Shown here piece by piece: positions 1 to 64,000 of a stretch of DNA of 64,000 nucleotides. Every line of letters begins with the position of its first letter. Position 1 is the stretch's first letter. A program made the translations under genes and the position numbers. The stretch covers positions 1-64,000 of the forward strand of contig NZ_VFPL01000001.1 in assembly GCF_006716645.1 (NCBI RefSeq), given 5' to 3'. The notes under the pieces were generated by a model that worked only from the letters and a program-made list of their open reading frames with translations, was not told the origin of the DNA and did not search any database. The DNA is from Arcticibacter tournemirensis (lineage in GTDB: Bacteria > Bacteroidota > Bacteroidia > Sphingobacteriales > Sphingobacteriaceae).

Positions 1-153
1 CACAGGAAGCTTCGTTTACTTCAAAGGAACTGGCTGCGCTTGAAAAGAAGCTATCCCTTGCAGAGATGAAGATCGCAGCCCTTGAAAAAAGTCATTGCTA
101 TGGCCAACGAAGAATACCGGACAGATCTTAAAAAAAAAGCTGTTACCAGGTGA
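1..153 (+). pseudogene. IS3 orfA C-terminal fragment, frameshifted
   Basis: This is the tail of the small HTH/leucine-zipper protein OrfA, which binds the IS ends and fuses to OrfB by -1 frameshifting. Reading from base 3 gives a Leu/Lys-rich helix that should continue into LEKVIAMANEEYRTD. The run of six A at 85-90 has one base too many, so the frame opened at base 3 stops at 129-131. If one A is removed, the frame runs to TGA at 151-153. Nine consecutive A at 130-138 are a plausible slippage site into orfB, which lies in the -1 frame. This is either a real inactivating insertion or a homopolymer sequencing error. Confidence 0.7.
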
Positions 154-1031
154 TGGCCGAACTGCGGGGAACACGCAAACATTATAGCTTAGCCAATCTT
201 TGCGCGGCATTTGGTTATACCAGGCAGGCCTGGTATAACTATTTAAAAAGATCAGAACTTCAGATTTTTCAGGAGCATATTGTATTGCAGAAAATTAAAG
301 AGATTAGAAAGGAACTGCCTAAAACCGGCTGTATCAAACTTTACAAAGAGCTCAATAATGGTTTTTTGCAGGACTTAGGGATAGCAATGGGCAGAGATGC
401 TGTATTTGACCTGGTTAGAGAGAATGGGATGCTTGTCAAATCCAGCAAAAGGCATGTGTGTACTACCAATTCCTATCACAGGTATAGAATTCATCCTGAT
501 CTGGTGCAACGAAGGCATCCACAGCACGCTGAAGAAATATGGGTGAGTGACATTACTTACATTACCACCATGTCCGGATTCAACTACCTGTCTTTAGTAA
601 CAGATGCGTACTCAAGAAAAATAACAGGGTACTTTCTGTCAGTAAACCTCAAAGCTGAAGGATGTATAAAAGCACTCGATCAGGCACTAGCTGCAAGGAT
701 ATATCCTGAAAACACATTAATACATCACTCGGACAGGGGCACGCAGTATTGTTGTGATGATTATGTGTCCAAACTCAGGCAAAGGGATATCCAGATCAGC
801 ATGACACAAACCGGCAGCCCCTATGACAATGCCATCGCAGAGCGTATTAACGGAATACTTAAAACAGAATTTGATCTTTATAAAACCTTCAAATCTCATA
901 GCCAGGCAAACGCAGCAGTGGATAAGGCCATCTTTAATTATAACAACCTGAGGTTACATGCAAGTTGCAGCTACCAGACTCCGGAACATACCCATAATCA
1001 AGAAAAAACAAATCAAATCACCTTAAATTAA
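150..1031 (+). CDS. IS3-family transposase OrfB (DDE)
   Basis: OrfB is the catalytic half of an IS3-type transposase. The protein has 293 residues including a GTG at 150; ATG at 153 is an alternative, and the real product is probably a frameshift fusion entered at the A-run at 130-138. The N-terminus has the HTH_21-like segment with IKEIRKELPKTGCIKLY. The integrase core shows D134 (WVSDITYI), D195 (HHSDRGTQY) and E231 (YDNAIAERINGILKTE), giving the expected D-D-35-E spacing. orfB is intact, but without a working orfA the copy would depend on a related element elsewhere. Confidence 0.95.
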   Translation: MMAELRGTRKHYSLANLCAAFGYTRQAWYNYLKRSELQIFQEHIVLQKIKEIRKELPKTGCIKLYKELNNGFLQDLGIAMGRDAVFDLVRENGMLVKSSKRHVCTTNSYHRYRIHPDLVQRRHPQHAEEIWVSDITYITTMSGFNYLSLVTDAYSRKITGYFLSVNLKAEGCIKALDQALAARIYPENTLIHHSDRGTQYCCDDYVSKLRQRDIQISMTQTGSPYDNAIAERINGILKTEFDLYKTFKSHSQANAAVDKAIFNYNNLRLHASCSYQTPEHTHNQEKTNQITLN

Positions 1032-1036
1032 AGTTA

Positions 1037-1139
1037 TGTAAACAAATAACAGAAAGAAAACTTAACATTGTAAACCCAACACAGTTATAATAACTTTTGC
1101 TGTAAACACAGAGTAGTAACAACATTTCTTATTGTAAAC
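1037..1139 (+). repeat. Four TGTAAAC boxes at exact 32-bp spacing in the IS 3' end
   Basis: TGTAAAC occurs at 1037-1043, 1069-1075, 1101-1107 and 1133-1139, a step of exactly 32 bp each time. Every copy also has AG at its positions 15-16, so the shared unit is TGTAAAC-N7-AG; the rest of each 32-mer is unrelated. Thirty-two bp is close to three helical turns, so all boxes face the same side of DNA. This suggests protein-binding sites, perhaps for OrfA or the transposase. Confidence 0.8.
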
Positions 1140-1169
1140 TTATTCCAGTATAGGACAGACAAGGCCCGC

Positions 1170-1250
1170 GTTTAAAATAGCGCGCACCTCTATCGCACCT
1201 TTCGCGCACTTTATTCGCACATCGTTCGCTCGGTAAGCGAATAAAGCGCG
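1170..1250 (+). repeat. GC-rich direct repeat and hairpin upstream of the DUF6266 gene
   Basis: Between the IS and the next gene (1158-1335) lies a locally GC-rich stretch with repeated CGCGCAC/TCGCAC words. It ends in a hairpin: CGCGC (1203-1207) plus TTTATTCGC (1210-1218) pairs with GCGAATAAA (1237-1245) plus GCGCG (1246-1250), leaving a 2-nt bulge and an 18-nt loop. I see no gene in it. It could be an intrinsic RNA structure in the leader of the downstream gene. Confidence 0.5.
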
Positions 1251-1335
1251 ATTAAGAACCTTTCTAAATACGAAAAATGAGCTGTCTATTTCAGAAACGG
1301 TCCTTAACTTTATTATACTAAAACTTAATTCGCCA

Positions 1336-1977
1336 ATGGCTCGTTTAGACAGAAAGGGCTCTTTCAGATTACATGGAAAGCTCGACACCTCCGTTTTCTG
1401 CACCTGGAGGGATATTGATTATATGAGACGCCTTCCCAACAAAACAAAAAGTGAACCGTCTCAGGCACAGATTGCCAACAGGGCTAAATTTGCGTTCGTT
1501 CATGACTGGCTCGAAAGCATCAATGACCTCATTAAAGTAACTTTTGACACCTATTCGCCCAAAATGACAGGAAGAATGGCAGCCCAATCTTACACCATGA
1601 GAAATGCCGTTAAAGGGGAGTATCCTGATTTTGAAATTGATTACCCTGCGGCCCTTATCAGCTGCGGACGTTTAGCCGGGGTAACCAATCCAAAGGTGTC
1701 GTTACCTGAGCCGGGTATTCTTCAAATCAATTGGGATAAAATTGTTGCCGACCGGGGCAAAAGCCATTGTAATGACATTTTGGTATTCGCGTTGGCTCCT
1801 GAATCAGAAAATGTTACGTTTACAGTTGGACAGGCAACCAGGGATAAGGGTACGTACTTATATAAAATCCCCAGGGAGTTTATCGGCAAGACTGCTTATG
1901 TTTATATTGCGTTTAAATCTTTTTCAAATAATGACGTTTCTACCAGTCAGTACCTTGGATCGATAATCCTTGAATAA
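1336..1977 (+). CDS. DUF6266 family protein
   Basis: The protein has 213 residues, function unknown. It resembles the DUF6266 proteins common in Sphingobacteriaceae: a short N-terminal segment with Lys-Leu-Asp and Trp-Arg-Asp-Ile-Asp-Tyr-Met-Arg, a middle helical part (NRAKFAFVHDWLESINDL), and a C-terminal beta-rich half ending in an Ig-like strand pattern. There is no signal peptide or membrane segment. The ATG at 1336 is the first in frame and matches the usual family start. It sits next to an IS and behind a GC-rich hairpin, so this may be an accessory gene. The family assignment is by recall of sequence pattern. Confidence 0.7.
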   Translation: MARLDRKGSFRLHGKLDTSVFCTWRDIDYMRRLPNKTKSEPSQAQIANRAKFAFVHDWLESINDLIKVTFDTYSPKMTGRMAAQSYTMRNAVKGEYPDFEIDYPAALISCGRLAGVTNPKVSLPEPGILQINWDKIVADRGKSHCNDILVFALAPESENVTFTVGQATRDKGTYLYKIPREFIGKTAYVYIAFKSFSNNDVSTSQYLGSIILE

Positions 1978-2001
1978 CAGCGAAGGGAGGAATAATATTT
2001 T

Positions 2002-2009
2002 TAACTTTG
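2002..2009 (+). promoter_or_regulatory. Putative -7 box (TAACTTTG) for the holin-like gene
   Basis: TAACTTTG matches the Bacteroidetes -7 consensus TAnnTTTG and ends five bases before the ATG at 2014. Transcription would then start at or next to the start codon, giving a leaderless or nearly leaderless mRNA. No good -33 element is visible. Confidence 0.45.
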
Positions 2010-2013
2010 TGTT

Positions 2014-2346
2014 ATGCGAATTATTATAGAAATACTTTTAACGGGCATAGCCGTGTCGGTTGCTGCTTTTCTTGTACCAGGTGTTTATGTTGACGGTTTT
2101 CTGAATGCTATTATTGCAGGCCTTCTTATCGCTTTGGTCAATGCGACTATCGGAACCCTGTTACGGCTTTTCACCCTGCCAATAAATATCCTTTCTTTAG
2201 GCCTAATGTCTTTCATTATTTCTGTGTTGATGGTGCTTCTGGTCGACAGCTTTATGAAAGGGTTTAATACATCGGGATTTCTTTCAGCCCTGATATTTGC
2301 TGCTGTCCTGTCTTTAATAAAAATGGTGTTTGGCGCGTTGAAGTAA
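2014..2346 (+). CDS. Phage-holin superfamily IV (PF04020-like) membrane protein
   Basis: This is a 110-residue, very hydrophobic inner-membrane protein with four predicted membrane spans (about 3-22, 27-48, 54-76 and 86-108). A Gly/Asn/Pro-containing link (VNATIGTLLRLFTLPINIL) is typical of the four-TM 'phage holin family' proteins found in many non-phage chromosomes. No lysin or phage gene is nearby, so a lysis role is unlikely; function is unknown. It is oriented with the DUF6266 gene (36 bp apart) but appears to have its own promoter. Confidence 0.8.
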   Translation: MRIIIEILLTGIAVSVAAFLVPGVYVDGFLNAIIAGLLIALVNATIGTLLRLFTLPINILSLGLMSFIISVLMVLLVDSFMKGFNTSGFLSALIFAAVLSLIKMVFGALK

Positions 2347-2382
2347 CAATTATTTCGATCGCTGTCTATACAGATAAGTACT

Positions 2383-4499
2383 TTATTTTTCCGCCAATGC
2401 ATTCTGCACGCTTGGAGCTTTATCGCTTTGTACTTTTTCTAACACTGCCCTGTTGTCTCTGCTCTGAAAAACTTTCTTTAATATAGCTACAGCTCCCGCC
2501 CGAACATATGAACGCCCGTCATTCACTGCCATACTTTTTACTTTATCGTAAAGTCCGGCCTTTTCTTCGTCGTTTAATTTCGGGATAAAGTTAACAGCCC
2601 GTAACCGCAGTTCCCAGTTTTTATCGTCCAGTGCTTTTATCATAGTTTCTCTGGCTGCTTTTTCGGCAGGCATTTTTTCAAGCGCCTGCAAAGCTTCCAA
2701 CCTGTCCATAAAAAGGGGAGCATGGGTATACTGGAAAATATTCTGCGATAAAGTCTTTGCTTCCTTCTTAGTGGCAAGCAGATATTTTTCGGCATCTACA
2801 TTCACCAGCTCTGGTTCGGCTGGTACGTCAAAGCTAAAATTCTGAGATTGTTTGTCTGCCACAACTTCCTTACGCTCAGTATTACCGGATACATAAATAT
2901 CTATGGCCATAGGCAAGCGATATAATGGAACTTTACTAAGGTCCTGCTGCTGAACTACGCTTACGATTACCTTCTTTGCTGCTGCATCGTACCGGGTATC
3001 GATCTTCAACACTGGATGCCCGGACGCCAGGAACCATTGGTTGAAAAACCAGTTAAGATCCTCGCCTGTCACTTCCTCAAAGGCCATCCTCAAATCATCT
3101 ATTTCGGCAGTCTTATAGGCGTTCCTTGTCAAATAGAGGTGAAGGGATTTAAAAAAGGCTTCATCGCCCACTGTTTTACGTAACATGTGAAGAATGCGCC
3201 CACCCTTCTGATAGCTCACTGCATCAAACATCTGATCGCGATCGGCGTAATTAAAACGGATCACATCGGCATCTTTCCCCTGTGTAGAAGTAAGGTAAGT
3301 TTGCAAATCCTTCCAGCCATACTGGTCGGCATGGTCCCTCCCATACTTATGTTCATTCCAGAGATACTCACCGTATGTGGCAAACGATTCATTAAGCGGA
3401 AGGTTCGCCCATGATTCGGCAGTTACCAGGTCGCCGAACCAGTGGTGAAACAGCTCGTGTGAGATGATATCTTCATAACTCTCGTCCAGATACTGTTCTT
3501 TCGTCATATTCATCCTTTCAAACAGAACGGTTGCTGTAGTATTTTCCATCGCGCCGCCCTGAAAGTCGCGCACAACGATTTGGGAATATTTTTCCCATGG
3601 GTAAGGTACGCCCGTTTTATTTGAGAAGAACTCTATCATCCCGGGAGTTTTACCAAAGATGAGCCTCGCGTTTTTGGCGAAAGCTGGCTCCATGTAATAG
3701 CTTACTTCTTTACCCTTCCAGCTGTCCTTCACAATGTCGAATTTGCCTGCGGCAACCATGGTCAGGTATGTAGAATGGCGGTTTGCTCCTGGCGCCATGT
3801 GTCGGTGCGTGTACCGTCTCCATTGTCTGAGGAGAAATCCAGTATACCGTTTGAAAGAGTGACCATGCTGTCGGAACAGTGAGACTGATTTCCTGGGTCA
3901 TCTTCTCGTTGCGGCCAATCGATTGTAGGAAACCAGGCTGAGTTCGACTCTGTTTCTCCCTGCGTCCAGAACTGCCTCGGTTTATCGGTTTCCTTCCCCC
4001 GGGGGTTAATAAAGTAAAACCCGCGGTCGCCCGATGAGTTAATGTCTTCGCCCACCTTTAGTTTATCGGGCATGGCTACATACTGGATATACAGCGTGTA
4101 CTTTTCATCCCGGGTATACACTTTATCAAGAGATATCCTGAGCTTCTTGCGATCATAAGTATACTTCAGGGGCTTGAGACTTTCGTCCTTGAGAAGCAAT
4201 GCTACCTGCTCTACTTTAAATCCTTTGGCATTTAATATTACCGAATCGGAGGAGTAAAACCATGGCTTCGCCTGTATAAAAGCCTTACCTTTAACATAGG
4301 CACTGTCCCAGTCGAACTTAAGGTCGAGCTTCGTGTGGATAATATCGGTTAATCTGGGGTAGCTGCCTCTATATATATTCGCGCCCGGAGCATTGGCACT
4401 TACAGTAACGGGATCCATCACCACCTTCTGTGTGGTTGAACACGATATTGAAAAAAATATGCACAGTGCTATGCAGCACCAATAATTCTGTATTTTCAT
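2383..4499 (-). pseudogene. M1-family aminopeptidase lipoprotein, split by a frameshift
   Basis: A zinc aminopeptidase of family M1 (about 705 residues if restored) is read in two frames: 4499-3762 and 3798-2383. The first part has a lipoprotein signal (FSISC, Cys at about 20) and the N-terminal beta domain. The second has GGAMEN, the zinc site HELFH (HExxH), the third ligand Glu 19 residues later (LNESF), and a C-terminal helical repeat domain. The frames meet at 3782-3784, a T triplet (AAA in the mRNA); one added base restores QEQNRHSTYLTM. All active-site residues are intact, so either a recent mutation or a homopolymer sequencing error is likely. It lies 28 bp downstream of the TlpA-like gene, probably in one operon. 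Confidence 0.85.
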
Positions 4500-4527
4500 T
4501 AAAAAGCTTGTCTTTTACCGGTATATA

Positions 4528-5796
4528 TCAGGACTCCCGAAGCAAATCGTTTATCTGTTTTTCGAATTCCATAACAAAATCAGTGTAGTGTTTACCGGTA
4601 CCCGGGCCACTGAAGCCGGTGTGAATACTTCTGACTTTCCCCCTCTTGTCGATAACAATCGTGGTGGGGAAGGCTTTAAACTCATTCAGGGCCGGCATAC
4701 TTTTCAAAGCTTCTTTGTTGGTATACCCGGTGAGAAGAATCGGATAGGTTATATCAAGCCGGTCTCTCAGCTGCTGAAGACTCTTTTTTGAGCGTTCGGT
4801 ATCTGTAGTTCTTTCATAAGCCAGTCCAACTACTTCCACTCCTTTGCTTTTATTCTTTTTATAAAAGGGGGCGAGGTATCCGGATTCATCCATGCAATTA
4901 GGGCACCATGAACCCAGGAACTGAACTATAACTACCTTGTTTTTAAACCGGGAACTGGAGAGAGAAACGTTATTGCCATTCAGGTCGGGGAAATTAAAAT
5001 CTATTGTTGAATAGCCCGGCTTAAGCCTCGTCAGCGAGTAAGCATCGGGAAGCATCGCGTTAGGGTCTTTTTTTGCAGTCCAGTTATCTACTGATGAAAG
5101 ACCCGCATAGAACTTCCCGTCTATAATCGTATTACCTTTAACCCTTCCGGTGAACAGGAATGCATGTGATCCGTCAAACGTAGACAGGAAAAGCTTATCG
5201 CCCGAAAGTGCCCCTTCCAGATAGCGGTAGTCGCCTGTAGTGGTTAAAAAAGTGCCTGTAACTTTTGTAGAATCCTGAGTAAACTCACCGACAGCAATAG
5301 TGGTATCCTTTCCGTCGGAACTTACAAATGTGGACGACCATCTTCCGGTAACATTCTGCCCTGATCCGTCACCTGAAACAAGGAACCTGCTTGTAACACC
5401 ATGTTCTGCAGCAAACTCCATTGCTACCTCTTTACCAGGCAGATGCCTGATCCACTTCCCGTTCAGGCCCGAAGAGCTAAACTCAGCTTTTATTTCTGAG
5501 TCGAACAAGGGTAGCTTAATCGTAACAGAATCATTGCTTACACTGATATCGTCTACCCTGAACCGCTCGCCGGCATTTGTTATATAAATTACCTTTCGGC
5601 CGCTGGTATCGCTCACAATAAAATTAAAAGGAATCTCGGTTCCCGATTCAGTCTTCAGGGTAGCTCTCCAGGTGCCATTTTCCAAACCTTCTGATGATTT
5701 ACCGCAACTGAAAAAAAGCGTTGCCGACCACAAAAGAGCAATTAGAAAAGAGTAGATTTTTAAATGATTTGCTTTACGTTTTATTTGATGAGGCAT
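4528..5796 (-). CDS. Thioredoxin-fold (TlpA/AhpC-TSA-like) lipoprotein
   Basis: The protein has 422 residues. The signal peptide ends in the lipobox LFFSC (Cys31), so it is a membrane-anchored periplasmic lipoprotein. Residues about 38-245 are beta-rich (DUF4369-like or lipocalin-like, repeated G-x-W and G-x-F strands). Residues about 262-420 are a thioredoxin domain with the redox motif WCPNC (297-301), a TlpA-type CxxC. It should reduce or exchange disulfides in the periplasm, but the partner is unknown. The M1 peptidase follows on the same strand after 28 bp. Confidence 0.88.
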   Translation of the reverse strand: MPHQIKRKANHLKIYSFLIALLWSATLFFSCGKSSEGLENGTWRATLKTESGTEIPFNFIVSDTSGRKVIYITNAGERFRVDDISVSNDSVTIKLPLFDSEIKAEFSSSGLNGKWIRHLPGKEVAMEFAAEHGVTSRFLVSGDGSGQNVTGRWSSTFVSSDGKDTTIAVGEFTQDSTKVTGTFLTTTGDYRYLEGALSGDKLFLSTFDGSHAFLFTGRVKGNTIIDGKFYAGLSSVDNWTAKKDPNAMLPDAYSLTRLKPGYSTIDFNFPDLNGNNVSLSSSRFKNKVVIVQFLGSWCPNCMDESGYLAPFYKKNKSKGVEVVGLAYERTTDTERSKKSLQQLRDRLDITYPILLTGYTNKEALKSMPALNEFKAFPTTIVIDKRGKVRSIHTGFSGPGTGKHYTDFVMEFEKQINDLLRES

Positions 5797-5866
5797 GTTC
5801 TTAATGTCTAATCCACAGTGAATTTCATGAATAGTGTAATCTAGCAGCCATCAGCAAAAATAAATA

Positions 5867-6361
5867 TTACTTTGCTTCGCGTATTTTTCGTTCGATCGCT
5901 GTAGTAGAATAACCGTCTATATATGTAATAGTTTTTACTTCTCCGCCGTTTTGCATTACCACATCAGCGCCTACAATCGTGTCGATGGTATAGTCAGCAC
6001 CCTTTACCAGGATGTCTGGCTTAATGGCCGTTATCAGATTCAGAGGAGTAGCTTCTCCGAACAATACTACTGCATCTACAAAGAAAAGTGAGGCAAGGAT
6101 TAAAGTTCTGGAATGCTGATCGGTAATAGGCCGTGCCGCCCCTTTCAACTCGGATACGGACTGATCCGTATTTACGCCAATAATGAGTTTATTTCCCATG
6201 CTGGCTGCTTTCGCAAGATAATCTATATGGCCCAGATGCAGCAGATCGAAACAACCATTTGTAAAAACAATCTTGTTACCCTGAAACTTCCAGATGTTCA
6301 CCATGGGCAGAAGCTGATCAAGACTTCTTACCTTGCTATTCACAACATCTAATTTATCCAT
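5867..6361 (-). CDS. rfaE2: D-glycero-beta-D-manno-heptose 1-phosphate adenylyltransferase
   Basis: This 164-residue cytidylyltransferase-fold enzyme corresponds to the C-terminal half of E. coli HldE (HldC/RfaE domain II). It makes ADP-heptose from heptose 1-phosphate and ATP for LPS core. The nucleotide-binding HxGH signature is HLGH (42-45) after TNGCFDLL, and the family motif VKGADYTIDTIVGAD is present. The kinase half is not fused. The sedoheptulose isomerase of the same pathway (gmhA) is at 53959 in this window. Confidence 0.93.
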   Translation of the reverse strand: MDKLDVVNSKVRSLDQLLPMVNIWKFQGNKIVFTNGCFDLLHLGHIDYLAKAASMGNKLIIGVNTDQSVSELKGAARPITDQHSRTLILASLFFVDAVVLFGEATPLNLITAIKPDILVKGADYTIDTIVGADVVMQNGGEVKTITYIDGYSTTAIERKIREAK

Positions 6362-6442
6362 TAGCGGCTCTCCTGTTTAATGAGTGCAATCTACACAAAC
6401 ATATATAAAATCCGGAGCAATATAGAGGTTAATGTACAACGT

Positions 6443-6793
6443 CTACCTGATCAGATGATTGTTATCATCTGGAAAAACGAGAATTGGCTGATACTTCCTT
6501 GCTTCGTCCATTGGAAGGGAACCATAAGACATAATGATCACGATATCGCCAACCTGCGCCAGCCTCGCACATGAACCATTAAGGCAAACTATGCCTGAGC
6601 CTCTTTCGCCTTTAATCACGTATGTTTCAAAACGGGCTCCGTTATTGTTGTTTACAACCTGAACTTTTTCATTGGGAATGATGTTCGCGGCGTCTATTAA
6701 GTCTTCGTCTATAGTGATACTTCCCACATAATTCAATTCAGCCTGCGTTACCTTCACCCGATGTATCTTCGACTTCAAAACCTGAATAATCAT
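6443..6793 (-). CDS. panD: Aspartate 1-decarboxylase
   Basis: The enzyme converts aspartate to beta-alanine for pantothenate. It is 116 residues, the usual size. It is made as a proenzyme that cleaves itself before Ser25 in YVGS (Gly24-Ser25) to form the pyruvoyl cofactor. Arg54-type and Tyr58-type region is seen as [14 protein letters not shown]. The partner gene panC is on the same strand upstream, separated by 214 bp that consist largely of 7-bp repeat tracts. Confidence 0.96.
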
Positions 6794-6813
6794 AAGGCAA
6801 AATTACTAAAAGT

Positions 6814-6925
6814 GTTACAAGTTATATGCTTCAAGTTGTAAGCGGGAGGTAATATTATTAGTATCAGGTATTTAGTATCAAGTATCAAGAGATACGGGTT
6901 GTAAGTTGCGGGTTGTGAGTTGTGG
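6814..6925 (+). repeat. 112-bp degenerate tract with strict 7-bp period
   Basis: Sixteen consecutive heptamers fill the panD-panC gap: GTTACAA, GTTATAT, GCTTCAA, GTTGTAA, GCGGGAG, GTAATAT, TATTAGT, ATCAGGT, ATTTAGT, ATCAAGT, ATCAAGA, GATACGG, GTTGTAA, GTTGCGG, GTTGTGA, GTTGTGG. The word drifts along the tract (GTTxxxx, then ATCAAGT, then GTTGTGA) while the phase is kept. It begins 20 bp upstream of the panD start. No coding potential. Confidence 0.85.
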
Positions 6926-6965
6926 GAGGCAGTTAGCTTTCGGCGATCAGTTTACTGGACAAGTC

Positions 6966-7000
6966 CATAATTTATAACCCATAATTCATAACACAATAAG
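6966..7000 (+). repeat. 35-bp heptamer tract next to the panC stop
   Basis: Five heptamers CATAATT, TATAACC, CATAATT, CATAACA, CAATAAG end 7 bp before the panC stop codon. Same 7-bp period as the neighbouring tract but a different word. Confidence 0.75.
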
Positions 7001-7007
7001 CCGACTG

Positions 7008-7847
7008 CTACTTCAGCAAGATGTTGTCAATAAGACGGGTTTCACCTACTTTTGCGGCTACAAGAGCAACGATACTGCCCACATCTTTCGATGTTGCGGG
7101 TTGCAGGGTTTCTGCGTCGTAAATTTCAAAGTAGTCGAGTTCCACTCCTTCGCTTGCTGATAAAAACGCGATAGCATCTGATTTAAGTTCATCAAGGCTC
7201 TTCACACTAAAGTGATCCTTTGCACTATTCAGCGATGCCGACAGAGCGAGGGCATTATGCCTTTCGCTGGAGGAAAGGTGGATATTGCGCGAACTGAGTG
7301 CCAGGCCATCCTCTTCCCGTTTTATCGGACACATCACTAGTTTAACCGGGATGTTCAGCATTTTAACCATGCTCCGGAGAATCAGAACCTGCTGAAAATC
7401 TTTCTGACCAAAAAACGCGACATCTGGTTTTACAATGTCAAAAAACTTCTTCACAACCTGCGTTACTCCCTGATAGTGGCCGGGCCTGATTTTTCCCTCA
7501 AGTACATTTTCCAGATATCCCAGATCGAGATGCCAGCTTTCTCCGGGTTCGTACATCTCTTCGACTGAAGGCAGAAATAAAATATCTACATCGGCACCTC
7601 TTAGCTTTTCAATATCTGCGTCTACAGGTCTAGGGTACTTCTCAAGATCGGCAGGATCATTAAACTGGGTAGGGTTTACAAAAATGCTGCAAACAATTAC
7701 ATCAGACTGTCGTCGTGCAATATCTATTAATGATAAATGCCCCTCGTGTAAGGCTCCCATAGTTGGAACGAAACCTATACTTTTTTTCTGCTCCCTCAAC
7801 TCATTAAGGAATTTTGACAATGCTGACTTTGATGTAAATATTTTCAA
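7008..7847 (-). CDS. panC: Pantothenate synthetase (pantoate--beta-alanine ligase)
   Basis: The enzyme joins pantoate and beta-alanine using ATP. The open frame extends to 7928, but the first 27 codons look unlike the family. The natural N-terminus, KIFTSKSALSKFL, starts at a TTG codon at 7845-7847, giving about 280 residues, the normal length. Family signatures seen are FVPTMGALHEGHLSLI (HxGH), FGQKDFQQ and SSRN. It is divergent from the glycogen-synthase-like gene; the shared upstream region is about 290 bp. Confidence 0.95.
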   Translation of the reverse strand: MKIFTSKSALSKFLNELREQKKSIGFVPTMGALHEGHLSLIDIARRQSDVIVCSIFVNPTQFNDPADLEKYPRPVDADIEKLRGADVDILFLPSVEEMYEPGESWHLDLGYLENVLEGKIRPGHYQGVTQVVKKFFDIVKPDVAFFGQKDFQQVLILRSMVKMLNIPVKLVMCPIKREEDGLALSSRNIHLSSSERHNALALSASLNSAKDHFSVKSLDELKSDAIAFLSASEGVELDYFEIYDAETLQPATSKDVGSIVALVAAKVGETRLIDNILLK

Positions 7848-8089
7848 ATTAATAAAAGCTATCAGCCGTGGGCAATTAGCAATCAGCTCTGTGCCTACCA
7901 CTGTTTTTATGATATTTCCGTTCAGCAAGCAGTTCCGGAAAACAGATCTGTCTGCTACTGCAAATTAAGCAATAAAAACACTTCGTGTTAGTGCCTTTTT
8001 GCTTTATGTTTCAGCCGGCAAAGGTGCTGATTACAAAAAAAATATGCAAGACTCTTGCGTAAATCGTTGATATATCATAATATAATGAG

Positions 8090-8097
8090 TATATTTG
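8090..8097 (+). promoter_or_regulatory. Putative promoter of the glycogen-synthase-like gene
   Basis: The -7 box TATATTTG at 8090-8097 has a TTG at 67-69 (8067-8069) about 20 bp upstream as a -33 candidate. A roughly 35-nt leader to the ATG at 8137 follows. Confidence 0.55.
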
Positions 8098-8136
8098 CAG
8101 TCCCAAATTCTATTCTTAAACATTTAACATTTGGAG

Positions 8137-8961
8137 ATGGCAAAAACGAAGTTACTGTTTATTACCCACGAGATGTCGCCTTTCCTCGAGTTAACAAAAA
8201 TTTCTGAAATTACCAGGCAACTGCCCCAGGCAATGCAGGACAAAGGATTCGAAATCCGGATTCTGATGCCGCGTTTCGGCAACATTAATGAGCGCCGCAA
8301 CCGCCTTCACGAGGTCATCCGCCTTTCAGGAATGAATATCATCATAGATGATAATGATAACCCGCTGATTATTAAAGTCGCATCAATACCTTCAGCTCGT
8401 ATGCAGGTATATTTTCTTGACAATGAAGAATATTTTCAGCGAAAGCAGGTTTTCAGAGACAACTCAAACAAGTTTTTTGAAGACAATGATGAGCGCACAA
8501 TTTTCTTCTGCAAAGGGGCACTTGAAACTGTTAAGAAGTTAGGCTGGTCGCCCGATGTAGTTCATTGTCACGGCTGGATGACAGCCCTGGTACCTGTCTA
8601 TTTAAAAACCACTTATAAGGACGACCCGACTTTTAAAAACGCGAAGGTTGTTTATTCGGTTTACAATAACTGCTTTACAGAAAAGTTCGACAGCGACTTT
8701 TCAAGGAAAGCAATTATGAATGGCATGAGTGCAAAGCATACAGACATGTTTAAAGACGGTGACTGTGATTCTTTGCACATCGGCGCTATTGCTTATTCCG
8801 ACGCCGTAGTTTACGGAGGTCCGGAAATCAGTGAAGAGGTAGTAAGTTTTGTAAAGAATAGTGAAAAGCCGGTTCTGGAATATGAGAACACGCTTGACTA
8901 TGAAAACTATTATGGCCTTTACGAAGAAATAGCGAACGAGGATCTTGTTTCGCTTGCCTAA
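8137..8961 (+). CDS. Glycogen/starch-synthase-like protein (GT5 N-terminal domain only)
   Basis: The open frame begins at a TTG (8131), but ATG 8137 (MAKTKLLFITHEMSPF) is the better start; 274 residues. It matches only the N-terminal Rossmann half of GT5 synthases: LLFITHEMSPF, RILMPRFG, DVVHCHGWMTALVPVYL. The typical ADP-glucose KxGGL loop is replaced by ELTKISEI and the C-terminal catalytic half is absent. Enzyme activity is therefore doubtful. Such short copies next to panC are common in Bacteroidetes, so this is not a truncation made by the IS just downstream. A small CTTGCC/GGCAAG hairpin overlaps the stop. Confidence 0.8.
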   Translation: MAKTKLLFITHEMSPFLELTKISEITRQLPQAMQDKGFEIRILMPRFGNINERRNRLHEVIRLSGMNIIIDDNDNPLIIKVASIPSARMQVYFLDNEEYFQRKQVFRDNSNKFFEDNDERTIFFCKGALETVKKLGWSPDVVHCHGWMTALVPVYLKTTYKDDPTFKNAKVVYSVYNNCFTEKFDSDFSRKAIMNGMSAKHTDMFKDGDCDSLHIGAIAYSDAVVYGGPEISEEVVSFVKNSEKPVLEYENTLDYENYYGLYEEIANEDLVSLA

Positions 8962-9002
8962 AGGCAAGTATTAATTCAGGAGCGCAAGCGCTGAACAAAA
9001 AA

Positions 9003-9037
9003 AGAGGCCGTATCATAATTCAAATGATGCGGCCTCT
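9003..9037. terminator. Hairpin at the left IS1182 end
   Basis: AGAGGCCG (9003-9010) pairs with CGGCCTCT (9030-9037), and ATCAT (9012-9016) with ATGAT (9024-9028). The seven A before it give a T-tract on the minus strand. It can terminate the transposase transcript and read-through from the flank. Confidence 0.7.
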
Positions 9038-9131
9038 GTATTTGTTGCCTATTAAGGTAGTGCAAGATGAATTTGGGCAAGCTGTGGATAATTTGCTTTT
9101 CGGGGTCGAAAACCAGTCAAAAAGCAGCTTT

Positions 9132-10667
9132 TCACCCTGCTTTTTTCCTTAAGTTTTGTGCAATTGCAATCAAACCCCATTCGATCTCCACTTTTTCCTT
9201 ACCCCGAAGCATGAACCTTTTGAAACCATGGTTCTGTTTAATGTTTCCGAAAGTTGGTTCCACATCAAAGCATCGTTTCTTTCGCCGCTGTAGGCCTTCT
9301 TCACTGTTTAACAGTTCATGTGCCTTTTGCTTAAGCCGGTTCAGATTTACATTGACCTCAATGATCCTGTTGGCGCTTGATTTATGACAAGCACCGTTGA
9401 GCGGACAGTTAGCGCAATTGCCCGCCTGGTATCTTTTTACTGTTTGCTCAAAACCGGTGCTTGTTCGTTTTCTACTTGTCCCGATGAAATTCATCTGCCG
9501 GCCCATCGGACAGATGTAACAATCTTTCTCCTGGTTATAGAAAAGCTTGCTTGCTGCAAAAGGCTGTTTGTTATTGTAGTTTTCATTTTGCTCTTTATCG
9601 AACATCCCATACTTTACAAAGGCAATGGTTTGCTTTTGTTCCAGCAGCGTGTAGTTTTCTTCAGATCCGTACCCGGCATCCGCGGTGAGCTTTTCAGGTG
9701 CTTTGCCAAAGCTGGCTTCATGCTGCGTTAAATGAGCATTCAGCGTATTGGTGTCTGTTGTATTGGAATGAATGGTATAATTGACAATGAACTGGTTGGA
9801 GGTAGATATCTGAACATTATAGGCGGGTTTTAACTGACCATTTTTCATGTGGTCTTCTTTCATCCGCATGAAAGTAGCATCCGTATCGGTTTTACTAAAG
9901 CTGTTCCTTTGGCCCAGGATCTCTTCCTGATGCTCATATTTTTCTATATTCTGCGGGTAATGTTTAGTAATATACTTCAGTTTAGCCTTCACCTTTTTAT
10001 CTGCATTATCTTTTGCGGCCAGCTTTTCGTTAAGCTGATCTACGGCAGCTTTTACTTTTTCGCTGTTAATTTCCGTAAAATCAGGCGGCTCAGGCATCTT
10101 GTCTTCTTCCGAGGCTACCTGTTGTGCATACTGCCATATCTCAGTCAGTTGCTTTTTCATCTTCTCTTTATTGGTCTGAATCGACTTCTTCCAAACGAAG
10201 GTGTACTTGTTGGCATTGGCTTCGATCTTCGTTCCATCCGTATTAATCTCCTCTATGCTCAGCAGCCCTTCTTCCGACAACAGCTTTACCACCTCTTCAA
10301 ACACACTGCGCAGGGCATGTTTCAAGCGCACACCCCGGAAACGGTTGATCGTATTATGATCGGGATAGCTCATCGAACTTAACCACATGAAGTAAATACT
10401 TTCCTTACAGGCTGCCGCCAGTTTACGGCTGGAATAAAGGTTGGTAACGTACCCATAAACCACCACTTTAAGCAGCATTTGAGGGTGATAACTTGAACTT
10501 CCCCTAATGTGATAAGCTTTTAAAAGCGGCTCTATATTGAGCTTGTTAATGACCTCATTTACAACCCGGACCGGATGCCATAAAGGGATCAATTCTTCAA
10601 GGGTTGGTGGGAGTACCAGAATTTGTGCCTGATTATAGGGCTTGAAAACAGGTTGCTTTACCGCCAT
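9132..10667 (-). CDS. IS1182-family transposase
   Basis: The protein has 511 residues and is full length. The N-terminal HTH/DUF772-like domain includes LLKVVVYGYVTNLYSSRKLA and SSMSYPDHNTINRFRG. A DDE core follows, with NTDGTKIEANANKYTF (first Asp), LTADAGYGSEEN (second Asp) and a C-terminal Glu in FDVEPTFGNIKQNHGFKRF. A Cys cluster typical of IS1182 precedes the last motif (CYICPMG, CANCPLNGAC). The frame is intact, so the element may be active. The upstream 80 bp contain an ATCTGATT/AATCAGAT inverted repeat. Confidence 0.96.
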   Translation of the reverse strand: MAVKQPVFKPYNQAQILVLPPTLEELIPLWHPVRVVNEVINKLNIEPLLKAYHIRGSSSYHPQMLLKVVVYGYVTNLYSSRKLAAACKESIYFMWLSSMSYPDHNTINRFRGVRLKHALRSVFEEVVKLLSEEGLLSIEEINTDGTKIEANANKYTFVWKKSIQTNKEKMKKQLTEIWQYAQQVASEEDKMPEPPDFTEINSEKVKAAVDQLNEKLAAKDNADKKVKAKLKYITKHYPQNIEKYEHQEEILGQRNSFSKTDTDATFMRMKEDHMKNGQLKPAYNVQISTSNQFIVNYTIHSNTTDTNTLNAHLTQHEASFGKAPEKLTADAGYGSEENYTLLEQKQTIAFVKYGMFDKEQNENYNNKQPFAASKLFYNQEKDCYICPMGRQMNFIGTSRKRTSTGFEQTVKRYQAGNCANCPLNGACHKSSANRIIEVNVNLNRLKQKAHELLNSEEGLQRRKKRCFDVEPTFGNIKQNHGFKRFMLRGKEKVEIEWGLIAIAQNLRKKAG

Positions 10668-10756
10668 CTTTTATCTGATTATACACTAAATATATGAAAA
10701 TCAGATTATTAAATCAAATAATCAATGGTAAAAATCCTGAAATATTAAAAATAAAA

Positions 10757-10789
10757 AGAGGCTGCACCATGATTTATGATACAGCCTCT
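10757..10789. terminator. Hairpin at the right IS1182 end
   Basis: AGAGGCTG (10757-10764) pairs with CAGCCTCT (10782-10789) with ACCAT/ATGAT pairing inside. It is followed by seven T on the plus strand and preceded by five A. It also lies 45 bp past the stop of the minus-strand Kelch gene and could end that operon or block entry into the transposase gene. Confidence 0.7.
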
Positions 10790-10842
10790 TTTTTTGTTAT
10801 TGTCAAATCATCTAAACAGAGGCAGTGATTCTTTTGGCTGCA

Positions 10843-11898
10843 TTAATCATCGTCGGATGCATTGGGATCAAACATCCACAGATCGTCGGTACCACTTGTA
10901 CTCGATCCACCGCCAGTGGTGATATATCCTTTTCCGTTTATGGCAAATCCCGTGGCTCCGTATCTTGAACTTCCCTCAAAGGTATCCACATCTTCCCATA
11001 GATCTCTGTCGGGGTTATACCTCCAGCTCGTGCTGGACGTTCCGCTTCCCATCCCGGTAGTTAAATAACCGTAATTTCCGATGGAGAATGCTACTGCCGA
11101 ATACCGCTGCAGATTATAATTGTAGTCGTCGTTTTCCTTGATCTCCTTCGTTTCTTCATCATCCCCGTCAGGATAAAGAGAGATTTTGCGCGTCCATGTG
11201 TCTTTAGAGGGATCATAGGCATAAAAAGAAGGAACGAGTGCTCCGTTATTCTGTCCGCCGCCCACGTAAGCGATATTGCCGATTACGAAAGAAAATGCCA
11301 TTACCCTCTTGGTTTTTATATTGGAGATTTTCTCCCATCCCGGAGTTGACTTAGATGGATCGTATTTATAAAAGTCCTGCTGATCATTATTCCCATCGGT
11401 GCCACTGCCGACGTAACCGATGTTATTGATGGAAAAAGACACAGCATAATAACGACCGCCAGCACCAGGGAAATCAGCTATCTTTGTCCATTTGTTAGTT
11501 CCCGGATCATATTCATAGAAATCCTTGTATTTCTCATCGGTCAGCGAATTACGACCTAAACCAACATATCCTTTTCCTCCTGCAGAAAAGGCAACCGCAT
11601 CTGTTCTGGGAGCGCCAGGAAACGTTGCTATTGTATCCCAATTATCGCGCGCAGCGTCGTAAGACCAAAAATCGGCCAGATGTCTTTTATCTGTTGAACT
11701 GGCACCGTAATTATATCCCGTTCCTACATAGGCAATATCGTCGATAACAAAAGAAACAGCTCCCCGCCTTGAAACACCTCCAAAGTCGGACTTCCTGATC
11801 CAGTCACCCGCTAAATCATCGTCATCATCACTGCTGCTACATCCTGCAAAGAGGGTTAGCAAACAAAGGAAAAAAGCGCCCGTGAAAAGTTTATTCAT
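10843..11898 (-). CDS. Kelch-repeat lipoprotein with surface-export signal
   Basis: The protein has 351 residues. The signal peptide ends in FAGC (Cys20), followed at once by SSSDDDDD. That matches the Ser/Asp-rich lipoprotein export signal that sends Bacteroidetes lipoproteins to the cell surface. The rest is six Kelch blades (YVGTG, YVGLG, YVGSG, YVGGG, YLTTG, YITTG, each with a following FYxYDP or WxYD strand), forming a beta-propeller. The ligand or enzyme role is unknown. It follows the DUF4270 gene after 4 bp, so the two are co-transcribed. Confidence 0.87.
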   Translation of the reverse strand: MNKLFTGAFFLCLLTLFAGCSSSDDDDDLAGDWIRKSDFGGVSRRGAVSFVIDDIAYVGTGYNYGASSTDKRHLADFWSYDAARDNWDTIATFPGAPRTDAVAFSAGGKGYVGLGRNSLTDEKYKDFYEYDPGTNKWTKIADFPGAGGRYYAVSFSINNIGYVGSGTDGNNDQQDFYKYDPSKSTPGWEKISNIKTKRVMAFSFVIGNIAYVGGGQNNGALVPSFYAYDPSKDTWTRKISLYPDGDDEETKEIKENDDYNYNLQRYSAVAFSIGNYGYLTTGMGSGTSSTSWRYNPDRDLWEDVDTFEGSSRYGATGFAINGKGYITTGGGSSTSGTDDLWMFDPNASDDD

Positions 11899-11902
11899 AA
11901 TC

Positions 11903-13273
11903 CTATAGTTTTAATTTTGTATATGTAACTCTTAATTTGATTTTTACGTCGGCATTGGCCTGAGATCCTACGATCAGGCGATTAAAGGTATTTTGCAGGT
12001 CTGCAACCGGCACAGTGAGCAGGAGCGAGGTATTATTGTATTTTGAATAATAGCTTGAAATATACTCAGTCAGAGGAAAACTATACGACGCCTTCCCTTC
12101 AACATAATCGCTGTACGTTAAGTATAGGGCTGACTGGCTAGTCTGCGGATCCGACAGTATCTGGGTGGGCCGATTGTTTTTATCGGCAACCAGAAGCACC
12201 AGTTGGGCCGGCCTTTCAAAAGGCAGATAATGAGGAGCCCCGGGTGTTTCAACCAGTAGCTCTGCTTTATTGATAACGATATCGCCACCTGAATTTAAAA
12301 ACCGGATATAGGGTATTGATATCCGGGTAACCAGACCCGCCATCGCCTGAATATAGGTTTTGTCGGATGTAAGGTCAGAAGAAACAACTGTATTGGATAA
12401 GCCTATATCTTTTAACTTAGTAGCGCTCCTGTCGGCATCAAAGTGATTGAACTGGTAGTTGTTATCGTACAGACTGAACGCCATCTCCTGTTTTTTCTTA
12501 TTCCCTTCGCCATCTACATAGGAGTAATAGATCTTTACACTAACGGAATCTCTGAAGCCAACAATAGCGTTTCCGACGCTGGTTCCGGGCTTAAGCACCA
12601 TTCCCTTAAAATAATCGAGAAAAAGGTCGGTATTAGAGAGAAGAGTACTCTCCTCTTTTACCAGGTTGAAGAACGACTTCCCCATGTTATCTGGCAGGCG
12701 AAGCATCAAACTGTCGGAACCCGGTTTCGGATAATAGGAGAGAGTAGCCAGTGGAGCAGGATCATGCCTGAACTTTGAGCGGTTATAAAATGTGGCTGAA
12801 CTTGAAAACACATTCTGCGCCTCCGATGAAAGGTAGTCGGACACTTTGGGCAGTACAAGGCGCTCCGAAAGCTGGTAAACTGATATGTCCTGCTTCTGCA
12901 GAGTGTCGCCATAATAATATCCCGAGTAATTTAGCCTGAGCCTGACCGAATCAAACACAGCGTCGGTGGGGAGTGAAGAAGTGTTAAGACCCGAGGGCGA
13001 AATCTGAAAATAACTGGATGAACTGATAATGCCGAGCTCAGGGTCATTGATCCTTCCTACCAGCAACACTCCTTTCCCAGCGGACGGAAGAGAATCGAGC
13101 AGCATCGTTGCTGTGCTTATTGTAACAGTATCGGTGATATTCGCAAACAATGTCTCATCCTCGCCAATTCCAATAGAGCTGTTCTTTTCGCAAGATGCAA
13201 GTACAACCACTAAGGTTAACAAACCAGCAAACCACTTTAACAATTGCATGCACCGTCTGATCGAATTATCCAT
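11903..13273 (-). CDS. DUF4270 family lipoprotein (copy 1)
   Basis: The protein has 456 residues. The signal peptide ends LASC (Cys28). The mature part matches the DUF4270 layout: an early LLVGRINDPELGIISSSSYFQ segment, a YYYGDTL strand, and a C-terminal INKAELLVETPG segment. These are beta-rich envelope proteins of unknown function, restricted to Bacteroidetes. It is the first gene of an operon with the Kelch lipoprotein, and it is paralogous to the copy at 15872 in overall layout rather than a recent duplicate. Confidence 0.85.
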   Translation of the reverse strand: MDNSIRRCMQLLKWFAGLLTLVVVLASCEKNSSIGIGEDETLFANITDTVTISTATMLLDSLPSAGKGVLLVGRINDPELGIISSSSYFQISPSGLNTSSLPTDAVFDSVRLRLNYSGYYYGDTLQKQDISVYQLSERLVLPKVSDYLSSEAQNVFSSSATFYNRSKFRHDPAPLATLSYYPKPGSDSLMLRLPDNMGKSFFNLVKEESTLLSNTDLFLDYFKGMVLKPGTSVGNAIVGFRDSVSVKIYYSYVDGEGNKKKQEMAFSLYDNNYQFNHFDADRSATKLKDIGLSNTVVSSDLTSDKTYIQAMAGLVTRISIPYIRFLNSGGDIVINKAELLVETPGAPHYLPFERPAQLVLLVADKNNRPTQILSDPQTSQSALYLTYSDYVEGKASYSFPLTEYISSYYSKYNNTSLLLTVPVADLQNTFNRLIVGSQANADVKIKLRVTYTKLKL

Positions 13274-13739
13274 TTTTACTCCCTTAAGAATTTTTGAATT
13301 GGTGTCAAATATGCGGTCCCGTTTTGTGCTTTAAATGAATTTTAACATAGTTTAACTCAGCAGCAGAATCGGAATCAAAACATTAACACTTTTTTACTAT
13401 TTAGCAGGGAAAGCGACAATAATTCCATCCTTTCCTTAACAGGTTTCACATTTTCAAAATGAAACAGCCGGTCTTTGCATAAAAAACTCATAAGCGGCTA
13501 ATCACTTTCATTTTTGACCACGAATTTATAGAGTATCAGATCCACGTTTTAAGAAATGCGATCTAGGACCGCATTTGCGAGACCATTATCAGAATTTTGG
13601 CGAGAATACAAGATCCTTTGGCAGTAGAACAACCTTAATAAAAAGCATAAATAGATGAAATCCGGAGATTAGTCGTTATAATAGAACCTTTAATCTTATT
13701 TATCCGTAAATAAGCCATTTAGTATCTATTTTAGCGTGG
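13274..13739. other. 466-bp divergent intergenic region between DUF4270 and the LytS-like gene
   Basis: AT-rich with no convincing ORF. ATGCGGTCC at 13311-13319 recurs in inverse orientation as GGACCGCAT at 13566-13574. The second lies in a hairpin (AAATGCG paired with CGCATTT, about 13554-13577). These are candidate regulatory sites for the divergent genes, without further support. Confidence 0.4.
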
Positions 13740-14873
13740 ATGAATAAGATCAAGTTGCAGAACTGGCTACAGGAAGCTATCCCGCTGCTGCTCTGGCTGG
13801 GCTTCGTGTTGTTACCTTTTTTGATGCGTTCGGCGTCCATGCCCGCCTATGTACGCACTCATTTTCTGGAGAATATCTTCCTGACTAACCTACTGTTGCT
13901 AGCTGTGTTTTACCTTCATGCCTACGGAATTTACCCGCTTAGAAAAAGAAAGAACGGCATCTGGTTGTATGTACTTGCTTTGGCTGCTTGCATGGCTGCT
14001 TTTATGTTCGTTTCACAGCGAATATCTCCGGGCCCCCAACCGGCTGTTCTTGCGGAAAGGGAAAGGGCAAGAGCATTACCATACCCAGGCAGCTTTCAGC
14101 ACAGGGATAGTTTGCCAGGGCCGGAACATTTTCCACGCCCCGGTGGCGAGCCTCCTATGAAGGTACGCCTTTTATTCCCGGGCTTCCGGATAACCCCTTT
14201 CTTCTTTGTCATCCTCTGCAGCTATTGCTACTGTATTCTTAGAGATACCACCAAGCGGGAAAGAGCTCTAAAAGAACATGAAAATGAAAATCTGAAAACG
14301 GAGCTTACCTTTTTACGTTCGCAGATCAGTCCTCACTTTATGTTCAACGTGCTTAACAGCATGGTTTCGCTGGCCCGCAAGCAATCTCCATTGCTCGAAG
14401 CTTCACTTATTAACATGTCGAACCTGATGCGTTATATGTTGTATGAAAGTAATGGCAAACTGGTTTCGCTAAATACAGAACTGGAATATCTAAGAAATTA
14501 TATCGACCTGCAACTGTTGCGCTACGGCGATTCGGTAAGACTTAACTTATATATCAACGGACAAGCGGAGCATTATCATATAGAACCGATGCTTCTTATT
14601 CCTTTTGTGGAAAATGCTTTTAAACACGGTATTTCGATGATTAAGGATCCTCTTATTGATATATCTGTTTCTGTTAACAATGAAACAGGTGAATTGCTCT
14701 TTAACGTTGTAAATAACATTAGTCCCCAGGAAAACAAGGATGAAGGAGAAATTGGAATTGGCCTTGCTAACGTAAAGAGGAGGCTTGCGCTATTGTATCC
14801 TGAAAAGCATCATTTAAAAATTGAACGGGCTAGAAACCTTTTTAATGTCGAACTTCAAATTAAACTTACATAA
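13740..14873 (+). CDS. LytS/YehU-type sensor histidine kinase
   Basis: The protein has 377 residues. Four membrane spans (about 12-29, 46-63, 74-91 and 151-167) are followed by a short coiled coil and the His_kinase (PF06580) domain. The phospho-acceptor is H199 in SQISPHFMFNVLN, and the N-box is ENAFKHG (291-297). G-box IGLANVKRRL completes the ATPase. A proline-rich periplasmic loop of about 50 residues (98-146) is the only candidate sensor. It overlaps the response regulator by one base (TAATG), so the two form one operon. A target is not known; the flanking lipoprotein genes are the obvious candidates. Confidence 0.93.
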   Translation: MNKIKLQNWLQEAIPLLLWLGFVLLPFLMRSASMPAYVRTHFLENIFLTNLLLLAVFYLHAYGIYPLRKRKNGIWLYVLALAACMAAFMFVSQRISPGPQPAVLAERERARALPYPGSFQHRDSLPGPEHFPRPGGEPPMKVRLLFPGFRITPFFFVILCSYCYCILRDTTKRERALKEHENENLKTELTFLRSQISPHFMFNVLNSMVSLARKQSPLLEASLINMSNLMRYMLYESNGKLVSLNTELEYLRNYIDLQLLRYGDSVRLNLYINGQAEHYHIEPMLLIPFVENAFKHGISMIKDPLIDISVSVNNETGELLFNVVNNISPQENKDEGEIGIGLANVKRRLALLYPEKHHLKIERARNLFNVELQIKLT

Positions 14874-15577
14874 TGAACTGTCTGGTTGTTGATGACGAAA
14901 AGCTGGCACTTGAACTTTTGGAAGATAACGTCAAAAAGGTTCCCTTTCTCTCACTGTCATTTTCCTGCCGGAATTCAATGGAGGCATTAGAGGTTTTAAA
15001 GGAGAATAAAATAGATCTTATATTTCTGGACATCAAAATGCCGGGACTAACGGGACTCGAATTTATACAGACGCTTCAAAACCCACCTTTGATAATTCTT
15101 GTAACGGCTTTTGAACATCATGCACTTGAAGCTTTCAGTCTGAATGTAGTAGATTACCTGGTTAAGCCAGTTGCCTTTAACCGTTTCCTCCTGGCGGCTA
15201 ATAAAGCTCACGACCTGTTTATGCTCAGACATCCACAACAAAGCGTTCCTTTACAGAATGACCATATTTTTGTGAATGCCGGCTATTCCCTTGTGAAAGT
15301 CCGATTGCAGGACATTATATACATTGAGGGTCTCAGGGATTATGTACGAATACATCTGATTAACGACAATGTGGTAACCACACGGATCAGCATGCGGAGC
15401 CTTGAAGAGAAACTAAATCAGCAGTTCTTTATGCGCGTTCATAAATCCTTCATTATCTCGCTCGATAAGATTGAATCGGTTCAAAAATACCGCCTGGTTA
15501 TTCAGGGCCGTGAAATTCCGGTGGGAGAGTCCTACAGAAATACACTTCAGTCGTATATCACAACGCGCAATATATAG
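14873..15577 (+). CDS. LytTR-family response regulator
   Basis: The protein has 234 residues. The receiver domain (1-118) has the acidic pocket VVDDEK (D7, D8), phospho-acceptor D53 in FLDIKMPG, and Lys at VVDYLVKP. The C-terminal LytTR DNA-binding domain (about 130-232) has MRVHKSFIISLDKI and VPVGESYR. It translationally overlaps its kinase. LytTR regulators usually bind pairs of 9-bp direct repeats; I did not recognise such a pair with certainty nearby. Confidence 0.94.
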   Translation: MNCLVVDDEKLALELLEDNVKKVPFLSLSFSCRNSMEALEVLKENKIDLIFLDIKMPGLTGLEFIQTLQNPPLIILVTAFEHHALEAFSLNVVDYLVKPVAFNRFLLAANKAHDLFMLRHPQQSVPLQNDHIFVNAGYSLVKVRLQDIIYIEGLRDYVRIHLINDNVVTTRISMRSLEEKLNQQFFMRVHKSFIISLDKIESVQKYRLVIQGREIPVGESYRNTLQSYITTRNI

Positions 15578-15871
15578 CGAACAATACGGATAGTCGTCCG
15601 GGACCTGAACCTTGCTTCTATTCGAATTGTCTTCGGCATCCGCAAGGCTATTTCTTTTTTTCTATTGACTGTGCATTCCAGGCACAACTGAATGGTCTCT
15701 GGCATTACCGGGCCATTTCGGGCCACTATGTTTGAAACATACCGACTACCTGTTCGTATGCCAGGCGTACATATCTTAACATTTTTGCTATGAACCACTT
15801 ATTTGGTGCTACGAAATACTAATTTTAGTTATCTTAGCGCCAATAATTTAAAGAGACGATAACAAAGGCCA
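15578..15871. other. 294-bp intergenic region before DUF4270 copy 2
   Basis: I see no gene here. The last 60 bp are AT-rich and include ATACTAATTTTAG (about 15816-15828), a weak -7-like sequence. It follows the response-regulator stop and presumably holds the promoter of the next gene. Confidence 0.35.
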
Positions 15872-17236
15872 ATGAAATATTTTGTACAGGGCTTATTAAT
15901 CACATTAATAGGTCTTTTTGCTTTTAGCAGCTGTCAGAAATCTGACTTAATCGGACTGGATATAAATCCGCAGGATTCCATTAACGGAAAATATATAGCA
16001 AATTATAATGTAAATACTGTTACCGTAAGAGACGACAGTGTTAATACGTTTAATATAGGCCAGTATCCACTGGGTTCTTTAAGCGATCCGGACCTTGGCA
16101 CCACTGAAGCTGGTATTGCCATGCAGTTAAGTTTACCTTCAAGCGGATTCACCTTCGGCACTGGTCCAATACTTGACTCTGCTGTATTGGTAATGCGTTA
16201 TGGGAATGATTTTTATGGCGATTCGCTTAATACATCTTACAAAGTAGACGTGCATGAGCTAACTGAGAAATTTGGAGCGAATTATTACAGTAATAAAGTC
16301 TGGAGTATCGGTGAAAGCAAGGGATCTAAAGAGGGCATCAGGAATTTCGCCTGGAGAGACAGTATTCGGATCACGCAAATCGTAAAGGGCGGACCCGATA
16401 CTTTGGTGAAAGTTGCGCCTCAGTTAAGGATTAAGGTAGATACTGCTTACATAAGGGCAAAGATCGTAAATGCCGGAACCTCGAACCTTGCAAATAATAC
16501 TGCTTTTGTCAACCACCTAAAAGGCTTATACCTGAAGGTTAGCAAAGCTGCTGATGCAACAGGTGGTATTGCATTTCTGAACATGGCTGCTACTGATGTG
16601 GTCGCCAGGTTGGATGTTTTCTATAGAAACACCAATTCTTCCGGAGGAAAGGATACGCTTACAGCGTCGTTCAACGTAGCCGGAGAGGCGGCATCCATTA
16701 AGCATAATTACGAAGGAACAGCAGTAAAAGCACAGCTTGATGCTCCTTTGCAAACGTTCAGCACGGTGTACGTTCAGCCGATGGGCGGCTTGAAAACGAA
16801 AGTGACTTTTCCGGATCTTAAGAACTTAAAACAACTCGGCAATATCGCTATAAATAAAGCGGAGCTGGTAGTATATACGGGAACCAGCACCACCAGTATT
16901 CTGGAGCCGTCTCAGGCATTAACCTTGTATCAACCAGACATTGCGGGCCAGAGGCAGAGTTTGCCGGATCAGGTATCATATTGGGGCGGATCGTCTTATG
17001 ACAGCACAAAAAAACGGTATATCTTTAACCTCAGCACTTACGTTCAGCATGTCCTTTCAGGAAAATCGGAACAATATCCGGTGTATATTATTCCATCTGA
17101 CGTTAGATTTATATCTCAACAATCGAGGAATATCTCTACGATAGCGACAACGGCATCCAGGTCTATCCTGGCAGGTAAGGATCATCCCGAGTTTAAGATA
17201 AAGCTAAATATTTACTATACGCTTCCGCATCAATAG
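15872..17236 (+). CDS. DUF4270 family lipoprotein (copy 2)
   Basis: The protein has 454 residues. The lipobox FSSC places Cys at about 21. The mature protein has the DUF4270 pattern: LGSLSDPDLGTTEAGIAMQL, DSAVLVMRYGNDFYGDSL and a late INKAELVVYTG. It lies directly upstream of glmS, the position where a DUF4270 gene normally sits in Bacteroidetes genomes (recall, not computed). That suggests this is the core copy and the one at 11903 is accessory. A long stem-loop separates it from glmS. Confidence 0.87.
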   Translation: MKYFVQGLLITLIGLFAFSSCQKSDLIGLDINPQDSINGKYIANYNVNTVTVRDDSVNTFNIGQYPLGSLSDPDLGTTEAGIAMQLSLPSSGFTFGTGPILDSAVLVMRYGNDFYGDSLNTSYKVDVHELTEKFGANYYSNKVWSIGESKGSKEGIRNFAWRDSIRITQIVKGGPDTLVKVAPQLRIKVDTAYIRAKIVNAGTSNLANNTAFVNHLKGLYLKVSKAADATGGIAFLNMAATDVVARLDVFYRNTNSSGGKDTLTASFNVAGEAASIKHNYEGTAVKAQLDAPLQTFSTVYVQPMGGLKTKVTFPDLKNLKQLGNIAINKAELVVYTGTSTTSILEPSQALTLYQPDIAGQRQSLPDQVSYWGGSSYDSTKKRYIFNLSTYVQHVLSGKSEQYPVYIIPSDVRFISQQSRNISTIATTASRSILAGKDHPEFKIKLNIYYTLPHQ

Positions 17237-17291
17237 CTGCAAAAAAGGGCCATGCCTGCATTTTTGGCCGCTTAAGCGGTAGATTTACAAC

Positions 17292-17333
17292 ACTATAAAT
17301 GCGTCTCACTATTTGTCGGGACGCATTTATAGT
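17292..17333. terminator. Perfect 14-bp stem-loop between DUF4270 and glmS
   Basis: ACTATAAATGCGTC (17292-17305) pairs perfectly with GACGCATTTATAGT (17320-17333) around a 14-nt loop. No T-run follows, so it is not a classic intrinsic terminator; it may stabilise or process the mRNA, or be a binding site. Confidence 0.55.
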
Positions 17334-17420
17334 ATGATCTCTATTCGCTACACTGATAATATACCTTTCACGCTTTATCTTTTTGATTAAATTAGCCCCC
17401 CTAAATCATTTAATAAAACC

Positions 17421-19256
17421 ATGTGCGGAATTGTTGGATATATCGGCCATCGTGATGCATGGAGCATCATCGTTAAAGGCTTACACCGGTTAGAATACCG
17501 GGGATATGACAGTGCAGGCATTGCCTTATTAGACGGCAGCCTCAAAACTTATAAGAAAGCAGGAAAGGTAAGCGAACTTGAAGAGTTTGCTGCAGGAAAA
17601 GATAAAACTGGTACTATAGGCATGGGCCATACCCGTTGGGCGACCCATGGAGAACCTTCCGACCGGAATTCTCACCCTCACCAGTCAGGCGACGGAAGAC
17701 TTTCTATCATTCATAACGGCATCATTGAGAATTATGCTACCTTAAAAGAAGCTTTACAGGCCAAGGGACACGTTTTCAACAGTGATACGGATACAGAAAT
17801 TCTGGTACATCTGATTGAAGAGGTACAGAAGGCTGATAATCTTGACTTGGCAGAAGCGGTCAGGGTAGCATTAACAAAAGTTATCGGTGCCTACGCTATT
17901 GTTGTGATGAGCCAGGATGAGCCAGATCTGCTGATTGCTGCCAGAAAAGGAAGTCCTATGGTGATTGGAGTTGGTCAGAATGAATATTTCATAGCTTCAG
18001 ATGCGTCGCCGATAGTAGAATACACCAAAAACGTGATCTACCTGAAGGACAACCAGATTGCCGCAGTGTCAAGGGATGAAATTATTGTTAAGAGTATCGA
18101 TAATATCATTCAGACTCCGTCCATACAGGAACTGACGCTTAAGCTTGAAATGCTTGAAAAGGGCGGATTCGACCATTTTATGCTGAAAGAGATCTACGAG
18201 CAACCGCGTTCGATTAAAGATTGCATGAGAGGCCGCATCTATCCGAAAGAAGGAAAAGTACAGCTGGGCGGAATTAAGGACTATACCGAAAAGCTGAAAA
18301 ATATTGACCGCATTGTCATTATAGCCTGCGGAACTTCCTGGCATGCCGGCCTCGTAGGAGAATACCTGATAGAAGAATACGCAAGGGTTCCGGTTGAAGT
18401 AGAATATGCGTCAGAATTCCGTTACCGTAATCCCATTATCTCTGAAAAGGATCTTGTTATTGCTATCTCGCAGTCTGGTGAAACGGCCGATACAATGGCT
18501 GCTATTGAATTAGCGAAAGAAAAGGGAGCCACCATATTTGGTATCTGCAATGTAGTTGGCTCATCCATTCCCCGTATCACCCATGCCGGAGTCTATACCC
18601 ATGCAGGCCCTGAAATAGGCGTTGCTTCTACCAAGGCATTTACTGCACAGGTTACCGTGCTTACTCTTATGGCTTTATATATCGCACAACAGAGGGGCTC
18701 TATTCACCAGGGTGAGATGGTAAAGATGCTGACAGAGCTTGATGAGATCCCTTCGCTTGTTGAACAATGCCTTAAATCGAACGACACGGTTCTAGCCATA
18801 TCCGAAAAGTTAAAAGATTCAAGGAACTGCCTTTTCCTCGGAAGAGGAAGCGGGTTTCCCGTTGCGCTCGAAGGAGCCTTGAAGCTGAAAGAAATATCCT
18901 ATATACATGCCGAAGGTTATCCTGCGGCCGAAATGAAACACGGTCCGATAGCGCTGATCGACGAAGATATGCCTGTTATCTTTATTGCGACAAAGAATTC
19001 GTCGTATGAGAAAGTGATAAGCAATATCCAGGAAGTGAAGGCCCGTAAAGGGAAGGTTATCGCCATTGTTACCGAGGGCGATAAAGAGGTTAAGAAAATG
19101 GCTGATTATGTTATCGAAATACCAGACACTAACGAGGCTTATTTACCTCTTCTGGCAACTATCCCCTTACAGTTACTTTCATACCATATCGCCGTGCTAA
19201 GAGGCTGCAACGTAGACCAACCCAGAAATCTTGCTAAATCGGTGACGGTGGAGTAG
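17421..19256 (+). CDS. glmS: Glutamine--fructose-6-phosphate aminotransferase (isomerizing)
   Basis: The enzyme makes glucosamine 6-phosphate from fructose 6-phosphate and glutamine, the first step to UDP-GlcNAc. The 611 residues are full length. It has an N-terminal glutaminase with nucleophile Cys2 (MCGIVGYIG), HTRWATHGEPS and NGIIENY. Two SIS domains follow (CGTSWHAG, SQSGETADT, GRGSGFPVALEGALKLKE), and the C-terminus is LAKSVTVE. No glmS ribozyme-like structure was recognised in the 184-bp leader. Confidence 0.97.
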   Translation: MCGIVGYIGHRDAWSIIVKGLHRLEYRGYDSAGIALLDGSLKTYKKAGKVSELEEFAAGKDKTGTIGMGHTRWATHGEPSDRNSHPHQSGDGRLSIIHNGIIENYATLKEALQAKGHVFNSDTDTEILVHLIEEVQKADNLDLAEAVRVALTKVIGAYAIVVMSQDEPDLLIAARKGSPMVIGVGQNEYFIASDASPIVEYTKNVIYLKDNQIAAVSRDEIIVKSIDNIIQTPSIQELTLKLEMLEKGGFDHFMLKEIYEQPRSIKDCMRGRIYPKEGKVQLGGIKDYTEKLKNIDRIVIIACGTSWHAGLVGEYLIEEYARVPVEVEYASEFRYRNPIISEKDLVIAISQSGETADTMAAIELAKEKGATIFGICNVVGSSIPRITHAGVYTHAGPEIGVASTKAFTAQVTVLTLMALYIAQQRGSIHQGEMVKMLTELDEIPSLVEQCLKSNDTVLAISEKLKDSRNCLFLGRGSGFPVALEGALKLKEISYIHAEGYPAAEMKHGPIALIDEDMPVIFIATKNSSYEKVISNIQEVKARKGKVIAIVTEGDKEVKKMADYVIEIPDTNEAYLPLLATIPLQLLSYHIAVLRGCNVDQPRNLAKSVTVE

Positions 19257-19257
19257 A

Positions 19258-19341
19258 GATGTGGGTTGTGAGTTGAAGGTTGTGAGTTGTGGGGGCGAAA
19301 GGGATTGAAAGCTGAAAGGGAAAAGCAGAAATGTGAAAGCT
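19258..19341 (+). repeat. 84-bp heptamer tract downstream of glmS
   Basis: Twelve heptamers in phase: GATGTGG, GTTGTGA, GTTGAAG, GTTGTGA, GTTGTGG, GGGCGAA, AGGGATT, GAAAGCT, GAAAGGG, AAAAGCA, GAAATGT, GAAAGCT. It starts 1 bp after the glmS stop. The word changes from GTTGTGA to GAAAGCT midway while the 7-bp period holds. Confidence 0.85.
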
Positions 19342-19383
19342 ACACAACAAATCTTTCACGTGAATTCAGGGTTTCCGATAAGA

Positions 19384-19417
19384 AAAAAGAGGCTTACAAA
19401 TTTGTAAAGCCTCTTTG
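19384..19417 (+). terminator. Intrinsic terminator after glmS
   Basis: AAAGAGGCTTACAAA (19386-19400) pairs with TTTGTAAAGCCTCTTT (19401-19416) with one bulged A, flanked by A-rich and T-rich sequence. Stem is almost a perfect palindrome. Confidence 0.8.
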
Positions 19418-19601
19418 TAATTAAAAACCCCAATATTCAACATAAACATAATTTCTTCGAGCCCCGCTATGCATTCTCATCTGCATGAGCAGATTCCTTA
19501 TAATCTATTTCTAAAAGAAGAGTGTCAAGCGTAAAACCGACTTAAGCGCCCTGCGATGCAAGTATCAGGATAAATAATTAATATATAAAATCGATAATTA
19601 C

Positions 19602-19609
19602 TATCTTTG
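19602..19609 (+). promoter_or_regulatory. Putative -7 box (TATCTTTG) of oxyR
   Basis: TATCTTTG lies 15 bp before the ATG, giving a very short leader. It sits inside an AT-rich stretch with a TATC/GATA-type symmetry (19602-19616) that could be a LysR-type autoregulatory site. Confidence 0.55.
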
Positions 19610-19623
19610 TATAGATAAATACT

Positions 19624-20568
19624 ATGACACTTGTACAACTAGAATATATTGTGGCGGTCGATACCTATCGTAGTTTTGGTGTGGCCGCTGAGAAGTGCTT
19701 TGTTACACAGCCCACTTTGAGCATGCAGGTCCAGAAGCTCGAGGAAACATTAGGAGTAAAACTATTCGACAGAAGTAAGCAACCGGTTGTACCTACCGAT
19801 ATCGGGCAGGAAGTGATTGAACAGGCGCGTGTTGTTCTGGCCGAATCGTCAAACCTCGAAGAGATCATCAGTTCTTACAAAAAAGAACTCGCAGGTGAAC
19901 TTAAGGTTGGTGTTATTCCTACCGTTGCGCCCTACCTTCTTCCGAAGATTATTTTAAACTTTTCGGATAAGTACCCCAAGGTTCATATTCAGATCTGGGA
20001 ATATACAACAGACCAAATAGTCAAGAAATTAAAGACAGGGTTGCTTGATTGCGGCATACTTTCTACTCCTCTGGAAGATAAGAGCCTTACCGAAATTCCT
20101 CTGTTTTACGAGGATTTTGTTGCTTATACATCTCCTTTAAACAAACTGCTCGAAAAAAACGAGATTAAAGCCCGGGATATCAACCCCAGTGAACTCTGGC
20201 TGCTGAACGAAGGGCACTGTATGCGGAATCAGGTCCTGAACATCTGTACCCATCGGGAAATGGGCAATAAGCTGCGGGCTTTTGAGTACAATACCGGGAG
20301 TGTTGAAACGCTTAAAAGAATGGTAGACATTAATGCTGGTATCACGATCCTGCCAGAACTAAGCCTCACAGACTTTTCTGAAGAGCAGCTACAAAGGGTG
20401 AAGCGTTTCAGCAAACCTGTTCCTGCAAGGGAAATGAGCATTGTTACTCACCGTAACTTTCTAAAGAGGGGAATTATCACTGCTCTTGAAAAAGAAATTA
20501 TTGAATCGATACCTCAACATATGCTGAGCAGAAACAAAAAAGAAGTAATGGAAACTTCAATAAATTGA
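19624..20568 (+). CDS. oxyR: OxyR-type LysR-family peroxide regulator
   Basis: The protein has 314 residues. The N-terminal winged HTH (1-60) has CFVTQPTLSMQVQKLEETLG. The effector domain carries EGHCMRNQVLNIC with Cys199 and Cys208, the same numbers and spacing as the redox cysteine pair of E. coli OxyR. Hydrogen peroxide should oxidise them to a disulfide and switch DNA binding. It converges on a small lipoprotein and superoxide dismutase gene, fitting an oxidative-stress neighbourhood. The C-terminal tail is about 10 residues longer than in E. coli. Confidence 0.93.
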   Translation: MTLVQLEYIVAVDTYRSFGVAAEKCFVTQPTLSMQVQKLEETLGVKLFDRSKQPVVPTDIGQEVIEQARVVLAESSNLEEIISSYKKELAGELKVGVIPTVAPYLLPKIILNFSDKYPKVHIQIWEYTTDQIVKKLKTGLLDCGILSTPLEDKSLTEIPLFYEDFVAYTSPLNKLLEKNEIKARDINPSELWLLNEGHCMRNQVLNICTHREMGNKLRAFEYNTGSVETLKRMVDINAGITILPELSLTDFSEEQLQRVKRFSKPVPAREMSIVTHRNFLKRGIITALEKEIIESIPQHMLSRNKKEVMETSIN

Positions 20569-20601
20569 CAATGGACAATGGACGGTTGACAATGGACAGT
20601 T
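20567..20601 (+). repeat. Heptamer tract at the oxyR stop codon
   Basis: Five heptamers GACAATG, GACAATG, GACGGTT, GACAATG, GACAGTT start inside the oxyR stop codon and end 5 bp before the stop of the small convergent gene. Confidence 0.8.
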
Positions 20602-20606
20602 CATTT

Positions 20607-20780
20607 TTATCTTTTGAAGAAGCTGAGCATCCAGTAAATTAAAACCAAAACACCTATAACAACAAAAATACTAACGTAATAGCCTGCTTTAAAAATATCT
20701 GTTATTAGCTGGCATGAAGACAGTAAGCTTATTGCTGATAGTAACAGCGGCCCGGTTAAATATTTCAATTTTCTCTCCAT
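20607..20780 (-). CDS. 57-residue small lipoprotein/membrane protein
   Basis: A short gene. ATG at 20780 opens MERKLKYLTGPLLLSAISL, and a lipobox LLSSC puts the lipidated Cys at 23. A second hydrophobic helix (about 36-52, YVSIFVVIGVLVLIYW) and a basic end FFKR follow. It has two hydrophobic segments, no enzyme motif, and no recognised function. Similar small proteins in Bacteroidetes are sometimes mislabelled phosphatidate cytidylyltransferase. It lies 54 bp downstream of the superoxide dismutase gene, behind its terminator. Confidence 0.7.
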   Translation of the reverse strand: MERKLKYLTGPLLLSAISLLSSCQLITDIFKAGYYVSIFVVIGVLVLIYWMLSFFKR

Positions 20781-20781
20781 A

Positions 20782-20812
20782 AAAAAAAGCAGTGTATTCG
20801 TAAATACACTGC
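20782..20812 (-). terminator. Intrinsic terminator of the superoxide dismutase gene
   Basis: GCAGTGTATT (20789-20798) pairs with AATACACTGC (20803-20812) around a 4-nt loop. On the minus strand it is followed by eight T. It ends the sod transcript just before the small lipoprotein gene. Confidence 0.85.
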
Positions 20813-20833
20813 TCCCTTAAAAGTTCTTTTAAC

Positions 20834-21436
20834 TTACTTTTTAAAACGCTCTGCAACTGCATTCCAGTCAACTACATTCCAGAAAGCGGCAATGTAGTCG
20901 GGGCGCTTATTCTGATATTTAAGATAATAAGCATGCTCCCACACGTCCATTCCTAAAATCGGAGTACCCTTTACATCGGCAACATCCATTAAGGGATTGT
21001 CCTGGTTAGGAGTAGAAGAAACCTGCAATTTGCCGTCGGCAGCTACCGAAAGCCATGCCCAGCCGGATCCGAAGCGCGTAGCACCTGCTTCACTGAACTT
21101 CTTTTTGAAATCTTCAAATGAGCCAAAAGCTTCATTAATAGCCTCTGCAAGTTCGCCAGTAGGCTCGCCTCCGCCATCAGGAGACAGCACGGTCCAGAAC
21201 AAGCTGTGATTATAGTGACCGCCGCCATTATTTCGCACGGCAGCAGGGAAGCTGGAAATGTTTGCCAGGATATCTTCAAGCGATTTGCTCTCAGCATCTG
21301 TTCCGGCCAGCGCTTTATTTAAGTTGTCAACATAAGCCTGATGGTGCTTACCATGGTGAATCTCCATAGTAGCTTTATCAATGTGCGGTTCAAGCGCGTC
21401 TGATGCGTATGGTAACGCAGGTAGTTCGAAAGCCAT
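20834..21436 (-). CDS. Superoxide dismutase, Fe/Mn family
   Basis: The enzyme dismutates superoxide in the cytoplasm (no signal peptide). The 200 residues are the normal length. Metal ligands are in MEIHHGKHH (His27), [11 protein letters not shown] (His) and the C-terminal [13 protein letters not shown] (Asp and His). Whether Fe or Mn is used cannot be decided from these motifs. A -7 box lies at 21475-21482. OxyR is encoded convergently nearby, although OxyR control is only an inference. Confidence 0.95.
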
Positions 21437-21474
21437 AATTTATATATTTAAAAGGTTAAACATTTAAGCCAGTA

Positions 21475-21482
21475 CAAAGATA
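21475..21482 (-). promoter_or_regulatory. Putative -7 box (TATCTTTG) of the superoxide dismutase gene
   Basis: On the minus strand TATCTTTG lies about 40 bp upstream of the ATG. It is the same octamer as in front of oxyR and rpsP. Confidence 0.6.
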
Positions 21483-21514
21483 ACTTATGCTTAAATTTTT
21501 TGTTCAGCAGTATG

Positions 21515-21991
21515 TCAACTTTTACTTCTTTTCCTTAAAAAGAAGTTTTTCATCAACGTAGCACAATCGTTTTCTTTTACCCCGCTAACTATTTCTGTCC
21601 GGGGATGAGTGATTTGCTGGTTGATGCGACTAAACCCCCGCTTCATATCGTGCGCTCCAAAAACAATACGGCTTATCTGAGTCCAGTATGAAGCTCCTGC
21701 ACACATAATGCAAGGCTCAATAGTGACATATAACGTGCAATCTTTTAAATACTTCCCACCTAAATAATTAGCAGCGGCAGTAAAAGCCTGCATTTCTGCA
21801 TGTGCTGTAACATCATTCAGGCGTTCGGTGAGATTATGGCCACGACCAATGATCTTACCATTACATACCACTACTGCTCCAATCGGCACCTCATCCAGAT
21901 CTAAGGCAACTTTAGCCTCTTTAATTGCCTCGTTCATGTAAAATTCATCGGGAGCTATGGAAGGCTCATCTGTAAAACTGATATAACGCAT
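21515..21991 (-). CDS. tadA: tRNA-specific adenosine deaminase (TadA-like)
   Basis: This is a zinc-dependent deaminase of 158 residues. It should convert A34 of tRNA-Arg to inosine. The zinc and proton-shuttle motif HAEMQ (His64, Glu66) and PCIMC (Cys94, Cys97) are intact, and VPIGAVVVCNGKIIGRGHN is typical of TadA. Guanine deaminases share this fold, so substrate is inferred from the overall match. It is 4 bp downstream of csaA, likely in one operon. Confidence 0.88.
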   Translation of the reverse strand: MRYISFTDEPSIAPDEFYMNEAIKEAKVALDLDEVPIGAVVVCNGKIIGRGHNLTERLNDVTAHAEMQAFTAAANYLGGKYLKDCTLYVTIEPCIMCAGASYWTQISRIVFGAHDMKRGFSRINQQITHPRTEIVSGVKENDCATLMKNFFLRKRSKS

Positions 21992-21995
21992 TTCT

Positions 21996-22331
21996 CTAAA
22001 TTAATTTTGAGCCGTTCGGGACCTGTCGTTCAATAGTAGAAAGTACAATATCACCGTTCATGTCTGCAAATCCTGTTACGAGAAACTCGGACATAAAGTT
22101 TGCAATTTGCTTAGGAGGAAAATTAACAACTCCTATGATTTGTTTTCCGTACAGCTCTTCTTTCTTATAATGTTTGGTTATTTGTGCACTGCTCCACTTG
22201 ATTCCGTATTCACCAAAATCAACTTTCAGTTTATAAGCAGGCTTTTTCGCTTCAGGAAAATCCAATACTTCCAATACCGTTCCTGCCAGAAGCTCAACTT
22301 TTTCAAAGTCTCTCCAGGTTATGTGTTCCAT
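21996..22331 (-). CDS. csaA: CsaA-type tRNA-binding (OB-fold) protein
   Basis: A single OB-fold of 111 residues, related to the EMAP/Arc1p tRNA-binding domain: FEKVELLAGTVLEVLDFPEA, KWSSAQIT, IIGVVNFPPKQIANFMSE. CsaA has been described as a chaperone or tRNA-binding protein. It heads a two-gene unit with tadA, giving a tRNA theme, and is divergent from the methyltransferase at 22404. Confidence 0.9.
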   Translation of the reverse strand: MEHITWRDFEKVELLAGTVLEVLDFPEAKKPAYKLKVDFGEYGIKWSSAQITKHYKKEELYGKQIIGVVNFPPKQIANFMSEFLVTGFADMNGDIVLSTIERQVPNGSKLI

Positions 22332-22403
22332 CTTACCAAACTTAGTAAATTGCTTTTATTTGCAAAATATACAAACTGATAAACATAATCTTAGATTTGC
22401 AGC

Positions 22404-23591
22404 ATGGCAGAGATTCGTTTAAAAAAGGGAAAAGATAAAGCAGTACGACAGTTGCATCCATGGGTTTTTTCGGGAGCTGTTGACAATGTGAAAGGAAGCC
22501 CTGACGATGGCGATATTGTAACGGTTACAGATCATTCAGGTACATTCCTGGCGAAAGGCTTTTTTAACAGCCAGTCGAGGGTTGCTGTCCGCCTCCTCGA
22601 ATGGACGGAAAACACAGATATCAATGAACTCTGGTGGAGAAACAAAATACGTAAATCTCTTGAATCCAGACAGGGTCTTTTGGACTCTAAGGAGACAAAT
22701 GCATACAGGCTGATTTTCAGCGAAGCTGATTTCCTCCCGGGCCTGATCGCTGATCGCTACGGCGATTATATTTCGGTACAAATTCTCACATCGGGGATTG
22801 AGAAAGTAAAAGGAGTATTGCTTGATGAGCTGCAACAGCAGCTGCGCCCAAAAGGGATATTCGACAGAAGTGATGCTTCTGCCCGTTCGCACGAGGGATT
22901 AGATGCTTCTTTTGGAAGCCTTTATGGGGAGGAGCCACCGGAATATGTTGAAGTGTCAGAAAATGGCATCAGGTATCTGATAAATATAGCAGAAGGTCAG
23001 AAGTCTGGTTTCTTCTGTGATCAGCGTGACAACCGCAGAGTGGTATCGGAGCATGCAAGCGGCAAGCGTGTGCTCGATTGCTTCTCTTATTCAGGCGGCT
23101 TTACATTGAACTGCTTAAAGAAAGGCGCTGCTGAAGTAATTAGCGTGGACAGCTCTCCGCTTGCCATTGAAACTCTTAAGCGCAACGTAAGTTTGAATGG
23201 CTTTGATGGTCTTAAACATCAGGCGATTCAGTCGGATGTGAATAAGCAATTACGCTTGTTTAAAGAACAGGATGAACGCTTTGACGTAATCGTGCTTGAT
23301 CCACCGAAATATGCTCCCTCGCGATCATTGCTTGACAAGGCTTCGCGTGCATACAAAGATCTTAACAGGATCAGTATGGGTCTCCTTAACAGCGGCGGAC
23401 TCCTGGCGACATTTTCATGCTCGGGGGCTGTAGACATAAATCACTTTAAGCAGATACTGGCATGGGCAGCATTAGATGCTGGAAAGGACGTACAGTTTAT
23501 ACATCAGTTCTCGCAACCTGAAGATCATCCTGTCAGAGCCTCTTTCCCCGAAGGAGAATACCTGAAGGGATTGTTGTGTAGGGTTATCTAA
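22404..23591 (+). CDS. RlmI-like class I SAM-dependent rRNA methyltransferase
   Basis: The protein has 395 residues. An N-terminal PUA domain (RLKKGKDKAVRQLHPWVFSGAV) is followed by a linker and a Rossmann methyltransferase: FFCDQRDNRR, VLDCFSYSGGFTLNCLKKGA (SAM loop), VDSSPLAIE and catalytic-type LDPPKYAPS. E. coli RlmI makes m5C in 23S rRNA; the exact target base here is inferred. It ends only 6 bp from the convergent TerC gene. Confidence 0.9.
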   Translation: MAEIRLKKGKDKAVRQLHPWVFSGAVDNVKGSPDDGDIVTVTDHSGTFLAKGFFNSQSRVAVRLLEWTENTDINELWWRNKIRKSLESRQGLLDSKETNAYRLIFSEADFLPGLIADRYGDYISVQILTSGIEKVKGVLLDELQQQLRPKGIFDRSDASARSHEGLDASFGSLYGEEPPEYVEVSENGIRYLINIAEGQKSGFFCDQRDNRRVVSEHASGKRVLDCFSYSGGFTLNCLKKGAAEVISVDSSPLAIETLKRNVSLNGFDGLKHQAIQSDVNKQLRLFKEQDERFDVIVLDPPKYAPSRSLLDKASRAYKDLNRISMGLLNSGGLLATFSCSGAVDINHFKQILAWAALDAGKDVQFIHQFSQPEDHPVRASFPEGEYLKGLLCRVI

Positions 23592-23597
23592 AAGAAA

Positions 23598-24401
23598 TTA
23601 TTTATTCTGTTCAGGCGCCGTATTACTCTCATCAGGCAGGTTCCTTAAATGGACCGGCTTGGCTGAGCTTGCTTTCATTTTCAGATTCAGCATCTCGACC
23701 AGAACAGAGAAAGCCATAGCAAAATAAATATATCCCTTGGGTATGTGCTGTTCAAAGCCTTCAGCCAGCAAAGACACGCCTATCAGCAACAGGAATGACA
23801 ATGCGAGCATTTTAACCGTAGGATGATTATTTACAAACCGGCTGATGCCGCTGGCTGAAAGCATCATTACGCACACAGCAATTACAACAGCCGCGATCAT
23901 TACCAATACTTCATCGGCCATTCCGACTGCTGTTATCACAGAATCAAGAGAGAACACAATATCAAGAAGCAGAATCTGAATAATTACTCCCGAGAAAGAC
24001 TTCACGGTTTTTGACTCCTGCTGATGATCTTCTCCTTCGAGTTTCTCGTGAATTTCACTGGTACTCTTGTAAATTAGGAACAGACCTCCTATAATCAGGA
24101 TCAAATCACGCCCCGAAATCGCCATCTTTTCCAGCCACTCTTCGTTTGCTATCCCAATCCATTCACCAACATTAAAAAGGGGCGTCGTTAGCTTCATGAT
24201 CCAGGTTAATGATAACAACAACAACACACGGGTAATCATGGCAAGTGCTAAACCCAACTGCCGGGCTTTCTTTTGTTGATGCAAAGGAAGCTTACCTGAA
24301 AGAATCGATATAAAAATAATGTTATCAATTCCTAACACAATCTCAAGCACCGTAAGGGTGATGAGCGAAATCCATATTTCGGGGGTAGCTAATATTTCCA
24401 T
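23598..24401 (-). CDS. TerC family integral membrane protein
   Basis: The protein has 267 residues with seven to eight membrane spans. The family signatures are LTVLEIVLGIDNIIFISIL near the start and LLLDIVFSLDSVITAVGM in the middle, each with the conserved Asp thought to bind metal. Relatives (Alx, YkoY) export manganese, often to load exported metalloproteins. The upstream region has no recognisable yybP-ykoY manganese riboswitch. Tellurite resistance is the historical name only. Confidence 0.9.
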   Translation of the reverse strand: MEILATPEIWISLITLTVLEIVLGIDNIIFISILSGKLPLHQQKKARQLGLALAMITRVLLLLSLTWIMKLTTPLFNVGEWIGIANEEWLEKMAISGRDLILIIGGLFLIYKSTSEIHEKLEGEDHQQESKTVKSFSGVIIQILLLDIVFSLDSVITAVGMADEVLVMIAAVVIAVCVMMLSASGISRFVNNHPTVKMLALSFLLLIGVSLLAEGFEQHIPKGYIYFAMAFSVLVEMLNLKMKASSAKPVHLRNLPDESNTAPEQNK

Positions 24402-24442
24402 AAAATAAACTGTTCGAAGATAATGATCCGTTTTAAAATAAA

Positions 24443-24469
24443 AAAACCCTCCGCCTGGCGGAAGGTTTT
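24443..24469 (-). terminator. Strong intrinsic terminator, minus strand
   Basis: TCCGCC/GGCGGA core stem with flanking AAACC/GGTTT pairing (24443-24469, 3-nt loop). On the minus strand it is followed by seven T and more T-rich sequence. It is 265 bp past the stop of the NadR-like gene and just before TerC, so it either ends a long 3' UTR or an independent small RNA. Confidence 0.8.
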
Positions 24470-24734
24470 AATCATTAATTTAAAAAGAACGTATACTTAG
24501 GAGAGCTAAGTCGAAGGATTAATAATGTGGCATTCAGAATACACCGATCAACCTTCTCTTTTCGTCCCGAATAACCTTTTGATTTAGAAGCGCTGCACGC
24601 TTTCTATTCTGTAGTTTCAGAAATCTATATACTAAAGACGCTACTTTATAATAAATGTTACAACCTCTATAAAACAGATAGACAAAATTAAAACAATCCC
24701 TGATATTAAACCGTTAAATTATGTTAAGCAATTA
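24470..24734 (-). ncRNA. Possible small RNA or long 3' UTR upstream of terC
   Basis: This 265-bp stretch has no ORF. On the minus strand it runs into a strong terminator and contains a small hairpin (ACTTAG/CTAAGT, 24495-24511). An AT-rich, promoter-like segment lies around 24640-24700, but I see no perfect TAnnTTTG box. It does not match tmRNA, RNase P or SRP RNA as far as I can read. Function is unknown; it may be only the 3' end of the pnuC operon transcript. Confidence 0.35.
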
Positions 24735-25268
24735 TTAACAATGCAGATATTTATCCACAGCGGCGATGGCATTGTTAACACGGGTATCACTGCTGCCTGA
24801 TACTACCACATAAGATGCATTTAATTCTCTAAGTTCTTTATGCCAAACGTCCATGAAGTATTCTCTAAGATGTGGAAAATCGCGCAGAGGATCGTCCATC
24901 CATGGCAAATCTATATCCATTAGCAGATAAAAATCGTAAGGATGACGCGGGAGCTTGTACAGCACTTCTTCCGGAGCCTTTCCGAACATATAATCACTCC
25001 AGATCTTTACGGTTATAAACGTAGTATCACAGATGAGGAGTTTATTTGCACTTCCTAGCAGTTGATTCTCAAGATCCAACTGCCCTCTGAACATATTGAT
25101 TTCGTCCTGCCATGTGCACGGCTCTGTTAATTTGCTGCAATACTCACGGGCATACTCAGGTACCCAAACAGTATTATAATGGGCCGCGAGTTGGGCCGCG
25201 ATGGTCGACTTGCCCGTCGATTCAGGGCCAACTATAGCTATCTTCTTTATATTTTCTGTGTTTTCCAC
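24735..25268 (-). CDS. NadR-like ribosylnicotinamide kinase (P-loop ATPase)
   Basis: The protein has 177 residues and matches the C-terminal kinase domain of NadR. Walker A is GPESTGKST, followed by VPEYAREYC, FRGQLDLENQLL and DTTFITVKIWSDY (Walker B-type Asp). The adenylyltransferase and HTH domains of enterobacterial NadR are missing. It should phosphorylate nicotinamide riboside brought in by PnuC. Its first 22 bases overlap the end of pnuC, so the two are translationally coupled. Confidence 0.88.
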   Translation of the reverse strand: MENTENIKKIAIVGPESTGKSTIAAQLAAHYNTVWVPEYAREYCSKLTEPCTWQDEINMFRGQLDLENQLLGSANKLLICDTTFITVKIWSDYMFGKAPEEVLYKLPRHPYDFYLLMDIDLPWMDDPLRDFPHLREYFMDVWHKELRELNASYVVVSGSSDTRVNNAIAAVDKYLHC

Positions 25269-25864
25269 GATCTTCTCCAGTCAATAAACCCTATTGTTGC
25301 AATAAACAGGAACAATAAATACAGAACGGCCGTTAAGGCAAGCTGCTTATATAAATATAAGGGAACGTAACAAGCATCCACAATAATCCAAAGGATCCAG
25401 TTCTGCATTACTTTCCGTGTCATTAAAAATTGCGCTACGAAACTAATGGCCGTGCAGGCTCCATCTATATAAGGAACGTCGCTGTTGGTATAGTGATCAA
25501 GGAAAAGGCCAAGAATATAAGAGAGTATTGCTATAGAAACCACCACCATTACATAACCTTCGGTATGAAGAGACACTACCGGTTTCTTATGCTGCTCCTT
25601 CCTTTTAATCCAGTAATACCATCCGTAAACGGCCGTGCTTAAGAAATACAACTGAAGGACAGCATCGCCATACAATCTATAATCGTAAAACAGGACGGCA
25701 TAAGCCGCAACGCTGATTATAGAGACAGGCCAGTTCAATATGTGCTGCTTCGCCGCAAGATAAACACATAAAAAGCCGGTAATGGTACCCGTCCATTCGA
25801 GAGCAGATGTTTCGACCAGTTGATTCCAGAAAAGCCGCCAGAAAGTAGTTTCGCAGAGGATCAC
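25247..25864 (-). CDS. pnuC: PnuC-family nicotinamide riboside transporter
   Basis: This 205-residue membrane protein has about seven spans and a SWEET-like fold. Typical motifs are EWTGTITGFLCVYLAAKQ near the start, WPVSIISVAAYAVLFY, and the W-x-x-W-I-x-x-D site as NWILWIIVDACY. It carries nicotinamide riboside, trapped by the overlapping kinase gene. PnuT, a thiamine-specific homologue, is the alternative; the NadR-like neighbour and absence of a thiamine riboswitch argue for the NAD precursor. Confidence 0.92.
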   Translation of the reverse strand: MILCETTFWRLFWNQLVETSALEWTGTITGFLCVYLAAKQHILNWPVSIISVAAYAVLFYDYRLYGDAVLQLYFLSTAVYGWYYWIKRKEQHKKPVVSLHTEGYVMVVVSIAILSYILGLFLDHYTNSDVPYIDGACTAISFVAQFLMTRKVMQNWILWIIVDACYVPLYLYKQLALTAVLYLLFLFIATIGFIDWRRSWKTQKI

Positions 25865-25950
25865 TTTGCAAAAGTATAAAAAGCAGGAGCGGGGGCAAGA
25901 AAAAGCTTCTTCAGGATAAAAAAAATAAATATTTTTACTGAAAATAGTAT

Positions 25951-26928
25951 ATGAAGAAAATCCTTATCCTCGGTTTGTTTATCAGCACCGCTGCCTTCGG
26001 CCAAAACAAACAAGAAACCTTTTTTCTAAAAGACAACGGTGAGCAAGTAAAGAAAAAAGAGAAGGCCGACTTTATACGGATCGTAGAAGAGCCTGATTCT
26101 GGCTCGGTGCTTTATAGTGTGAATGAATATTATCCGGATAATTCTAAGAAACGAACGGGACTTGCATCAAAGATTGATCCCTCACTTGTATTTGAAGGAG
26201 AGGTTACTTCGTATTACCGAAATGGTAAAAAGAAAGAGGTTACTAACTACCAAAACGGCCGCCGGGTAGGTAATGCGTCCTTCTATTATCAAAACGGCCA
26301 GTTACGGGAAGTCGTTGAAATCATTCCGGGAACGGGCAAGCCAGGGTCGACTAATGATTACACACGTGAAAGACAAAGGCTCATTAGTTTCTTCGATTCT
26401 ACCGGTGCTCAATTAGTAAAAGATGGCACAGGCGCCATCAAACGTTTTAATGACAAGAATGAAGTAACTGAGGAAGGCAGCTACATTGAAGGAGAAAAAG
26501 ATGGAATTTGGAAAGGGCGCGTCGGAAGGTCAACTTATGAGGAAACCTATGAAAAGGGCAAGTTCGTCCAGGGTGTATCAAAAGATGAACAAGGAATTAC
26601 CAATCAATATAAAGAATTAGAAAAGATGCCTGATTATCCAGGAGGTATCAAAGAATTTTACTATTATGTCGGAAACAACTTTTCTTACCCAGCGGAAGCA
26701 CGAAAGAAGGGGGTAAGCGGAAGACTTATAATGGGTTTTGTTGTAGAAAAAGATGGTAGGCTTTCTAATATTAAAATAATAAGGGATCTGGGAGCAGGCA
26801 CCGGCTCTGAAGCCATAAGAATGCTGAGAAGTTCGCCAAAATGGCTTCCGGGCCAGCAGCATGGTATACCGGTCAGAGTACAATATACTCTACCTATCAT
26901 GCTAAACCTGGAACCGTCGGGCCGCTAA
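25951..26928 (+). CDS. MORN-repeat and TonB C-terminal domain protein
   Basis: The protein has 325 residues. The signal peptide ends AAFG. The middle contains MORN/YwqK-like repeats (EGEVTSYYRNGKKKEVTNY, GNASFYYQNGQLREV, EGSYIEGEKDG). The C-terminal TonB-like domain (about 230-322) has YPGGIKEFYYYVGNNFSYP, ARKKGVSGRLIMGFVV and LPGQQHGIPVRVQYTLPI. Such proteins are secreted or periplasmic. Without an N-terminal anchor of the classical TonB kind, a true energy-transducing role is uncertain. Confidence 0.85.
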   Translation: MKKILILGLFISTAAFGQNKQETFFLKDNGEQVKKKEKADFIRIVEEPDSGSVLYSVNEYYPDNSKKRTGLASKIDPSLVFEGEVTSYYRNGKKKEVTNYQNGRRVGNASFYYQNGQLREVVEIIPGTGKPGSTNDYTRERQRLISFFDSTGAQLVKDGTGAIKRFNDKNEVTEEGSYIEGEKDGIWKGRVGRSTYEETYEKGKFVQGVSKDEQGITNQYKELEKMPDYPGGIKEFYYYVGNNFSYPAEARKKGVSGRLIMGFVVEKDGRLSNIKIIRDLGAGTGSEAIRMLRSSPKWLPGQQHGIPVRVQYTLPIMLNLEPSGR

Positions 26929-27023
26929 ATTAATATGTAATTTTCGCGACCACCTATTTACGTTGTATATGCAATGTGTTAAAAAATAATACATTTATTA
27001 CATACAGAAACGCTTGAAATGCT

Positions 27024-27060
27024 TACCTTTGCATCCCGACAATCCAGTCGGGATTTTTGT
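27024..27060 (+). promoter_or_regulatory. carB promoter with a hairpin at the transcript's 5' end
   Basis: The -7 box TACCTTTG is at 27024-27031. Immediately after it CCCGAC (27035-27040) pairs with GTCGGG (27047-27052), followed by ATTTTTGTTTTT. The predicted transcript would therefore begin in or at this hairpin, which looks like an intrinsic terminator placed at +1. About 75 nt remain before the ATG. Confidence 0.6.
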
Positions 27061-27135
27061 TTTTATACATCACTAATCTCCCTGGCTGCTAAGTCTTTTT
27101 TGACTTGAATTTTAAAATTTGACTTTAATAACTCC

Positions 27136-29952
27136 ATGCCAAAAGATTCTTCAATTAAATCAGTCCTGATCATTGGTTCAGGACCAATTATTATCGGCCA
27201 GGCCTGCGAATTTGACTATTCGGGCTCACAAGCTGCTCTGTCACTTAAAGAGGAAGGGATTGAAGTTTCTATCATCAATTCCAATCCGGCTACTATTATG
27301 ACGGATAAGGTGATTGCCGACCATGTTTATCTTCGTCCTTTAAATTGCCAAAGCATTGAAACAATCCTTCAGGAACAGAAGATTGACGCTGTTCTTCCTA
27401 CAATGGGGGGGCAAACGGCCCTGAACCTTTGCAAGGAGGCTGAGGAGCTGGGCATCTGGGAAAAGTATGGCGTAAAGGTGATCGGGGTCGACGTTGCGGC
27501 TATCGAGAAAACGGAAAACCGTGAGGAATTTCGCCAGCTGATGATCGATATTGGGGTAGGCATTGCGAACTCAAGAATCGCTAACTCCTTCCTTGAAGGA
27601 AAAGAAGCAGCACAGGAGATAGGATTCCCGCTTGTAATCCGTCCGTCTTACACCTTAGGTGGTACAGGCGGTGGTTTTGTTCACAAAAAAGAAGAGTTCG
27701 ATGCAGCGTTGAGCCGTGGACTGCAGGCTTCGCCTACGCATGAGGTGCTGGTAGAACAGGCCGTGCTTGGCTGGAAAGAGTTCGAGCTTGAACTTTTGCG
27801 CGACAATAAAGACAATGTTATTATCATTTGTTCTATTGAGAACTTCGATCCTATGGGGATCCATACTGGCGATTCCATTACGGTAGCGCCAGCAATGACG
27901 CTTAGTGACCGCTGTTATCAGGAGATGCGAAATCAGGCTATCAAAATGATGCGCGCTATCGGCAACTTTGCGGGAGGCTGTAATGTTCAGTTCTCTGTTA
28001 ACCCTGCCGACGAATCGATCATTGCTATTGAGATCAACCCCCGGGTATCTCGCTCGTCTGCCCTTGCATCGAAAGCAACGGGATATCCTATTGCCAAAAT
28101 AGCTGCTAAACTGGCTATCGGCTTCAATCTCGATGAAATTGAGAATCAAATCACCAAAACCACTTCTGCATATTTCGAACCTACACTCGACTATGTAATC
28201 GTTAAAGTTCCGCGCTGGAACTTTGATAAGTTTAAGGGTGCCAATAAAGAACTTGGCCTTCAGATGAAATCGGTAGGCGAGGTGATGGCAATAGGCCGTA
28301 CATTCATAGAAGCTCTTCAAAAAGCAACTCAAAGTCTCGAAATAGGCCGTGCGGGATTAGGGGCGGATGGCAGGCAGAATCGTAACCTTGAAGAAATAAT
28401 GCACGGGCTGGAGCATCCAACATGGAACCGCGTGTTCCTCATCAAAGATGCAATGAGTCTTGGTGTTCCGATCGAGTCGATACGCAAAGTAACAAGAATA
28501 GATAAATGGTTCCTTGTACAGATCCAGGAGCTGGTAATTCTAGAGCAGGAGCTTAAGCGTTATTCTCTGAATAACATCCCTAAAGACTTTTTCCTGACAC
28601 TGAAGCAAAAAGGTTTTTCAGACATACAGATAGCATGGCTCTTAGGTAATGTAACCGAAGATGAAGTATACGATCGGAGGAAAGAGCTCGGCATTAAACG
28701 GGTTTATAAGATGGTCGACACCTGCGCCGCTGAATTCCAGGCGCAAACTCCATACTATTACTCCACTTTCGAAGATGAGAACGAGTCGCAGGTAAGTGAT
28801 AAAAAGAAGATCATCGTGCTTGGCTCAGGGCCTAACCGGATCGGACAAGGTATAGAATTCGATTATTCCTGCGTTCATGGCTTACTTGCGGCAAAAGAAT
28901 CGGGTTACGAATCTATCATGATTAATTGTAACCCTGAAACAGTGTCAACAGACTTCAACATGGCTGATAAGCTGTATTTCGAGCCGGTTTTCTGGGAACA
29001 CGTAAGAGAGATCATCGAGCATGAAAAACCCGAAGGCGTGATCGTTCAGCTGGGTGGTCAGACAGCTCTAAAAATGGCTGAAAAGCTTCATGAAAAGGGT
29101 ATCAAGATCATCGGCACTACCTTCAATGATATGGACATTGCCGAGGACAGGGGTCGTTTTTCTGATCTGCTGAAAGATCTCGGCATTCCATACCCTAAAT
29201 ACGGTGTTGCCGAAAGTGCCGAAGAAGCTATTGAAGTGGCTCATCAGGTTGGCTACCCTGTGTTGGTAAGGCCTAGCTATGTCCTTGGAGGCCAGGGAAT
29301 GAGCATTGTAATAAATGATGACGACCTTGAAAAAGCAGTAGTTAAACTATTAGGCGACCTTCCTGGAAACCGCGTACTGATTGATCATTTCCTTGACCGG
29401 GCGGAAGAAGCCGAATCAGACTCTATCTGCGATGGTGAGGATGTTCATATTATTGGTTTAATGGAACACATAGAGCCTGCGGGAATACACTCCGGCGACT
29501 CCAGCGCTGTTCTGCCTCCGTTCAACCTGTCGGAAAACGTGATCCGCCAAATGGAGGAATATACAGTTAAACTCGCAAAGTCGTTAAACGTACGCGGTCT
29601 GCTCAATATCCAGTTTGCTATAAAGCAGGAAAAAGTATATGTTATTGAGGCAAATCCACGCGCTTCGAGAACAGTACCTTTCATTGCGAAAGCATATGAT
29701 GTTCCTTACATCAATATAGCTGCAAAGATCATGCTTGGAGTTAATAAACTTAAAGACTTCAACATCGAAAGGAAACTGGTAGGATATGCTATTAAAGAAC
29801 CGGTGTTCTCTTTCGATAAATTCCCTGATGTAGACAAACAACTGGGTCCGGAAATGAAATCTACCGGCGAAGCTATCCGCTTTATAACGGGGGTCGATGA
29901 TCCTTACTTTGTGAAGCTATACAAGGAAAAGTCGATGTACCTGAGTAAGTAG
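27136..29952 (+). CDS. carB: Carbamoyl-phosphate synthase large subunit
   Basis: The enzyme makes carbamoyl phosphate from bicarbonate, ammonia (from CarA) and two ATP, for arginine and pyrimidines. Its 938 residues lack the usual longer C-terminal MGS regulatory domain: it ends at ITGVDDPYFVKLYKEKSMYL, while typical CarB has about 1070. Both ATP-grasp halves are present (GSGPIIIGQACEFDYSG; GSGPNRIGQGIEFDYSC; SYTLGGTGGGF; SYVLGGQGMSI). carA is not in the window. It would feed ArgF' at 41467. Confidence 0.95.
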   Translation: MPKDSSIKSVLIIGSGPIIIGQACEFDYSGSQAALSLKEEGIEVSIINSNPATIMTDKVIADHVYLRPLNCQSIETILQEQKIDAVLPTMGGQTALNLCKEAEELGIWEKYGVKVIGVDVAAIEKTENREEFRQLMIDIGVGIANSRIANSFLEGKEAAQEIGFPLVIRPSYTLGGTGGGFVHKKEEFDAALSRGLQASPTHEVLVEQAVLGWKEFELELLRDNKDNVIIICSIENFDPMGIHTGDSITVAPAMTLSDRCYQEMRNQAIKMMRAIGNFAGGCNVQFSVNPADESIIAIEINPRVSRSSALASKATGYPIAKIAAKLAIGFNLDEIENQITKTTSAYFEPTLDYVIVKVPRWNFDKFKGANKELGLQMKSVGEVMAIGRTFIEALQKATQSLEIGRAGLGADGRQNRNLEEIMHGLEHPTWNRVFLIKDAMSLGVPIESIRKVTRIDKWFLVQIQELVILEQELKRYSLNNIPKDFFLTLKQKGFSDIQIAWLLGNVTEDEVYDRRKELGIKRVYKMVDTCAAEFQAQTPYYYSTFEDENESQVSDKKKIIVLGSGPNRIGQGIEFDYSCVHGLLAAKESGYESIMINCNPETVSTDFNMADKLYFEPVFWEHVREIIEHEKPEGVIVQLGGQTALKMAEKLHEKGIKIIGTTFNDMDIAEDRGRFSDLLKDLGIPYPKYGVAESAEEAIEVAHQVGYPVLVRPSYVLGGQGMSIVINDDDLEKAVVKLLGDLPGNRVLIDHFLDRAEEAESDSICDGEDVHIIGLMEHIEPAGIHSGDSSAVLPPFNLSENVIRQMEEYTVKLAKSLNVRGLLNIQFAIKQEKVYVIEANPRASRTVPFIAKAYDVPYINIAAKIMLGVNKLKDFNIERKLVGYAIKEPVFSFDKFPDVDKQLGPEMKSTGEAIRFITGVDDPYFVKLYKEKSMYLSK

Positions 29953-30027
29953 TTAAGAGTTAAATGTTTAGAGTTGAAAGTTAGAAGTGCAAAACTTTAT
30001 ACTTTCAACTCTAAACTCTCAACTCTT
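29951..30027. repeat. Heptamer tract forming a palindrome (carB/radA)
   Basis: Eleven heptamers begin at the carB stop: AGTTAAG, AGTTAAA, TGTTTAG, AGTTGAA, AGTTAGA, AGTGCAA, then AACTTTA, TACTTTC, AACTCTA, AACTCTC, AACTCTT. The second half is the reverse complement type of the first. A perfect 15-bp stem (29967-29981 with 30001-30015) results. It lies between the convergent carB and radA and may double as terminator. Confidence 0.85.
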
Positions 30028-30033
30028 TCAGCT

Positions 30034-31413
30034 TTACCCAAATAAACTCCCAAACACCTCCTCTATCTTTGATACACTTTTAATCTCGATTGTATATCGC
30101 GAAGTGTCAAGTCCCTTTTGGTTGTACTTAGAAATATAGATTTGTTCGAAGCCCAGTTTCTGTGCTTCAGCGATACGCTGCTCGATGCGATTTACCGCCC
30201 TTATTTCTCCCGACAAGCCTACTTCGGATGCAAAACAGATTTTAGAAGACACGGGAATGTCTTCATGAGATGAGATAATGGCAACAATAATACCCAGATC
30301 TACTGCTGGATCTTCTACTCTTAACCCTCCGGCAATATTCAGAAAGACATCTTTAGCACTTAACCGAAAACCACAACGCTTTTCGAGTACTGCAAGCAGC
30401 ATATTCATCCTTCTGGTATCAAAGCCTGTGGCAGAACGCTGAGGGGTACCATATGCAGATGAACTTACCAGGGCCTGGGTTTCGATGAGCATCGGCCTGG
30501 CGCCTTCAAGCATGGCCGATATTGTAATGCCACTCAGCTGCTCATCCCTTTGCGAAAGCAATATCTCCGAGGGGTTAGATACTTCACGTAAACCATTACC
30601 CTGCATCTCATAAATACCGAGTTCTGATGCCGATCCAAATCGATTCTTAACAGCGCGTAATATACGATATACATGATGCCTGTCGCCCTCAAACTGAAGA
30701 ACGGTATCCACCATATGCTCCAGTATTTTAGGTCCGGCAATAGCGCCATCTTTAGTAATGTGGCCAATTAAAAAAACGGGAGTGGAAGTTTCCTTAGCAA
30801 AACGCAGAAGCTCGGCGGTACATTCACGGACCTGCGATACGCTGCCGGGAGTTGATTCTATATGAGCAGAATATAGGGTCTGGATGGAGTCAACTATCAC
30901 AAGCTGCGGCTCAAGAGCTTCTATCTGTTTAAATATATTCTGAGTAGAGGTTTCTGTGAGTATATAGACATCGCCTCCTGCCGAACCAGACGACAGCCGC
31001 TCTGCGCGCATCTTTATCTGATGTTCGCTTTCTTCCCCAGAAACGTAAAGAACCCTTAAATTTGGCAGATTAAGGGTCAGTTGCAGCATCAGCGTCGATT
31101 TCCCTATGCCCGGCTCACCCCCTATTAATACCAGGGAGCCAGGAACGATTCCCCCGCCTAATACCCTGTTAAATTCACTATCAGGAGTAACAAGCCGGTT
31201 TTCTTCTGTATATACAATTTCATGTATCGCTGTAGGTCGTGTCACCCGGGAGCCTGAAGGACTGACTTTCCAGTCGGGAGCTGCATTTCCGGGCTTTTGA
31301 ATCACTTCTTCAACAAAGGTATTCCACTGGTTGCAGGAAGGGCATTTTCCAAGCCACTTCGCCGACTCATATCCACAGCTTTGGCAAAAATATGCTGATT
31401 TCGTCTTGGCCAA
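30034..31413 (-). CDS. radA: DNA repair protein RadA
   Basis: The protein has 459 residues. It is a RecA-like branch-migration ATPase in homologous recombination. It has an N-terminal C4 zinc finger (Cys10, 13, 24, 27; CPSCNQW), Walker A GGEPGIGKS, the RadA-specific KNRFG motif (VKNRFGSASELGIYEM), and a Lon-type C-terminal domain. It converges with carB, with the palindromic repeat tract between them. Confidence 0.96.
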   Translation of the reverse strand: MAKTKSAYFCQSCGYESAKWLGKCPSCNQWNTFVEEVIQKPGNAAPDWKVSPSGSRVTRPTAIHEIVYTEENRLVTPDSEFNRVLGGGIVPGSLVLIGGEPGIGKSTLMLQLTLNLPNLRVLYVSGEESEHQIKMRAERLSSGSAGGDVYILTETSTQNIFKQIEALEPQLVIVDSIQTLYSAHIESTPGSVSQVRECTAELLRFAKETSTPVFLIGHITKDGAIAGPKILEHMVDTVLQFEGDRHHVYRILRAVKNRFGSASELGIYEMQGNGLREVSNPSEILLSQRDEQLSGITISAMLEGARPMLIETQALVSSSAYGTPQRSATGFDTRRMNMLLAVLEKRCGFRLSAKDVFLNIAGGLRVEDPAVDLGIIVAIISSHEDIPVSSKICFASEVGLSGEIRAVNRIEQRIAEAQKLGFEQIYISKYNQKGLDTSRYTIEIKSVSKIEEVFGSLFG

Positions 31414-31500
31414 TTTGTTCTTCTTTTAATTTTTGATATATCCGGTAACGCTTAAAGCTAAGCGCCCGGGTTTGTCGGTAATAGTAAGCTAAACTACGTA

Positions 31501-31549
31501 AAATCATAATACCGAACTTACGATGTTTGTAAGTCCGGTATTATGGTTT
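31501..31549 (-). terminator. Long stem-loop after the RNase G gene
   Basis: A 21-bp stem pairs 31501-31521 with 31529-31549 around a 7-nt loop, with one mismatch and one wobble. On the minus strand a short T-rich run (ATTTTA) follows. It is positioned to end the HU-TPR-rng transcript before radA. Confidence 0.7.
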
Positions 31550-31561
31550 ATAAATAGCAAA

Positions 31562-33112
31562 TTATAATTTGATCTCTTCCTCTTTGGAGTTGAGGAAGTG
31601 GAATTCAGTAAGGTAATACGATGGAATAGCTTTAACAGTGATCCATTTGCCAAAGTTAAAGAACCATTTCCACTGTCTGGAGATAAAGCCCTTCTTGATA
31701 TAGGCTTCAATATAAGGATGTACACAAAGTGTCACACTCTTCTCATTCTGCTCATTCAGAATATAGGTGAGATTGCTCTCAATGTCGTCCATCAAAATGA
31801 TGCTTGCCTTGATTTCTCCGGTACCGTTACAAGCAGGGCATTTTTCATTTGTTACTATGTTCATCTCAGGACGAACGCGTTGCCTTGTAATCTGTACAAG
31901 GCCGAATTTGCTCGGAGGCAATATTGTGTGCTTCGCACGATCAAGCGCCATTTGCTGCTTCAGATAATCGAAAAGCTCTTTGCGGTTATTAGGCTTATGC
32001 ATATCGATAAAATCGACCACTACAATGCCCCCCATATCGCGCAAACGAAGTTGCCTGGCGATCTCCCTTGCTGCTTCCTTGTTTACCTGAAATGCATTTT
32101 CTTCCTGGTTTTCAGGATTAGCTGTTCTGTTACCACTGTTTACGTCAACGACGTGAAGAGCTTCGGTATGTTCAATAACCAGATAAGCCCCTCCTGCGAG
32201 GTTAACAGTACGACCAAAAGCTCCCTTTATTTGTTTCTCAACTCCAAAATGTTCAAATATGGGTTCCCGGTGCTTATAAAGTTTTACAATCTTCTCAAGT
32301 TCGGGAGAGATCCCCTGAACGTAAGAACGTATTTCTTCATAAATACTGGTATCATTAACATGAATATTCGTGAAATCGGCGTTAAGAAGATCCCGGAGAA
32401 TAGTGGATGTTCTGCCCATTTCACCTAATACTATCTTCGAAGGCTCGGTTGTACTCAACCGTTTGGAAAAAGTTTCCCAGCGCGCTATCAGATCAAGGAG
32501 ATCTTTTTGAAGCTCGGTGACACCTTTCCCTTCGGAAACAGTACGGATAATTACTCCGAAACTCTTCGGTTTAATACTTTCAACTATCTTTTTTAAGCGA
32601 TTCCTTTCAGTGTTACTCTTAATCTTTTTTGATATGGATATAGAGTCGGAGAAAGGCACCAGAACAACAAACCTTCCCGCAATGGAAAGATCAGAGCTTA
32701 AGCGCGGGCCTTTAGTTGAAATTGGCTCTTTCGCGATCTGCACAGGCAACAGCATGTTGCGGTTCAGAACTTCAGAGATCTTGCCGGATTTATTGATATC
32801 TTCTTCCAGCTTAAAACTATTCAGCAGTTTATCTTTATAACTGCCATTCTTTACAATCTTGGTCAGCTTAATCAGCGACAATACCTGAGGCCCCAGGTCA
32901 AGATAGTGCAGGAAAGCGTCTTTTTCGTAGCCTACATCTACAAAAGCAGCATTTAACCCGGGCATAATTTTCTTTATCCGGCCCAGGTAAATATCTCCAA
33001 CAGCATAGTTGTTGTTAATGTGCTCTGCGTGAAGTTCTACGAGTTGCTTGTCTTGCAGTAAAGCTATAGTCACCCCACTGGGGCTTGAATTGATTATTAA
33101 TTCCTTTACCAA
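31562..33112 (-). CDS. rng: Ribonuclease G/E family protein
   Basis: The protein has 516 residues, the RNase G/CafA size without the long RNase E tail. It has an S1 domain (NYAVGDIYLGRIKKIMPG, NAAFVDVGYEKDAFL) and a 5'-sensor/DNase I-like catalytic region (LRDMGGIVVVDFIDM with metal-binding Asp). The zinc-link CPACNGTG completes the set. It should process 16S rRNA 5' ends and turn over mRNA. It lies downstream of a tiny basic ribosomal-type gene, consistent with a ribosome link. Confidence 0.94.
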   Translation of the reverse strand: MVKELIINSSPSGVTIALLQDKQLVELHAEHINNNYAVGDIYLGRIKKIMPGLNAAFVDVGYEKDAFLHYLDLGPQVLSLIKLTKIVKNGSYKDKLLNSFKLEEDINKSGKISEVLNRNMLLPVQIAKEPISTKGPRLSSDLSIAGRFVVLVPFSDSISISKKIKSNTERNRLKKIVESIKPKSFGVIIRTVSEGKGVTELQKDLLDLIARWETFSKRLSTTEPSKIVLGEMGRTSTILRDLLNADFTNIHVNDTSIYEEIRSYVQGISPELEKIVKLYKHREPIFEHFGVEKQIKGAFGRTVNLAGGAYLVIEHTEALHVVDVNSGNRTANPENQEENAFQVNKEAAREIARQLRLRDMGGIVVVDFIDMHKPNNRKELFDYLKQQMALDRAKHTILPPSKFGLVQITRQRVRPEMNIVTNEKCPACNGTGEIKASIILMDDIESNLTYILNEQNEKSVTLCVHPYIEAYIKKGFISRQWKWFFNFGKWITVKAIPSYYLTEFHFLNSKEEEIKL

Positions 33113-33213
33113 CAGCTACTCTTTTAATGGCGGATTATTCCACCGCCAGCGTACAACACCAGAAATGATTTATAACACAAGAACCCCCGGCCGCGTGTGC
33201 GTGGAGGTCTTTA

Positions 33214-33248
33214 AGTGATAAGTCATAAGTAATAAATACTAAGCGATA
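33214..33248 (+). repeat. Heptamer tract upstream of the RNase G gene
   Basis: Five heptamers AGTGATA, AGTCATA, AGTAATA, AATACTA, AGCGATA in the 188-bp gap between the RNase G start and the 29-codon gene. Confidence 0.7.
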
Positions 33249-33300
33249 ATTCTATACCTTGGTATAACATCCACTGAGTACCCTTACCAGTGACTTAAAT

Positions 33301-33390
33301 TTATTTTTTCTTGTGTCTGTTCTTTCTTAAACGCTTTTTGCGTTTGTGGGTAGCCATTTTATGTCTTTTTCTTTTCTTACCGCTTGGCAT
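33301..33390 (-). CDS. 29-residue very basic protein, COX24/AURKAIP1 (mS38)-like
   Basis: ATG at 33390 opens MPSGKKRKRHKMATHKRKK and the frame ends at TAA 33301; 20 of the 29 residues are Lys, Arg or His. The HKMATHKRKKRLRKNRH core fits the COX24/AURKAIP1 C-terminal domain known from mitoribosomal protein mS38. Nearly identical tiny proteins are conserved across Bacteroidetes (recall). A ribosomal role is therefore likely, but which subunit it joins is not shown here. It lies between the TPR gene and the RNase G gene on the same strand. Confidence 0.8.
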   Translation of the reverse strand: MPSGKKRKRHKMATHKRKKRLRKNRHKKK

Positions 33391-33425
33391 AATCTTAAAT
33401 TTTTAAATGTTTTTATTGTTATTAA

Positions 33426-34271
33426 TTAATTCTTTAATTCCTTGATCCTTTTGTCGATGTAAGCTGAAAAACCAGGATCTGCAGCAAGCTCCTTACTTTT
33501 CTCAAAAGCGGCGATAGCTTCGCTTTTTTCACCTAAGTTTTCATAGCAGGTAGCCAGGTAGAACCACGCATCAGGAATCTGTTGCTGAGCAATAACTGTC
33601 TTGAACCGATTAACGGCCTTATCGAATTGACCAGACTTGATTGAAAATAAACCAAGACTCATGTTGGCCTTGATATTTGAAGGATCCTCTTTCACTACCC
33701 CCAGCAGAAGCTGAATGCCTTGCATTGGGTTAGAGCTGTCGTTTACATACGCAACACCGAGGCCTGTCTTTGCTTCCAGACTAGCGGGCTGCAATTCTAA
33801 CGCTTTCTGATATGATTCGATCGCTTTTGCTACAAGACCGGGTTGAATAAGGCTGTCCTGAGTAGTTTGGTAGGCATTTGTAAACAAGTCGCCTGACTTT
33901 AGCCATTCAGAATATTGATTACTGGCTTTAGCGAGTTGTTCGAAGTAAAATGCCGCGGGAGCAGGCTGATTCAGGTCATCCCATTTCTGAGCGAGCTGTT
34001 TTTGCAATTTCAGTTTCTCGGATTCTCCGGCATTTTTCAGTTGGCTTTCCAGCTCTGATATCTGACGGGAAAAATCAGGAGTGATCGACTGCTTGGCAGT
34101 ATTTGACACACTTTCGAGAGAAACTACCGTCGCCTGAGAGGCACTAGTAGCAGCTTCTCCCGAATGCTGTCCTTCTTCTTTTACCAATCCTTTGATATCA
34201 AGAGAAAGCAAAAGGCCCATTAGTACTACTACTAATCCTATTACCGCTATTTGCTTTCTTTTGATCATCAT
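33426..34271 (-). CDS. Membrane-anchored TPR protein
   Basis: The protein has 281 residues. One N-terminal membrane anchor (about 7-25, IAVIGLVVVLMGLLLSL) is followed by a Ser/Thr/Ala-rich linker, a coiled-coil segment (ISELESQLKNAGESEKLKLQ), and four or five tetratricopeptide repeats (for example AIESYQKALELQPASLEAKTG and AVNRFKTVIAQQQIPDAWFY). It likely scaffolds proteins at the inner membrane. It starts 6 bp after the HU gene stop. Confidence 0.85.
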   Translation of the reverse strand: MMIKRKQIAVIGLVVVLMGLLLSLDIKGLVKEEGQHSGEAATSASQATVVSLESVSNTAKQSITPDFSRQISELESQLKNAGESEKLKLQKQLAQKWDDLNQPAPAAFYFEQLAKASNQYSEWLKSGDLFTNAYQTTQDSLIQPGLVAKAIESYQKALELQPASLEAKTGLGVAYVNDSSNPMQGIQLLLGVVKEDPSNIKANMSLGLFSIKSGQFDKAVNRFKTVIAQQQIPDAWFYLATCYENLGEKSEAIAAFEKSKELAADPGFSAYIDKRIKELKN

Positions 34272-34277
34272 TTAATA

Positions 34278-34610
34278 CTATGCTTCTGTAGCTGTTTTTG
34301 CTTCTTCAGCCGCAGCTGCTAATTTTGTAACGTTTCCGTTTTTAACTTTTTCAACAAACACCTTGGCGGGTTTGAAGCTTGGAACAAAATGTTCGGGGAT
34401 AATAATGGCTGTATTTTTTGAAATGTTACGAGCTGTCTTTGTTGCTCTTTTCTTTACAACAAAGCTCCCAAAACCGCGCACATATACGTTTTCACCATTA
34501 ACCATTGAATTCTTTATCACTTTAAAAAACGCCTCTACCGCTTCCTGTACATCTAACTTTTCGATACCGGTTTTGCTGGAGATCTCTGCGATAATTTCTG
34601 CCTTAGTCAT
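34278..34610 (-). CDS. HU/IHF family DNA-binding protein
   Basis: The protein has 110 residues. The HU core MTKAEIIAEISSKTGIEKLD, VYVRGFGSFVVKKR (DNA-binding arm base) and IPEHFVPSFKPAK is followed by an extra Ala/Glu tail of about 15 residues. It bends and packages DNA as a dimer. It leads the TPR, small basic protein and RNase G genes on the minus strand. A TACTTTTG box lies at 34660-34667. Confidence 0.93.
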   Translation of the reverse strand: MTKAEIIAEISSKTGIEKLDVQEAVEAFFKVIKNSMVNGENVYVRGFGSFVVKKRATKTARNISKNTAIIIPEHFVPSFKPAKVFVEKVKNGNVTKLAAAAEEAKTATEA

Positions 34611-34659
34611 ATCTTAATTTGATTAAACTTTTCGTAAACTCTTAATTGTTTTGGGGTTG

Positions 34660-34667
34660 CAAAAGTA
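34660..34667 (-). promoter_or_regulatory. Putative -7 box (TACTTTTG) of the HU operon
   Basis: On the minus strand TACTTTTG lies about 50 bp upstream of the HU start. No clear -33 TTTG at 19-21 bp. Confidence 0.5.
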
Positions 34668-34833
34668 TTGGTTTAAATTGATAACCTAAAATAATTCCCG
34701 AAAAATTTATTCTAACTCCCGCGTTGACAGTTCGATACATTTTAAAATCGCCCGATTTTCAGGTTTTTCTAAACTTAATTACTATTAAGTACTCTAGATT
34801 ATGCCCGGGGATAAATGGCTATAAGAAACTGGG

Positions 34834-34864
34834 TTTGATTTCCGACCGGCAGATTTTACCTTTG
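34834..34864 (+). promoter_or_regulatory. Near-consensus promoter of mutY
   Basis: TTTG at 34834-34837, a 19-bp spacer, and TACCTTTG at 34857-34864: the full Bacteroidetes -33/-7 pattern. The leader to the ATG at 34883 is about 12 nt. Confidence 0.75.
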
Positions 34865-34882
34865 CAAATCTAGGGGGGAATT

Positions 34883-35956
34883 ATGCGTTTTATCGATGAA
34901 GTAATTAACTGGTACGAACAAAACAAAAGGGATTTACCCTGGCGAAACACTCAAGACCCCTATCTCATATGGCTTTCGGAAATTATTTTGCAACAAACCC
35001 GTGTGGATCAGGGAATGCCCTACTTTTATCGTTTTTCGGAAAAATACCCTACTGTTTCTGATTTCGCCACAGCTTGTGAGGATGATATCTTAAACATGTG
35101 GCAGGGACTGGGATATTATTCGAGAGGAAGGAACATGCACCACACTGCCCGCATGGTTATGGAAGAGCATGGCGGATATTTCCCACAGAAATACGATGAA
35201 CTTATTAAGCTGAAAGGTATCGGAGAGTATACTGCCGCAGCAATCTCCTCTTTCAGCTCAAATGAAGTAAGGGCAGTGGTAGATGGTAACGTGTTCCGGT
35301 TACTCTCCCGTTATTTCGGAATTGATGAGGCAATAAACAGCACGGAGGGTAAGAAAACGTTTTATTCGCTGGCAAACGAAACTATCGACAAGGACCGGCC
35401 GGGCCTGAGCAACCAGGCATTGATGGAATTTGGTTCTCTCCAATGCAAGCCTGTGAATCCCGACTGCGCTACCTGCCCGCTTAGACCCGGATGTGTCGCA
35501 TTCAATAAGCAACTTATTGCTCTGTTACCGGTAAAGTTGAGGAAAGCCGCGGTCAAGGATCGCTTTTTCAACTACATCATTGCCGCGGACGATAACAGGA
35601 TCCTCATGAATAAACGTACCGAAAAGGACATCTGGCAAAATCTTCATGAGTTTCCCTTGTTTGAAACGGAGCATCCGGTAGATCCGTCAGAACTAGTAAG
35701 CAGCGCTGATTTCATTGATCATTTTGGGACGCAGGTGCAGATACAGGCTGTATACGGACCGGTGAAACATCTTTTAAGTCATCAAAAGCTGCACGCCAGA
35801 TATATCGTCATCAAGGGATTTAAAGATGGTTTTAAATCTAAAAAACCCTGGTTTTATGTCAATTACGACGAGCTCGAACATCTCGCGCAGCCCAAATTAA
35901 TTTTTGCATTTCTGGAAATGTTTCCTACCTTGAAAACTGATTTACATTCTTATTAA
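34883..35956 (+). CDS. mutY: A/G-specific adenine glycosylase
   Basis: The enzyme removes adenine mispaired with 8-oxoguanine. It has 357 residues. The HhH-GPD domain has catalytic Glu in SEIILQQTRVDQ, the hairpin LKGIGEYTAAAISSF and catalytic Asp in VVDGNVFRLLSRYF. The [4Fe-4S] loop is C-x6-C-x2-C-x5-C (CKPVNPDCATCPLRPGC). The C-terminal NUDIX-like domain (about 230-345) recognises 8-oxoG. ssb follows after 4 bp. Confidence 0.96.
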   Translation: MRFIDEVINWYEQNKRDLPWRNTQDPYLIWLSEIILQQTRVDQGMPYFYRFSEKYPTVSDFATACEDDILNMWQGLGYYSRGRNMHHTARMVMEEHGGYFPQKYDELIKLKGIGEYTAAAISSFSSNEVRAVVDGNVFRLLSRYFGIDEAINSTEGKKTFYSLANETIDKDRPGLSNQALMEFGSLQCKPVNPDCATCPLRPGCVAFNKQLIALLPVKLRKAAVKDRFFNYIIAADDNRILMNKRTEKDIWQNLHEFPLFETEHPVDPSELVSSADFIDHFGTQVQIQAVYGPVKHLLSHQKLHARYIVIKGFKDGFKSKKPWFYVNYDELEHLAQPKLIFAFLEMFPTLKTDLHSY

Positions 35957-35960
35957 ACTC

Positions 35961-36398
35961 ATGTCAGGCGTTAATAAAGTTATTCTAGTTGGGCATCTGG
36001 GCAAGGACCCGGAAGTCCGGCACCTCGAAGGAGGAGCCACTGTTGTCAACTTCACCTTAGCTACAACCGAAACATATACGCGCGATGGCCGTAAAGTCGA
36101 ACAAACCGAATGGCATAATGTGGTTATGTGGCGGGGCTTAGCAGAAATCGCAGCAAAATACCTCCAAAAAGGAAAGCTGGTATATGTTGAAGGAAAGTTG
36201 AGAACCCGCTCTTATGACGACCGGGACGGCAACAAAAGATATGTTACCGAAATAGTTGCCGACAACTTTAACATGCTGGGCAGGAAAAGTGATAACGAAA
36301 ATGGCACTAATCAGAGCACAGCAAGCCAAAACCCTTCGAAACCGGAAGATCAGATGATCGGGATGAACGATAACACCGAAGACGATCTGCCCTTCTGA
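35961..36398 (+). CDS. ssb: Single-stranded DNA-binding protein
   Basis: The protein has 145 residues. The OB-fold is VNKVILVGHLGKDPEVRHL, TEWHNVVMWRGLAEIAAKYL and GKLVYVEGKLRTRSY. A low-complexity linker and the acidic tip EDDLPF, which recruits partner proteins, follow. It shares the mutY transcript. The gene usually found next in related genomes (gldE) is not here; instead the arginine leader follows. Confidence 0.96.
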   Translation: MSGVNKVILVGHLGKDPEVRHLEGGATVVNFTLATTETYTRDGRKVEQTEWHNVVMWRGLAEIAAKYLQKGKLVYVEGKLRTRSYDDRDGNKRYVTEIVADNFNMLGRKSDNENGTNQSTASQNPSKPEDQMIGMNDNTEDDLPF

Positions 36399-36545
36399 TG
36401 AAAACTAAACCTGGTTCATAGACAACGACATCGAATAATCCTGTTGTATAACTCTGTGAACCAGCATTACACCTCTACCCTACGCCTCTCAAAACGCAAA
36501 AAACCTCTTTCTTTACCTTTAGATGAATAAAATTTAAAATTACTC

Positions 36546-36577
36546 TTGTAATACTAAATTATTATTCGATAATTTTG
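36546..36577 (+). promoter_or_regulatory. Promoter of the arginine cluster
   Basis: TTG at 36546-36548 and TAATTTTG at 36570-36577 with a 21-bp spacer. Transcription would start near 36583, about 295 nt before the first enzyme gene, leaving a long leader. Confidence 0.65.
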
Positions 36578-36582
36578 CACTG

Positions 36583-36877
36583 TTTTTAAAAATTAAAACA
36601 CTGTAAGTCAAAGCTAAAAAATGAACGTATCCATCATTACCCATACTACCGCAACGTCAGCCAAAACAGGTTATGCGTGCGCTATGGTACGTGAGAAACA
36701 TAACAGTGAAAAATTAATTTTAAGACACCGACGACCATTCATGCCAAGAGTTTGATTCTGTTGGCAGCCCTACTCTCTCAAACCAGCCGGAAATCCCGGC
36801 ACCGATATTGATAATAAATTTTCTTAAACTTAATAGACGAGGTATAGTCTTATCCGAATAATCGGATTATTACAATA
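36583..36877 (+). promoter_or_regulatory. Long mRNA leader of the arginine cluster
   Basis: About 295 nt between promoter and first gene. It contains a 44-codon ORF (36621-36755) and then possible stems: GTTTGA/TCAAAC enclosing CTG/CAG (about 36750-36783), GCCGG/CCGGC and TCCGA/TCGGA just before the ATG. No T-run follows these stems, so a classical terminator is not evident. It may act on translation, as an attenuator or as a riboswitch of unknown class. The first part of the ssb-arg gap, 36399-36545, shows nothing. Confidence 0.45.
36621..36755 (+). CDS. Possible Arg-containing leader peptide (44 codons)
   Basis: ATG 36621 to TGA 36753-36755, starting about 38 nt after the predicted transcription start. 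It holds five Arg, three of them in LRHRRP (codons AGA, CAC, CGA, CGA), and another just before the stop. Upstream of arginine genes this is the layout of an amino-acid-sensing leader peptide. The N-terminal part is Thr-rich instead (ITHTTAT), so the sensed amino acid is uncertain and the ORF could be chance. Confidence 0.35.
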   Translation: MNVSIITHTTATSAKTGYACAMVREKHNSEKLILRHRRPFMPRV

Positions 36878-37579
36878 ATGGACAAAAACGAATTCTCTGT
36901 AGTAGTAGCATCTGAAGCGCATGCCGGGTATGCAGAACAGATATGTGATGAAATGGCAGAATCGGCAAAAGCAAGAGGTACAGGAATTGCCCGCAGAAGC
37001 CCTGATTATATAGTTAATAAAATGACCGAAGGGAAAGCTGTGATTGCTTTACACAAGGACGGTACATGGGCTGGTTTCTGTTATATTGAAACCTGGAGCC
37101 ATGGGCAGTTCGTTGCAAACTCGGGATTAATTGTGAATCCCTTATACCGCAAATGCGGACTTGCAAAAGCCATCAAAAACAGGATCTTCGCCCTTTCACG
37201 AGAAAAATATCCTGATGCCAAAATCTTTGGTCTCACCACCGGATTAGCTGTTATGAAGATCAACTCCGAATTAGGCTATGAACCAGTTACTTATTCTGAA
37301 CTTACTCAGGATGAAAATTTCTGGAGCGGATGCAAGAGCTGTGTAAATTTTGATATTCTAACAGCTAAAGGCAGAAAAAACTGCCTCTGCACAGCCATGC
37401 TTTACGATCCGGTGGAGAAACAGAAGGAAATTGAAGAAAAACAGAAGCAGCTTGAAGAGGAAATGAAAAAATCAAGCCGTAAAACTTCCTTGTTTGAACG
37501 GATTGAAGAAAAGCTGCGCGGCTCTGTGAAGGTCCTTTTCTCTTTTATATTACTCATCCCGAAACTTTTACACTTATAA
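36878..37579 (+). CDS. GNAT acyltransferase heading the arginine cluster
   Basis: The protein has 233 residues. The GNAT core is ANSGLIVNPLYRKCGLAKAI (acyl-CoA loop) and FGLTTGLAVMKINSELGY. A Cys group follows, GCKSCVNFD and RKNCLCTAML, that could bind zinc. The tail is a charged coiled coil (about 178-205) and ends in a hydrophobic helix (FSFILLIPKLLHL). By position it should acylate the alpha-amino group of glutamate, the step normally done by ArgA. Given Val90 in ArgF', succinyl-CoA may be the donor. Acetyl and succinyl cannot be separated from sequence. It is 1 bp from argG. Confidence 0.75.
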   Translation: MDKNEFSVVVASEAHAGYAEQICDEMAESAKARGTGIARRSPDYIVNKMTEGKAVIALHKDGTWAGFCYIETWSHGQFVANSGLIVNPLYRKCGLAKAIKNRIFALSREKYPDAKIFGLTTGLAVMKINSELGYEPVTYSELTQDENFWSGCKSCVNFDILTAKGRKNCLCTAMLYDPVEKQKEIEEKQKQLEEEMKKSSRKTSLFERIEEKLRGSVKVLFSFILLIPKLLHL

Positions 37580-37580
37580 A

Positions 37581-38795
37581 ATGAAGAAGAAAGTTGTTTT
37601 AGCCTTTAGCGGAGGTCTTGATACCTCCTATTGTGCTATTTATCTTACCAAAGATCTTGGACTCGAAGTGCATTCCGTGATCGTAGATACCGGCGGTTTC
37701 AGCAAAGAAGAGCTGGAAAATATAGAGAAACGTGCTTATGCTTTGGGGGTAACATCTCACCATGCAGTAGATGCTGTAAAAGGATATTACGACAGCTCTA
37801 TAAGATATCTTATTTATGGCAACGTACTTAAGAATAACACATATCCTCTTTCTGTTAGTGCTGAACGCGTCACACAGGCAACAGCTATTGCCGAATATGC
37901 AAGAGAGATCTCGGCTGACTATGTTGCACACGGCTCCACAGGCGCAGGGAACGACCAGGTGAGATTTGATATGATATTCAACATCCTGATTCCGAATGTG
38001 GGTGTTATTACTCCGATCCGGGACCTAAAGCTTAGCAGAGAGGCTGAAATAGACTACCTTAAGCAACATGGAGTTGAATACAACTTTGAAAAGGCCAAAT
38101 ATTCGATCAATAAAGGGATCTGGGGCACCTCTGTAGGCGGTAAAGAAACGCTTACATCCAATGAAATGCTGCCAGAAGAAGCCTGGCCGGTACAGGTTAC
38201 AAAAGATGGAACTGAAAGGATAGAACTTGAGTTTGCAAAAGGAGAGCTGGTTGCACTGAACGGACAGAAATACGACCATCCTACCGAAGTCATCAAAGCT
38301 CTTCAGGCTATAGCTCAGCCTTATGGCATAGGCCGCGACGTTCACGTTGGTGATACCATTATCGGCATTAAGGGCCGTGTGGGCTTTGAAGCTGCTGCAC
38401 CGATGGTAATCATAAAAGCACACCACACGCTCGAAAAACATACGCTTACAAAGTGGCAGCTTAGCTGGAAGGACCAGCTGGCAATGTTCTATGGCAACTG
38501 GCTGCATGAAGGACAGTTCCACGACCCGGTAATGCGCAACATAGAAGCTTTCCTCCGTGACACTCAAAAAACCGTGTCGGGCAAGGTTTTCGTTCAGTTG
38601 ATGCCTTACCGCTTTCAGGTGATAGGTATTGAATCGGCTCACGACCTGATGTCTAGCAAATTTGGGAGCTATGGTGAAATGAATAACGCCTGGACAGGTG
38701 ATGATGTTAAAGGGTTTTCCAAAATATTTGGTAACCAGGTAATGATCTATCACAAGGTTAATGCCAGCCTTTCAGAAAACGAAGTCAAATCCTGA
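37581..38795 (+). CDS. argG: Argininosuccinate synthase
   Basis: The enzyme joins citrulline and aspartate using ATP. It has 404 residues, normal length. The N-type ATP pyrophosphatase loop is AFSGGLDTSYC. Substrate motifs HGSTGAGNDQVRFD and YSINKGIWGTSVGGKETL are intact. In this cluster citrulline would arise by deacylation of N-acyl-citrulline by ArgE. It is tightly packed between the GNAT and argC (2 bp). Confidence 0.96.
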   Translation: MKKKVVLAFSGGLDTSYCAIYLTKDLGLEVHSVIVDTGGFSKEELENIEKRAYALGVTSHHAVDAVKGYYDSSIRYLIYGNVLKNNTYPLSVSAERVTQATAIAEYAREISADYVAHGSTGAGNDQVRFDMIFNILIPNVGVITPIRDLKLSREAEIDYLKQHGVEYNFEKAKYSINKGIWGTSVGGKETLTSNEMLPEEAWPVQVTKDGTERIELEFAKGELVALNGQKYDHPTEVIKALQAIAQPYGIGRDVHVGDTIIGIKGRVGFEAAAPMVIIKAHHTLEKHTLTKWQLSWKDQLAMFYGNWLHEGQFHDPVMRNIEAFLRDTQKTVSGKVFVQLMPYRFQVIGIESAHDLMSSKFGSYGEMNNAWTGDDVKGFSKIFGNQVMIYHKVNASLSENEVKS

Positions 38796-38797
38796 TT

Positions 38798-39832
38798 ATG
38801 GAGAACGCACAATTAGTACCAGATCCTGCCGGTGCAGGGTTTGAGGGATTCAGGATAAGGGCGGGCATTGTTGGAGGAGCGGGGTATACGGGAGGTGAGC
38901 TACTGAGGATTTTGATTAATCATCCTTACGTAGACATAACGTTTATACATAGTAAAAGTAATGCCAACAACTTCATCCATGAAGTGCATGCTGATCTTTT
39001 AGGTGATACAAGTCTTAAATTTACCGATACCCTCAGCCAGGACATTGACGTCCTTTTCCTTTGTGTAGGCCATGGCGATGCCAGGAAGTTTCTGGATGCA
39101 AATGAAATAGAAGAACGTATTAAGATTATAGATTTAAGTCAGGACTTCCGCTTAACTACAAACCAAACGCATAAAGCTAAAAGCTTTATTTACGGTTTGC
39201 CAGAGCTGCAAAGAGAAGAGATCCGTACTGCTCGTAATATAGCAAATCCGGGCTGCTTCGCCACCTGTATTCAGCTGGCTTTGCTTCCCCTGGCCAAAGC
39301 GGGACTGCTTAACAAGGAGGTTCACATCTCGGCGACCACAGGATCTACGGGGGCGGGACAAAGTCTTTCTGCAACCTCGCATTTCAGTTGGAGAAATAAT
39401 AACGTCTCAGTATATAAAGCGTTCGGACATCAGCATCTTAAAGAAATAACAGAGTCACTCAATAGCCTAGGCTCCTTAATCAAAGCTGACGAGTTAAGTT
39501 TTATACCCTACCGCGGCGATTTCACACGAGGCATTATGGCATCCCTTTATACCGAATGTGACCTGAGCGGAGAAGAAGCTGAAAAGCTCTATACTGATTA
39601 CTATGCAGAGCATCCTTTTACCCATGTCTCTGCCAAAAATATCGATCTGAAGCAGGTTGTGAACACAAATAAATGCCTGCTGCACGTTGAAAAACACGGC
39701 AGCAAGCTGTTGATCCTGAGCATTGTGGACAACCTGCTTAAAGGAGCATCAGGGCAAGCAGTGCAAAATATGAATTTATTGTTCGGACTTGACGAAAAGG
39801 AGGGGCTACGGCTGAAGGCGACAGCGTTTTGA
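38798..39832 (+). CDS. argC: N-acyl-gamma-glutamyl-phosphate reductase
   Basis: The enzyme reduces N-acyl-glutamyl phosphate with NADPH. It has 344 residues. The nucleotide loop AGIVGGAGYTGGELLR begins only at residue 22, preceded by an unusual Pro/Gly-rich extension; no later ATG gives a better start. The catalytic Cys is in NPGCFATC, and the SATTGSTGAGQS and PYRGDFTRGIM motifs are typical. The stop is followed within 4 bp by a heptamer tract and the inserted four-helix-bundle gene. Confidence 0.95.
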   Translation: MENAQLVPDPAGAGFEGFRIRAGIVGGAGYTGGELLRILINHPYVDITFIHSKSNANNFIHEVHADLLGDTSLKFTDTLSQDIDVLFLCVGHGDARKFLDANEIEERIKIIDLSQDFRLTTNQTHKAKSFIYGLPELQREEIRTARNIANPGCFATCIQLALLPLAKAGLLNKEVHISATTGSTGAGQSLSATSHFSWRNNNVSVYKAFGHQHLKEITESLNSLGSLIKADELSFIPYRGDFTRGIMASLYTECDLSGEEAEKLYTDYYAEHPFTHVSAKNIDLKQVVNTNKCLLHVEKHGSKLLILSIVDNLLKGASGQAVQNMNLLFGLDEKEGLRLKATAF

Positions 39833-39835
39833 TGA

Positions 39836-39870
39836 AGTTGAAAGTAAAAGGTCAAAAGTTAAAAGACTTA
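39836..39870 (+). repeat. Left heptamer tract of the four-helix-bundle cassette
   Basis: Five heptamers AGTTGAA, AGTAAAA, GGTCAAA, AGTTAAA, AGACTTA; the last base is the A of the start codon at 39870. Its reverse complement resembles the right tract (40223-40250); AGTTGAAAGTA is shared. Confidence 0.8.
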
Positions 39871-40223
39871 TGCAGGACTATAAAGAGCTTAACGTTTGGA
39901 AGAAGTCACACCAGTTTGTGATTGAAATCTATAAGAATATAATCTCTTTTCCAAAAGAAGAAACTTTTAATCTTGTAAATCAATTAAAACGTGCTTCAGG
40001 CTCTATCCCTGCTAATATAGCTGAAGGTTGTGGCAGATATACGCAAAAGGATTTTGCATCATTCTTACAAAATGCGCTGGGCTCAGCACATGAAGTAGAA
40101 TATTTGCTTCTATTATCTAAGGACCTCAAGTTTATTTCCTCTGATCAGTACGAGCTGCTCAATGAGCAAATTTGTGAAATAAAAGCAATGTTAATTGCTC
40201 TTATTAAAAAAGTAAGACTTTAA
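39870..40223 (+). CDS. Four-helix-bundle protein (23S rRNA intervening-sequence type, S23)
   Basis: The protein has 117 residues and is all-helical. It matches the IVS/S23 family: MQDYKELNVWKKSHQFVIEI, FNLVNQLKRASGSIPANIAE, GSAHEVEYLLLLSKDLKFI. Members were first seen inside intervening sequences of 23S rRNA genes and are now known as free genes in many Bacteroidetes; the function is unknown. Here it interrupts the arginine operon between argC and argD and is bracketed exactly by inverted 7-bp-repeat tracts. It has no catalytic transposase residues. Confidence 0.9.
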   Translation: MQDYKELNVWKKSHQFVIEIYKNIISFPKEETFNLVNQLKRASGSIPANIAEGCGRYTQKDFASFLQNALGSAHEVEYLLLLSKDLKFISSDQYELLNEQICEIKAMLIALIKKVRL

Positions 40224-40250
40224 ACTTTCTACTTTCAACTCTTAACTCAA
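40223..40250 (+). repeat. Right heptamer tract of the four-helix-bundle cassette
   Basis: Four heptamers AACTTTC, TACTTTC, AACTCTT, AACTCAA run from the stop codon of the helical-bundle gene to the base before the argD ATG. They are complementary in type to the left tract. Confidence 0.8.
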
Positions 40251-41384
40251 ATGAAATTATTCGACGTTTATCCGCTTAACCCAATAGAAATCACAAAAGG
40301 CCAGGGAAGCCTGGTATGGGACAATAAAGGACAGGAGTATCTTGATCTGTATGGAGGGCATGCTGTTATTTCCATCGGACATACTCATCCGCACTATGTT
40401 CAGCGGCTTACAGATCAGCTGCACAAGATTGGGTTTTATTCTAATTCGGTAGAGATACCTCTGCAATCTCAGCTGGCGGAATTACTTGGTAAAGTATCAG
40501 GGAAGGCTGATAACCAACTTTTCCTATGTAATTCGGGAGCAGAAGCAAACGAAAATGCGCTAAAGCTTGCTTCGTTTTACAACGGAAGGAAGAAGGTTAT
40601 CGCCTTTAAGGGTGCTTTTCATGGCCGTACCTCATTAGCTGTATCCTGTACAGATAATCCTAAAATAGTAGCTCCTGTTAACCAGACTGAAAACATCATC
40701 TTTTTGCCTCATAATGATGAAACTGCGTTGGAAAGGATATTTTCTGAATCTGGAAATGAAATATCGGCAGTAATTATCGAGGGGATACAGGGTGTTGGAG
40801 GTATCAGGGTCGCCACTGAAAGCTTTCTTCAGAAATTACGTTCGCTTTGTGATCAGTATAATGCGGTTTATATTGCCGACTCCGTGCAATGCGGATACGG
40901 CCGGTCGGGAAAATTCTACTCCCATGACTTTGCCGGCGTAGAGGCCGATATTTACACCATGGCTAAAGGAATGGGAAACGGCTTCCCTGTGGCAGGGATT
41001 TCTATTGCGCCTAAATTCAAGCCGTGGCACGGAATGCTGGGAACTACTTTTGGCGGAAACCATCTCGCCTGCGCTGCTGCTGTAGCTGTCCTCGAAGTTA
41101 TTGAGAATGACAAGCTGATGGAAAATGCCCGGACTATCGGCTCCTATCTTATTGAAGAATTAAGCAAGCTTGATAAAATTTGCGAAGTTCGCGGAAGAGG
41201 ACTGATGATAGGGATTGATCTTCCCGAGGAACTCTCTCATGTAAAAAAAGATCTGTTATTCAAACACCATATTTTTACCGGCGAGTCGAAGCCGAACGTG
41301 CTCCGACTACTTCCGGCATTAAATTTAAAAAGGGAGCATGCCGACAGGTTCCTTGACGCCCTTAACAAAACGTTGAATCAGTAA
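40251..41384 (+). CDS. argD: N-acyl-ornithine aminotransferase
   Basis: A PLP enzyme of 377 residues that converts N-acyl-glutamate semialdehyde to N-acyl-ornithine. It has class III aminotransferase features: LYGGHAVISIGHTHPHYV, FCNSGAEANE-like LCNSGAEANENALK, AFHGRTSLAVS, VIIEGIQGVGG and the PLP lysine in MAKGMGNGFPVAG. Its start codon directly follows the repeat tract, so the tract forms its entire upstream region. Confidence 0.94.
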   Translation: MKLFDVYPLNPIEITKGQGSLVWDNKGQEYLDLYGGHAVISIGHTHPHYVQRLTDQLHKIGFYSNSVEIPLQSQLAELLGKVSGKADNQLFLCNSGAEANENALKLASFYNGRKKVIAFKGAFHGRTSLAVSCTDNPKIVAPVNQTENIIFLPHNDETALERIFSESGNEISAVIIEGIQGVGGIRVATESFLQKLRSLCDQYNAVYIADSVQCGYGRSGKFYSHDFAGVEADIYTMAKGMGNGFPVAGISIAPKFKPWHGMLGTTFGGNHLACAAAVAVLEVIENDKLMENARTIGSYLIEELSKLDKICEVRGRGLMIGIDLPEELSHVKKDLLFKHHIFTGESKPNVLRLLPALNLKREHADRFLDALNKTLNQ

Positions 41385-41466
41385 TCCCTTACAGGAGGAG
41401 GAGCAATGATACGGCATACAAAATATATTGGATACCATTTTGTCATCTGACAAATATTAAAGAATT

Positions 41467-42426
41467 ATGAGACTATTTACTTCAGTTAGAGATGTTACCA
41501 GCGTAAAAACATTGGTGCAGGAAGCCCTGGCATTAAAAAGCAATCCCTACGCCTTTCAGGAACTGGGAAAGAACAAAACTTTAGGTGTGATTTTCCTGAA
41601 CCCGAGCCTCCGTACCCGCCTCAGCACCCAAAAAGCAGCCGCAAATCTGGGGATGAGCGTAATGGTAATGAACATAGATAAAGAAGGATGGGCCCTCGAA
41701 ACACGCGATGGCGTGGTGATGGACGGAACCACCGTAGAACATATCCGTGAAGCAGCGAGAGTATTTGGTCAGTATTGTGATATCCTTGCCATCCGTGCTT
41801 TTCCTGGATTGAAAAACAGGGACGAGGATTATAATGAAGAGATCTTCAATAAGTTCATTGAATTCAGCGGAGTTCCGGTAGTAAGTCTGGAAAGCGCTAC
41901 CCTGCACCCCTTACAAAGCTTCGCAGATCTGATCACTATTGAAGAACATAAAAAAACTCAAAAACCGAAGGTCGTATTGACATGGGCGCCTCATGTTAAA
42001 CCTCTGCCTCAGTCGGTGCCAAATGCATTTGCCGAATGGATGTGTAAAGCACAGCAGGAAGGCCTGCTTGATTTTGTGATCACTCACCCTGAAGGCTATG
42101 AACTTGCCGGGAAATTTACAGAAGGCGCCACAATAATCCACAATCAGGACGAAGCCATAAAAGGCGCTGACTTCATATATCCTAAAAACTGGTCCGGCTA
42201 TCACGATTATGGAAAAATACTTCATAATGGCGAAGGATGGATGCTAGACCTGGAGAGATTAAAAATAACTAACGGAGCGAAAGTGCTGCACTGCCTGCCT
42301 GTAAGGAGGGATTTGGAGCTTGGATCAGATATACTCGACAGCGATTCGTCGCTTGTGATCGAAGAAGCCGGAAACCGTGTCTGGGCAGCACAAACAGTAT
42401 TAAAGCGGATGCTTGAGGAGTTGTAG
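41467..42426 (+). CDS. argF': N-acyl-ornithine carbamoyltransferase (ArgF', likely succinyl-specific)
   Basis: The protein has 319 residues and is of the AOTCase/SOTCase type, not ordinary ornithine carbamoyltransferase. The carbamoyl-phosphate motif is NPSLRTR (45-51), followed by RAFPG, LHPLQSFADLITIEEH and LHCLPVRRDLE. The substrate-specificity position (Glu92 in the Xanthomonas acetyl enzyme, Pro90 in the Bacteroides succinyl enzyme) is Val90 here, in DGTTVEHI. Published mutagenesis turned the acetyl enzyme into a succinyl enzyme when this Glu was replaced by Pro, Ser, Val or Ala, so N-succinyl-ornithine is the predicted substrate. CarB at 27136 would provide carbamoyl phosphate. Confidence 0.92.
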   Translation: MRLFTSVRDVTSVKTLVQEALALKSNPYAFQELGKNKTLGVIFLNPSLRTRLSTQKAAANLGMSVMVMNIDKEGWALETRDGVVMDGTTVEHIREAARVFGQYCDILAIRAFPGLKNRDEDYNEEIFNKFIEFSGVPVVSLESATLHPLQSFADLITIEEHKKTQKPKVVLTWAPHVKPLPQSVPNAFAEWMCKAQQEGLLDFVITHPEGYELAGKFTEGATIIHNQDEAIKGADFIYPKNWSGYHDYGKILHNGEGWMLDLERLKITNGAKVLHCLPVRRDLELGSDILDSDSSLVIEEAGNRVWAAQTVLKRMLEEL

Positions 42427-42507
42427 ACGATAAAAGCGGTATATAAGGCCGGAAAGAATTGAAGTAAAATAAAACAGGTTCCTTATATTCGTTCAAACTA
42501 TACATTG

Positions 42508-43296
42508 ATGGACAATCTCTATGTTATTAAAATAGGCGGAAATGTTATCGATAATTCGGAGAACCTGCATTATTTCCTAAATGACTTCGCCTCGCTGAAG
42601 GGGTATAAAGTGCTCGTGCATGGCGGAGGGAAAATCGCAACAGACCTCTCGCATACATTAGGTGTTGAACCTAAAATGGTGGAAGGACGAAGGATAACGG
42701 ATATTGAAACTCTCCGGGTGGTAACGATGGTGTACGCAGGCCTGATCAATAAAAACATAGTGGCGCAGTTGCAGCGCTATCAATGCAATGCAATTGGCCT
42801 TACCGGTGCCGATGCCAATCTCATCAGAGCTACCAAACGTCCCGTAAAGGAAATCGATTATGGCTTTGTGGGCGATCTATCAGAAACCTCTGTAGAAAAG
42901 AATACTCTAAGCAAATTGCTGGAAACCGGACTTATTCCTGTATTCCCTGCTATAACTCACGATGGTGAAGGGCAGCTCCTTAATACAAATGCAGATACCA
43001 TTGCATCGGCGATAGCCGTAGCCCTTTCGCACTTGTACAAGGTAAGCTTAGTATATTGCTTTGAGAAAAAAGGAGTATTAAAAGATGTGGACGATGAAGC
43101 CTCTGTAATCTCGAGTATAAGCTCTTCCGGATTCGAAACGTTAAAAGGTGATGGCATCATCGCCGGCGGGATGCTTCCCAAACTTCACAATGCCTTCCAG
43201 GCCATCAAAAGCGGGGTAAACGAAGTTTATATAGGCAAGTCAGATGAGCTGCCCCTCCTTAACGATCATTTATTTGGCACACGATTATTTGCATAA
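42508..43296 (+). CDS. argB: N-acyl-glutamate kinase
   Basis: An amino-acid kinase that phosphorylates the gamma-carboxyl of N-acyl-glutamate. The start is taken at ATG 42508 (MDNLYVIKIGGNVID) instead of the TTG at 42505; 262 residues. Motifs: KIGGNVID, LVHGGGKIATDLS, GLTGADANLI, NTNADTIASAIA, GGMLPKLHNAF. No N-terminal helix of the arginine-inhibited hexameric form is present, so feedback by arginine is unlikely by that mechanism. proC begins 2 bp after the stop. Confidence 0.94.
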   Translation: MDNLYVIKIGGNVIDNSENLHYFLNDFASLKGYKVLVHGGGKIATDLSHTLGVEPKMVEGRRITDIETLRVVTMVYAGLINKNIVAQLQRYQCNAIGLTGADANLIRATKRPVKEIDYGFVGDLSETSVEKNTLSKLLETGLIPVFPAITHDGEGQLLNTNADTIASAIAVALSHLYKVSLVYCFEKKGVLKDVDDEASVISSISSSGFETLKGDGIIAGGMLPKLHNAFQAIKSGVNEVYIGKSDELPLLNDHLFGTRLFA

Positions 43297-43297
43297 G

Positions 43298-44119
43298 ATG
43301 GAAAATAAAAAAGGTACAATAGCTATTCTCGGAAGCGGTAATATCGGACTTTCTCTTGCTAACGGCTTAGTAAAATCGGAATACTGCACAGCAGATAACA
43401 TCATTCTTACCAGAAGATCAATCCATCTTCTGAATGCAAAAGCAAAAGAAGGATTCAGGGTCACGGCCGACAATGCAGAGGCCGTTTCAGCCGCATCGGT
43501 TATTATTCTGGCAGTTCTTCCTCAGCAATTAAACGGTATGCTATCAGAAATCCAGCCCGTTATAGATCATGAAAAGCACCTCGTAATTTCTGTTATCTCA
43601 GGTGTCAGCTGTAAAGATATTAAAGCCAAGTTGGGAGAAAACGTTCAGGTAGTAAGGGTAATGCCCAATACAGCAATATCTATCGGTCAGTCTATGACCT
43701 GTATTGCATCTGACAATGCAGGCTACCTCAATATGGAAATCGTTACCGAAATGTTCGAAACTGTAGGCTCTGTAGTTCAGATCAACGAAGAATTAATGAC
43801 CTCCGCCACTGCTCTTTGTGCCTGCGGGATAGCTTTCTTTCTCAGAGCGATCAGGGCAGCCTCGCAGGGAGGCGTTGAGATTGGCTTTCATGCAGAAGAT
43901 GCGTTGAAAATGGCAGTACAAACGGCGAAAGGGGCAGCAGATCTCTTACTCCAGCACCATAGCCATCCAGAGCATGAAATCGATAAAGTAACCTCTCCTA
44001 AAGGCTGCACAATAGCCGGATTGAACGAAATGGAACATAACGGATTCAGCTCGTCGCTCATTAAAGGAATCAAGCTTTCCTCCATAAAAGCAGGTGGCCT
44101 CTACACTGAAGACAAATAG
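43298..44119 (+). CDS. proC: Pyrroline-5-carboxylate reductase
   Basis: The enzyme reduces pyrroline-5-carboxylate to proline with NAD(P)H. ATG 43298 gives 273 residues and MENKKGTIAILGSGNIGLSL at the N-terminus; the longer frame from 43244 only overlaps argB. The Rossmann loop GSGNIG, VRVMPNTAISIGQS, and the C-terminal domain with SPKGCTIAGLNEME are typical. Its place in the arginine operon ties proline and arginine synthesis together. An ornithine-derived substrate is possible. Confidence 0.92.
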   Translation: MENKKGTIAILGSGNIGLSLANGLVKSEYCTADNIILTRRSIHLLNAKAKEGFRVTADNAEAVSAASVIILAVLPQQLNGMLSEIQPVIDHEKHLVISVISGVSCKDIKAKLGENVQVVRVMPNTAISIGQSMTCIASDNAGYLNMEIVTEMFETVGSVVQINEELMTSATALCACGIAFFLRAIRAASQGGVEIGFHAEDALKMAVQTAKGAADLLLQHHSHPEHEIDKVTSPKGCTIAGLNEMEHNGFSSSLIKGIKLSSIKAGGLYTEDK

Positions 44120-44126
44120 ATTTGCT

Positions 44127-45188
44127 ATGAAGGATGTAGTTTTGGATAAGTTTACCGGATTACTGAAGAATCTCATTGCCACTCCGTCTTTCAGCAGGGA
44201 AGAGGATAAAACGGCCGGCATACTTGATGCCTTTCTGCAGGAACACGGAATAGCTACCAGCAGGAATCACAATAACGTATGGGCAAGGAATAAACACTTT
44301 GATGCCTCCAAACCTACTATCCTTCTTAACTCCCATCATGACACGGTAAAACCGAATGCTGGATATACCCGCGATCCTTTCTATCCCCATATTGAAGATG
44401 GCAAGTTATTCGGACTTGGCAGTAATGATGCAGGAGGATGCCTGGTCGCGCTTATAGCGGCCTTCATGTACTTTTACGAGAGGAACGATCTAACGTATAA
44501 TCTATGCCTTGCCGCTACGGCGGAGGAGGAGATTTCCGGAAAAAACGGCCTGGAACTCTTAGTCCCCGACCTTGGTCCTCTTGAGTTTGCTATTGTAGGC
44601 GAGCCTACGCTAACAAATCTGGCTATAGCCGAAAGAGGGTTGTTAGTGCTCGACTGTACTGTGCATGGAAAAGCTGGTCATGCCGCCCGGGAGGAAGGTG
44701 AAAATGCCATATACAAAGCAATAAAAGATATTGAATGGTTCAGAACGTTCAGGTTTCCCAAAGAATCTGAAATGTTCGGGCCCTTAAAAATGTCAGTAAC
44801 CGTTATAAATGCCGGCTCTCAGCATAACGTGGTACCTGCAATATGCAACTTTACAGTTGATGTTCGGGTAACAGATACCTACAAGAATGAAGAGGTGCTG
44901 GATATTATCAGGCAGCATGTCGCCTGCGAGGTGACAGCCCGGTCTACCAGACTAAAGCCCTCCTCTATTGATAAGGATCATCCGATTGTACGGGCTGGTG
45001 TAGCGCTTGGGAAAACTACTTACGGATCTCCAACTACCAGCGACCAGGCCTTGCTGAGTATCCCCTCGGTAAAGATAGGGCCAGGCGATTCGGCGCGTTC
45101 GCATACTGCTGACGAATTTATTTATGTGAACGAAATAAAGGAAGGTATTGAAGTGTATATTAAATTATTGGAAGAAGTGATATTATGA
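44127..45188 (+). CDS. argE: M20-family N-acyl-ornithine/citrulline deacylase
   Basis: A di-zinc hydrolase of 353 residues from ATG 44127 (the frame is open from 44094 but overlaps proC). Metal motifs: LNSHHDTVKP (His, Asp), GSNDAGG (bridging Asp), TAEEEISG (catalytic Glu and ligand), VGEPT and a late SHTADEFIYV. With an N-acyl-ornithine carbamoyltransferase in the cluster, the likely substrate is N-acyl-citrulline, yielding citrulline for ArgG. The dimerisation domain is GKAGHAAREEGENAI. The next gene overlaps by 4 bp (ATGA). Confidence 0.9.
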   Translation: MKDVVLDKFTGLLKNLIATPSFSREEDKTAGILDAFLQEHGIATSRNHNNVWARNKHFDASKPTILLNSHHDTVKPNAGYTRDPFYPHIEDGKLFGLGSNDAGGCLVALIAAFMYFYERNDLTYNLCLAATAEEEISGKNGLELLVPDLGPLEFAIVGEPTLTNLAIAERGLLVLDCTVHGKAGHAAREEGENAIYKAIKDIEWFRTFRFPKESEMFGPLKMSVTVINAGSQHNVVPAICNFTVDVRVTDTYKNEEVLDIIRQHVACEVTARSTRLKPSSIDKDHPIVRAGVALGKTTYGSPTTSDQALLSIPSVKIGPGDSARSHTADEFIYVNEIKEGIEVYIKLLEEVIL

Positions 45189-45772
45189 GGCCTTTGTTAA
45201 AGTCTGCTCTCACTAATGCTAAAGTAATTCTCCGACCTCTCGACGCAAAAGATGAGCCCCTGCTAAGACCCATAGCCGCTGAAAAAGAGCTTTGGGAGTA
45301 TGGTCTTTCCGATCTCTCGCTGCCAGGAAAACTTAGGCGTTATATTGAGAAAGCGCTTCAAGCAAGAGATGAAGGCACCTGTGCGGTATGGACGATCATA
45401 GATAGATCATCCGGGAATGTCGCAGGCTGTACAAGACTCGGAGAGATTTCCTGGGATGACGAGCGCGGACAGATAGGATGGACCTGGATAGGAAAAGACT
45501 TCCAGGGAACAGGGCTTAATAGGGCCGCTAAATATGAGATCCTCCGATTCGGGTTTGAAGTGCTGCGGCTAAACCGCATTGAACTAAAAGCCGACGAACG
45601 GAATATACGCTCCCGTAAAGCCATTCTTAACATCGGCGCTATTGAAGAAGGGACTTTAAGACAACATATGAAAACACATGACGGATTTCTGCGAAACACC
45701 GTATTTTACAGTATTTTGCGCTCTGAATGGCAGCATGTGAAAGAGGAGTTCTTCGGCGATCTAGATCTCTGA
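45185..45772 (+). CDS. GNAT N-acetyltransferase, RimJ/RimL-like
   Basis: The protein has 195 residues. The fold is that of RimJ/RimL acetyltransferases (NAKVILRPLDAKDEPLL, IGWTWIGKDFQGTGLNRAAK, LRLNRIELKADERNIRSRKA). The substrate is unknown; possibilities are a protein N-terminus or an amino acid or intermediate of this pathway. It overlaps argE by 4 bp, so it is co-translated with the arginine genes. It is unrelated in detail to the GNAT at 36878. Confidence 0.85.
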   Translation: MRPLLKSALTNAKVILRPLDAKDEPLLRPIAAEKELWEYGLSDLSLPGKLRRYIEKALQARDEGTCAVWTIIDRSSGNVAGCTRLGEISWDDERGQIGWTWIGKDFQGTGLNRAAKYEILRFGFEVLRLNRIELKADERNIRSRKAILNIGAIEEGTLRQHMKTHDGFLRNTVFYSILRSEWQHVKEEFFGDLDL

Positions 45773-45844
45773 AGTAATCATTATTCTTAAGACATAAATA
45801 ATACACGACTTGCGGTGGCCCTGCATGTCCAATCATAAATCAAA

Positions 45845-47179
45845 ATGAAGCTTTGGCAAAAAGATAAAGAAGTATCGAAATCGGTAGAGCAGTTTACAGT
45901 AGGTCACGACAGGGAACTTGATCTGTTCCTTGCCGCTGCAGACGTGCTTGGTTCTCTGGCACACACAAAAATGCTGGCTAGCATCAATTTACTGGAAGAA
46001 TCAGACCTTGTTCTGATCCAGAAAGAACTTAAGGTGATTTACAGGGATATTGAGGCTGGAAAGTTTTCGATTGAGGATGGGGTAGAAGATGTTCATTCCC
46101 AGGTGGAGCTGCTCCTTACCCAGCGTATCGGCGAGGCGGGCAAGAAGATCCATAGCGGCCGCTCGCGTAATGACCAGGTTCTTGTAGACCTCAAACTCTT
46201 TTTCCGGTCGGAGATAAAACATCTGACTGATAATATCGAAGTACTTTTTAAGCAGTTAATTAATCAGAGTGAAGAGCATAAAGATAAATTGCTTCCTGGT
46301 TATACACATCTTCAGATTGCCATGCCATCATCCTTTGGCCTTTGGTTTGGTGCCTATGCCGAAAGCCTGGCTGATGATATGGAATTACTACTGGCTGCCT
46401 GGAAAATTTGCAATAAAAACCCGCTGGGTTCAGCCGCCGGTTATGGCTCGTCCTTCCCTTTAAACCGTACAATGACAACGGAATTATTAGGCTTCGACAG
46501 CCTGAATTATAACGTGGTATATGCACAAATGGGAAGAGGAAAGACGGAAAGGATAATAGCTCAGGCCATGTCGTCGGTAGCAGCAACCCTTGCAAAACTT
46601 GCTATGGATGCGTGCCTGTTTATTAATCAGAACTTCGGCTTTATAAGCTTCCCCGACGAACTTACAACGGGGTCGAGTATAATGCCTCATAAGAAGAATC
46701 CCGATGTATTTGAACTGATACGTTCGAGATGCAATAAGATACAGGCACTTCCTACGGAAATAGCGATGATGACGGTTAATTTGCCTTCTGGCTACCATCG
46801 GGACCTACAGCTGTTGAAAGAAAACCTCTTCCCGGCGTTCCTCTCTCTAAATGAGTGCCTTGAAATGACCGCATATATGCTGCAGAATATCCGGATAAAA
46901 GAAGACATCCTCAAAGATCCAAAGTATGCCTACCTTTTCAGTGTAGAGGCTGTAAATGAGGAGGTGCTTAAAGGAATGCCTTTCAGGGAAGCATATAAGA
47001 AAATAGGGGCGGAAATCGAACGCGGCGAGTTTAAGGCCCCTGCTTCTGTACGTCATACCCATGAAGGAAGCGTCGGAAATCTTTGTAACCATGAGATTAG
47101 CTCAGCCTTCCAAAATACACTGTCGGCGTTCAATTTTAAAAAAGTAGAAGATGCCCTGAATAGTCTGGTTTCCGGGTAG
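45845..47179 (+). CDS. argH: Argininosuccinate lyase
   Basis: The enzyme splits argininosuccinate to arginine and fumarate. It has 444 residues. The superfamily signature GSSIMPHKKNPDVFELIR is present, with catalytic-loop region HSGRSRNDQV and GYTHLQIAMPSSFGLW. It completes the pathway from glutamate to arginine within this cluster. A 72-bp gap separates it from the preceding GNAT. Confidence 0.96.
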   Translation: MKLWQKDKEVSKSVEQFTVGHDRELDLFLAAADVLGSLAHTKMLASINLLEESDLVLIQKELKVIYRDIEAGKFSIEDGVEDVHSQVELLLTQRIGEAGKKIHSGRSRNDQVLVDLKLFFRSEIKHLTDNIEVLFKQLINQSEEHKDKLLPGYTHLQIAMPSSFGLWFGAYAESLADDMELLLAAWKICNKNPLGSAAGYGSSFPLNRTMTTELLGFDSLNYNVVYAQMGRGKTERIIAQAMSSVAATLAKLAMDACLFINQNFGFISFPDELTTGSSIMPHKKNPDVFELIRSRCNKIQALPTEIAMMTVNLPSGYHRDLQLLKENLFPAFLSLNECLEMTAYMLQNIRIKEDILKDPKYAYLFSVEAVNEEVLKGMPFREAYKKIGAEIERGEFKAPASVRHTHEGSVGNLCNHEISSAFQNTLSAFNFKKVEDALNSLVSG

Positions 47180-47232
47180 CGGAACACCGGTATATATCAA
47201 AGTTTTATTAAGTTTGACAAAAAGAAAATAGA

Positions 47233-48489
47233 ATGAGCGTTTCACGTCTGGCAAAAAATTTAAAAGGTTCTGAAATTATTAAGATCGCAGGAGAGATTAA
47301 TGAGTTAAAAAAGCAGGGGCAAAAAATTGCAAATCTAACGATCGGCGATTTTGACTCAACGATATTTCCAATACCTTCCGAGCTAAAAGAAGGTATAAAA
47401 AAAGCATACGACGAATATCAAACCAATTATCCGCCTGCCGACGGAATACCTGCGCTCAGGGAGAGCGTAAGCCTCTTTTTGAAAAACCGGTATTCATTAA
47501 CTATCGACACAAAGGAAATTCAGATTTCAAGCGGCTCGAGGCCATTGATTTATGCAACGTATCTTGCACTGGTTGACCCGGGAGATAAAGTAATATATCC
47601 GGCGCCTTCCTGGAATAATAACCATTATTGTGATCTTACCGGTGCGGAAGGTGTTGCTGTTGCTACCACCGCTGAAAATAATTTCATGCCTACGGCAGAC
47701 GACCTGCGGCCTCATATAAGCGACGCCACCCTGCTGGCACTTTGTTCGCCCCTAAACCCAACAGGAACGATGTTCTCAAAAAACGACCTTGAGGGTATCT
47801 GCGACCTTGTACTGGAGGAGAACAAAAGAAGAGGCACCGATCAGAAACCACTTTATATCCTTTACGACCAGATCTATTCGATGCTTACTTTCGGTAAGCA
47901 CGAACACTATAATCCGGTTACGTTACGCCCTGAAATCAAGGACTATGTCATTTACATTGATGGTGCCTCAAAATGCTTCGCGTCAACCGGCGTAAGGGTT
48001 GGATGGGGATTCGGTCCTGAAAAGGTGATAGACAAAATGCGAACAGTGATCATGCACATGGGTGCCTGGGCGCCTAAGCCCGAACAGGTTGCAATGGCTG
48101 CTTTCATCAGGGATAACACTGCAGTTGATAATTATCTTTCTGCATTCAAACAGAGAATTCAGGAAAGCCTCACAACGCTTTATGATTCATTTAAGCAGCT
48201 TAAGGCTGAAGGCTTTAATGTCGATGCCATAGAACCTATGGGCGCTATTTATCTGACTGTTAAGATTGATTATACTGGAAAAACAACGCCGGATGGACGC
48301 CTGCTAAAAAACAGTGATGATATTAACTTCTACCTGATAAACGAAGCAAAAGCGGCCTTTGTGCCATTTTCTGCGTTCGGAACGGACAATTCAGTAAACT
48401 GGTTCAGGGCCTCCGTAGGAGGTTGCTCACTTGAAGATATAAAAAGTATGCTGCCCAGGATTAAAGAGGCGCTAACGAAATTGAGTTAA
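47233..48489 (+). CDS. PLP-dependent aminotransferase, class I/II
   Basis: The protein has 418 residues and is of the aspartate-aminotransferase-like fold I type. Motifs: NYPPADGIPALRESVSLF, SSGSRPLIYATYLALVDPGD, SPLNPTGTMFS, YDQIYSMLTF, DGASKCFASTGVRVGWGFG (PLP lysine). Aspartate for ArgG would be a sensible product, but the substrate is not determined by sequence. It follows argH after 53 bp on the same strand and probably closes the operon, before a palindromic repeat tract. Confidence 0.88.
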   Translation: MSVSRLAKNLKGSEIIKIAGEINELKKQGQKIANLTIGDFDSTIFPIPSELKEGIKKAYDEYQTNYPPADGIPALRESVSLFLKNRYSLTIDTKEIQISSGSRPLIYATYLALVDPGDKVIYPAPSWNNNHYCDLTGAEGVAVATTAENNFMPTADDLRPHISDATLLALCSPLNPTGTMFSKNDLEGICDLVLEENKRRGTDQKPLYILYDQIYSMLTFGKHEHYNPVTLRPEIKDYVIYIDGASKCFASTGVRVGWGFGPEKVIDKMRTVIMHMGAWAPKPEQVAMAAFIRDNTAVDNYLSAFKQRIQESLTTLYDSFKQLKAEGFNVDAIEPMGAIYLTVKIDYTGKTTPDGRLLKNSDDINFYLINEAKAAFVPFSAFGTDNSVNWFRASVGGCSLEDIKSMLPRIKEALTKLS

Positions 48490-48494
48490 GTATT

Positions 48495-48578
48495 GAGAGT
48501 TGAAAGTTTAGAGTTGAAAGTTAAAGGTTTAAAGTAACTTTGAACCCTCAACTTTCAACTTTGAACCCTCAACTTTCA
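48495..48578. repeat. 84-bp heptamer palindrome between the arginine cluster and the LUD gene
   Basis: Twelve heptamers: GAGAGTT, GAAAGTT, TAGAGTT, GAAAGTT, AAAGGTT, TAAAGTA, then ACTTTGA, ACCCTCA, ACTTTCA, ACTTTGA, ACCCTCA, ACTTTCA. The right half is the reverse complement of the left with about 7 differences in 38. It contains no gene and fills the gap between two convergent genes. Confidence 0.88.
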
Positions 48579-48583
48579 GCTCC

Positions 48584-49219
48584 TCATCCTTCCAATAAAA
48601 ACACGATCAGTTCTTTAGGGCCATGGGCTCCGAGAACGAGCGTTTTTTCAATATCAGCAGTCCTGCTAGGTCCTGTTACTATCGACACCATAGAAGGAAT
48701 ATCTGAGCTATATCTGGCTTTTAACTGTTTAATTGCATCTTTAACGTCGAGCACCAATTGCGATGTATAAGCAACCACAATATGATGGGGGGGATAAATG
48801 CTTAAACGGCGGCCGGCGGCGTTACCATTCGAAAGCATGATACTTCCGTTTCGGGCTATCAGTGACTCACATAATGTAATACCAACCTCTGCCTGCATAA
48901 AATCGGTATTCGTACTGTAAAACGGAAACTCAAAATGAGAGAGTAATTCCTGGAGCGGCGGCTCCCAGCAATATATCTTCCGCCAGGCTTTCTCGTCGGC
49001 CAAAGTAAGCAGGTTCTCTATAAACTGGATTTCATCCTCGCAAAAAACAAACTTTCCCGCAACAAGACTAAGCTGCTCCGCAAACAGCACTTCCAGATAC
49101 CCGTCGTACTCTTCGTATAAAGGAGCTTCTTCAAGATTTGGATACGGACTGTCGCGCTTTTCAAGCAGCGCTTTCCGTATTTTTTTAAGCATTTTTTCTT
49201 TTGAAGTAGTATCTTTCAT
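48584..49219 (-). CDS. LUD-domain protein (LutC/YkgG-like)
   Basis: The protein has 211 residues and a single LUD domain: VGITLCESLIARNGSIMLS, PPHHIVVAYTSQLVLDVKDAI and SIVTGPSRTADIEKTLVLGAHGP. LutC is one of three lactate-oxidising proteins, but lutA and lutB are absent here. A lone copy next to ftsH is a recurrent arrangement in Bacteroidetes. Function is unknown. The start ATGAAAGATAC is similar to that of ftsH upstream. Confidence 0.85.
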   Translation of the reverse strand: MKDTTSKEKMLKKIRKALLEKRDSPYPNLEEAPLYEEYDGYLEVLFAEQLSLVAGKFVFCEDEIQFIENLLTLADEKAWRKIYCWEPPLQELLSHFEFPFYSTNTDFMQAEVGITLCESLIARNGSIMLSNGNAAGRRLSIYPPHHIVVAYTSQLVLDVKDAIKQLKARYSSDIPSMVSIVTGPSRTADIEKTLVLGAHGPKELIVFLLEG

Positions 49220-49271
49220 TTTTAGCTCCTGATTGCAAAAATCGTATATAAGAAATACAGTTCAAAGAAAA

Positions 49272-49294
49272 AGCCCCGGTTTTCGGGGCTTTTT
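49272..49294. terminator. Bidirectional intrinsic terminator after ftsH
   Basis: AGCCCCG (49272-49278) pairs with CGGGGCT (49284-49290) around a 5-nt loop, with A-run on one side and T-run on the other. It ends the ftsH transcript on the minus strand. Confidence 0.85.
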
Positions 49295-49315
49295 ACTTTA
49301 AATATTATCTAACTC

Positions 49316-51406
49316 TTATTCTTCCTGTGGTTCTCCGCTGCGCAAAGGCTCTGTTGAGTCACCTACAGGCTCGGGATGAAGGTTTTCAGCCACTACAGTT
49401 TGATTTCCGCTATCGTCGCCGTTAACGAATTCATCGTAAGTAGTACGCTGATTAAACGGCCGTTTTCCAAGGATTTCCTCAAGATCACTCTGGAAAAGAA
49501 TTTCCTTTTCGAGCAGTTTATTAGCCAATTTCTCCAGGCCTTCACGTTTATCAATAAGCAATTGCTTTGTACGGTCGTAAACCGAACCAATTAACGTGCG
49601 GACTTCAACATCAATAAGCTCAGCGGTTTTTTCCGAGTAAGGCTTATTGAACTGGTCCTGTTGATCATTGAACGAGATATTTCCAACCTTAGGATTCATT
49701 CCGTACATGGTGATCATTGCGTATGATAGCTTAGTAATACGTTCCAGGTCATTCTGTGCTCCGGTAGAAATCTTACTGAAAACAATGTCTTCCGCAACGC
49801 GACCGCCCATTGTCATACACATACCGTCAATAAGCTGTTCCGTAGTATAAAGGAACTGCTCCTTAGGTAAATATTGAGCATAGCCTAAAGCGGCCACACC
49901 ACGCGGTATAATGGAAACTTTTACCAAAGGATCGGCATGTTCCAAAAACCAGCCGGCAATAGCATGTCCTGCCTCGTGATAGGCAACAATCCGCTTTTCC
50001 TCCGGTGATATAATCTTGTTCTTTTTCTCCAAACCTCCGATCACACGGTCGATAGCATCCTGAAAGTCATGCATATCTACCGATTCTTTATTCCTTCTGG
50101 CAGCAATCAGGGCCGCTTCATTACACACGTTTGCAATCTCGGCGCCTGCAAAACCAGGAGTCTGAGCAGAAAGCTTTTTAGGATCTACTTCTTCCGCAAG
50201 TTTTATCGGCTTAAGGTGAACCTTAAATATTTGCTCGCGGCCAATTAAGTCTGGCTTATCAATAGAAATTTGCCTGTCAAAACGTCCGGGACGTAATAAC
50301 GCCGTGTCAAGAACGTCGGGGCGGTTTGTTGCGGCAAGAATAATAATCCCCGAATCAGTACCAAACCCATCCATCTCAACCAACAGCTGATTTAGAGTAT
50401 TCTCGCGTTCATCGTTACCTCCTACAATGTTATTCTTACCTCTGGCACGGCCAATGGCATCTATCTCGTCAATAAAGATGATACATGGAGCTTTGTCCTT
50501 TGCCTGACGGAATAAATCCCTCACTCTTGAGGCACCTACACCGACGAACATCTCAACGAAATCAGATCCTGACAATGAGAAGAAAGGAACCTGTGCTTCA
50601 CCTGCAACCGCTTTCGCGAGCAAAGTTTTACCAGTACCCGGAGACCCAACCAGCAATGCTCCTTTAGGTATCTTACCGCCGAGATTGGTATATTTCTTAG
50701 GATTCTTCAGGAAATCTACAATTTCCATTACTTCCTGTTTTGCCTCCTCAAGTCCGGCTACATCATTAAAGGTTACCGACACCTGCGATTCTTTATCAAA
50801 AAGAGTAGCCTTCGATTTTCCTATATTGAAGATCTGTCCGCCGGCTCCACCACCAGCTCCGCCACCCATCCGGCGCATAATAAATATCCAGAACCCGATC
50901 AGCAGAAGTACTGGCAGAATAATAGACATAAACCAGCTCGCCCAGAAATTCTCTCTGGTATCAGGAATCACCGGGGTTCTCTGGTTAGGCGGCAAGTCCT
51001 TTTCTGCCTCTCGTAATTTAGCCTCAAGAGCATCGAACGACCCGTCAGTAAACTTATACTGTGGACCATTTGCCGGCGACATACTGAAGTTATCGGGAGT
51101 ACGAACATCCTTATATTTAGGATCTTTTAATCTATCCTTTTTAATGTACACCTCCGCTACAATCAAATCATTGCTCTTGTAAGCTACAATCTTTTCGACA
51201 TCGCGTGGTCTTAACATTTCAGTTTCAAACTTCTGATAACTGATCTGCGTTATGTTCGAACTGTTAAACAGATACTGAACCGCAAATAATCCTATGATAA
51301 TTGCAGCATAAAGCCACATAATATTGAAGCGCGGAGGCTTAGGAACTATTTTTTTTCCGGTCTTCTTTCTGTAATTCTTTTTATTCTCGGTATCTATATC
51401 TTTCAT
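49316..51406 (-). CDS. ftsH: ATP-dependent zinc metalloprotease FtsH
   Basis: A membrane-bound AAA+ protease of 696 residues. It has two N-terminal membrane helices (about 28-47 and 158-178) around a periplasmic loop, and a Gly-rich linker (GGGAGGGAGG). The AAA domain has Walker A GSPGTGKT (254-261), the pore loop [15 protein letters not shown] and Walker [13 protein letters not shown]. The zinc protease motif is HEAGH. It degrades membrane and short-lived cytosolic proteins. It is downstream of rsfS on the minus strand. Confidence 0.97.
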
Positions 51407-51434
51407 TTTTTATCTTGATCATTAAACCTGCTTA

Positions 51435-51809
51435 TCAGGCACTCTGATAATATTTCATTTCGGCATCACCCCACAACTCTTCTATTCCATAGAACTGGCG
51501 TTTATCTGTCTTGAAAACATGTACTACCACATCAACATAGTCAAGGAGTATCCATTCTGCATGTTCCTGCCCCTCAATCCGGAAAGGCCATTGACCCGCC
51601 GCTTTGTAGACTTCCTCTTCCACACTTCGTGCTATTGCTTTAACCTGAGTTGCTGATTCGGCATGGCAAACTACAAAATAATCTGCAACCGAACTATGTA
51701 TATTTCTTAAATCGAGTCGTACGATTTCATTTCCTTTCTTTTCTTGAATTCCGTGTATTACAAGTTCAGAAATGTAGGTAGATTCATTAATAACTTTGTT
51801 TTTTACCAT
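51435..51809 (-). CDS. rsfS: Ribosome silencing factor RsfS
   Basis: The protein has 124 residues and belongs to the Iojap/DUF143 family. It binds uL14 and blocks subunit joining in starvation. Seen: VRLDLRNIHSSVADYFVVCHAES, WPFRIEGQEHAEWILLDYVDVVVHVF and FYGIEELWGDAE. It is the first gene before ftsH and divergent from birA with only 45 bp between. Confidence 0.95.
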   Translation of the reverse strand: MVKNKVINESTYISELVIHGIQEKKGNEIVRLDLRNIHSSVADYFVVCHAESATQVKAIARSVEEEVYKAAGQWPFRIEGQEHAEWILLDYVDVVVHVFKTDKRQFYGIEELWGDAEMKYYQSA

Positions 51810-51854
51810 TAAAAAAAATTAGTTTTGGATGAAATTAATTAGTATCCTTCTATT

Positions 51855-52628
51855 TTGCAAAATAACACTTTTTCGAGATTATTTGCCGGGCAAAAAATAA
51901 TTGCCTTACAGCGGGTTGATTCAACTAATAATTATTTAAAGAACTTATTGTCAAAATCCAAGCCATTAACTGAAGGTACTGTAATAATGGCAGAAGAACA
52001 ATTTGACGGACGGGGCCAGTTTAATAATAAATGGCTTAGTGAACCGGGTAAAAACTTAACGTTTAGTCTTCTTTTATATCCTTCTTTCATTAGTCCCAAT
52101 AGTCAATTCCTCCTTAACATAGCTGTAAGTATAGCTATTAACGATGTATTAACCGGAATTATTGGGCAAGAGTGCAAAATTAAATGGCCAAACGACATTA
52201 TCTTTGGAAACAACAAGCTGGGAGGTGTTTTAATAGAAAACATTTTAAGCGGCAAGCAATGGAAGTATGCCGTTATAGGAATTGGGATTAATGTTAATCA
52301 AACGAGTTTCTCCGAATCTATCAAAAATGTTACCTCGCTCAAAAAAATCACTGGTGCCTCTTATCCGCTAAACAACCTCCTGGCAGAATTATGTGCAGCA
52401 ATAGAAACAAGATACCGGGAGCTTAGGGATAATCAATGTGCACAACACTACGGCAGGTATGTTTCAAATCTTTACCGTTTAAATGAACCTCATAAATTTA
52501 TAACAGGCGAATCTGAAGTAATTGGTAAAATAACGGGCGTCGACCAGGGTGGCCGCCTGTTAGTAAAAGTGGGTGATGATATACATTCTTATGGACTAAA
52601 GGAAATCAGCTATGTGCAGGAACCTTAG
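51855..52628 (+). CDS. birA: Biotin--[acetyl-CoA-carboxylase] ligase
   Basis: The enzyme attaches biotin to the carboxyl-carrier protein. It has 257 residues, with a catalytic domain only and no repressor HTH. The start appears to be the TTG at 51855, since the family N-terminus QNNTFSRLFAGQ begins there and no in-frame ATG precedes it. Motifs: RVDSTNNYL, the biotinyl-AMP loop FDGRGQFNNKW, KWPNDIIF and GIGINVNQ. Confidence 0.93.
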   Translation: MQNNTFSRLFAGQKIIALQRVDSTNNYLKNLLSKSKPLTEGTVIMAEEQFDGRGQFNNKWLSEPGKNLTFSLLLYPSFISPNSQFLLNIAVSIAINDVLTGIIGQECKIKWPNDIIFGNNKLGGVLIENILSGKQWKYAVIGIGINVNQTSFSESIKNVTSLKKITGASYPLNNLLAELCAAIETRYRELRDNQCAQHYGRYVSNLYRLNEPHKFITGESEVIGKITGVDQGGRLLVKVGDDIHSYGLKEISYVQEP

Positions 52629-52726
52629 CAGAAAGTTAAAAATGATATTTGAAACCATTTTTAACATAACATATTTATATAAACTGAATAAACAGCCGTA
52701 TATTATTGCGTTTTAAAAAATCAATT

Positions 52727-53701
52727 ATGAATAAAATTAAAACTATAGGTGTTTTCACATCGGGCGGCGATGCTCCCGGAATGAATGCTGCTATCAGGGC
52801 TATTGTAAGAACGGCATTATATTATAATATCAACGTAACCGGAATTATGAGGGGTTATGAGGGCATGATCAGCGGTGAGTTTATTCCAATGAGCCGAAAG
52901 TCTGTTGCTAATATTATCCAACGAGGCGGTACTATTTTAAAAACGGCCAGAAGTGAGGCTTTCAGAACAAAAGAGGGCCGAAAAGAAGCATTCGAACAGT
53001 TAAAACAGCACAATATAGATGCCCTGGTAGCGATCGGCGGCGAAGGCACTTTCACCGGTGCTAATCTTTTCATAAAAGAGTTTAATATCCCTGTCATCGG
53101 ACTGCCGGGAACCATTGATAACGACCTTTTAGGAACGGACTTTACCATAGGCTATGATACCGCTATAAATACTGTAATTGATGCTGTTGATAAAATAAGA
53201 GATACTGCAGAGTCGCACGACCGTCTGTTTATCGTAGAAGTAATGGGGAGAGATTCCGGCCTTATAGCCCTGCGAAGCGGCATTGGGGTGGGAGCTGAAG
53301 CAATACTGATACCTGAATCGAAGACAGATATAGACGCTTTATTCAAACGTCTGGAGGAAAGTCGCTCAGATAAATCTTCAAAAATTATTATCGTTGCAGA
53401 AGGAGATGAGATCGGGGGTTTTGAAATCACAGAAATGATTAAAGAAAAATTTCCAAAATACGATACCCGTTTGTCTATCCTCGGTCATATTCAAAGAGGT
53501 GGGAAGCCGAGCTGCATGGACAGGGTTTTAGCGAGCCGGCTTGGAGTGGCCGCCGTGGAAGCACTTTTAAACGGACGAAAGGGGGCAATGGTGGGCTTAA
53601 TTAATAACAACATTCACTATACTCCTTTTTACAATGCTATTAAACACTTGTCGGAAGCCGATCCCAATCTGTTGAAAATTGTCAATATATTATCTTTGTA
53701 A
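52727..53701 (+). CDS. pfkA: 6-phosphofructokinase
   Basis: The enzyme phosphorylates fructose 6-phosphate in glycolysis. The frame is open from a TTG at 52706, but ATG 52727 (MNKIKTIGVFTSGGDAPGMN) fits the family; 324 residues. The ATP-type signature is IGGEGTFTGA with GTIDNDLLGTDFTIGYDTAIN. Gly at the position after GG-E-G favours ATP over pyrophosphate. The 257 bp after it, before gmhA, hold nothing recognisable. Confidence 0.95.
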   Translation: MNKIKTIGVFTSGGDAPGMNAAIRAIVRTALYYNINVTGIMRGYEGMISGEFIPMSRKSVANIIQRGGTILKTARSEAFRTKEGRKEAFEQLKQHNIDALVAIGGEGTFTGANLFIKEFNIPVIGLPGTIDNDLLGTDFTIGYDTAINTVIDAVDKIRDTAESHDRLFIVEVMGRDSGLIALRSGIGVGAEAILIPESKTDIDALFKRLEESRSDKSSKIIIVAEGDEIGGFEITEMIKEKFPKYDTRLSILGHIQRGGKPSCMDRVLASRLGVAAVEALLNGRKGAMVGLINNNIHYTPFYNAIKHLSEADPNLLKIVNILSL

Positions 53702-53958
53702 CGGGTGCAGACTTGCTGCTTAAAAGGAATTGTCCGTCACTTACTTATAGTTACCGGACTGCTCATATTAAGCAATAAAAAGAAGGCAAATTTTTGAAAG
53801 AAATCATGCGGCCTGGCGCAGGTAAAGACCGAATTCGGTATTAAAAGAGAAGAAAGATTCAGAACGATTGGCAAGACCATCCCGATATCTTTCGCCAACG
53901 GTGCAAAGCTTAAAGAATAAAATAAGGGTTGCAATACACCCTTTCAGAATCAATATAA

Positions 53959-54525
53959 ATGGAATCAATTAAACAGCATTTTTTAGAAGCACAGAGTGTT
54001 ATTAATAAGTTTTTGTCCGACGACGAAAATTTCAGGAAAATAGAAGAAGCAGGAAGGATTTTAACTGAATCGATAAAAAAAGGCAATAAAATTATATCAT
54101 GCGGAAATGGAGGATCAATGTGCGATGCAATGCATTTTGCTGAAGAACTCTCGGGCCGTTACAGAAACGACCGCAGAGCACTTGCAGCCATCTCCATTTC
54201 AGATCCATCTCATATTTCGTGCGTTGGAAATGACTACGGATACCCTTACATTTTTTCAAGAATGGTTGAAGCCATTGGACAGCCCGGGGATGTTTTGTTT
54301 GGAATAAGCACCAGCGGCAACTCAGAAAATGTACTAAACGCCATTGAAGCCGCTAAGAATAAAGGAATGAAAGTGATAGGGCTAACAGGAAAAGATGGAG
54401 GCAAAATGGCATCACTTTGCGACGTCGAAGTACGCGCACCCAAGTCTGCCTATGCCGACCGCGCACAGGAAATCCACATAAAAGTTATTCATAGTCTGAT
54501 AGATTTTGTGGAGAGGAATATATAG
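53959..54525 (+). CDS. gmhA: Sedoheptulose-7-phosphate isomerase
   Basis: The enzyme makes heptose 7-phosphate for LPS core. It has 188 residues, a single SIS domain: [32 protein letters not shown] and [21 protein letters not shown] with the family's Glu and His active-site residues. The last 41 bp overlap the 3' end of the convergent PAS-kinase gene. It works in the same pathway as the adenylyltransferase at 5867. Confidence 0.95.
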
Positions 54526-55870
54526 CCTCATTATCAACCTGTATGGAATAGCTTTTCTCGACTATTTTATGAATGACTGTATCTAATTCATTGGTAACTT
54601 TCTGAATAAGGCTAATCACATCACTGTTAAAGGGATCTGACAAATTATCCTTGTTAAAAAGATTCACGAGGCCTGTCAAAGAAGTGACGGGCCCTCGTAT
54701 TTCATGAGAAGCCAACGAGACAATTTCCTTTAATTCGGTGTTCTGCAATATCATTCTTTTCTCCGCATCGAGTCGTTTTTGGATATCCCGTCCTACGCAA
54801 ACTACCCCTATAACTTTATCTTCGTTAACAATAGGACGCATTCTTATTTCAAAAGTACTCCCCTTAACCGCAGACGACACATTGATAAAAACAACGCTCT
54901 CTCCTCTCAGCACCCTGCTGTAATAACCCTTCCATTTATCAATTGACTCGTCACCTGATCTGGGTTGAAGAACCGACTCTCCGGGCATTAATTTCCGGTT
55001 AAAGGCCATAGTTGTAAGTCTCTCAAAAGACGCATTTGCAGATATTAGCCTATAATCCTGATCAACCGACCAGATAAGATCGTTTATATTATTAATTAAA
55101 GTATCAAGGTTCCTCTTCGCTATAATTATCTCTTCCTTGTTTTTCACTTCCGCAGTAACATCATGTATCATTACCAGCTCTGCTTTCTTCCCCTCGTATT
55201 CTATCCCGTGTCCCGAAATATTCACGTACATAATCTTTCCGGCCCTGTTGATATGTCTCCAGCCTTCAGACTGATAAAACCGGTTTTTCACTTTTTTTAC
55301 TTCGGAAACAAGTTTCGAAACATCCTCCCGTGGCCGGATATCTGCTATAGTCATTTTAAGAAATTCTTCTTCAGAATATCCGTATTTTTCAATGGTAGCA
55401 TGATTAACAGCGAGAAACTTTAAAGTCTTGATATCATATATCCATAAAGGATTGGGGTTATTGACAAAAAAGTACCTGTAAATATATTCAGAGCGAGCCA
55501 TCTCCAGCTCTTTTTCCTTTCTGGTTGTAATATCCGATGTGATTCCAACAATCATAGTCACATTCTGATTGTCATCCAGAACCGGCGTTTTCTTATCAGA
55601 AAGCCATTTAGTTATGCCGTTAACAATTATGCGGAATTCTATTTCCACACTCTCACCATTATATACTTTTTCAGTTTCCCTCTTTACAAGATAATAATCA
55701 TCCGGATGCACAAGCCTTCTCCATGCAAAAGGAGCTCTCTCCAGTTCGTCAAGCGAAAGTTCATATAGGTTAGCAAAACGCTCGTTAAGATACTCGAACT
55801 TTTGATTCGCGACATCAAAACTCCATATGGCGTCTTTTACATAAGCGAGGGTCTTACATTGGTTTTTCAT
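54485..55870 (-). CDS. PAS-domain protein with HisKA but no ATPase domain
   Basis: The protein has 461 residues. Three PAS domains (about 8-118, 125-245 and 252-368) are followed by a histidine-kinase dimerisation helix with [15 protein letters not shown] (His389). Only 72 residues follow the His, ending LSDYE, so N-, G1- and G2-boxes of the HATPase are absent. It cannot phosphorylate itself and could be a phosphotransfer or scaffold partner of another kinase, or a degraded kinase. No HATPase remnant is seen beyond the stop because gmhA's coding end occupies that DNA. No membrane span. Confidence 0.85.
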
Positions 55871-56240
55871 GATTATTCAATTTCCACTTATCGGTTCTAA
55901 AGGCCAAAATAGATGTTTAGGCTTATAATTCTATTATTAATTTCTAAAAAGAATCATTATTAACAAAGCTTATCTAAAATTGCTTCGGTACAATTTAAAA
56001 TAAAAATCTTCAAAGTCACAAGAAAATCGAAAGGCGACGTTTTTGACACCGCAATCTTCCAGATGAAAGGCTCTTGAAACAATCCACCCAACCTCAATTA
56101 TCTCTAAAAACACCAATACATTTACGCATGAACTACTAATTAACAGATTATTATAATCTTATAATCATAATTACTATCTTTGCAGCCCCGCAGAAGGAGA
56201 CTCCGGGAACTATGTTGAATACATAAATTTAAAAATTAAA
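55871..56240. promoter_or_regulatory. 370-bp region upstream of rpsP with promoter
   Basis: No gene in the first 300 bp, which are AT-rich. The -7 box TATCTTTG lies at 56175-56182, preceded by a very AT-rich segment as in strong ribosomal promoters. The leader that follows (about 55 nt) contains CCCCG and CCGGG segments (56186-56215) that may pair. Confidence 0.6.
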
Positions 56241-56780
56241 ATGGCAACTAAAATTAGATTGCAAAGACACGGTAAAAAGGGAAAACCTTTTTATTACGTA
56301 GTGGTGGCAGATTCACGTGCTCCGAGAGATGGTCGTTTCATTGAGCGTTTAGGTTCTTACAATCCTAACACGAACCCTGCAACAATAGAAATCAATTTCG
56401 AAAAAGCATTAGACTGGATGAACAAAGGTGCACAGCCTACTGACACCTGCCGCGCTATCCTTTCTTACAAAGGTATTCTTTACAAAAAGCATCTTGAAGG
56501 TGGTGTAAAGAAAGGTGCACTTACAGAAGAACAGGCAGAAGCCAAGTTCAATGAATGGGTACAAAGCAAAGAAGCAAAAGTTCAGGGCAAAAAAGAAGGA
56601 TTAACTTCTTCTAAAGAAGAAGCCCGTAAAGCCGCCTTAGCTGCTGAAGCTAAGAAGAAGGCTGACAGAGCTGCTGCTATCGCCGCAAAAAATACTCCTC
56701 CGGCAGAAGAAGTAGCTGCTGAAGAAGAAGCTCCTGAAGCCGCTGCAGAAGATGCTCCGGCAGCAGAAAACGCTGAATAA
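56241..56780 (+). CDS. rpsP: 30S ribosomal protein bS16 with long C-terminal tail
   Basis: The protein has 179 residues. The S16 core is residues 1-80 ([39 protein letters not shown]). A further 100 residues are Lys/Ala/Glu-rich, changing from basic-helical (about 100-150) to acidic ([16 protein letters not shown]). Bacteroidetes bS16 proteins often carry such tails, which E. coli lacks (82 residues). It starts the rpsP-rimM-trmD-rplS block. Confidence 0.96.
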
Positions 56781-56800
56781 ACTTATTTAAATCGCTTCTA

Positions 56801-56866
56801 TGTCATCCCGGCAGATGTAAAAGGTATTCTTACAGATACTTTTACGCTAACAGGGATGACATTTTT
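56801..56866 (+). terminator. Structured rpsP-rimM spacer
   Basis: TGTCATCCC (56801-56809) pairs with GGGATGACA (56853-56861); inside it GTAAAAG (56817-56823) pairs with CTTTTAC (56839-56845), with further TAT/ATA pairing. TTTTTATTT follows. It could be a partial terminator that lowers rimM/trmD expression relative to rpsP. Confidence 0.65.
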
Positions 56867-56883
56867 ATTTGACGTAATTTTCT

Positions 56884-57414
56884 ATGGGCATTGAAGATAG
56901 CTTTTATATCGGGTACATTACCAAAACCAAAGGTCTTAAGGGTGAAGTACAGGTTTATTTCGAATTTAAGGATTTTGAAGACCTGGAATTTGATTCTGTG
57001 CTGTTAGAGATCAGCGGAAAACTTATTCCTTTCTTTATCTCATCGTACAAACTTCAATCAAATAGTACCGGTTATTTTTTCTTTGAAGATGTAGATTCAA
57101 TTGAAAAAGCCGAAAAGCTCGTCAGAAAGAAAATTTATCTTCCGAACTCTAAAAAGCCAGAACGTGCAGATGATGAATTCTTTTACACCGATCTGGTGGG
57201 CTTCATTGTTCACGATGAAAAGCTGGGAGAGTTAGGTGAGATAACCGACGTACATGAATACCCCCAGCAGTTCATAGCGGTAGTGCCCTATAAATTCCGC
57301 GAAATCATGTTTCCCCTGAATGAAGATATCATTCTGGCCATTGATGAAGAGGAAGGAGTACTGGAGGTTAGGCTTCCCGAGGGTTTAGTAGACATATATA
57401 CATCAGATCTCTGA
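56884..57414 (+). CDS. rimM: Ribosome maturation factor RimM
   Basis: The protein has 176 residues. The N-terminal RimM barrel is FYIGYITKTKGLKGEVQVYF; the C-terminal PRC-barrel is DEFFYTDLVGFIVHDEKLGELGEI and MFPLNEDIILAIDEEEGVLEVRLPEGLVD (two parts). It binds uS19 in 30S head maturation. It lies behind the structured spacer from rpsP. Confidence 0.95.
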   Translation: MGIEDSFYIGYITKTKGLKGEVQVYFEFKDFEDLEFDSVLLEISGKLIPFFISSYKLQSNSTGYFFFEDVDSIEKAEKLVRKKIYLPNSKKPERADDEFFYTDLVGFIVHDEKLGELGEITDVHEYPQQFIAVVPYKFREIMFPLNEDIILAIDEEEGVLEVRLPEGLVDIYTSDL

Positions 57415-57453
57415 TTCTAATTTTTGACCCCGGCTCTTTTTTGTAGTTCCTAT

Positions 57454-57516
57454 TTCTTGATACTTGTATCTTGATTCTTGACACTTGATTGCACGTTAAT
57501 TCTTGATTCTTAATTC
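57454..57516 (+). repeat. 63-bp heptamer tract between rimM and trmD
   Basis: Nine heptamers TTCTTGA, TACTTGT, ATCTTGA, TTCTTGA, CACTTGA, TTGCACG, TTAATTC, TTGATTC, TTAATTC end about 20 bp before the trmD start. Confidence 0.82.
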
Positions 57517-57535
57517 AGTGCTCTATCTTTGACCG

Positions 57536-58210
57536 ATGCGATTTGACATTATAACTGTACTTCCAGGTCTGCTTGAGAGCCCTTTTGCTCACTCCATTTT
57601 ACAGAGAGCGCAAAAAAAAGGTCTTTCCGAAATAGTAGTTCATAACCTTAGAGATTATTCGCTCAATAAGCATAAAAACGTCGACGACTACCCATTCGGC
57701 GGGGGGAGTGGCATGGTAATGTCAATCGAACCTTTTGCGGCTTGCATTGAAAAACTAAAGGGCGAAAGAGAGTACGATGAGGTCATTTTTATGACCCCTG
57801 ACGGAGAAACCCTCAACCAATCTATCGCCAATCATCTATCAACGAAAAAGAACATTATTATTCTATGCGGGCATTATAAAGGCATTGACCAGCGCATCAG
57901 GGACATATTTGTTACACGTGAGATCTCAATAGGTGACTACGTCCTTTCGGGAGGAGAGCTACCCGCGGCCGTTTTGGTAGATGCTATCGTTCGGCTGATA
58001 CCAGGGGTGCTTTCGGATGAAACGTCTGCCCTCTCCGATTCATTCCAGGGAGACTTGCTGGATGCACCAGTCTACACACGACCAGCGGAATGGCGTGGCA
58101 TTAAAGTCCCCGATATCCTAATTAGTGGCAATAAGGCTAAGATAGAGGAGTGGAGATATGAACAGTCCCTGGAGCGTACCAGGCAACGGCGTCCCGATCT
58201 GCTTAAGTAA
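57536..58210 (+). CDS. trmD: tRNA (guanine37-N1)-methyltransferase
   Basis: The enzyme makes m1G37 next to the anticodon. It has 224 residues. Trefoil-knot SPOUT motifs: [53 protein letters not shown]. The C-terminal domain ends at RRPDLLK. rplS normally follows directly, but a three-gene insertion separates them here. Confidence 0.96.
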
Positions 58211-58253
58211 AGTAATCAGCGGAAATTTCTGCCACACAGTAATACTTCGTAAG

Positions 58254-58592
58254 TCAGGATTTGTTGTCCAGAAGATTAATTATTTTTTCTTTATCGCTTA
58301 GCTGACTCTTCAAAGCCTCAACAAGCTCCCGGCAGGAAGCCAGTTCACTCTTCAGCCCCGTATAAGGCACTTCCTCTTCCAAGACAACACTTTTTGGAGC
58401 ATCTTCATTGAACAGCACTGAGGCGGGCACCTTTAAAATCTTCGACATCCGCTTCAGGTCGCTGTACTTAATTGACTCCTTAACAAGACTGAGCTTCAGG
58501 CCATCAAACGTCTTATCCATCTCACCCGCCAGCCAGCTTAATGAGCGGTTTTGTTGTTTAAGAAGCTGGTCTACTATCTTCTTTAGCTCCAT
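58254..58592 (-). CDS. Small XRE-like HTH protein with C-terminal coiled coil
   Basis: The frame is open from 58652, but the ATG at 58592 (MELKKIVDQLLKQQNRSLSW) is the likely start; 112 residues. Residues 6-62 form a Cro/XRE-type HTH (SLSWLAGEMDKTFDGLKLSL with VPASVLFNED). Residues 78-108 are a heptad coiled coil suited to dimerisation. It is divergent from the HTH-kinase pair, across a 132-bp region with AATATTTT boxes. Probably a regulator of this small locus; target inferred. Confidence 0.7.
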   Translation of the reverse strand: MELKKIVDQLLKQQNRSLSWLAGEMDKTFDGLKLSLVKESIKYSDLKRMSKILKVPASVLFNEDAPKSVVLEEEVPYTGLKSELASCRELVEALKSQLSDKEKIINLLDNKS

Positions 58593-58597
58593 TAATA

Positions 58598-58705
58598 AAT
58601 ATTTTTTGTAATAATTTAAATAATACCTACTTTTATTGGCAGATATTAACAAATATTTTTAGCTAAACCTCAATATTTTGGGGCAACACTTCAATATTTT
58701 GGTAT
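58598..58705. promoter_or_regulatory. Phased AATATTTT boxes between divergent regulator genes
   Basis: AATATTTT occurs at 58652-58659, 58672-58679 and 58693-58700, spaced 20 and 21 bp. The last two belong to a 12-bp direct repeat TCAATATTTTGG (58670-58681 and 58691-58702) exactly 21 bp apart. A further copy is at 58598-58605, next to the minus-strand start. Sites repeat on one DNA face, as expected for an operator bound by dimers side by side. Confidence 0.6.
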
Positions 58706-58724
58706 AAATATACAATCTTTAATT

Positions 58725-58991
58725 ATGTATAAGTACCGTATAAATGATCTTCTGTCTGAACTACCAATGAAGGACTACAGAAAGGCACTTAAAATAATAC
58801 CTAAAGCCCTGGGGATTTCACCCAACACCTTTTCGAATTATCGAAATATCAGAATTTCGGAAGAGCGCGATATTCCTTATCAAAAGGCTTTATTGCTCGA
58901 AAAGATCTTCGAGCTAAAACCGGGGGAGCTTTTAAACTTCCAGCCCGAATACAAATCAATTAAGCAACTACTTAAAGAATACAAGGAATGA
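58725..58991 (+). CDS. 88-residue putative HTH protein
   Basis: A small helical, basic protein: KALKIIPKALGISPNTFSNY (about 20-40) looks like an HTH with the recognition helix SPNTFSNYRNIRI. It is followed by LLEKIFELKPGELLNF, a pattern similar to the end of XRE domains. No exact family is recognised. One base separates its stop from the kinase ATG, so they are co-translated. It may be an output partner of that kinase or an autoregulator. Confidence 0.6.
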   Translation: MYKYRINDLLSELPMKDYRKALKIIPKALGISPNTFSNYRNIRISEERDIPYQKALLLEKIFELKPGELLNFQPEYKSIKQLLKEYKE

Positions 58992-58992
58992 G

Positions 58993-59688
58993 ATGACCAG
59001 ATTAAAACCCAAACAAAAAGAGACACTTCCGTTTAAACTACTGGCGATGATCTCGCATGACATCAAAATCCCTCTGGATAACTTCGCTGCTTATCTCGCG
59101 GATCTCCCGATGTCGAAGCCTCTTCAAACAGGGGGTGATGAAATCGTTGAAGGTCTGACAAGTTATGTAAACAGCTGCCGAAGCCTTATGGATAACGTAC
59201 TATTCTGGGCGAGATTGCACCTCAATGGCTATGGAATAATAAGCCAACCAGCACTATTAAGACTGCAAACTGATCTGATCATATTATCACTTAAGCATCA
59301 AGCTTTATCCAAAAGGCTGAACATATCGAACAAAATACCTGAAATGCCACAGGTAAAAATTAATCTCTCCGTCTTTGAATTTGTATTACGAAACCTCCTG
59401 AACAACAGCATCAAATTTACCCCGGCTTCAGGGCATATTGAAATAAGGAGCCGCACTGGCAGAGACAGTATCACAGTATCGGTATCCGACTCCGGGCCGG
59501 GTATTTCTGCAGATAAACTGGAACGTATCTTTAGTGCCAGGAAAGCAATAAGTTCAAGTGTAAATGGAAGTGGTATAGGGTTAATCCTGTGTAACGACCT
59601 GTTGAATATTTGCGGAGGAAGAATATGGAGCGAAAGCACCGAGGGTAAAGGAGCTACGTTTCATTTTAGTATTCCTGCAGAGTACTGA
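58993..59688 (+). CDS. Sensor-less histidine kinase
   Basis: The protein has 231 residues. It begins directly with the dimerisation helix (LLAMISHDIKIPLDNF, His22) and continues into a complete HATPase: N-box LRNLLNNSIKFTP, G1 DSGPGIS, G2 NGSGIGL. There is no membrane span, PAS, GAF or HAMP region. The usual E after the H is replaced by D (SHDIK). With no receiver-domain gene nearby, its phosphotransfer partner is elsewhere, or signal input comes through the HTH protein encoded 1 bp upstream. Confidence 0.85.
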   Translation: MTRLKPKQKETLPFKLLAMISHDIKIPLDNFAAYLADLPMSKPLQTGGDEIVEGLTSYVNSCRSLMDNVLFWARLHLNGYGIISQPALLRLQTDLIILSLKHQALSKRLNISNKIPEMPQVKINLSVFEFVLRNLLNNSIKFTPASGHIEIRSRTGRDSITVSVSDSGPGISADKLERIFSARKAISSSVNGSGIGLILCNDLLNICGGRIWSESTEGKGATFHFSIPAEY

Positions 59689-59739
59689 TAATAAATCATA
59701 TAATTTCAAATCTCTCTTTTAAATTTAAAAAAAAATCCC

Positions 59740-59765
59740 TAATATTGCACTCCGAAAAAAAGGAG
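59740..59765 (+). promoter_or_regulatory. rplS promoter and 5' leader stem
   Basis: TAATATTG (59740-59747) is a -7 box with one deviation. It is followed at once by CTCC (59750-59753) pairing with GGAG (59762-59765). This gives rplS its own promoter, consistent with its separation from trmD. The stem could be an r-protein leader element. Confidence 0.45.
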
Positions 59766-59804
59766 CGGTCATTAAAGGTTAATACCGATTAATTACTTAA
59801 AATC

Positions 59805-60152
59805 ATGGATTTAGTAAAATTTGTTGAAGAGCAGGCTGTAGCCAGGAAAGAAGTGCCTGCATTCAAATCTGGCGATACAGTAAGTGTGCATTATAAAATC
59901 CGCGAAGGAAACAAAGAGCGTATCCAGATTTACCAGGGAGTTGTAATCCAACGTAATGGTATTGGAAGTACCGAGACCTTTACTGTAAGAAAAATGTCGA
60001 ATGGGGTTGGTGTTGAACGTATTTTCCCTATCAACTCACCTAACATTGACAAAATTGAGGTTAACAGCCATGGTAAAGTTCGCAGAGCTAAGTTATTCTA
60101 TCTTCGCGCCCTTACCGGTAAAGCTGCACGTATTAAGACTAAAAGAGTTTAA
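59805..60152 (+). CDS. rplS: 50S ribosomal protein bL19
   Basis: The protein has 115 residues, normal length. Motifs: [52 protein letters not shown] and [11 protein letters not shown]. It sits at the 30S-50S interface. The stop is followed after 3 bp by the long perfect terminator stem. Confidence 0.97.
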
Positions 60153-60155
60153 TCA

Positions 60156-60212
60156 GCATAAGCATAAAAAAGCCTGCTATACGCGATATAGCAGGCTTTT
60201 TTATGCTTATGC
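60156..60212. terminator. 26-bp perfect stem, bidirectional terminator rplS/psd
   Basis: Bases 60156-60181 are perfectly complementary to 60187-60212 around a 5-nt loop. Inside the stem, A6 and T6 runs flank the GC-rich core AGCCTGCTATA, so transcription from either side meets a hairpin followed by T residues. It separates the convergent rplS and psd genes. Confidence 0.92.
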
Positions 60213-60227
60213 TTTTATTGATTCCTG

Positions 60228-60887
60228 TTATTTGAACGTAGCCAGCACAGTAATTCCACCTTTAACCACTTCACCCAGGTTCACATTAACAGGCGTTCCA
60301 ACGGGAAGAAAGACATCCACTCTTGAGCCAAATTTGATAAAGCCAAACTGCTCGCCTTGTTTTACCTCATCTCCTTCCTTAACGTACCAAACAATTCTTC
60401 TGGCTAATGCACCTGCTATCTGTCTGAACAAAACCTGCACTCCAAGCTTGTTTTCTACTACCACTGTAGTTCGCTCATTGTCTGTAGATGACTTTGGATC
60501 CCATGCTACAAGATATTTCCCCGGGTGATACTTAAAGTACTGTACCACTCCTGATACCGGATTTCTGTTTACGTGCACATTTACCGGCGACATAAAAATT
60601 GAAACCTGCAGCCTTTTGTCTTTAAAATACTCTGTCTCTACAGTCTCTTCTATTACTACCACTTTTCCGTCAGCTGGACAGATCACCTGCTGATCATTTA
60701 GAGAAGTAACTCTTTTTGGATGCCTGAAGAACTGGAGGACTATGATGAAAAGGGCGAAAGAAAATATATATACCGCCCAGAGCAACCACTGTTTATCTGA
60801 TGCATAATAATGCGTAAATGCATTTAAGATAAAAATTACAAGGACTGTAAGAGCAATGGACGTATAGCCTTCTTTATGGATGGTCAT
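60228..60887 (-). CDS. psd: Phosphatidylserine decarboxylase
   Basis: The enzyme makes phosphatidylethanolamine. It has 219 residues, the short (PSD-A-like) form. Two N-terminal membrane segments (about 10-25 and 34-52) precede the domain with CPADGKVV, FMSPVNVHVNRNPVSG and the self-cleavage site FGSR (Gly187-Ser188), which creates the pyruvoyl group. It converges with rplS; hpt lies upstream on the same strand. Confidence 0.93.
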   Translation of the reverse strand: MTIHKEGYTSIALTVLVIFILNAFTHYYASDKQWLLWAVYIFSFALFIIVLQFFRHPKRVTSLNDQQVICPADGKVVVIEETVETEYFKDKRLQVSIFMSPVNVHVNRNPVSGVVQYFKYHPGKYLVAWDPKSSTDNERTTVVVENKLGVQVLFRQIAGALARRIVWYVKEGDEVKQGEQFGFIKFGSRVDVFLPVGTPVNVNLGEVVKGGITVLATFK

Positions 60888-60924
60888 TGGTGTTCAATTA
60901 TATTCAAAGATGTTAAAAAAAGTG

Positions 60925-61479
60925 TTATGTATCAGTTGGATCGGGAACGAAACGATAGATATCACGAAGGTTCCGGCCTAAGCCTTTATAATCCAGTCCA
61001 TAACCGACAACAAATTCGTTAGGAATCTCAAATCCTACATAAGCAATTTCTTCAATTTCATGTTGAAGCGACTGAGGCTTCAGAAGCAGGGTACATATTG
61101 CTATCGATGCTGGCTCGTGCTTTTTTATAACGTCAAGAAGAAAACTTAGGGTGATACCGGTATCCACGATATCTTCCACGATAATCACATCCCGCCCTTT
61201 AAGGTCAATATCAAGGCCTATAACACTCTTAACTACTCCCGATGAAGTATCCTGCCCCATATAGGAAGAAACCTTGATAAAGCTCATCTCCGCCGTAACA
61301 TGCACCTCTTTCATAAGATCTGCCATAAACAGAAAGCTGCCATTTAACACGCCTATAAAAACAGGTACCCGATTTTCGTAGTCAACGTTCAGTTGTATTC
61401 CGAGTAGGCGCGTGCGCTTCTTTATTTTCTCATACTCAAGGAAACAACTAAACTCCTTATCTTCTATTTGTACTTTCAT
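60925..61479 (-). CDS. hpt: Hypoxanthine phosphoribosyltransferase
   Basis: The enzyme salvages hypoxanthine and guanine to IMP and GMP with PRPP. It has 184 residues. The PRPP loop is VIIVEDIVDTGITL; PVFIGVLNGSFLFMADL and EFVVGYGLDYKGLGRNL are also typical of the family. Its start is 98 bp from the stop of the glycosyltransferase gene; psd is 37 bp downstream. Confidence 0.94.
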   Translation of the reverse strand: MKVQIEDKEFSCFLEYEKIKKRTRLLGIQLNVDYENRVPVFIGVLNGSFLFMADLMKEVHVTAEMSFIKVSSYMGQDTSSGVVKSVIGLDIDLKGRDVIIVEDIVDTGITLSFLLDVIKKHEPASIAICTLLLKPQSLQHEIEEIAYVGFEIPNEFVVGYGLDYKGLGRNLRDIYRFVPDPTDT

Positions 61480-61576
61480 TTAATTTCATCTATAAAACTG
61501 TTCTTCAAAGGAAGATGAGAGACCGTTTGAGTTAGAAGCGTCAGCTACTTAACAAGCATTTGCAAAGTTAGTATTT

Positions 61577-63715
61577 TTAGTCGTCGTTTCGACGCTGTTC
61601 ACGCTCCTTTTTACGCTGCTCTCTCTTTAGACGACGTTTTTCAGCCCTGGATAATGTTGTGTCCTCCTGTATCACTTTCAACTTGCTCACCTGGTCGACA
61701 TGTATAGTATCAGGCTTTTTACCCCCAAAAATATTTTTCAGAAATAGATCGGTATCTTCTTCATCGGCCTCAAAAAGAGAGTCAACCACCACTGAATCTG
61801 CAGGTGCAATCTGTTGCCGGAGGCTCTCTTTCAACCTTACACTATAAAATCCATATGCATTCGTATCCCGGGCAACGTAGCCCCTTGCAGCCATCAGATT
61901 ACCAATGAGCTTAAAATAGCCTCTTAAACTAGTACGAAGACTTCCATCTGGCTGAAAGTAATACAGCGACTTCTTCGGACGGGGGATAATATTCGCCAAA
62001 AATATACTTTCACCAAGGTTGAGATTAGAAGGACTCTTATCAAAATAATACCTCGAAGCTTCGCCAATGCCGTACACATTGCGCCCCCATTCAATAAGGT
62101 TGAGATAAACCTCAAACATCCGCCTTTTATCAGAAATACGATTATTCTCAATTAACCATACTATAAGTATTTCTTCAACTTTACGGGCAAGGGTCTTTTG
62201 CCGGTTCAGAAAAACATTCTTTACCAGCTGCATGGAGATCGTGCTTCCACCTCTTTTGAAAGCCTTTTCCTTGAAATTGGTAGCTATTGAGCGCCTTATC
62301 GACTTTTCAACAAACCCCCTGTGCGAAAAAAACGACGGATCCTCGGCAGTCAAAACCGCATTTCTCAACTCTGGAGCAATCTGGTCGATAGGAGTATAAT
62401 CAGGGTTTTCGGGCCCGATTTTTATATCACGCATGGGTTTGCCATATTCGTAAGGCGTATATATAAAAGGCGAGTTTATTTTCTGAAGATTAATCTTGCC
62501 CCATTTCAAAATCCTGAAGCCCTGCGGCTGCAAAGTAGAGCTGAACCTTACACTATCAGGCTGAGCAGCATCTAAAAAGAAGTCGAGACTATATTGCAGC
62601 TTCCCAGCTACTTTCATTCCCTCCAGCGATTCAAAAAGCCCTATAGGGAATGAATCAAAAACATGCTGAGCCTCCATCTCTTCTGTCCGAAGCTTGAGCT
62701 CATACGTTTTTGTTGGAGAGACAGTATATTTAATGTAAGGCCTGGCCTCAATGTCCCTGAGGTGAATTACAGAGGAGCTGTCTACCGCAATATAGTTTTC
62801 ACCAATTAACAAGTCCGCATCTATAGATCCATAGGGCACAACTATATCATTAGCTGCAATTTTAGGATGATTAATAAGCAGGTTCTTAATCCCCCATGAA
62901 CCATAAATATGAAATTCGTCGCCACTCTTTTTTGTGTTCTTTAACTGGGTATAAACCGTATCAAAGTTTAATTTCAGCCCAAGCTTTTGTTCTATCAGAG
63001 GGAGTTCAACCTTTTTCCCCTCTGCGTAAAGCTTAAAGTCCAGCTTATTGTCTGAGGGCTCGACAGTCCCGTCGATATGCCATACAGACTCTTTATTATT
63101 TATTAAGATGCTTGATCGCAGGTCGCCATCATCAATTACAGCAGAAGTCACATAAAACTTCATCCGGCTGTCGTCTCTCACAATAAGAAACTCAAAATTC
63201 CTCAGGTCCATATCATCCGGAATTTTGTATAAAAGCTGATTCAACAACTTGTTTGCCAGCTGTGCATAATTAGGCTTTGAGCTTACATTGGCATTATCGT
63301 CGTTCTTCTTTTTAAACAAAAAATCATAATTCCGGATACTATCTCTTTTAGTCAGCTGAACTTTACCACTTTTAACTTTCAGGCCCGACAGCTTGATGTC
63401 GCCTAAAAGAAGAGGCAACAACTTCACCTTTATGTGAAGATCGCTCATCTGAAGCAGACTATCCCTGTTTTCGGGAACGATAGAAACATCCGAAAAGGCG
63501 ATAGTGCTTAAACCTTCGAAATGAGGATTGACGATAGCAAGGTTTAACCCATAATCTCTTTTTGCCTTTCCCTTCGCTTTTTGTACCAAAGTTTCAAGAA
63601 TAGCTTCACGTTTAGAGTAGGCTATCAACCCGGCAACGAAGGCAATTACGATTAAAACCGCTACGACAACGCCACTTATTTTTATATATTTTAAATACTT
63701 AGAAGGAATATGCAT
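61577..63715 (-). CDS. Peptidoglycan glycosyltransferase (GT51) with long AsmA-like N-terminal region
   Basis: The protein has 712 residues. One N-terminal membrane helix (about 12-32) is followed by about 400 beta-rich residues resembling AsmA/DUF748-type repeats (LGDIKLSGLKVKSGKVQL, DIEARPYIKYTVS). The GT51 domain (about 440-610) has catalytic Glu458 in LTAEDPSFFSHRG, GGSTISMQLVKN, and NLIEWGRNVYGIGEASRYYF. The penicillin-binding transpeptidase domain is missing. The C-terminus is a Lys/Arg/Glu-rich tail. It should polymerise glycan strands in the periplasm. Confidence 0.9.
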   Translation of the reverse strand: MHIPSKYLKYIKISGVVVAVLIVIAFVAGLIAYSKREAILETLVQKAKGKAKRDYGLNLAIVNPHFEGLSTIAFSDVSIVPENRDSLLQMSDLHIKVKLLPLLLGDIKLSGLKVKSGKVQLTKRDSIRNYDFLFKKKNDDNANVSSKPNYAQLANKLLNQLLYKIPDDMDLRNFEFLIVRDDSRMKFYVTSAVIDDGDLRSSILINNKESVWHIDGTVEPSDNKLDFKLYAEGKKVELPLIEQKLGLKLNFDTVYTQLKNTKKSGDEFHIYGSWGIKNLLINHPKIAANDIVVPYGSIDADLLIGENYIAVDSSSVIHLRDIEARPYIKYTVSPTKTYELKLRTEEMEAQHVFDSFPIGLFESLEGMKVAGKLQYSLDFFLDAAQPDSVRFSSTLQPQGFRILKWGKINLQKINSPFIYTPYEYGKPMRDIKIGPENPDYTPIDQIAPELRNAVLTAEDPSFFSHRGFVEKSIRRSIATNFKEKAFKRGGSTISMQLVKNVFLNRQKTLARKVEEILIVWLIENNRISDKRRMFEVYLNLIEWGRNVYGIGEASRYYFDKSPSNLNLGESIFLANIIPRPKKSLYYFQPDGSLRTSLRGYFKLIGNLMAARGYVARDTNAYGFYSVRLKESLRQQIAPADSVVVDSLFEADEEDTDLFLKNIFGGKKPDTIHVDQVSKLKVIQEDTTLSRAEKRRLKREQRKKEREQRRNDD

Positions 63716-63923
63716 GTATTCAACTGCTTAAATATCACAGGGATCCGCTTTAAGAACGCCATATAAAGGCGCTTGATTTCCATAGCGTAAATATCCATAA
63801 AAACACTAATCAATCAAGGTTAGTTTCATAAATTTCATTTGTTGCTGCTATGCCGGCCGAATCCAGCAGACACGGGCGACATTAATATGTTGTTTCCATG
63901 AAATTCCTCGTCAAAATTTTGTA

Positions 63924-63931
63924 TATGTTTG
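63924..63931 (+). promoter_or_regulatory. Putative -7 box (TATGTTTG) of the Mrp gene
   Basis: TATGTTTG lies 21 bp before the ATG at 63953. The rest of the 237-bp gap (63716-63952) shows nothing else. Confidence 0.55.
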
Positions 63932-63952
63932 CAGCTTTAAATGATTTCAGGA

Positions 63953-64000
63953 ATGATAACAAAAGAAGAGGTTTTAAATGCCCTTCGTCATGTGGAAGAA
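63953..64000 (+). CDS. Mrp/ApbC/NBP35-type P-loop ATPase, N-terminus only
   Basis: Only 16 codons lie inside the window: MITKEEVLNALRHVEE. This start is typical of the DUF59/FeS-assembly domain that opens Mrp (ApbC) proteins, which carry iron-sulfur clusters. The call rests on those few residues plus the upstream -7 box. Confidence 0.55.
   Translation, partial: MITKEEVLNALRHVEE

Follow-up and report, generated by a model that had tools for sequence, protein, structure and literature searches.

S23 four-helix-bundle genes framed by inverted heptamer tracts form a probable mobile stem-loop cassette without a transposase

The small S23 gene that lies between argC and argD in Arcticibacter tournemirensis, together with the two 7-nt repeat tracts that frame it, probably constitutes a single mobile stem-loop cassette of ~420 bp, devoid of a transposase. 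Comparison of loci showed that the cassette is either complete or missing altogether and that it is found at different places, with its arms and its protein staying matched. S23 is, to our knowledge, a very common gene family without known function. The occurrence of the same gene-in-hairpin unit in many operons of bacteria and some archaea points, as far as sequence comparison reaches, to a class of mobile DNA that has been overlooked.

The window, i.e. the whole stretch analysed (the first 64,000 nt of contig NZ_VFPL01000001.1), carries the cassette with the following parts.

38798-39832, + strand: argC, upstream host gene ending in TGA (ORF list; used as protein query)
about 39835-39865, + strand: left heptamer tract AAGTTGA AAGTAAA AGGTCAA AAGTTAA AAG (TRF period 7, 4.4 copies; lag-7 scan)
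39836-39860, + strand: left stem arm, 11+5+6 bp (RNA fold)
39870-40223, + strand: S23 / four-helix-bundle gene, 117 aa (PF05635 and TIGR02436 profiles)
about 40212-40247, + strand: right heptamer tract ACTTTAA ACTTTCT ACTTTCA ACTCTTA ACTC (TRF period 7; lag-7 scan)
40216-40240, + strand: right stem arm (RNA fold)
40251-41384, + strand: argD, downstream host gene (ORF list)

All three genes run in one direction, and the right tract is the inverted complement of the left. The left tract starts 3 nt after the argC stop and ends a few nucleotides before the S23 ATG, while the right tract begins within the last S23 codons and ends 3-4 nt short of the argD ATG. A sequence-only reading of this stretch had given the tract limits correctly to within a few bases, its statements that the right tract starts at the stop codon and ends one base before the ATG being slightly off. 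Self-similarity at lag 7, and at its multiple 14, stood well above that at other lags in the window, in keeping with STRR-type repeats, i.e. tandem degenerate 7-nt units in spacers. Profile searches assigned the gene to the S23 / four helix bundle family (131 bits to PF05635; 131.8 bits to TIGR02436, curated cut-off 24), with 2gsc and 2rld as PDB relatives. NCBIfam returned four-helix-bundle families only for the cassette protein, and its match to the Avd protein of diversity-generating retroelements, whose fold is homologous to that of S23, was weak (32.4 bits, below the curated cut-off of 80). The cassette encodes no transposase, as the earlier reading had stated, its coding strand holding a single 117-aa ORF, which sets it apart from insertion sequences, and defence-system models gave no match to it.

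Folding of positions 39833-40250 predicted a 22-bp stem built from both tracts with the S23 gene in the loop, pairing 39836-39846 with 40230-40240, 39848-39852 with 40224-40228, and 39855-39860 with 40216-40221. The predicted energy of −100.1 kcal/mol (z = −3.03) was equalled by none of 100 shuffles, and the two arms folded alone gave z = −4.50. Sequence, TRF and predicted fold together confirmed what had been read from the letters, that the S23 gene sits between two mutually pairing 7-nt tracts and that the RNA would form a stem with the gene in its loop.

To compare filled and empty junctions, we used the five genomes of the same genus with a detected argC. The cassette is present between argC and argD in two of them (G000 and G001), and in the other three the argC-argD spacer contains neither tract nor gene, measuring about 10 nt in G002 and G005 and about 50 nt in G003; the S23 gene and both tracts are therefore gained or lost together. 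These empty sites, and the recurrence of the unit at many other junctions, support the earlier proposal of a mobile unit. The check suggested with it, whether every S23 gene of the genome has inverted tracts, gave such tracts for two of the three PF05635 genes, namely the window locus and a cassette at a metF junction (C2:297446) built on a different heptamer, GTATCAA. The third (L003 / L121, G000:C1:4189520), a divergent gene in an ABC-transporter operon, has no clear inverted arms.

S23 genes were detected in 240 of 301 genomes of the family Sphingobacteriaceae and in 90 of 118 sampled Bacteroidota genomes. We collected 80 family loci of 20 kb each, 81 with the window, and scored 120-nt flanks as tract-bearing at a lag-7 self-similarity of at least 16/24, using 964 other, mechanically defined ORFs of the same loci as controls. 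Tracts occurred upstream of 75% and downstream of 54% of the 81 S23 genes, compared with 6.4% and 7.1% of control ORFs, and on both flanks of 43% versus 0.7%; these loci are best-scoring matches, and those at recurrent sites are non-independent, which representative and permutation tests handle only partly. When lags 4-14 were compared in S23 flanks, none stood out except 7 and, as its multiple, 14. The left arm matched its own right arm with a mean local score of 16.8, against 9.75 for the arms of other S23 loci and 9.0 for control ORFs. With 25 representatives sharing <55% protein identity, own-arm pairing scored 17.7 against 9.0, and none of 10,000 permutations exceeded 12.5. Arm complementarity was weak in 16 of the 81 loci, and many arms pair imperfectly. 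S23 was co-directional with the genes on either side in 74 of 81 loci versus 754 of 1238 background triplets (p = 4e-9), which is consistent with expression of S23 from the host operon.

A wider scan of 84,980 species genomes yielded 80 named loci, and the 75 named S23 loci, from ~15 phyla and including one archaeon, showed the same trend in architecture as the family loci. Flanking tracts in other family members, on which the proposal of a mobile unit had been staked, were present in most. The architecture was seen in the Bacteroidota groups Flavobacteriaceae, Saprospiraceae and Bacteroidales, and also in Chloroflexota, Acidobacteriota, Planctomycetota, Verrucomicrobiota, Nitrospinota, Thermodesulfobacteriota and candidate-phylum bacteria. 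For the 35 loci outside Bacteroidota, tracts lay upstream in 74%, downstream in 43% and on both sides in 37% (controls 10, 10 and 2.6%), and for the 40 named Bacteroidota loci the corresponding figures were 50, 42 and 35% (controls 7, 6 and 0.7%). Another 28 loci, drawn from other families of Bacteroidota, followed the same trend, with an arm score of at least 14 in 61%. Enrichment extended to an 8-nt period, particularly in Bacteroidota (17% of flanks), and some S23 lineages therefore use octamers. Loci L201, L276, L273, L287, L165 and L155 have arms of 8-nt instead of 7-nt period, and locus L144, from the metagenome-assembled genome of a Methanophagales archaeon, carries an S23 gene with inverted GGGAATA-type heptamer tracts. 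Four genomes (G139, G245, G292 and G030) hold 14-18 S23 matches each, several of them interrupted by stops or frameshifts, as mobile elements in decay would be.

The heptamer differs from locus to locus (GTTGAAA in the window; elsewhere GTATCAA, GAGATTT, TAGTATT, GTTTTAA, AAAGCTT, AAGGTTG and others). At the argC-argD junction at least four types occur among species, and several types each were found at the fadB-fadA and metH-metF junctions, the genes at such recurrent junctions having been named by reading their translations. Heptamer and protein were compared among loci with good hairpins, those with no common genes in their neighbourhoods being taken as unlinked. When the S23 proteins of unlinked loci shared at least 65% identity, the arms matched in 85-96% of 64 pairs, compared with 5-10% at 35-55% identity (label permutation p = 0.0002). 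At linked sites, common arms were found in none of 55 pairs with 35-45% S23 identity. Only a few relocations underlie the high-identity unlinked pairs, the main ones linking the fad operon with an sdh-like junction and argC-argD with the L063 site; further relocations connect neighbouring junctions of one operon, so that some of the "different sites" adjoin. DNA homology between sites does not extend beyond the cassette: for most pairs it sets in within the left arm, ~70-100 nt 5' of the S23 start codon, and it ends between the stop-codon region and the right arm. Related cassettes occupy adjacent junctions of one operon at L107, L110, L115 and L241 (fad) and at L049 and L231 (arg), which suggests local spread besides distant moves. 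Co-inheritance of the linked gene and arms explains the match between protein and heptamer without binding. The S23 protein is under strong purifying selection, with dN/dS of 0.02-0.15 in nine related pairs; between the window gene and its G001 ortholog (L006), dS is saturated and changes at codon positions 1, 2 and 3 number 19, 13 and 60.

Heptamer tracts also occur apart from S23 genes, and the window contains seven of them.

29946-30034, no strand assigned: GTTGAAA-family heptamer hairpin without a gene, flanked by convergent genes (score 21 to the window cassette arm)
48484-48578, no strand assigned: GTTGAAA-family heptamer hairpin without a gene, flanked by convergent genes (score 18 to the window cassette arm)
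6858-6890 (tract region to 6992), no strand assigned: solo GTATCAA tract (TRF, lag-7 scan; score 23 to the arms of L119)
57454-57516, no strand assigned: solo GTATCAA tract, written TTGATAC (TRF; score 25 to the arms of L119)
19256-19341, 20559-20601 and 33207-33248: other S23-free 7-nt tracts (TRF)

Four of the seven match the arms of one or other of the genome's two arm-bearing S23 cassettes, GTATCAA being the heptamer of the second cassette. The tracts at 6858-6992, 19256-19341, 20559-20601 and 33207-33248 belong to the families GTATCAA, GTTGTGA, GACAATG and AAGTAAT, and in some spacers two or three heptamer families lie side by side. In this genome, with its three S23 genes, a search for three GTATCAA units gave 194 overlapping matches and one for the GTTGAAA type gave 163, the genome-wide tract census being a sample. 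In many cases solo tracts pair into short-looped hairpins, gene-free loops from 5 nt upward being common. At locus L310 one hairpin is nested in another: GTTG-type and TTATGAG-type tracts precede their complements, whose order is inverted, as though an element had been inserted into the loop of a second one. GTATCAA-type arrays were present in 27 of 90 S23-positive versus 1 of 28 S23-free Bacteroidota genomes (p = 0.004, by statistics that ignore species relatedness). In random regions, tracts numbered 7 in 398 kb of S23-positive and 2 in 378 kb of S23-free genomes (1.8 versus 0.5 per 100 kb, p = 0.10); a contrast of 5.5 versus about 0.5 per 100 kb, taken near S23 loci, was discarded as overstated by comparison with these unselected regions.

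Such an abundance of gene-free copies raises the question of whether the hairpin itself moves, in the manner of a REP or MITE, by slippage, template switching or a host enzyme, with S23 as a passenger in its loop. The dozens of GTATCAA and GTTGAAA tracts beside three S23 genes, the short-looped gene-free hairpins and the nested hairpin of L310 are what such an element could leave behind, but most S23 loci have matched arms in every sampled phylum, the S23 protein predicts the identity of the heptamer, one heptamer family is largely restricted to S23-positive genomes, and the gene is strongly constrained, so that we consider a mere passenger unlikely. The arms might instead be cis-regulatory: like TRAP or a ribosomal protein, S23 would bind its own message at the stem, and the whole would pass vertically within operons. 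This would accommodate the strong co-direction with host genes, the position of the left arm directly 5' of the start codon in many loci, the retention of cassettes at fad, arg and met junctions across many species, and a tract length near five units alongside a pentameric relative. It fits poorly with the empty junctions of congeneric genomes, with the recurrence of related cassettes in unlinked neighbourhoods and of unrelated ones at a single site, and with the gene-free copies found elsewhere, and we judge purely regulatory arms rather improbable. That the tracts are ordinary slippage-prone repeats of any spacer, associated with S23 by chance, is rejected by the controls and scarcely credible: 7-nt tracts do occur in other spacers of the same genomes, and among repeats of 5-11 nt heptamers are reported to be the most frequent class in many genomes (PMC4679880), but tracts are ten-fold enriched at S23 genes over same-locus control ORFs, the arms match each other and not those of other loci, and heptamer and protein are correlated.

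Among known systems, the mobile cassette most invites comparison with the intervening sequences (IVSs) of 23S rRNA in Coxiella and Leptospira, which likewise have an S23 family gene in the loop, complementary borders forming a stem (supported in the cassette by folds and arm statistics) and sporadic presence. IVSs sit in rRNA helices, whereas the window cassette lies between the protein-coding genes argC and argD, and a scan for conserved rRNA motifs found none in any fetched S23 locus. The cassette differs further in that both its arms are heptamer arrays, the heptamer differing by S23 lineage. The Coxiella IVS is excised by RNase III and has 2-3 tandem GACAGAT heptamers just before the S23 ATG, their number varying between strains (PMC4990558). 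These heptamers suggest that rRNA elements and operon cassettes form one class, with the IVSs of rRNA as a probable special case; these would thereby be placed within a far wider class of elements that also resides inside metabolic operons. Apart from this strain variation in Coxiella, we found no link between S23 and heptamers in the open-access literature.

RAYT genes are flanked by inverted REPs. The cassette is similar in associating an inverted-repeat-flanked gene with hairpin repeats that also exist in many solo, gene-free copies. RAYT, however, is an HUH endonuclease, whereas the cassette encodes only S23, a small four-helix bundle for which we know of no catalytic site, and thus no HUH/Y1 transposase of the TnpA-REP type; REP is a fixed palindrome, whereas the cassette repeats are tandem heptamers. 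RAYT genes and REP/REPIN repeat families co-evolve (PMC8266576). Degenerate 7-nt units resembling those of the cassette base pair into a hairpin in the P6b element of the Nostoc tRNA-Leu intron (PMC3488679), and TAACTGA heptanucleotide arrays occur in Bacteroidetes (PMC4679880), with no S23 gene or protein-specific heptamer linked to either in the papers found. Spacer heptamer repeats, previously reported without explanation, are now tied to S23, and S23 gains a likely ligand, its own heptamer array.

Movement of the cassette is deduced solely from comparison, since we identified neither a transposase or reverse transcriptase nor a target-site duplication. We propose an element with a stem of 4-6 heptamers per side whose loop carries the translated S23 gene. 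S23 may recognise its own heptamer array as single-stranded nucleic acid, with roughly one heptamer per subunit, and could thereby tag the hairpin so that host or trans-acting machinery copies or inserts it, as with RAYT and REP; candidate engines would be a replication-fork hairpin copied by host polymerases or a trans-acting enzyme. Insertion between co-transcribed genes would be harmless and would allow S23 to be expressed, and, as with rRNA intervening sequences, the argCD mRNA would either be cleaved by RNase III at the stem or tolerate it. A more far-reaching version, in which S23 proteins are heptamer-reading pentamer rings that drive transposase-free stem-loop spread with host enzymes only across bacteria and archaea, with rRNA IVSs as one outlet and many as yet unexplained bacterial heptamer repeats as debris, is offered tentatively as a possibility that we would not yet favour. 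Counted in units, left tracts most often number 5 (41 of about 106 tracts) and right ones 5-6, and an S23 relative from Xanthomonas is described as a homopentameric ring in work known to us through its citation in PMC4990558; because tract length centres on five and this relative is homopentameric, one heptamer per subunit of a pentamer is possible. Comparison of the two halves of the heptamer revealed a weak preference for one contiguous half (p = 0.014).
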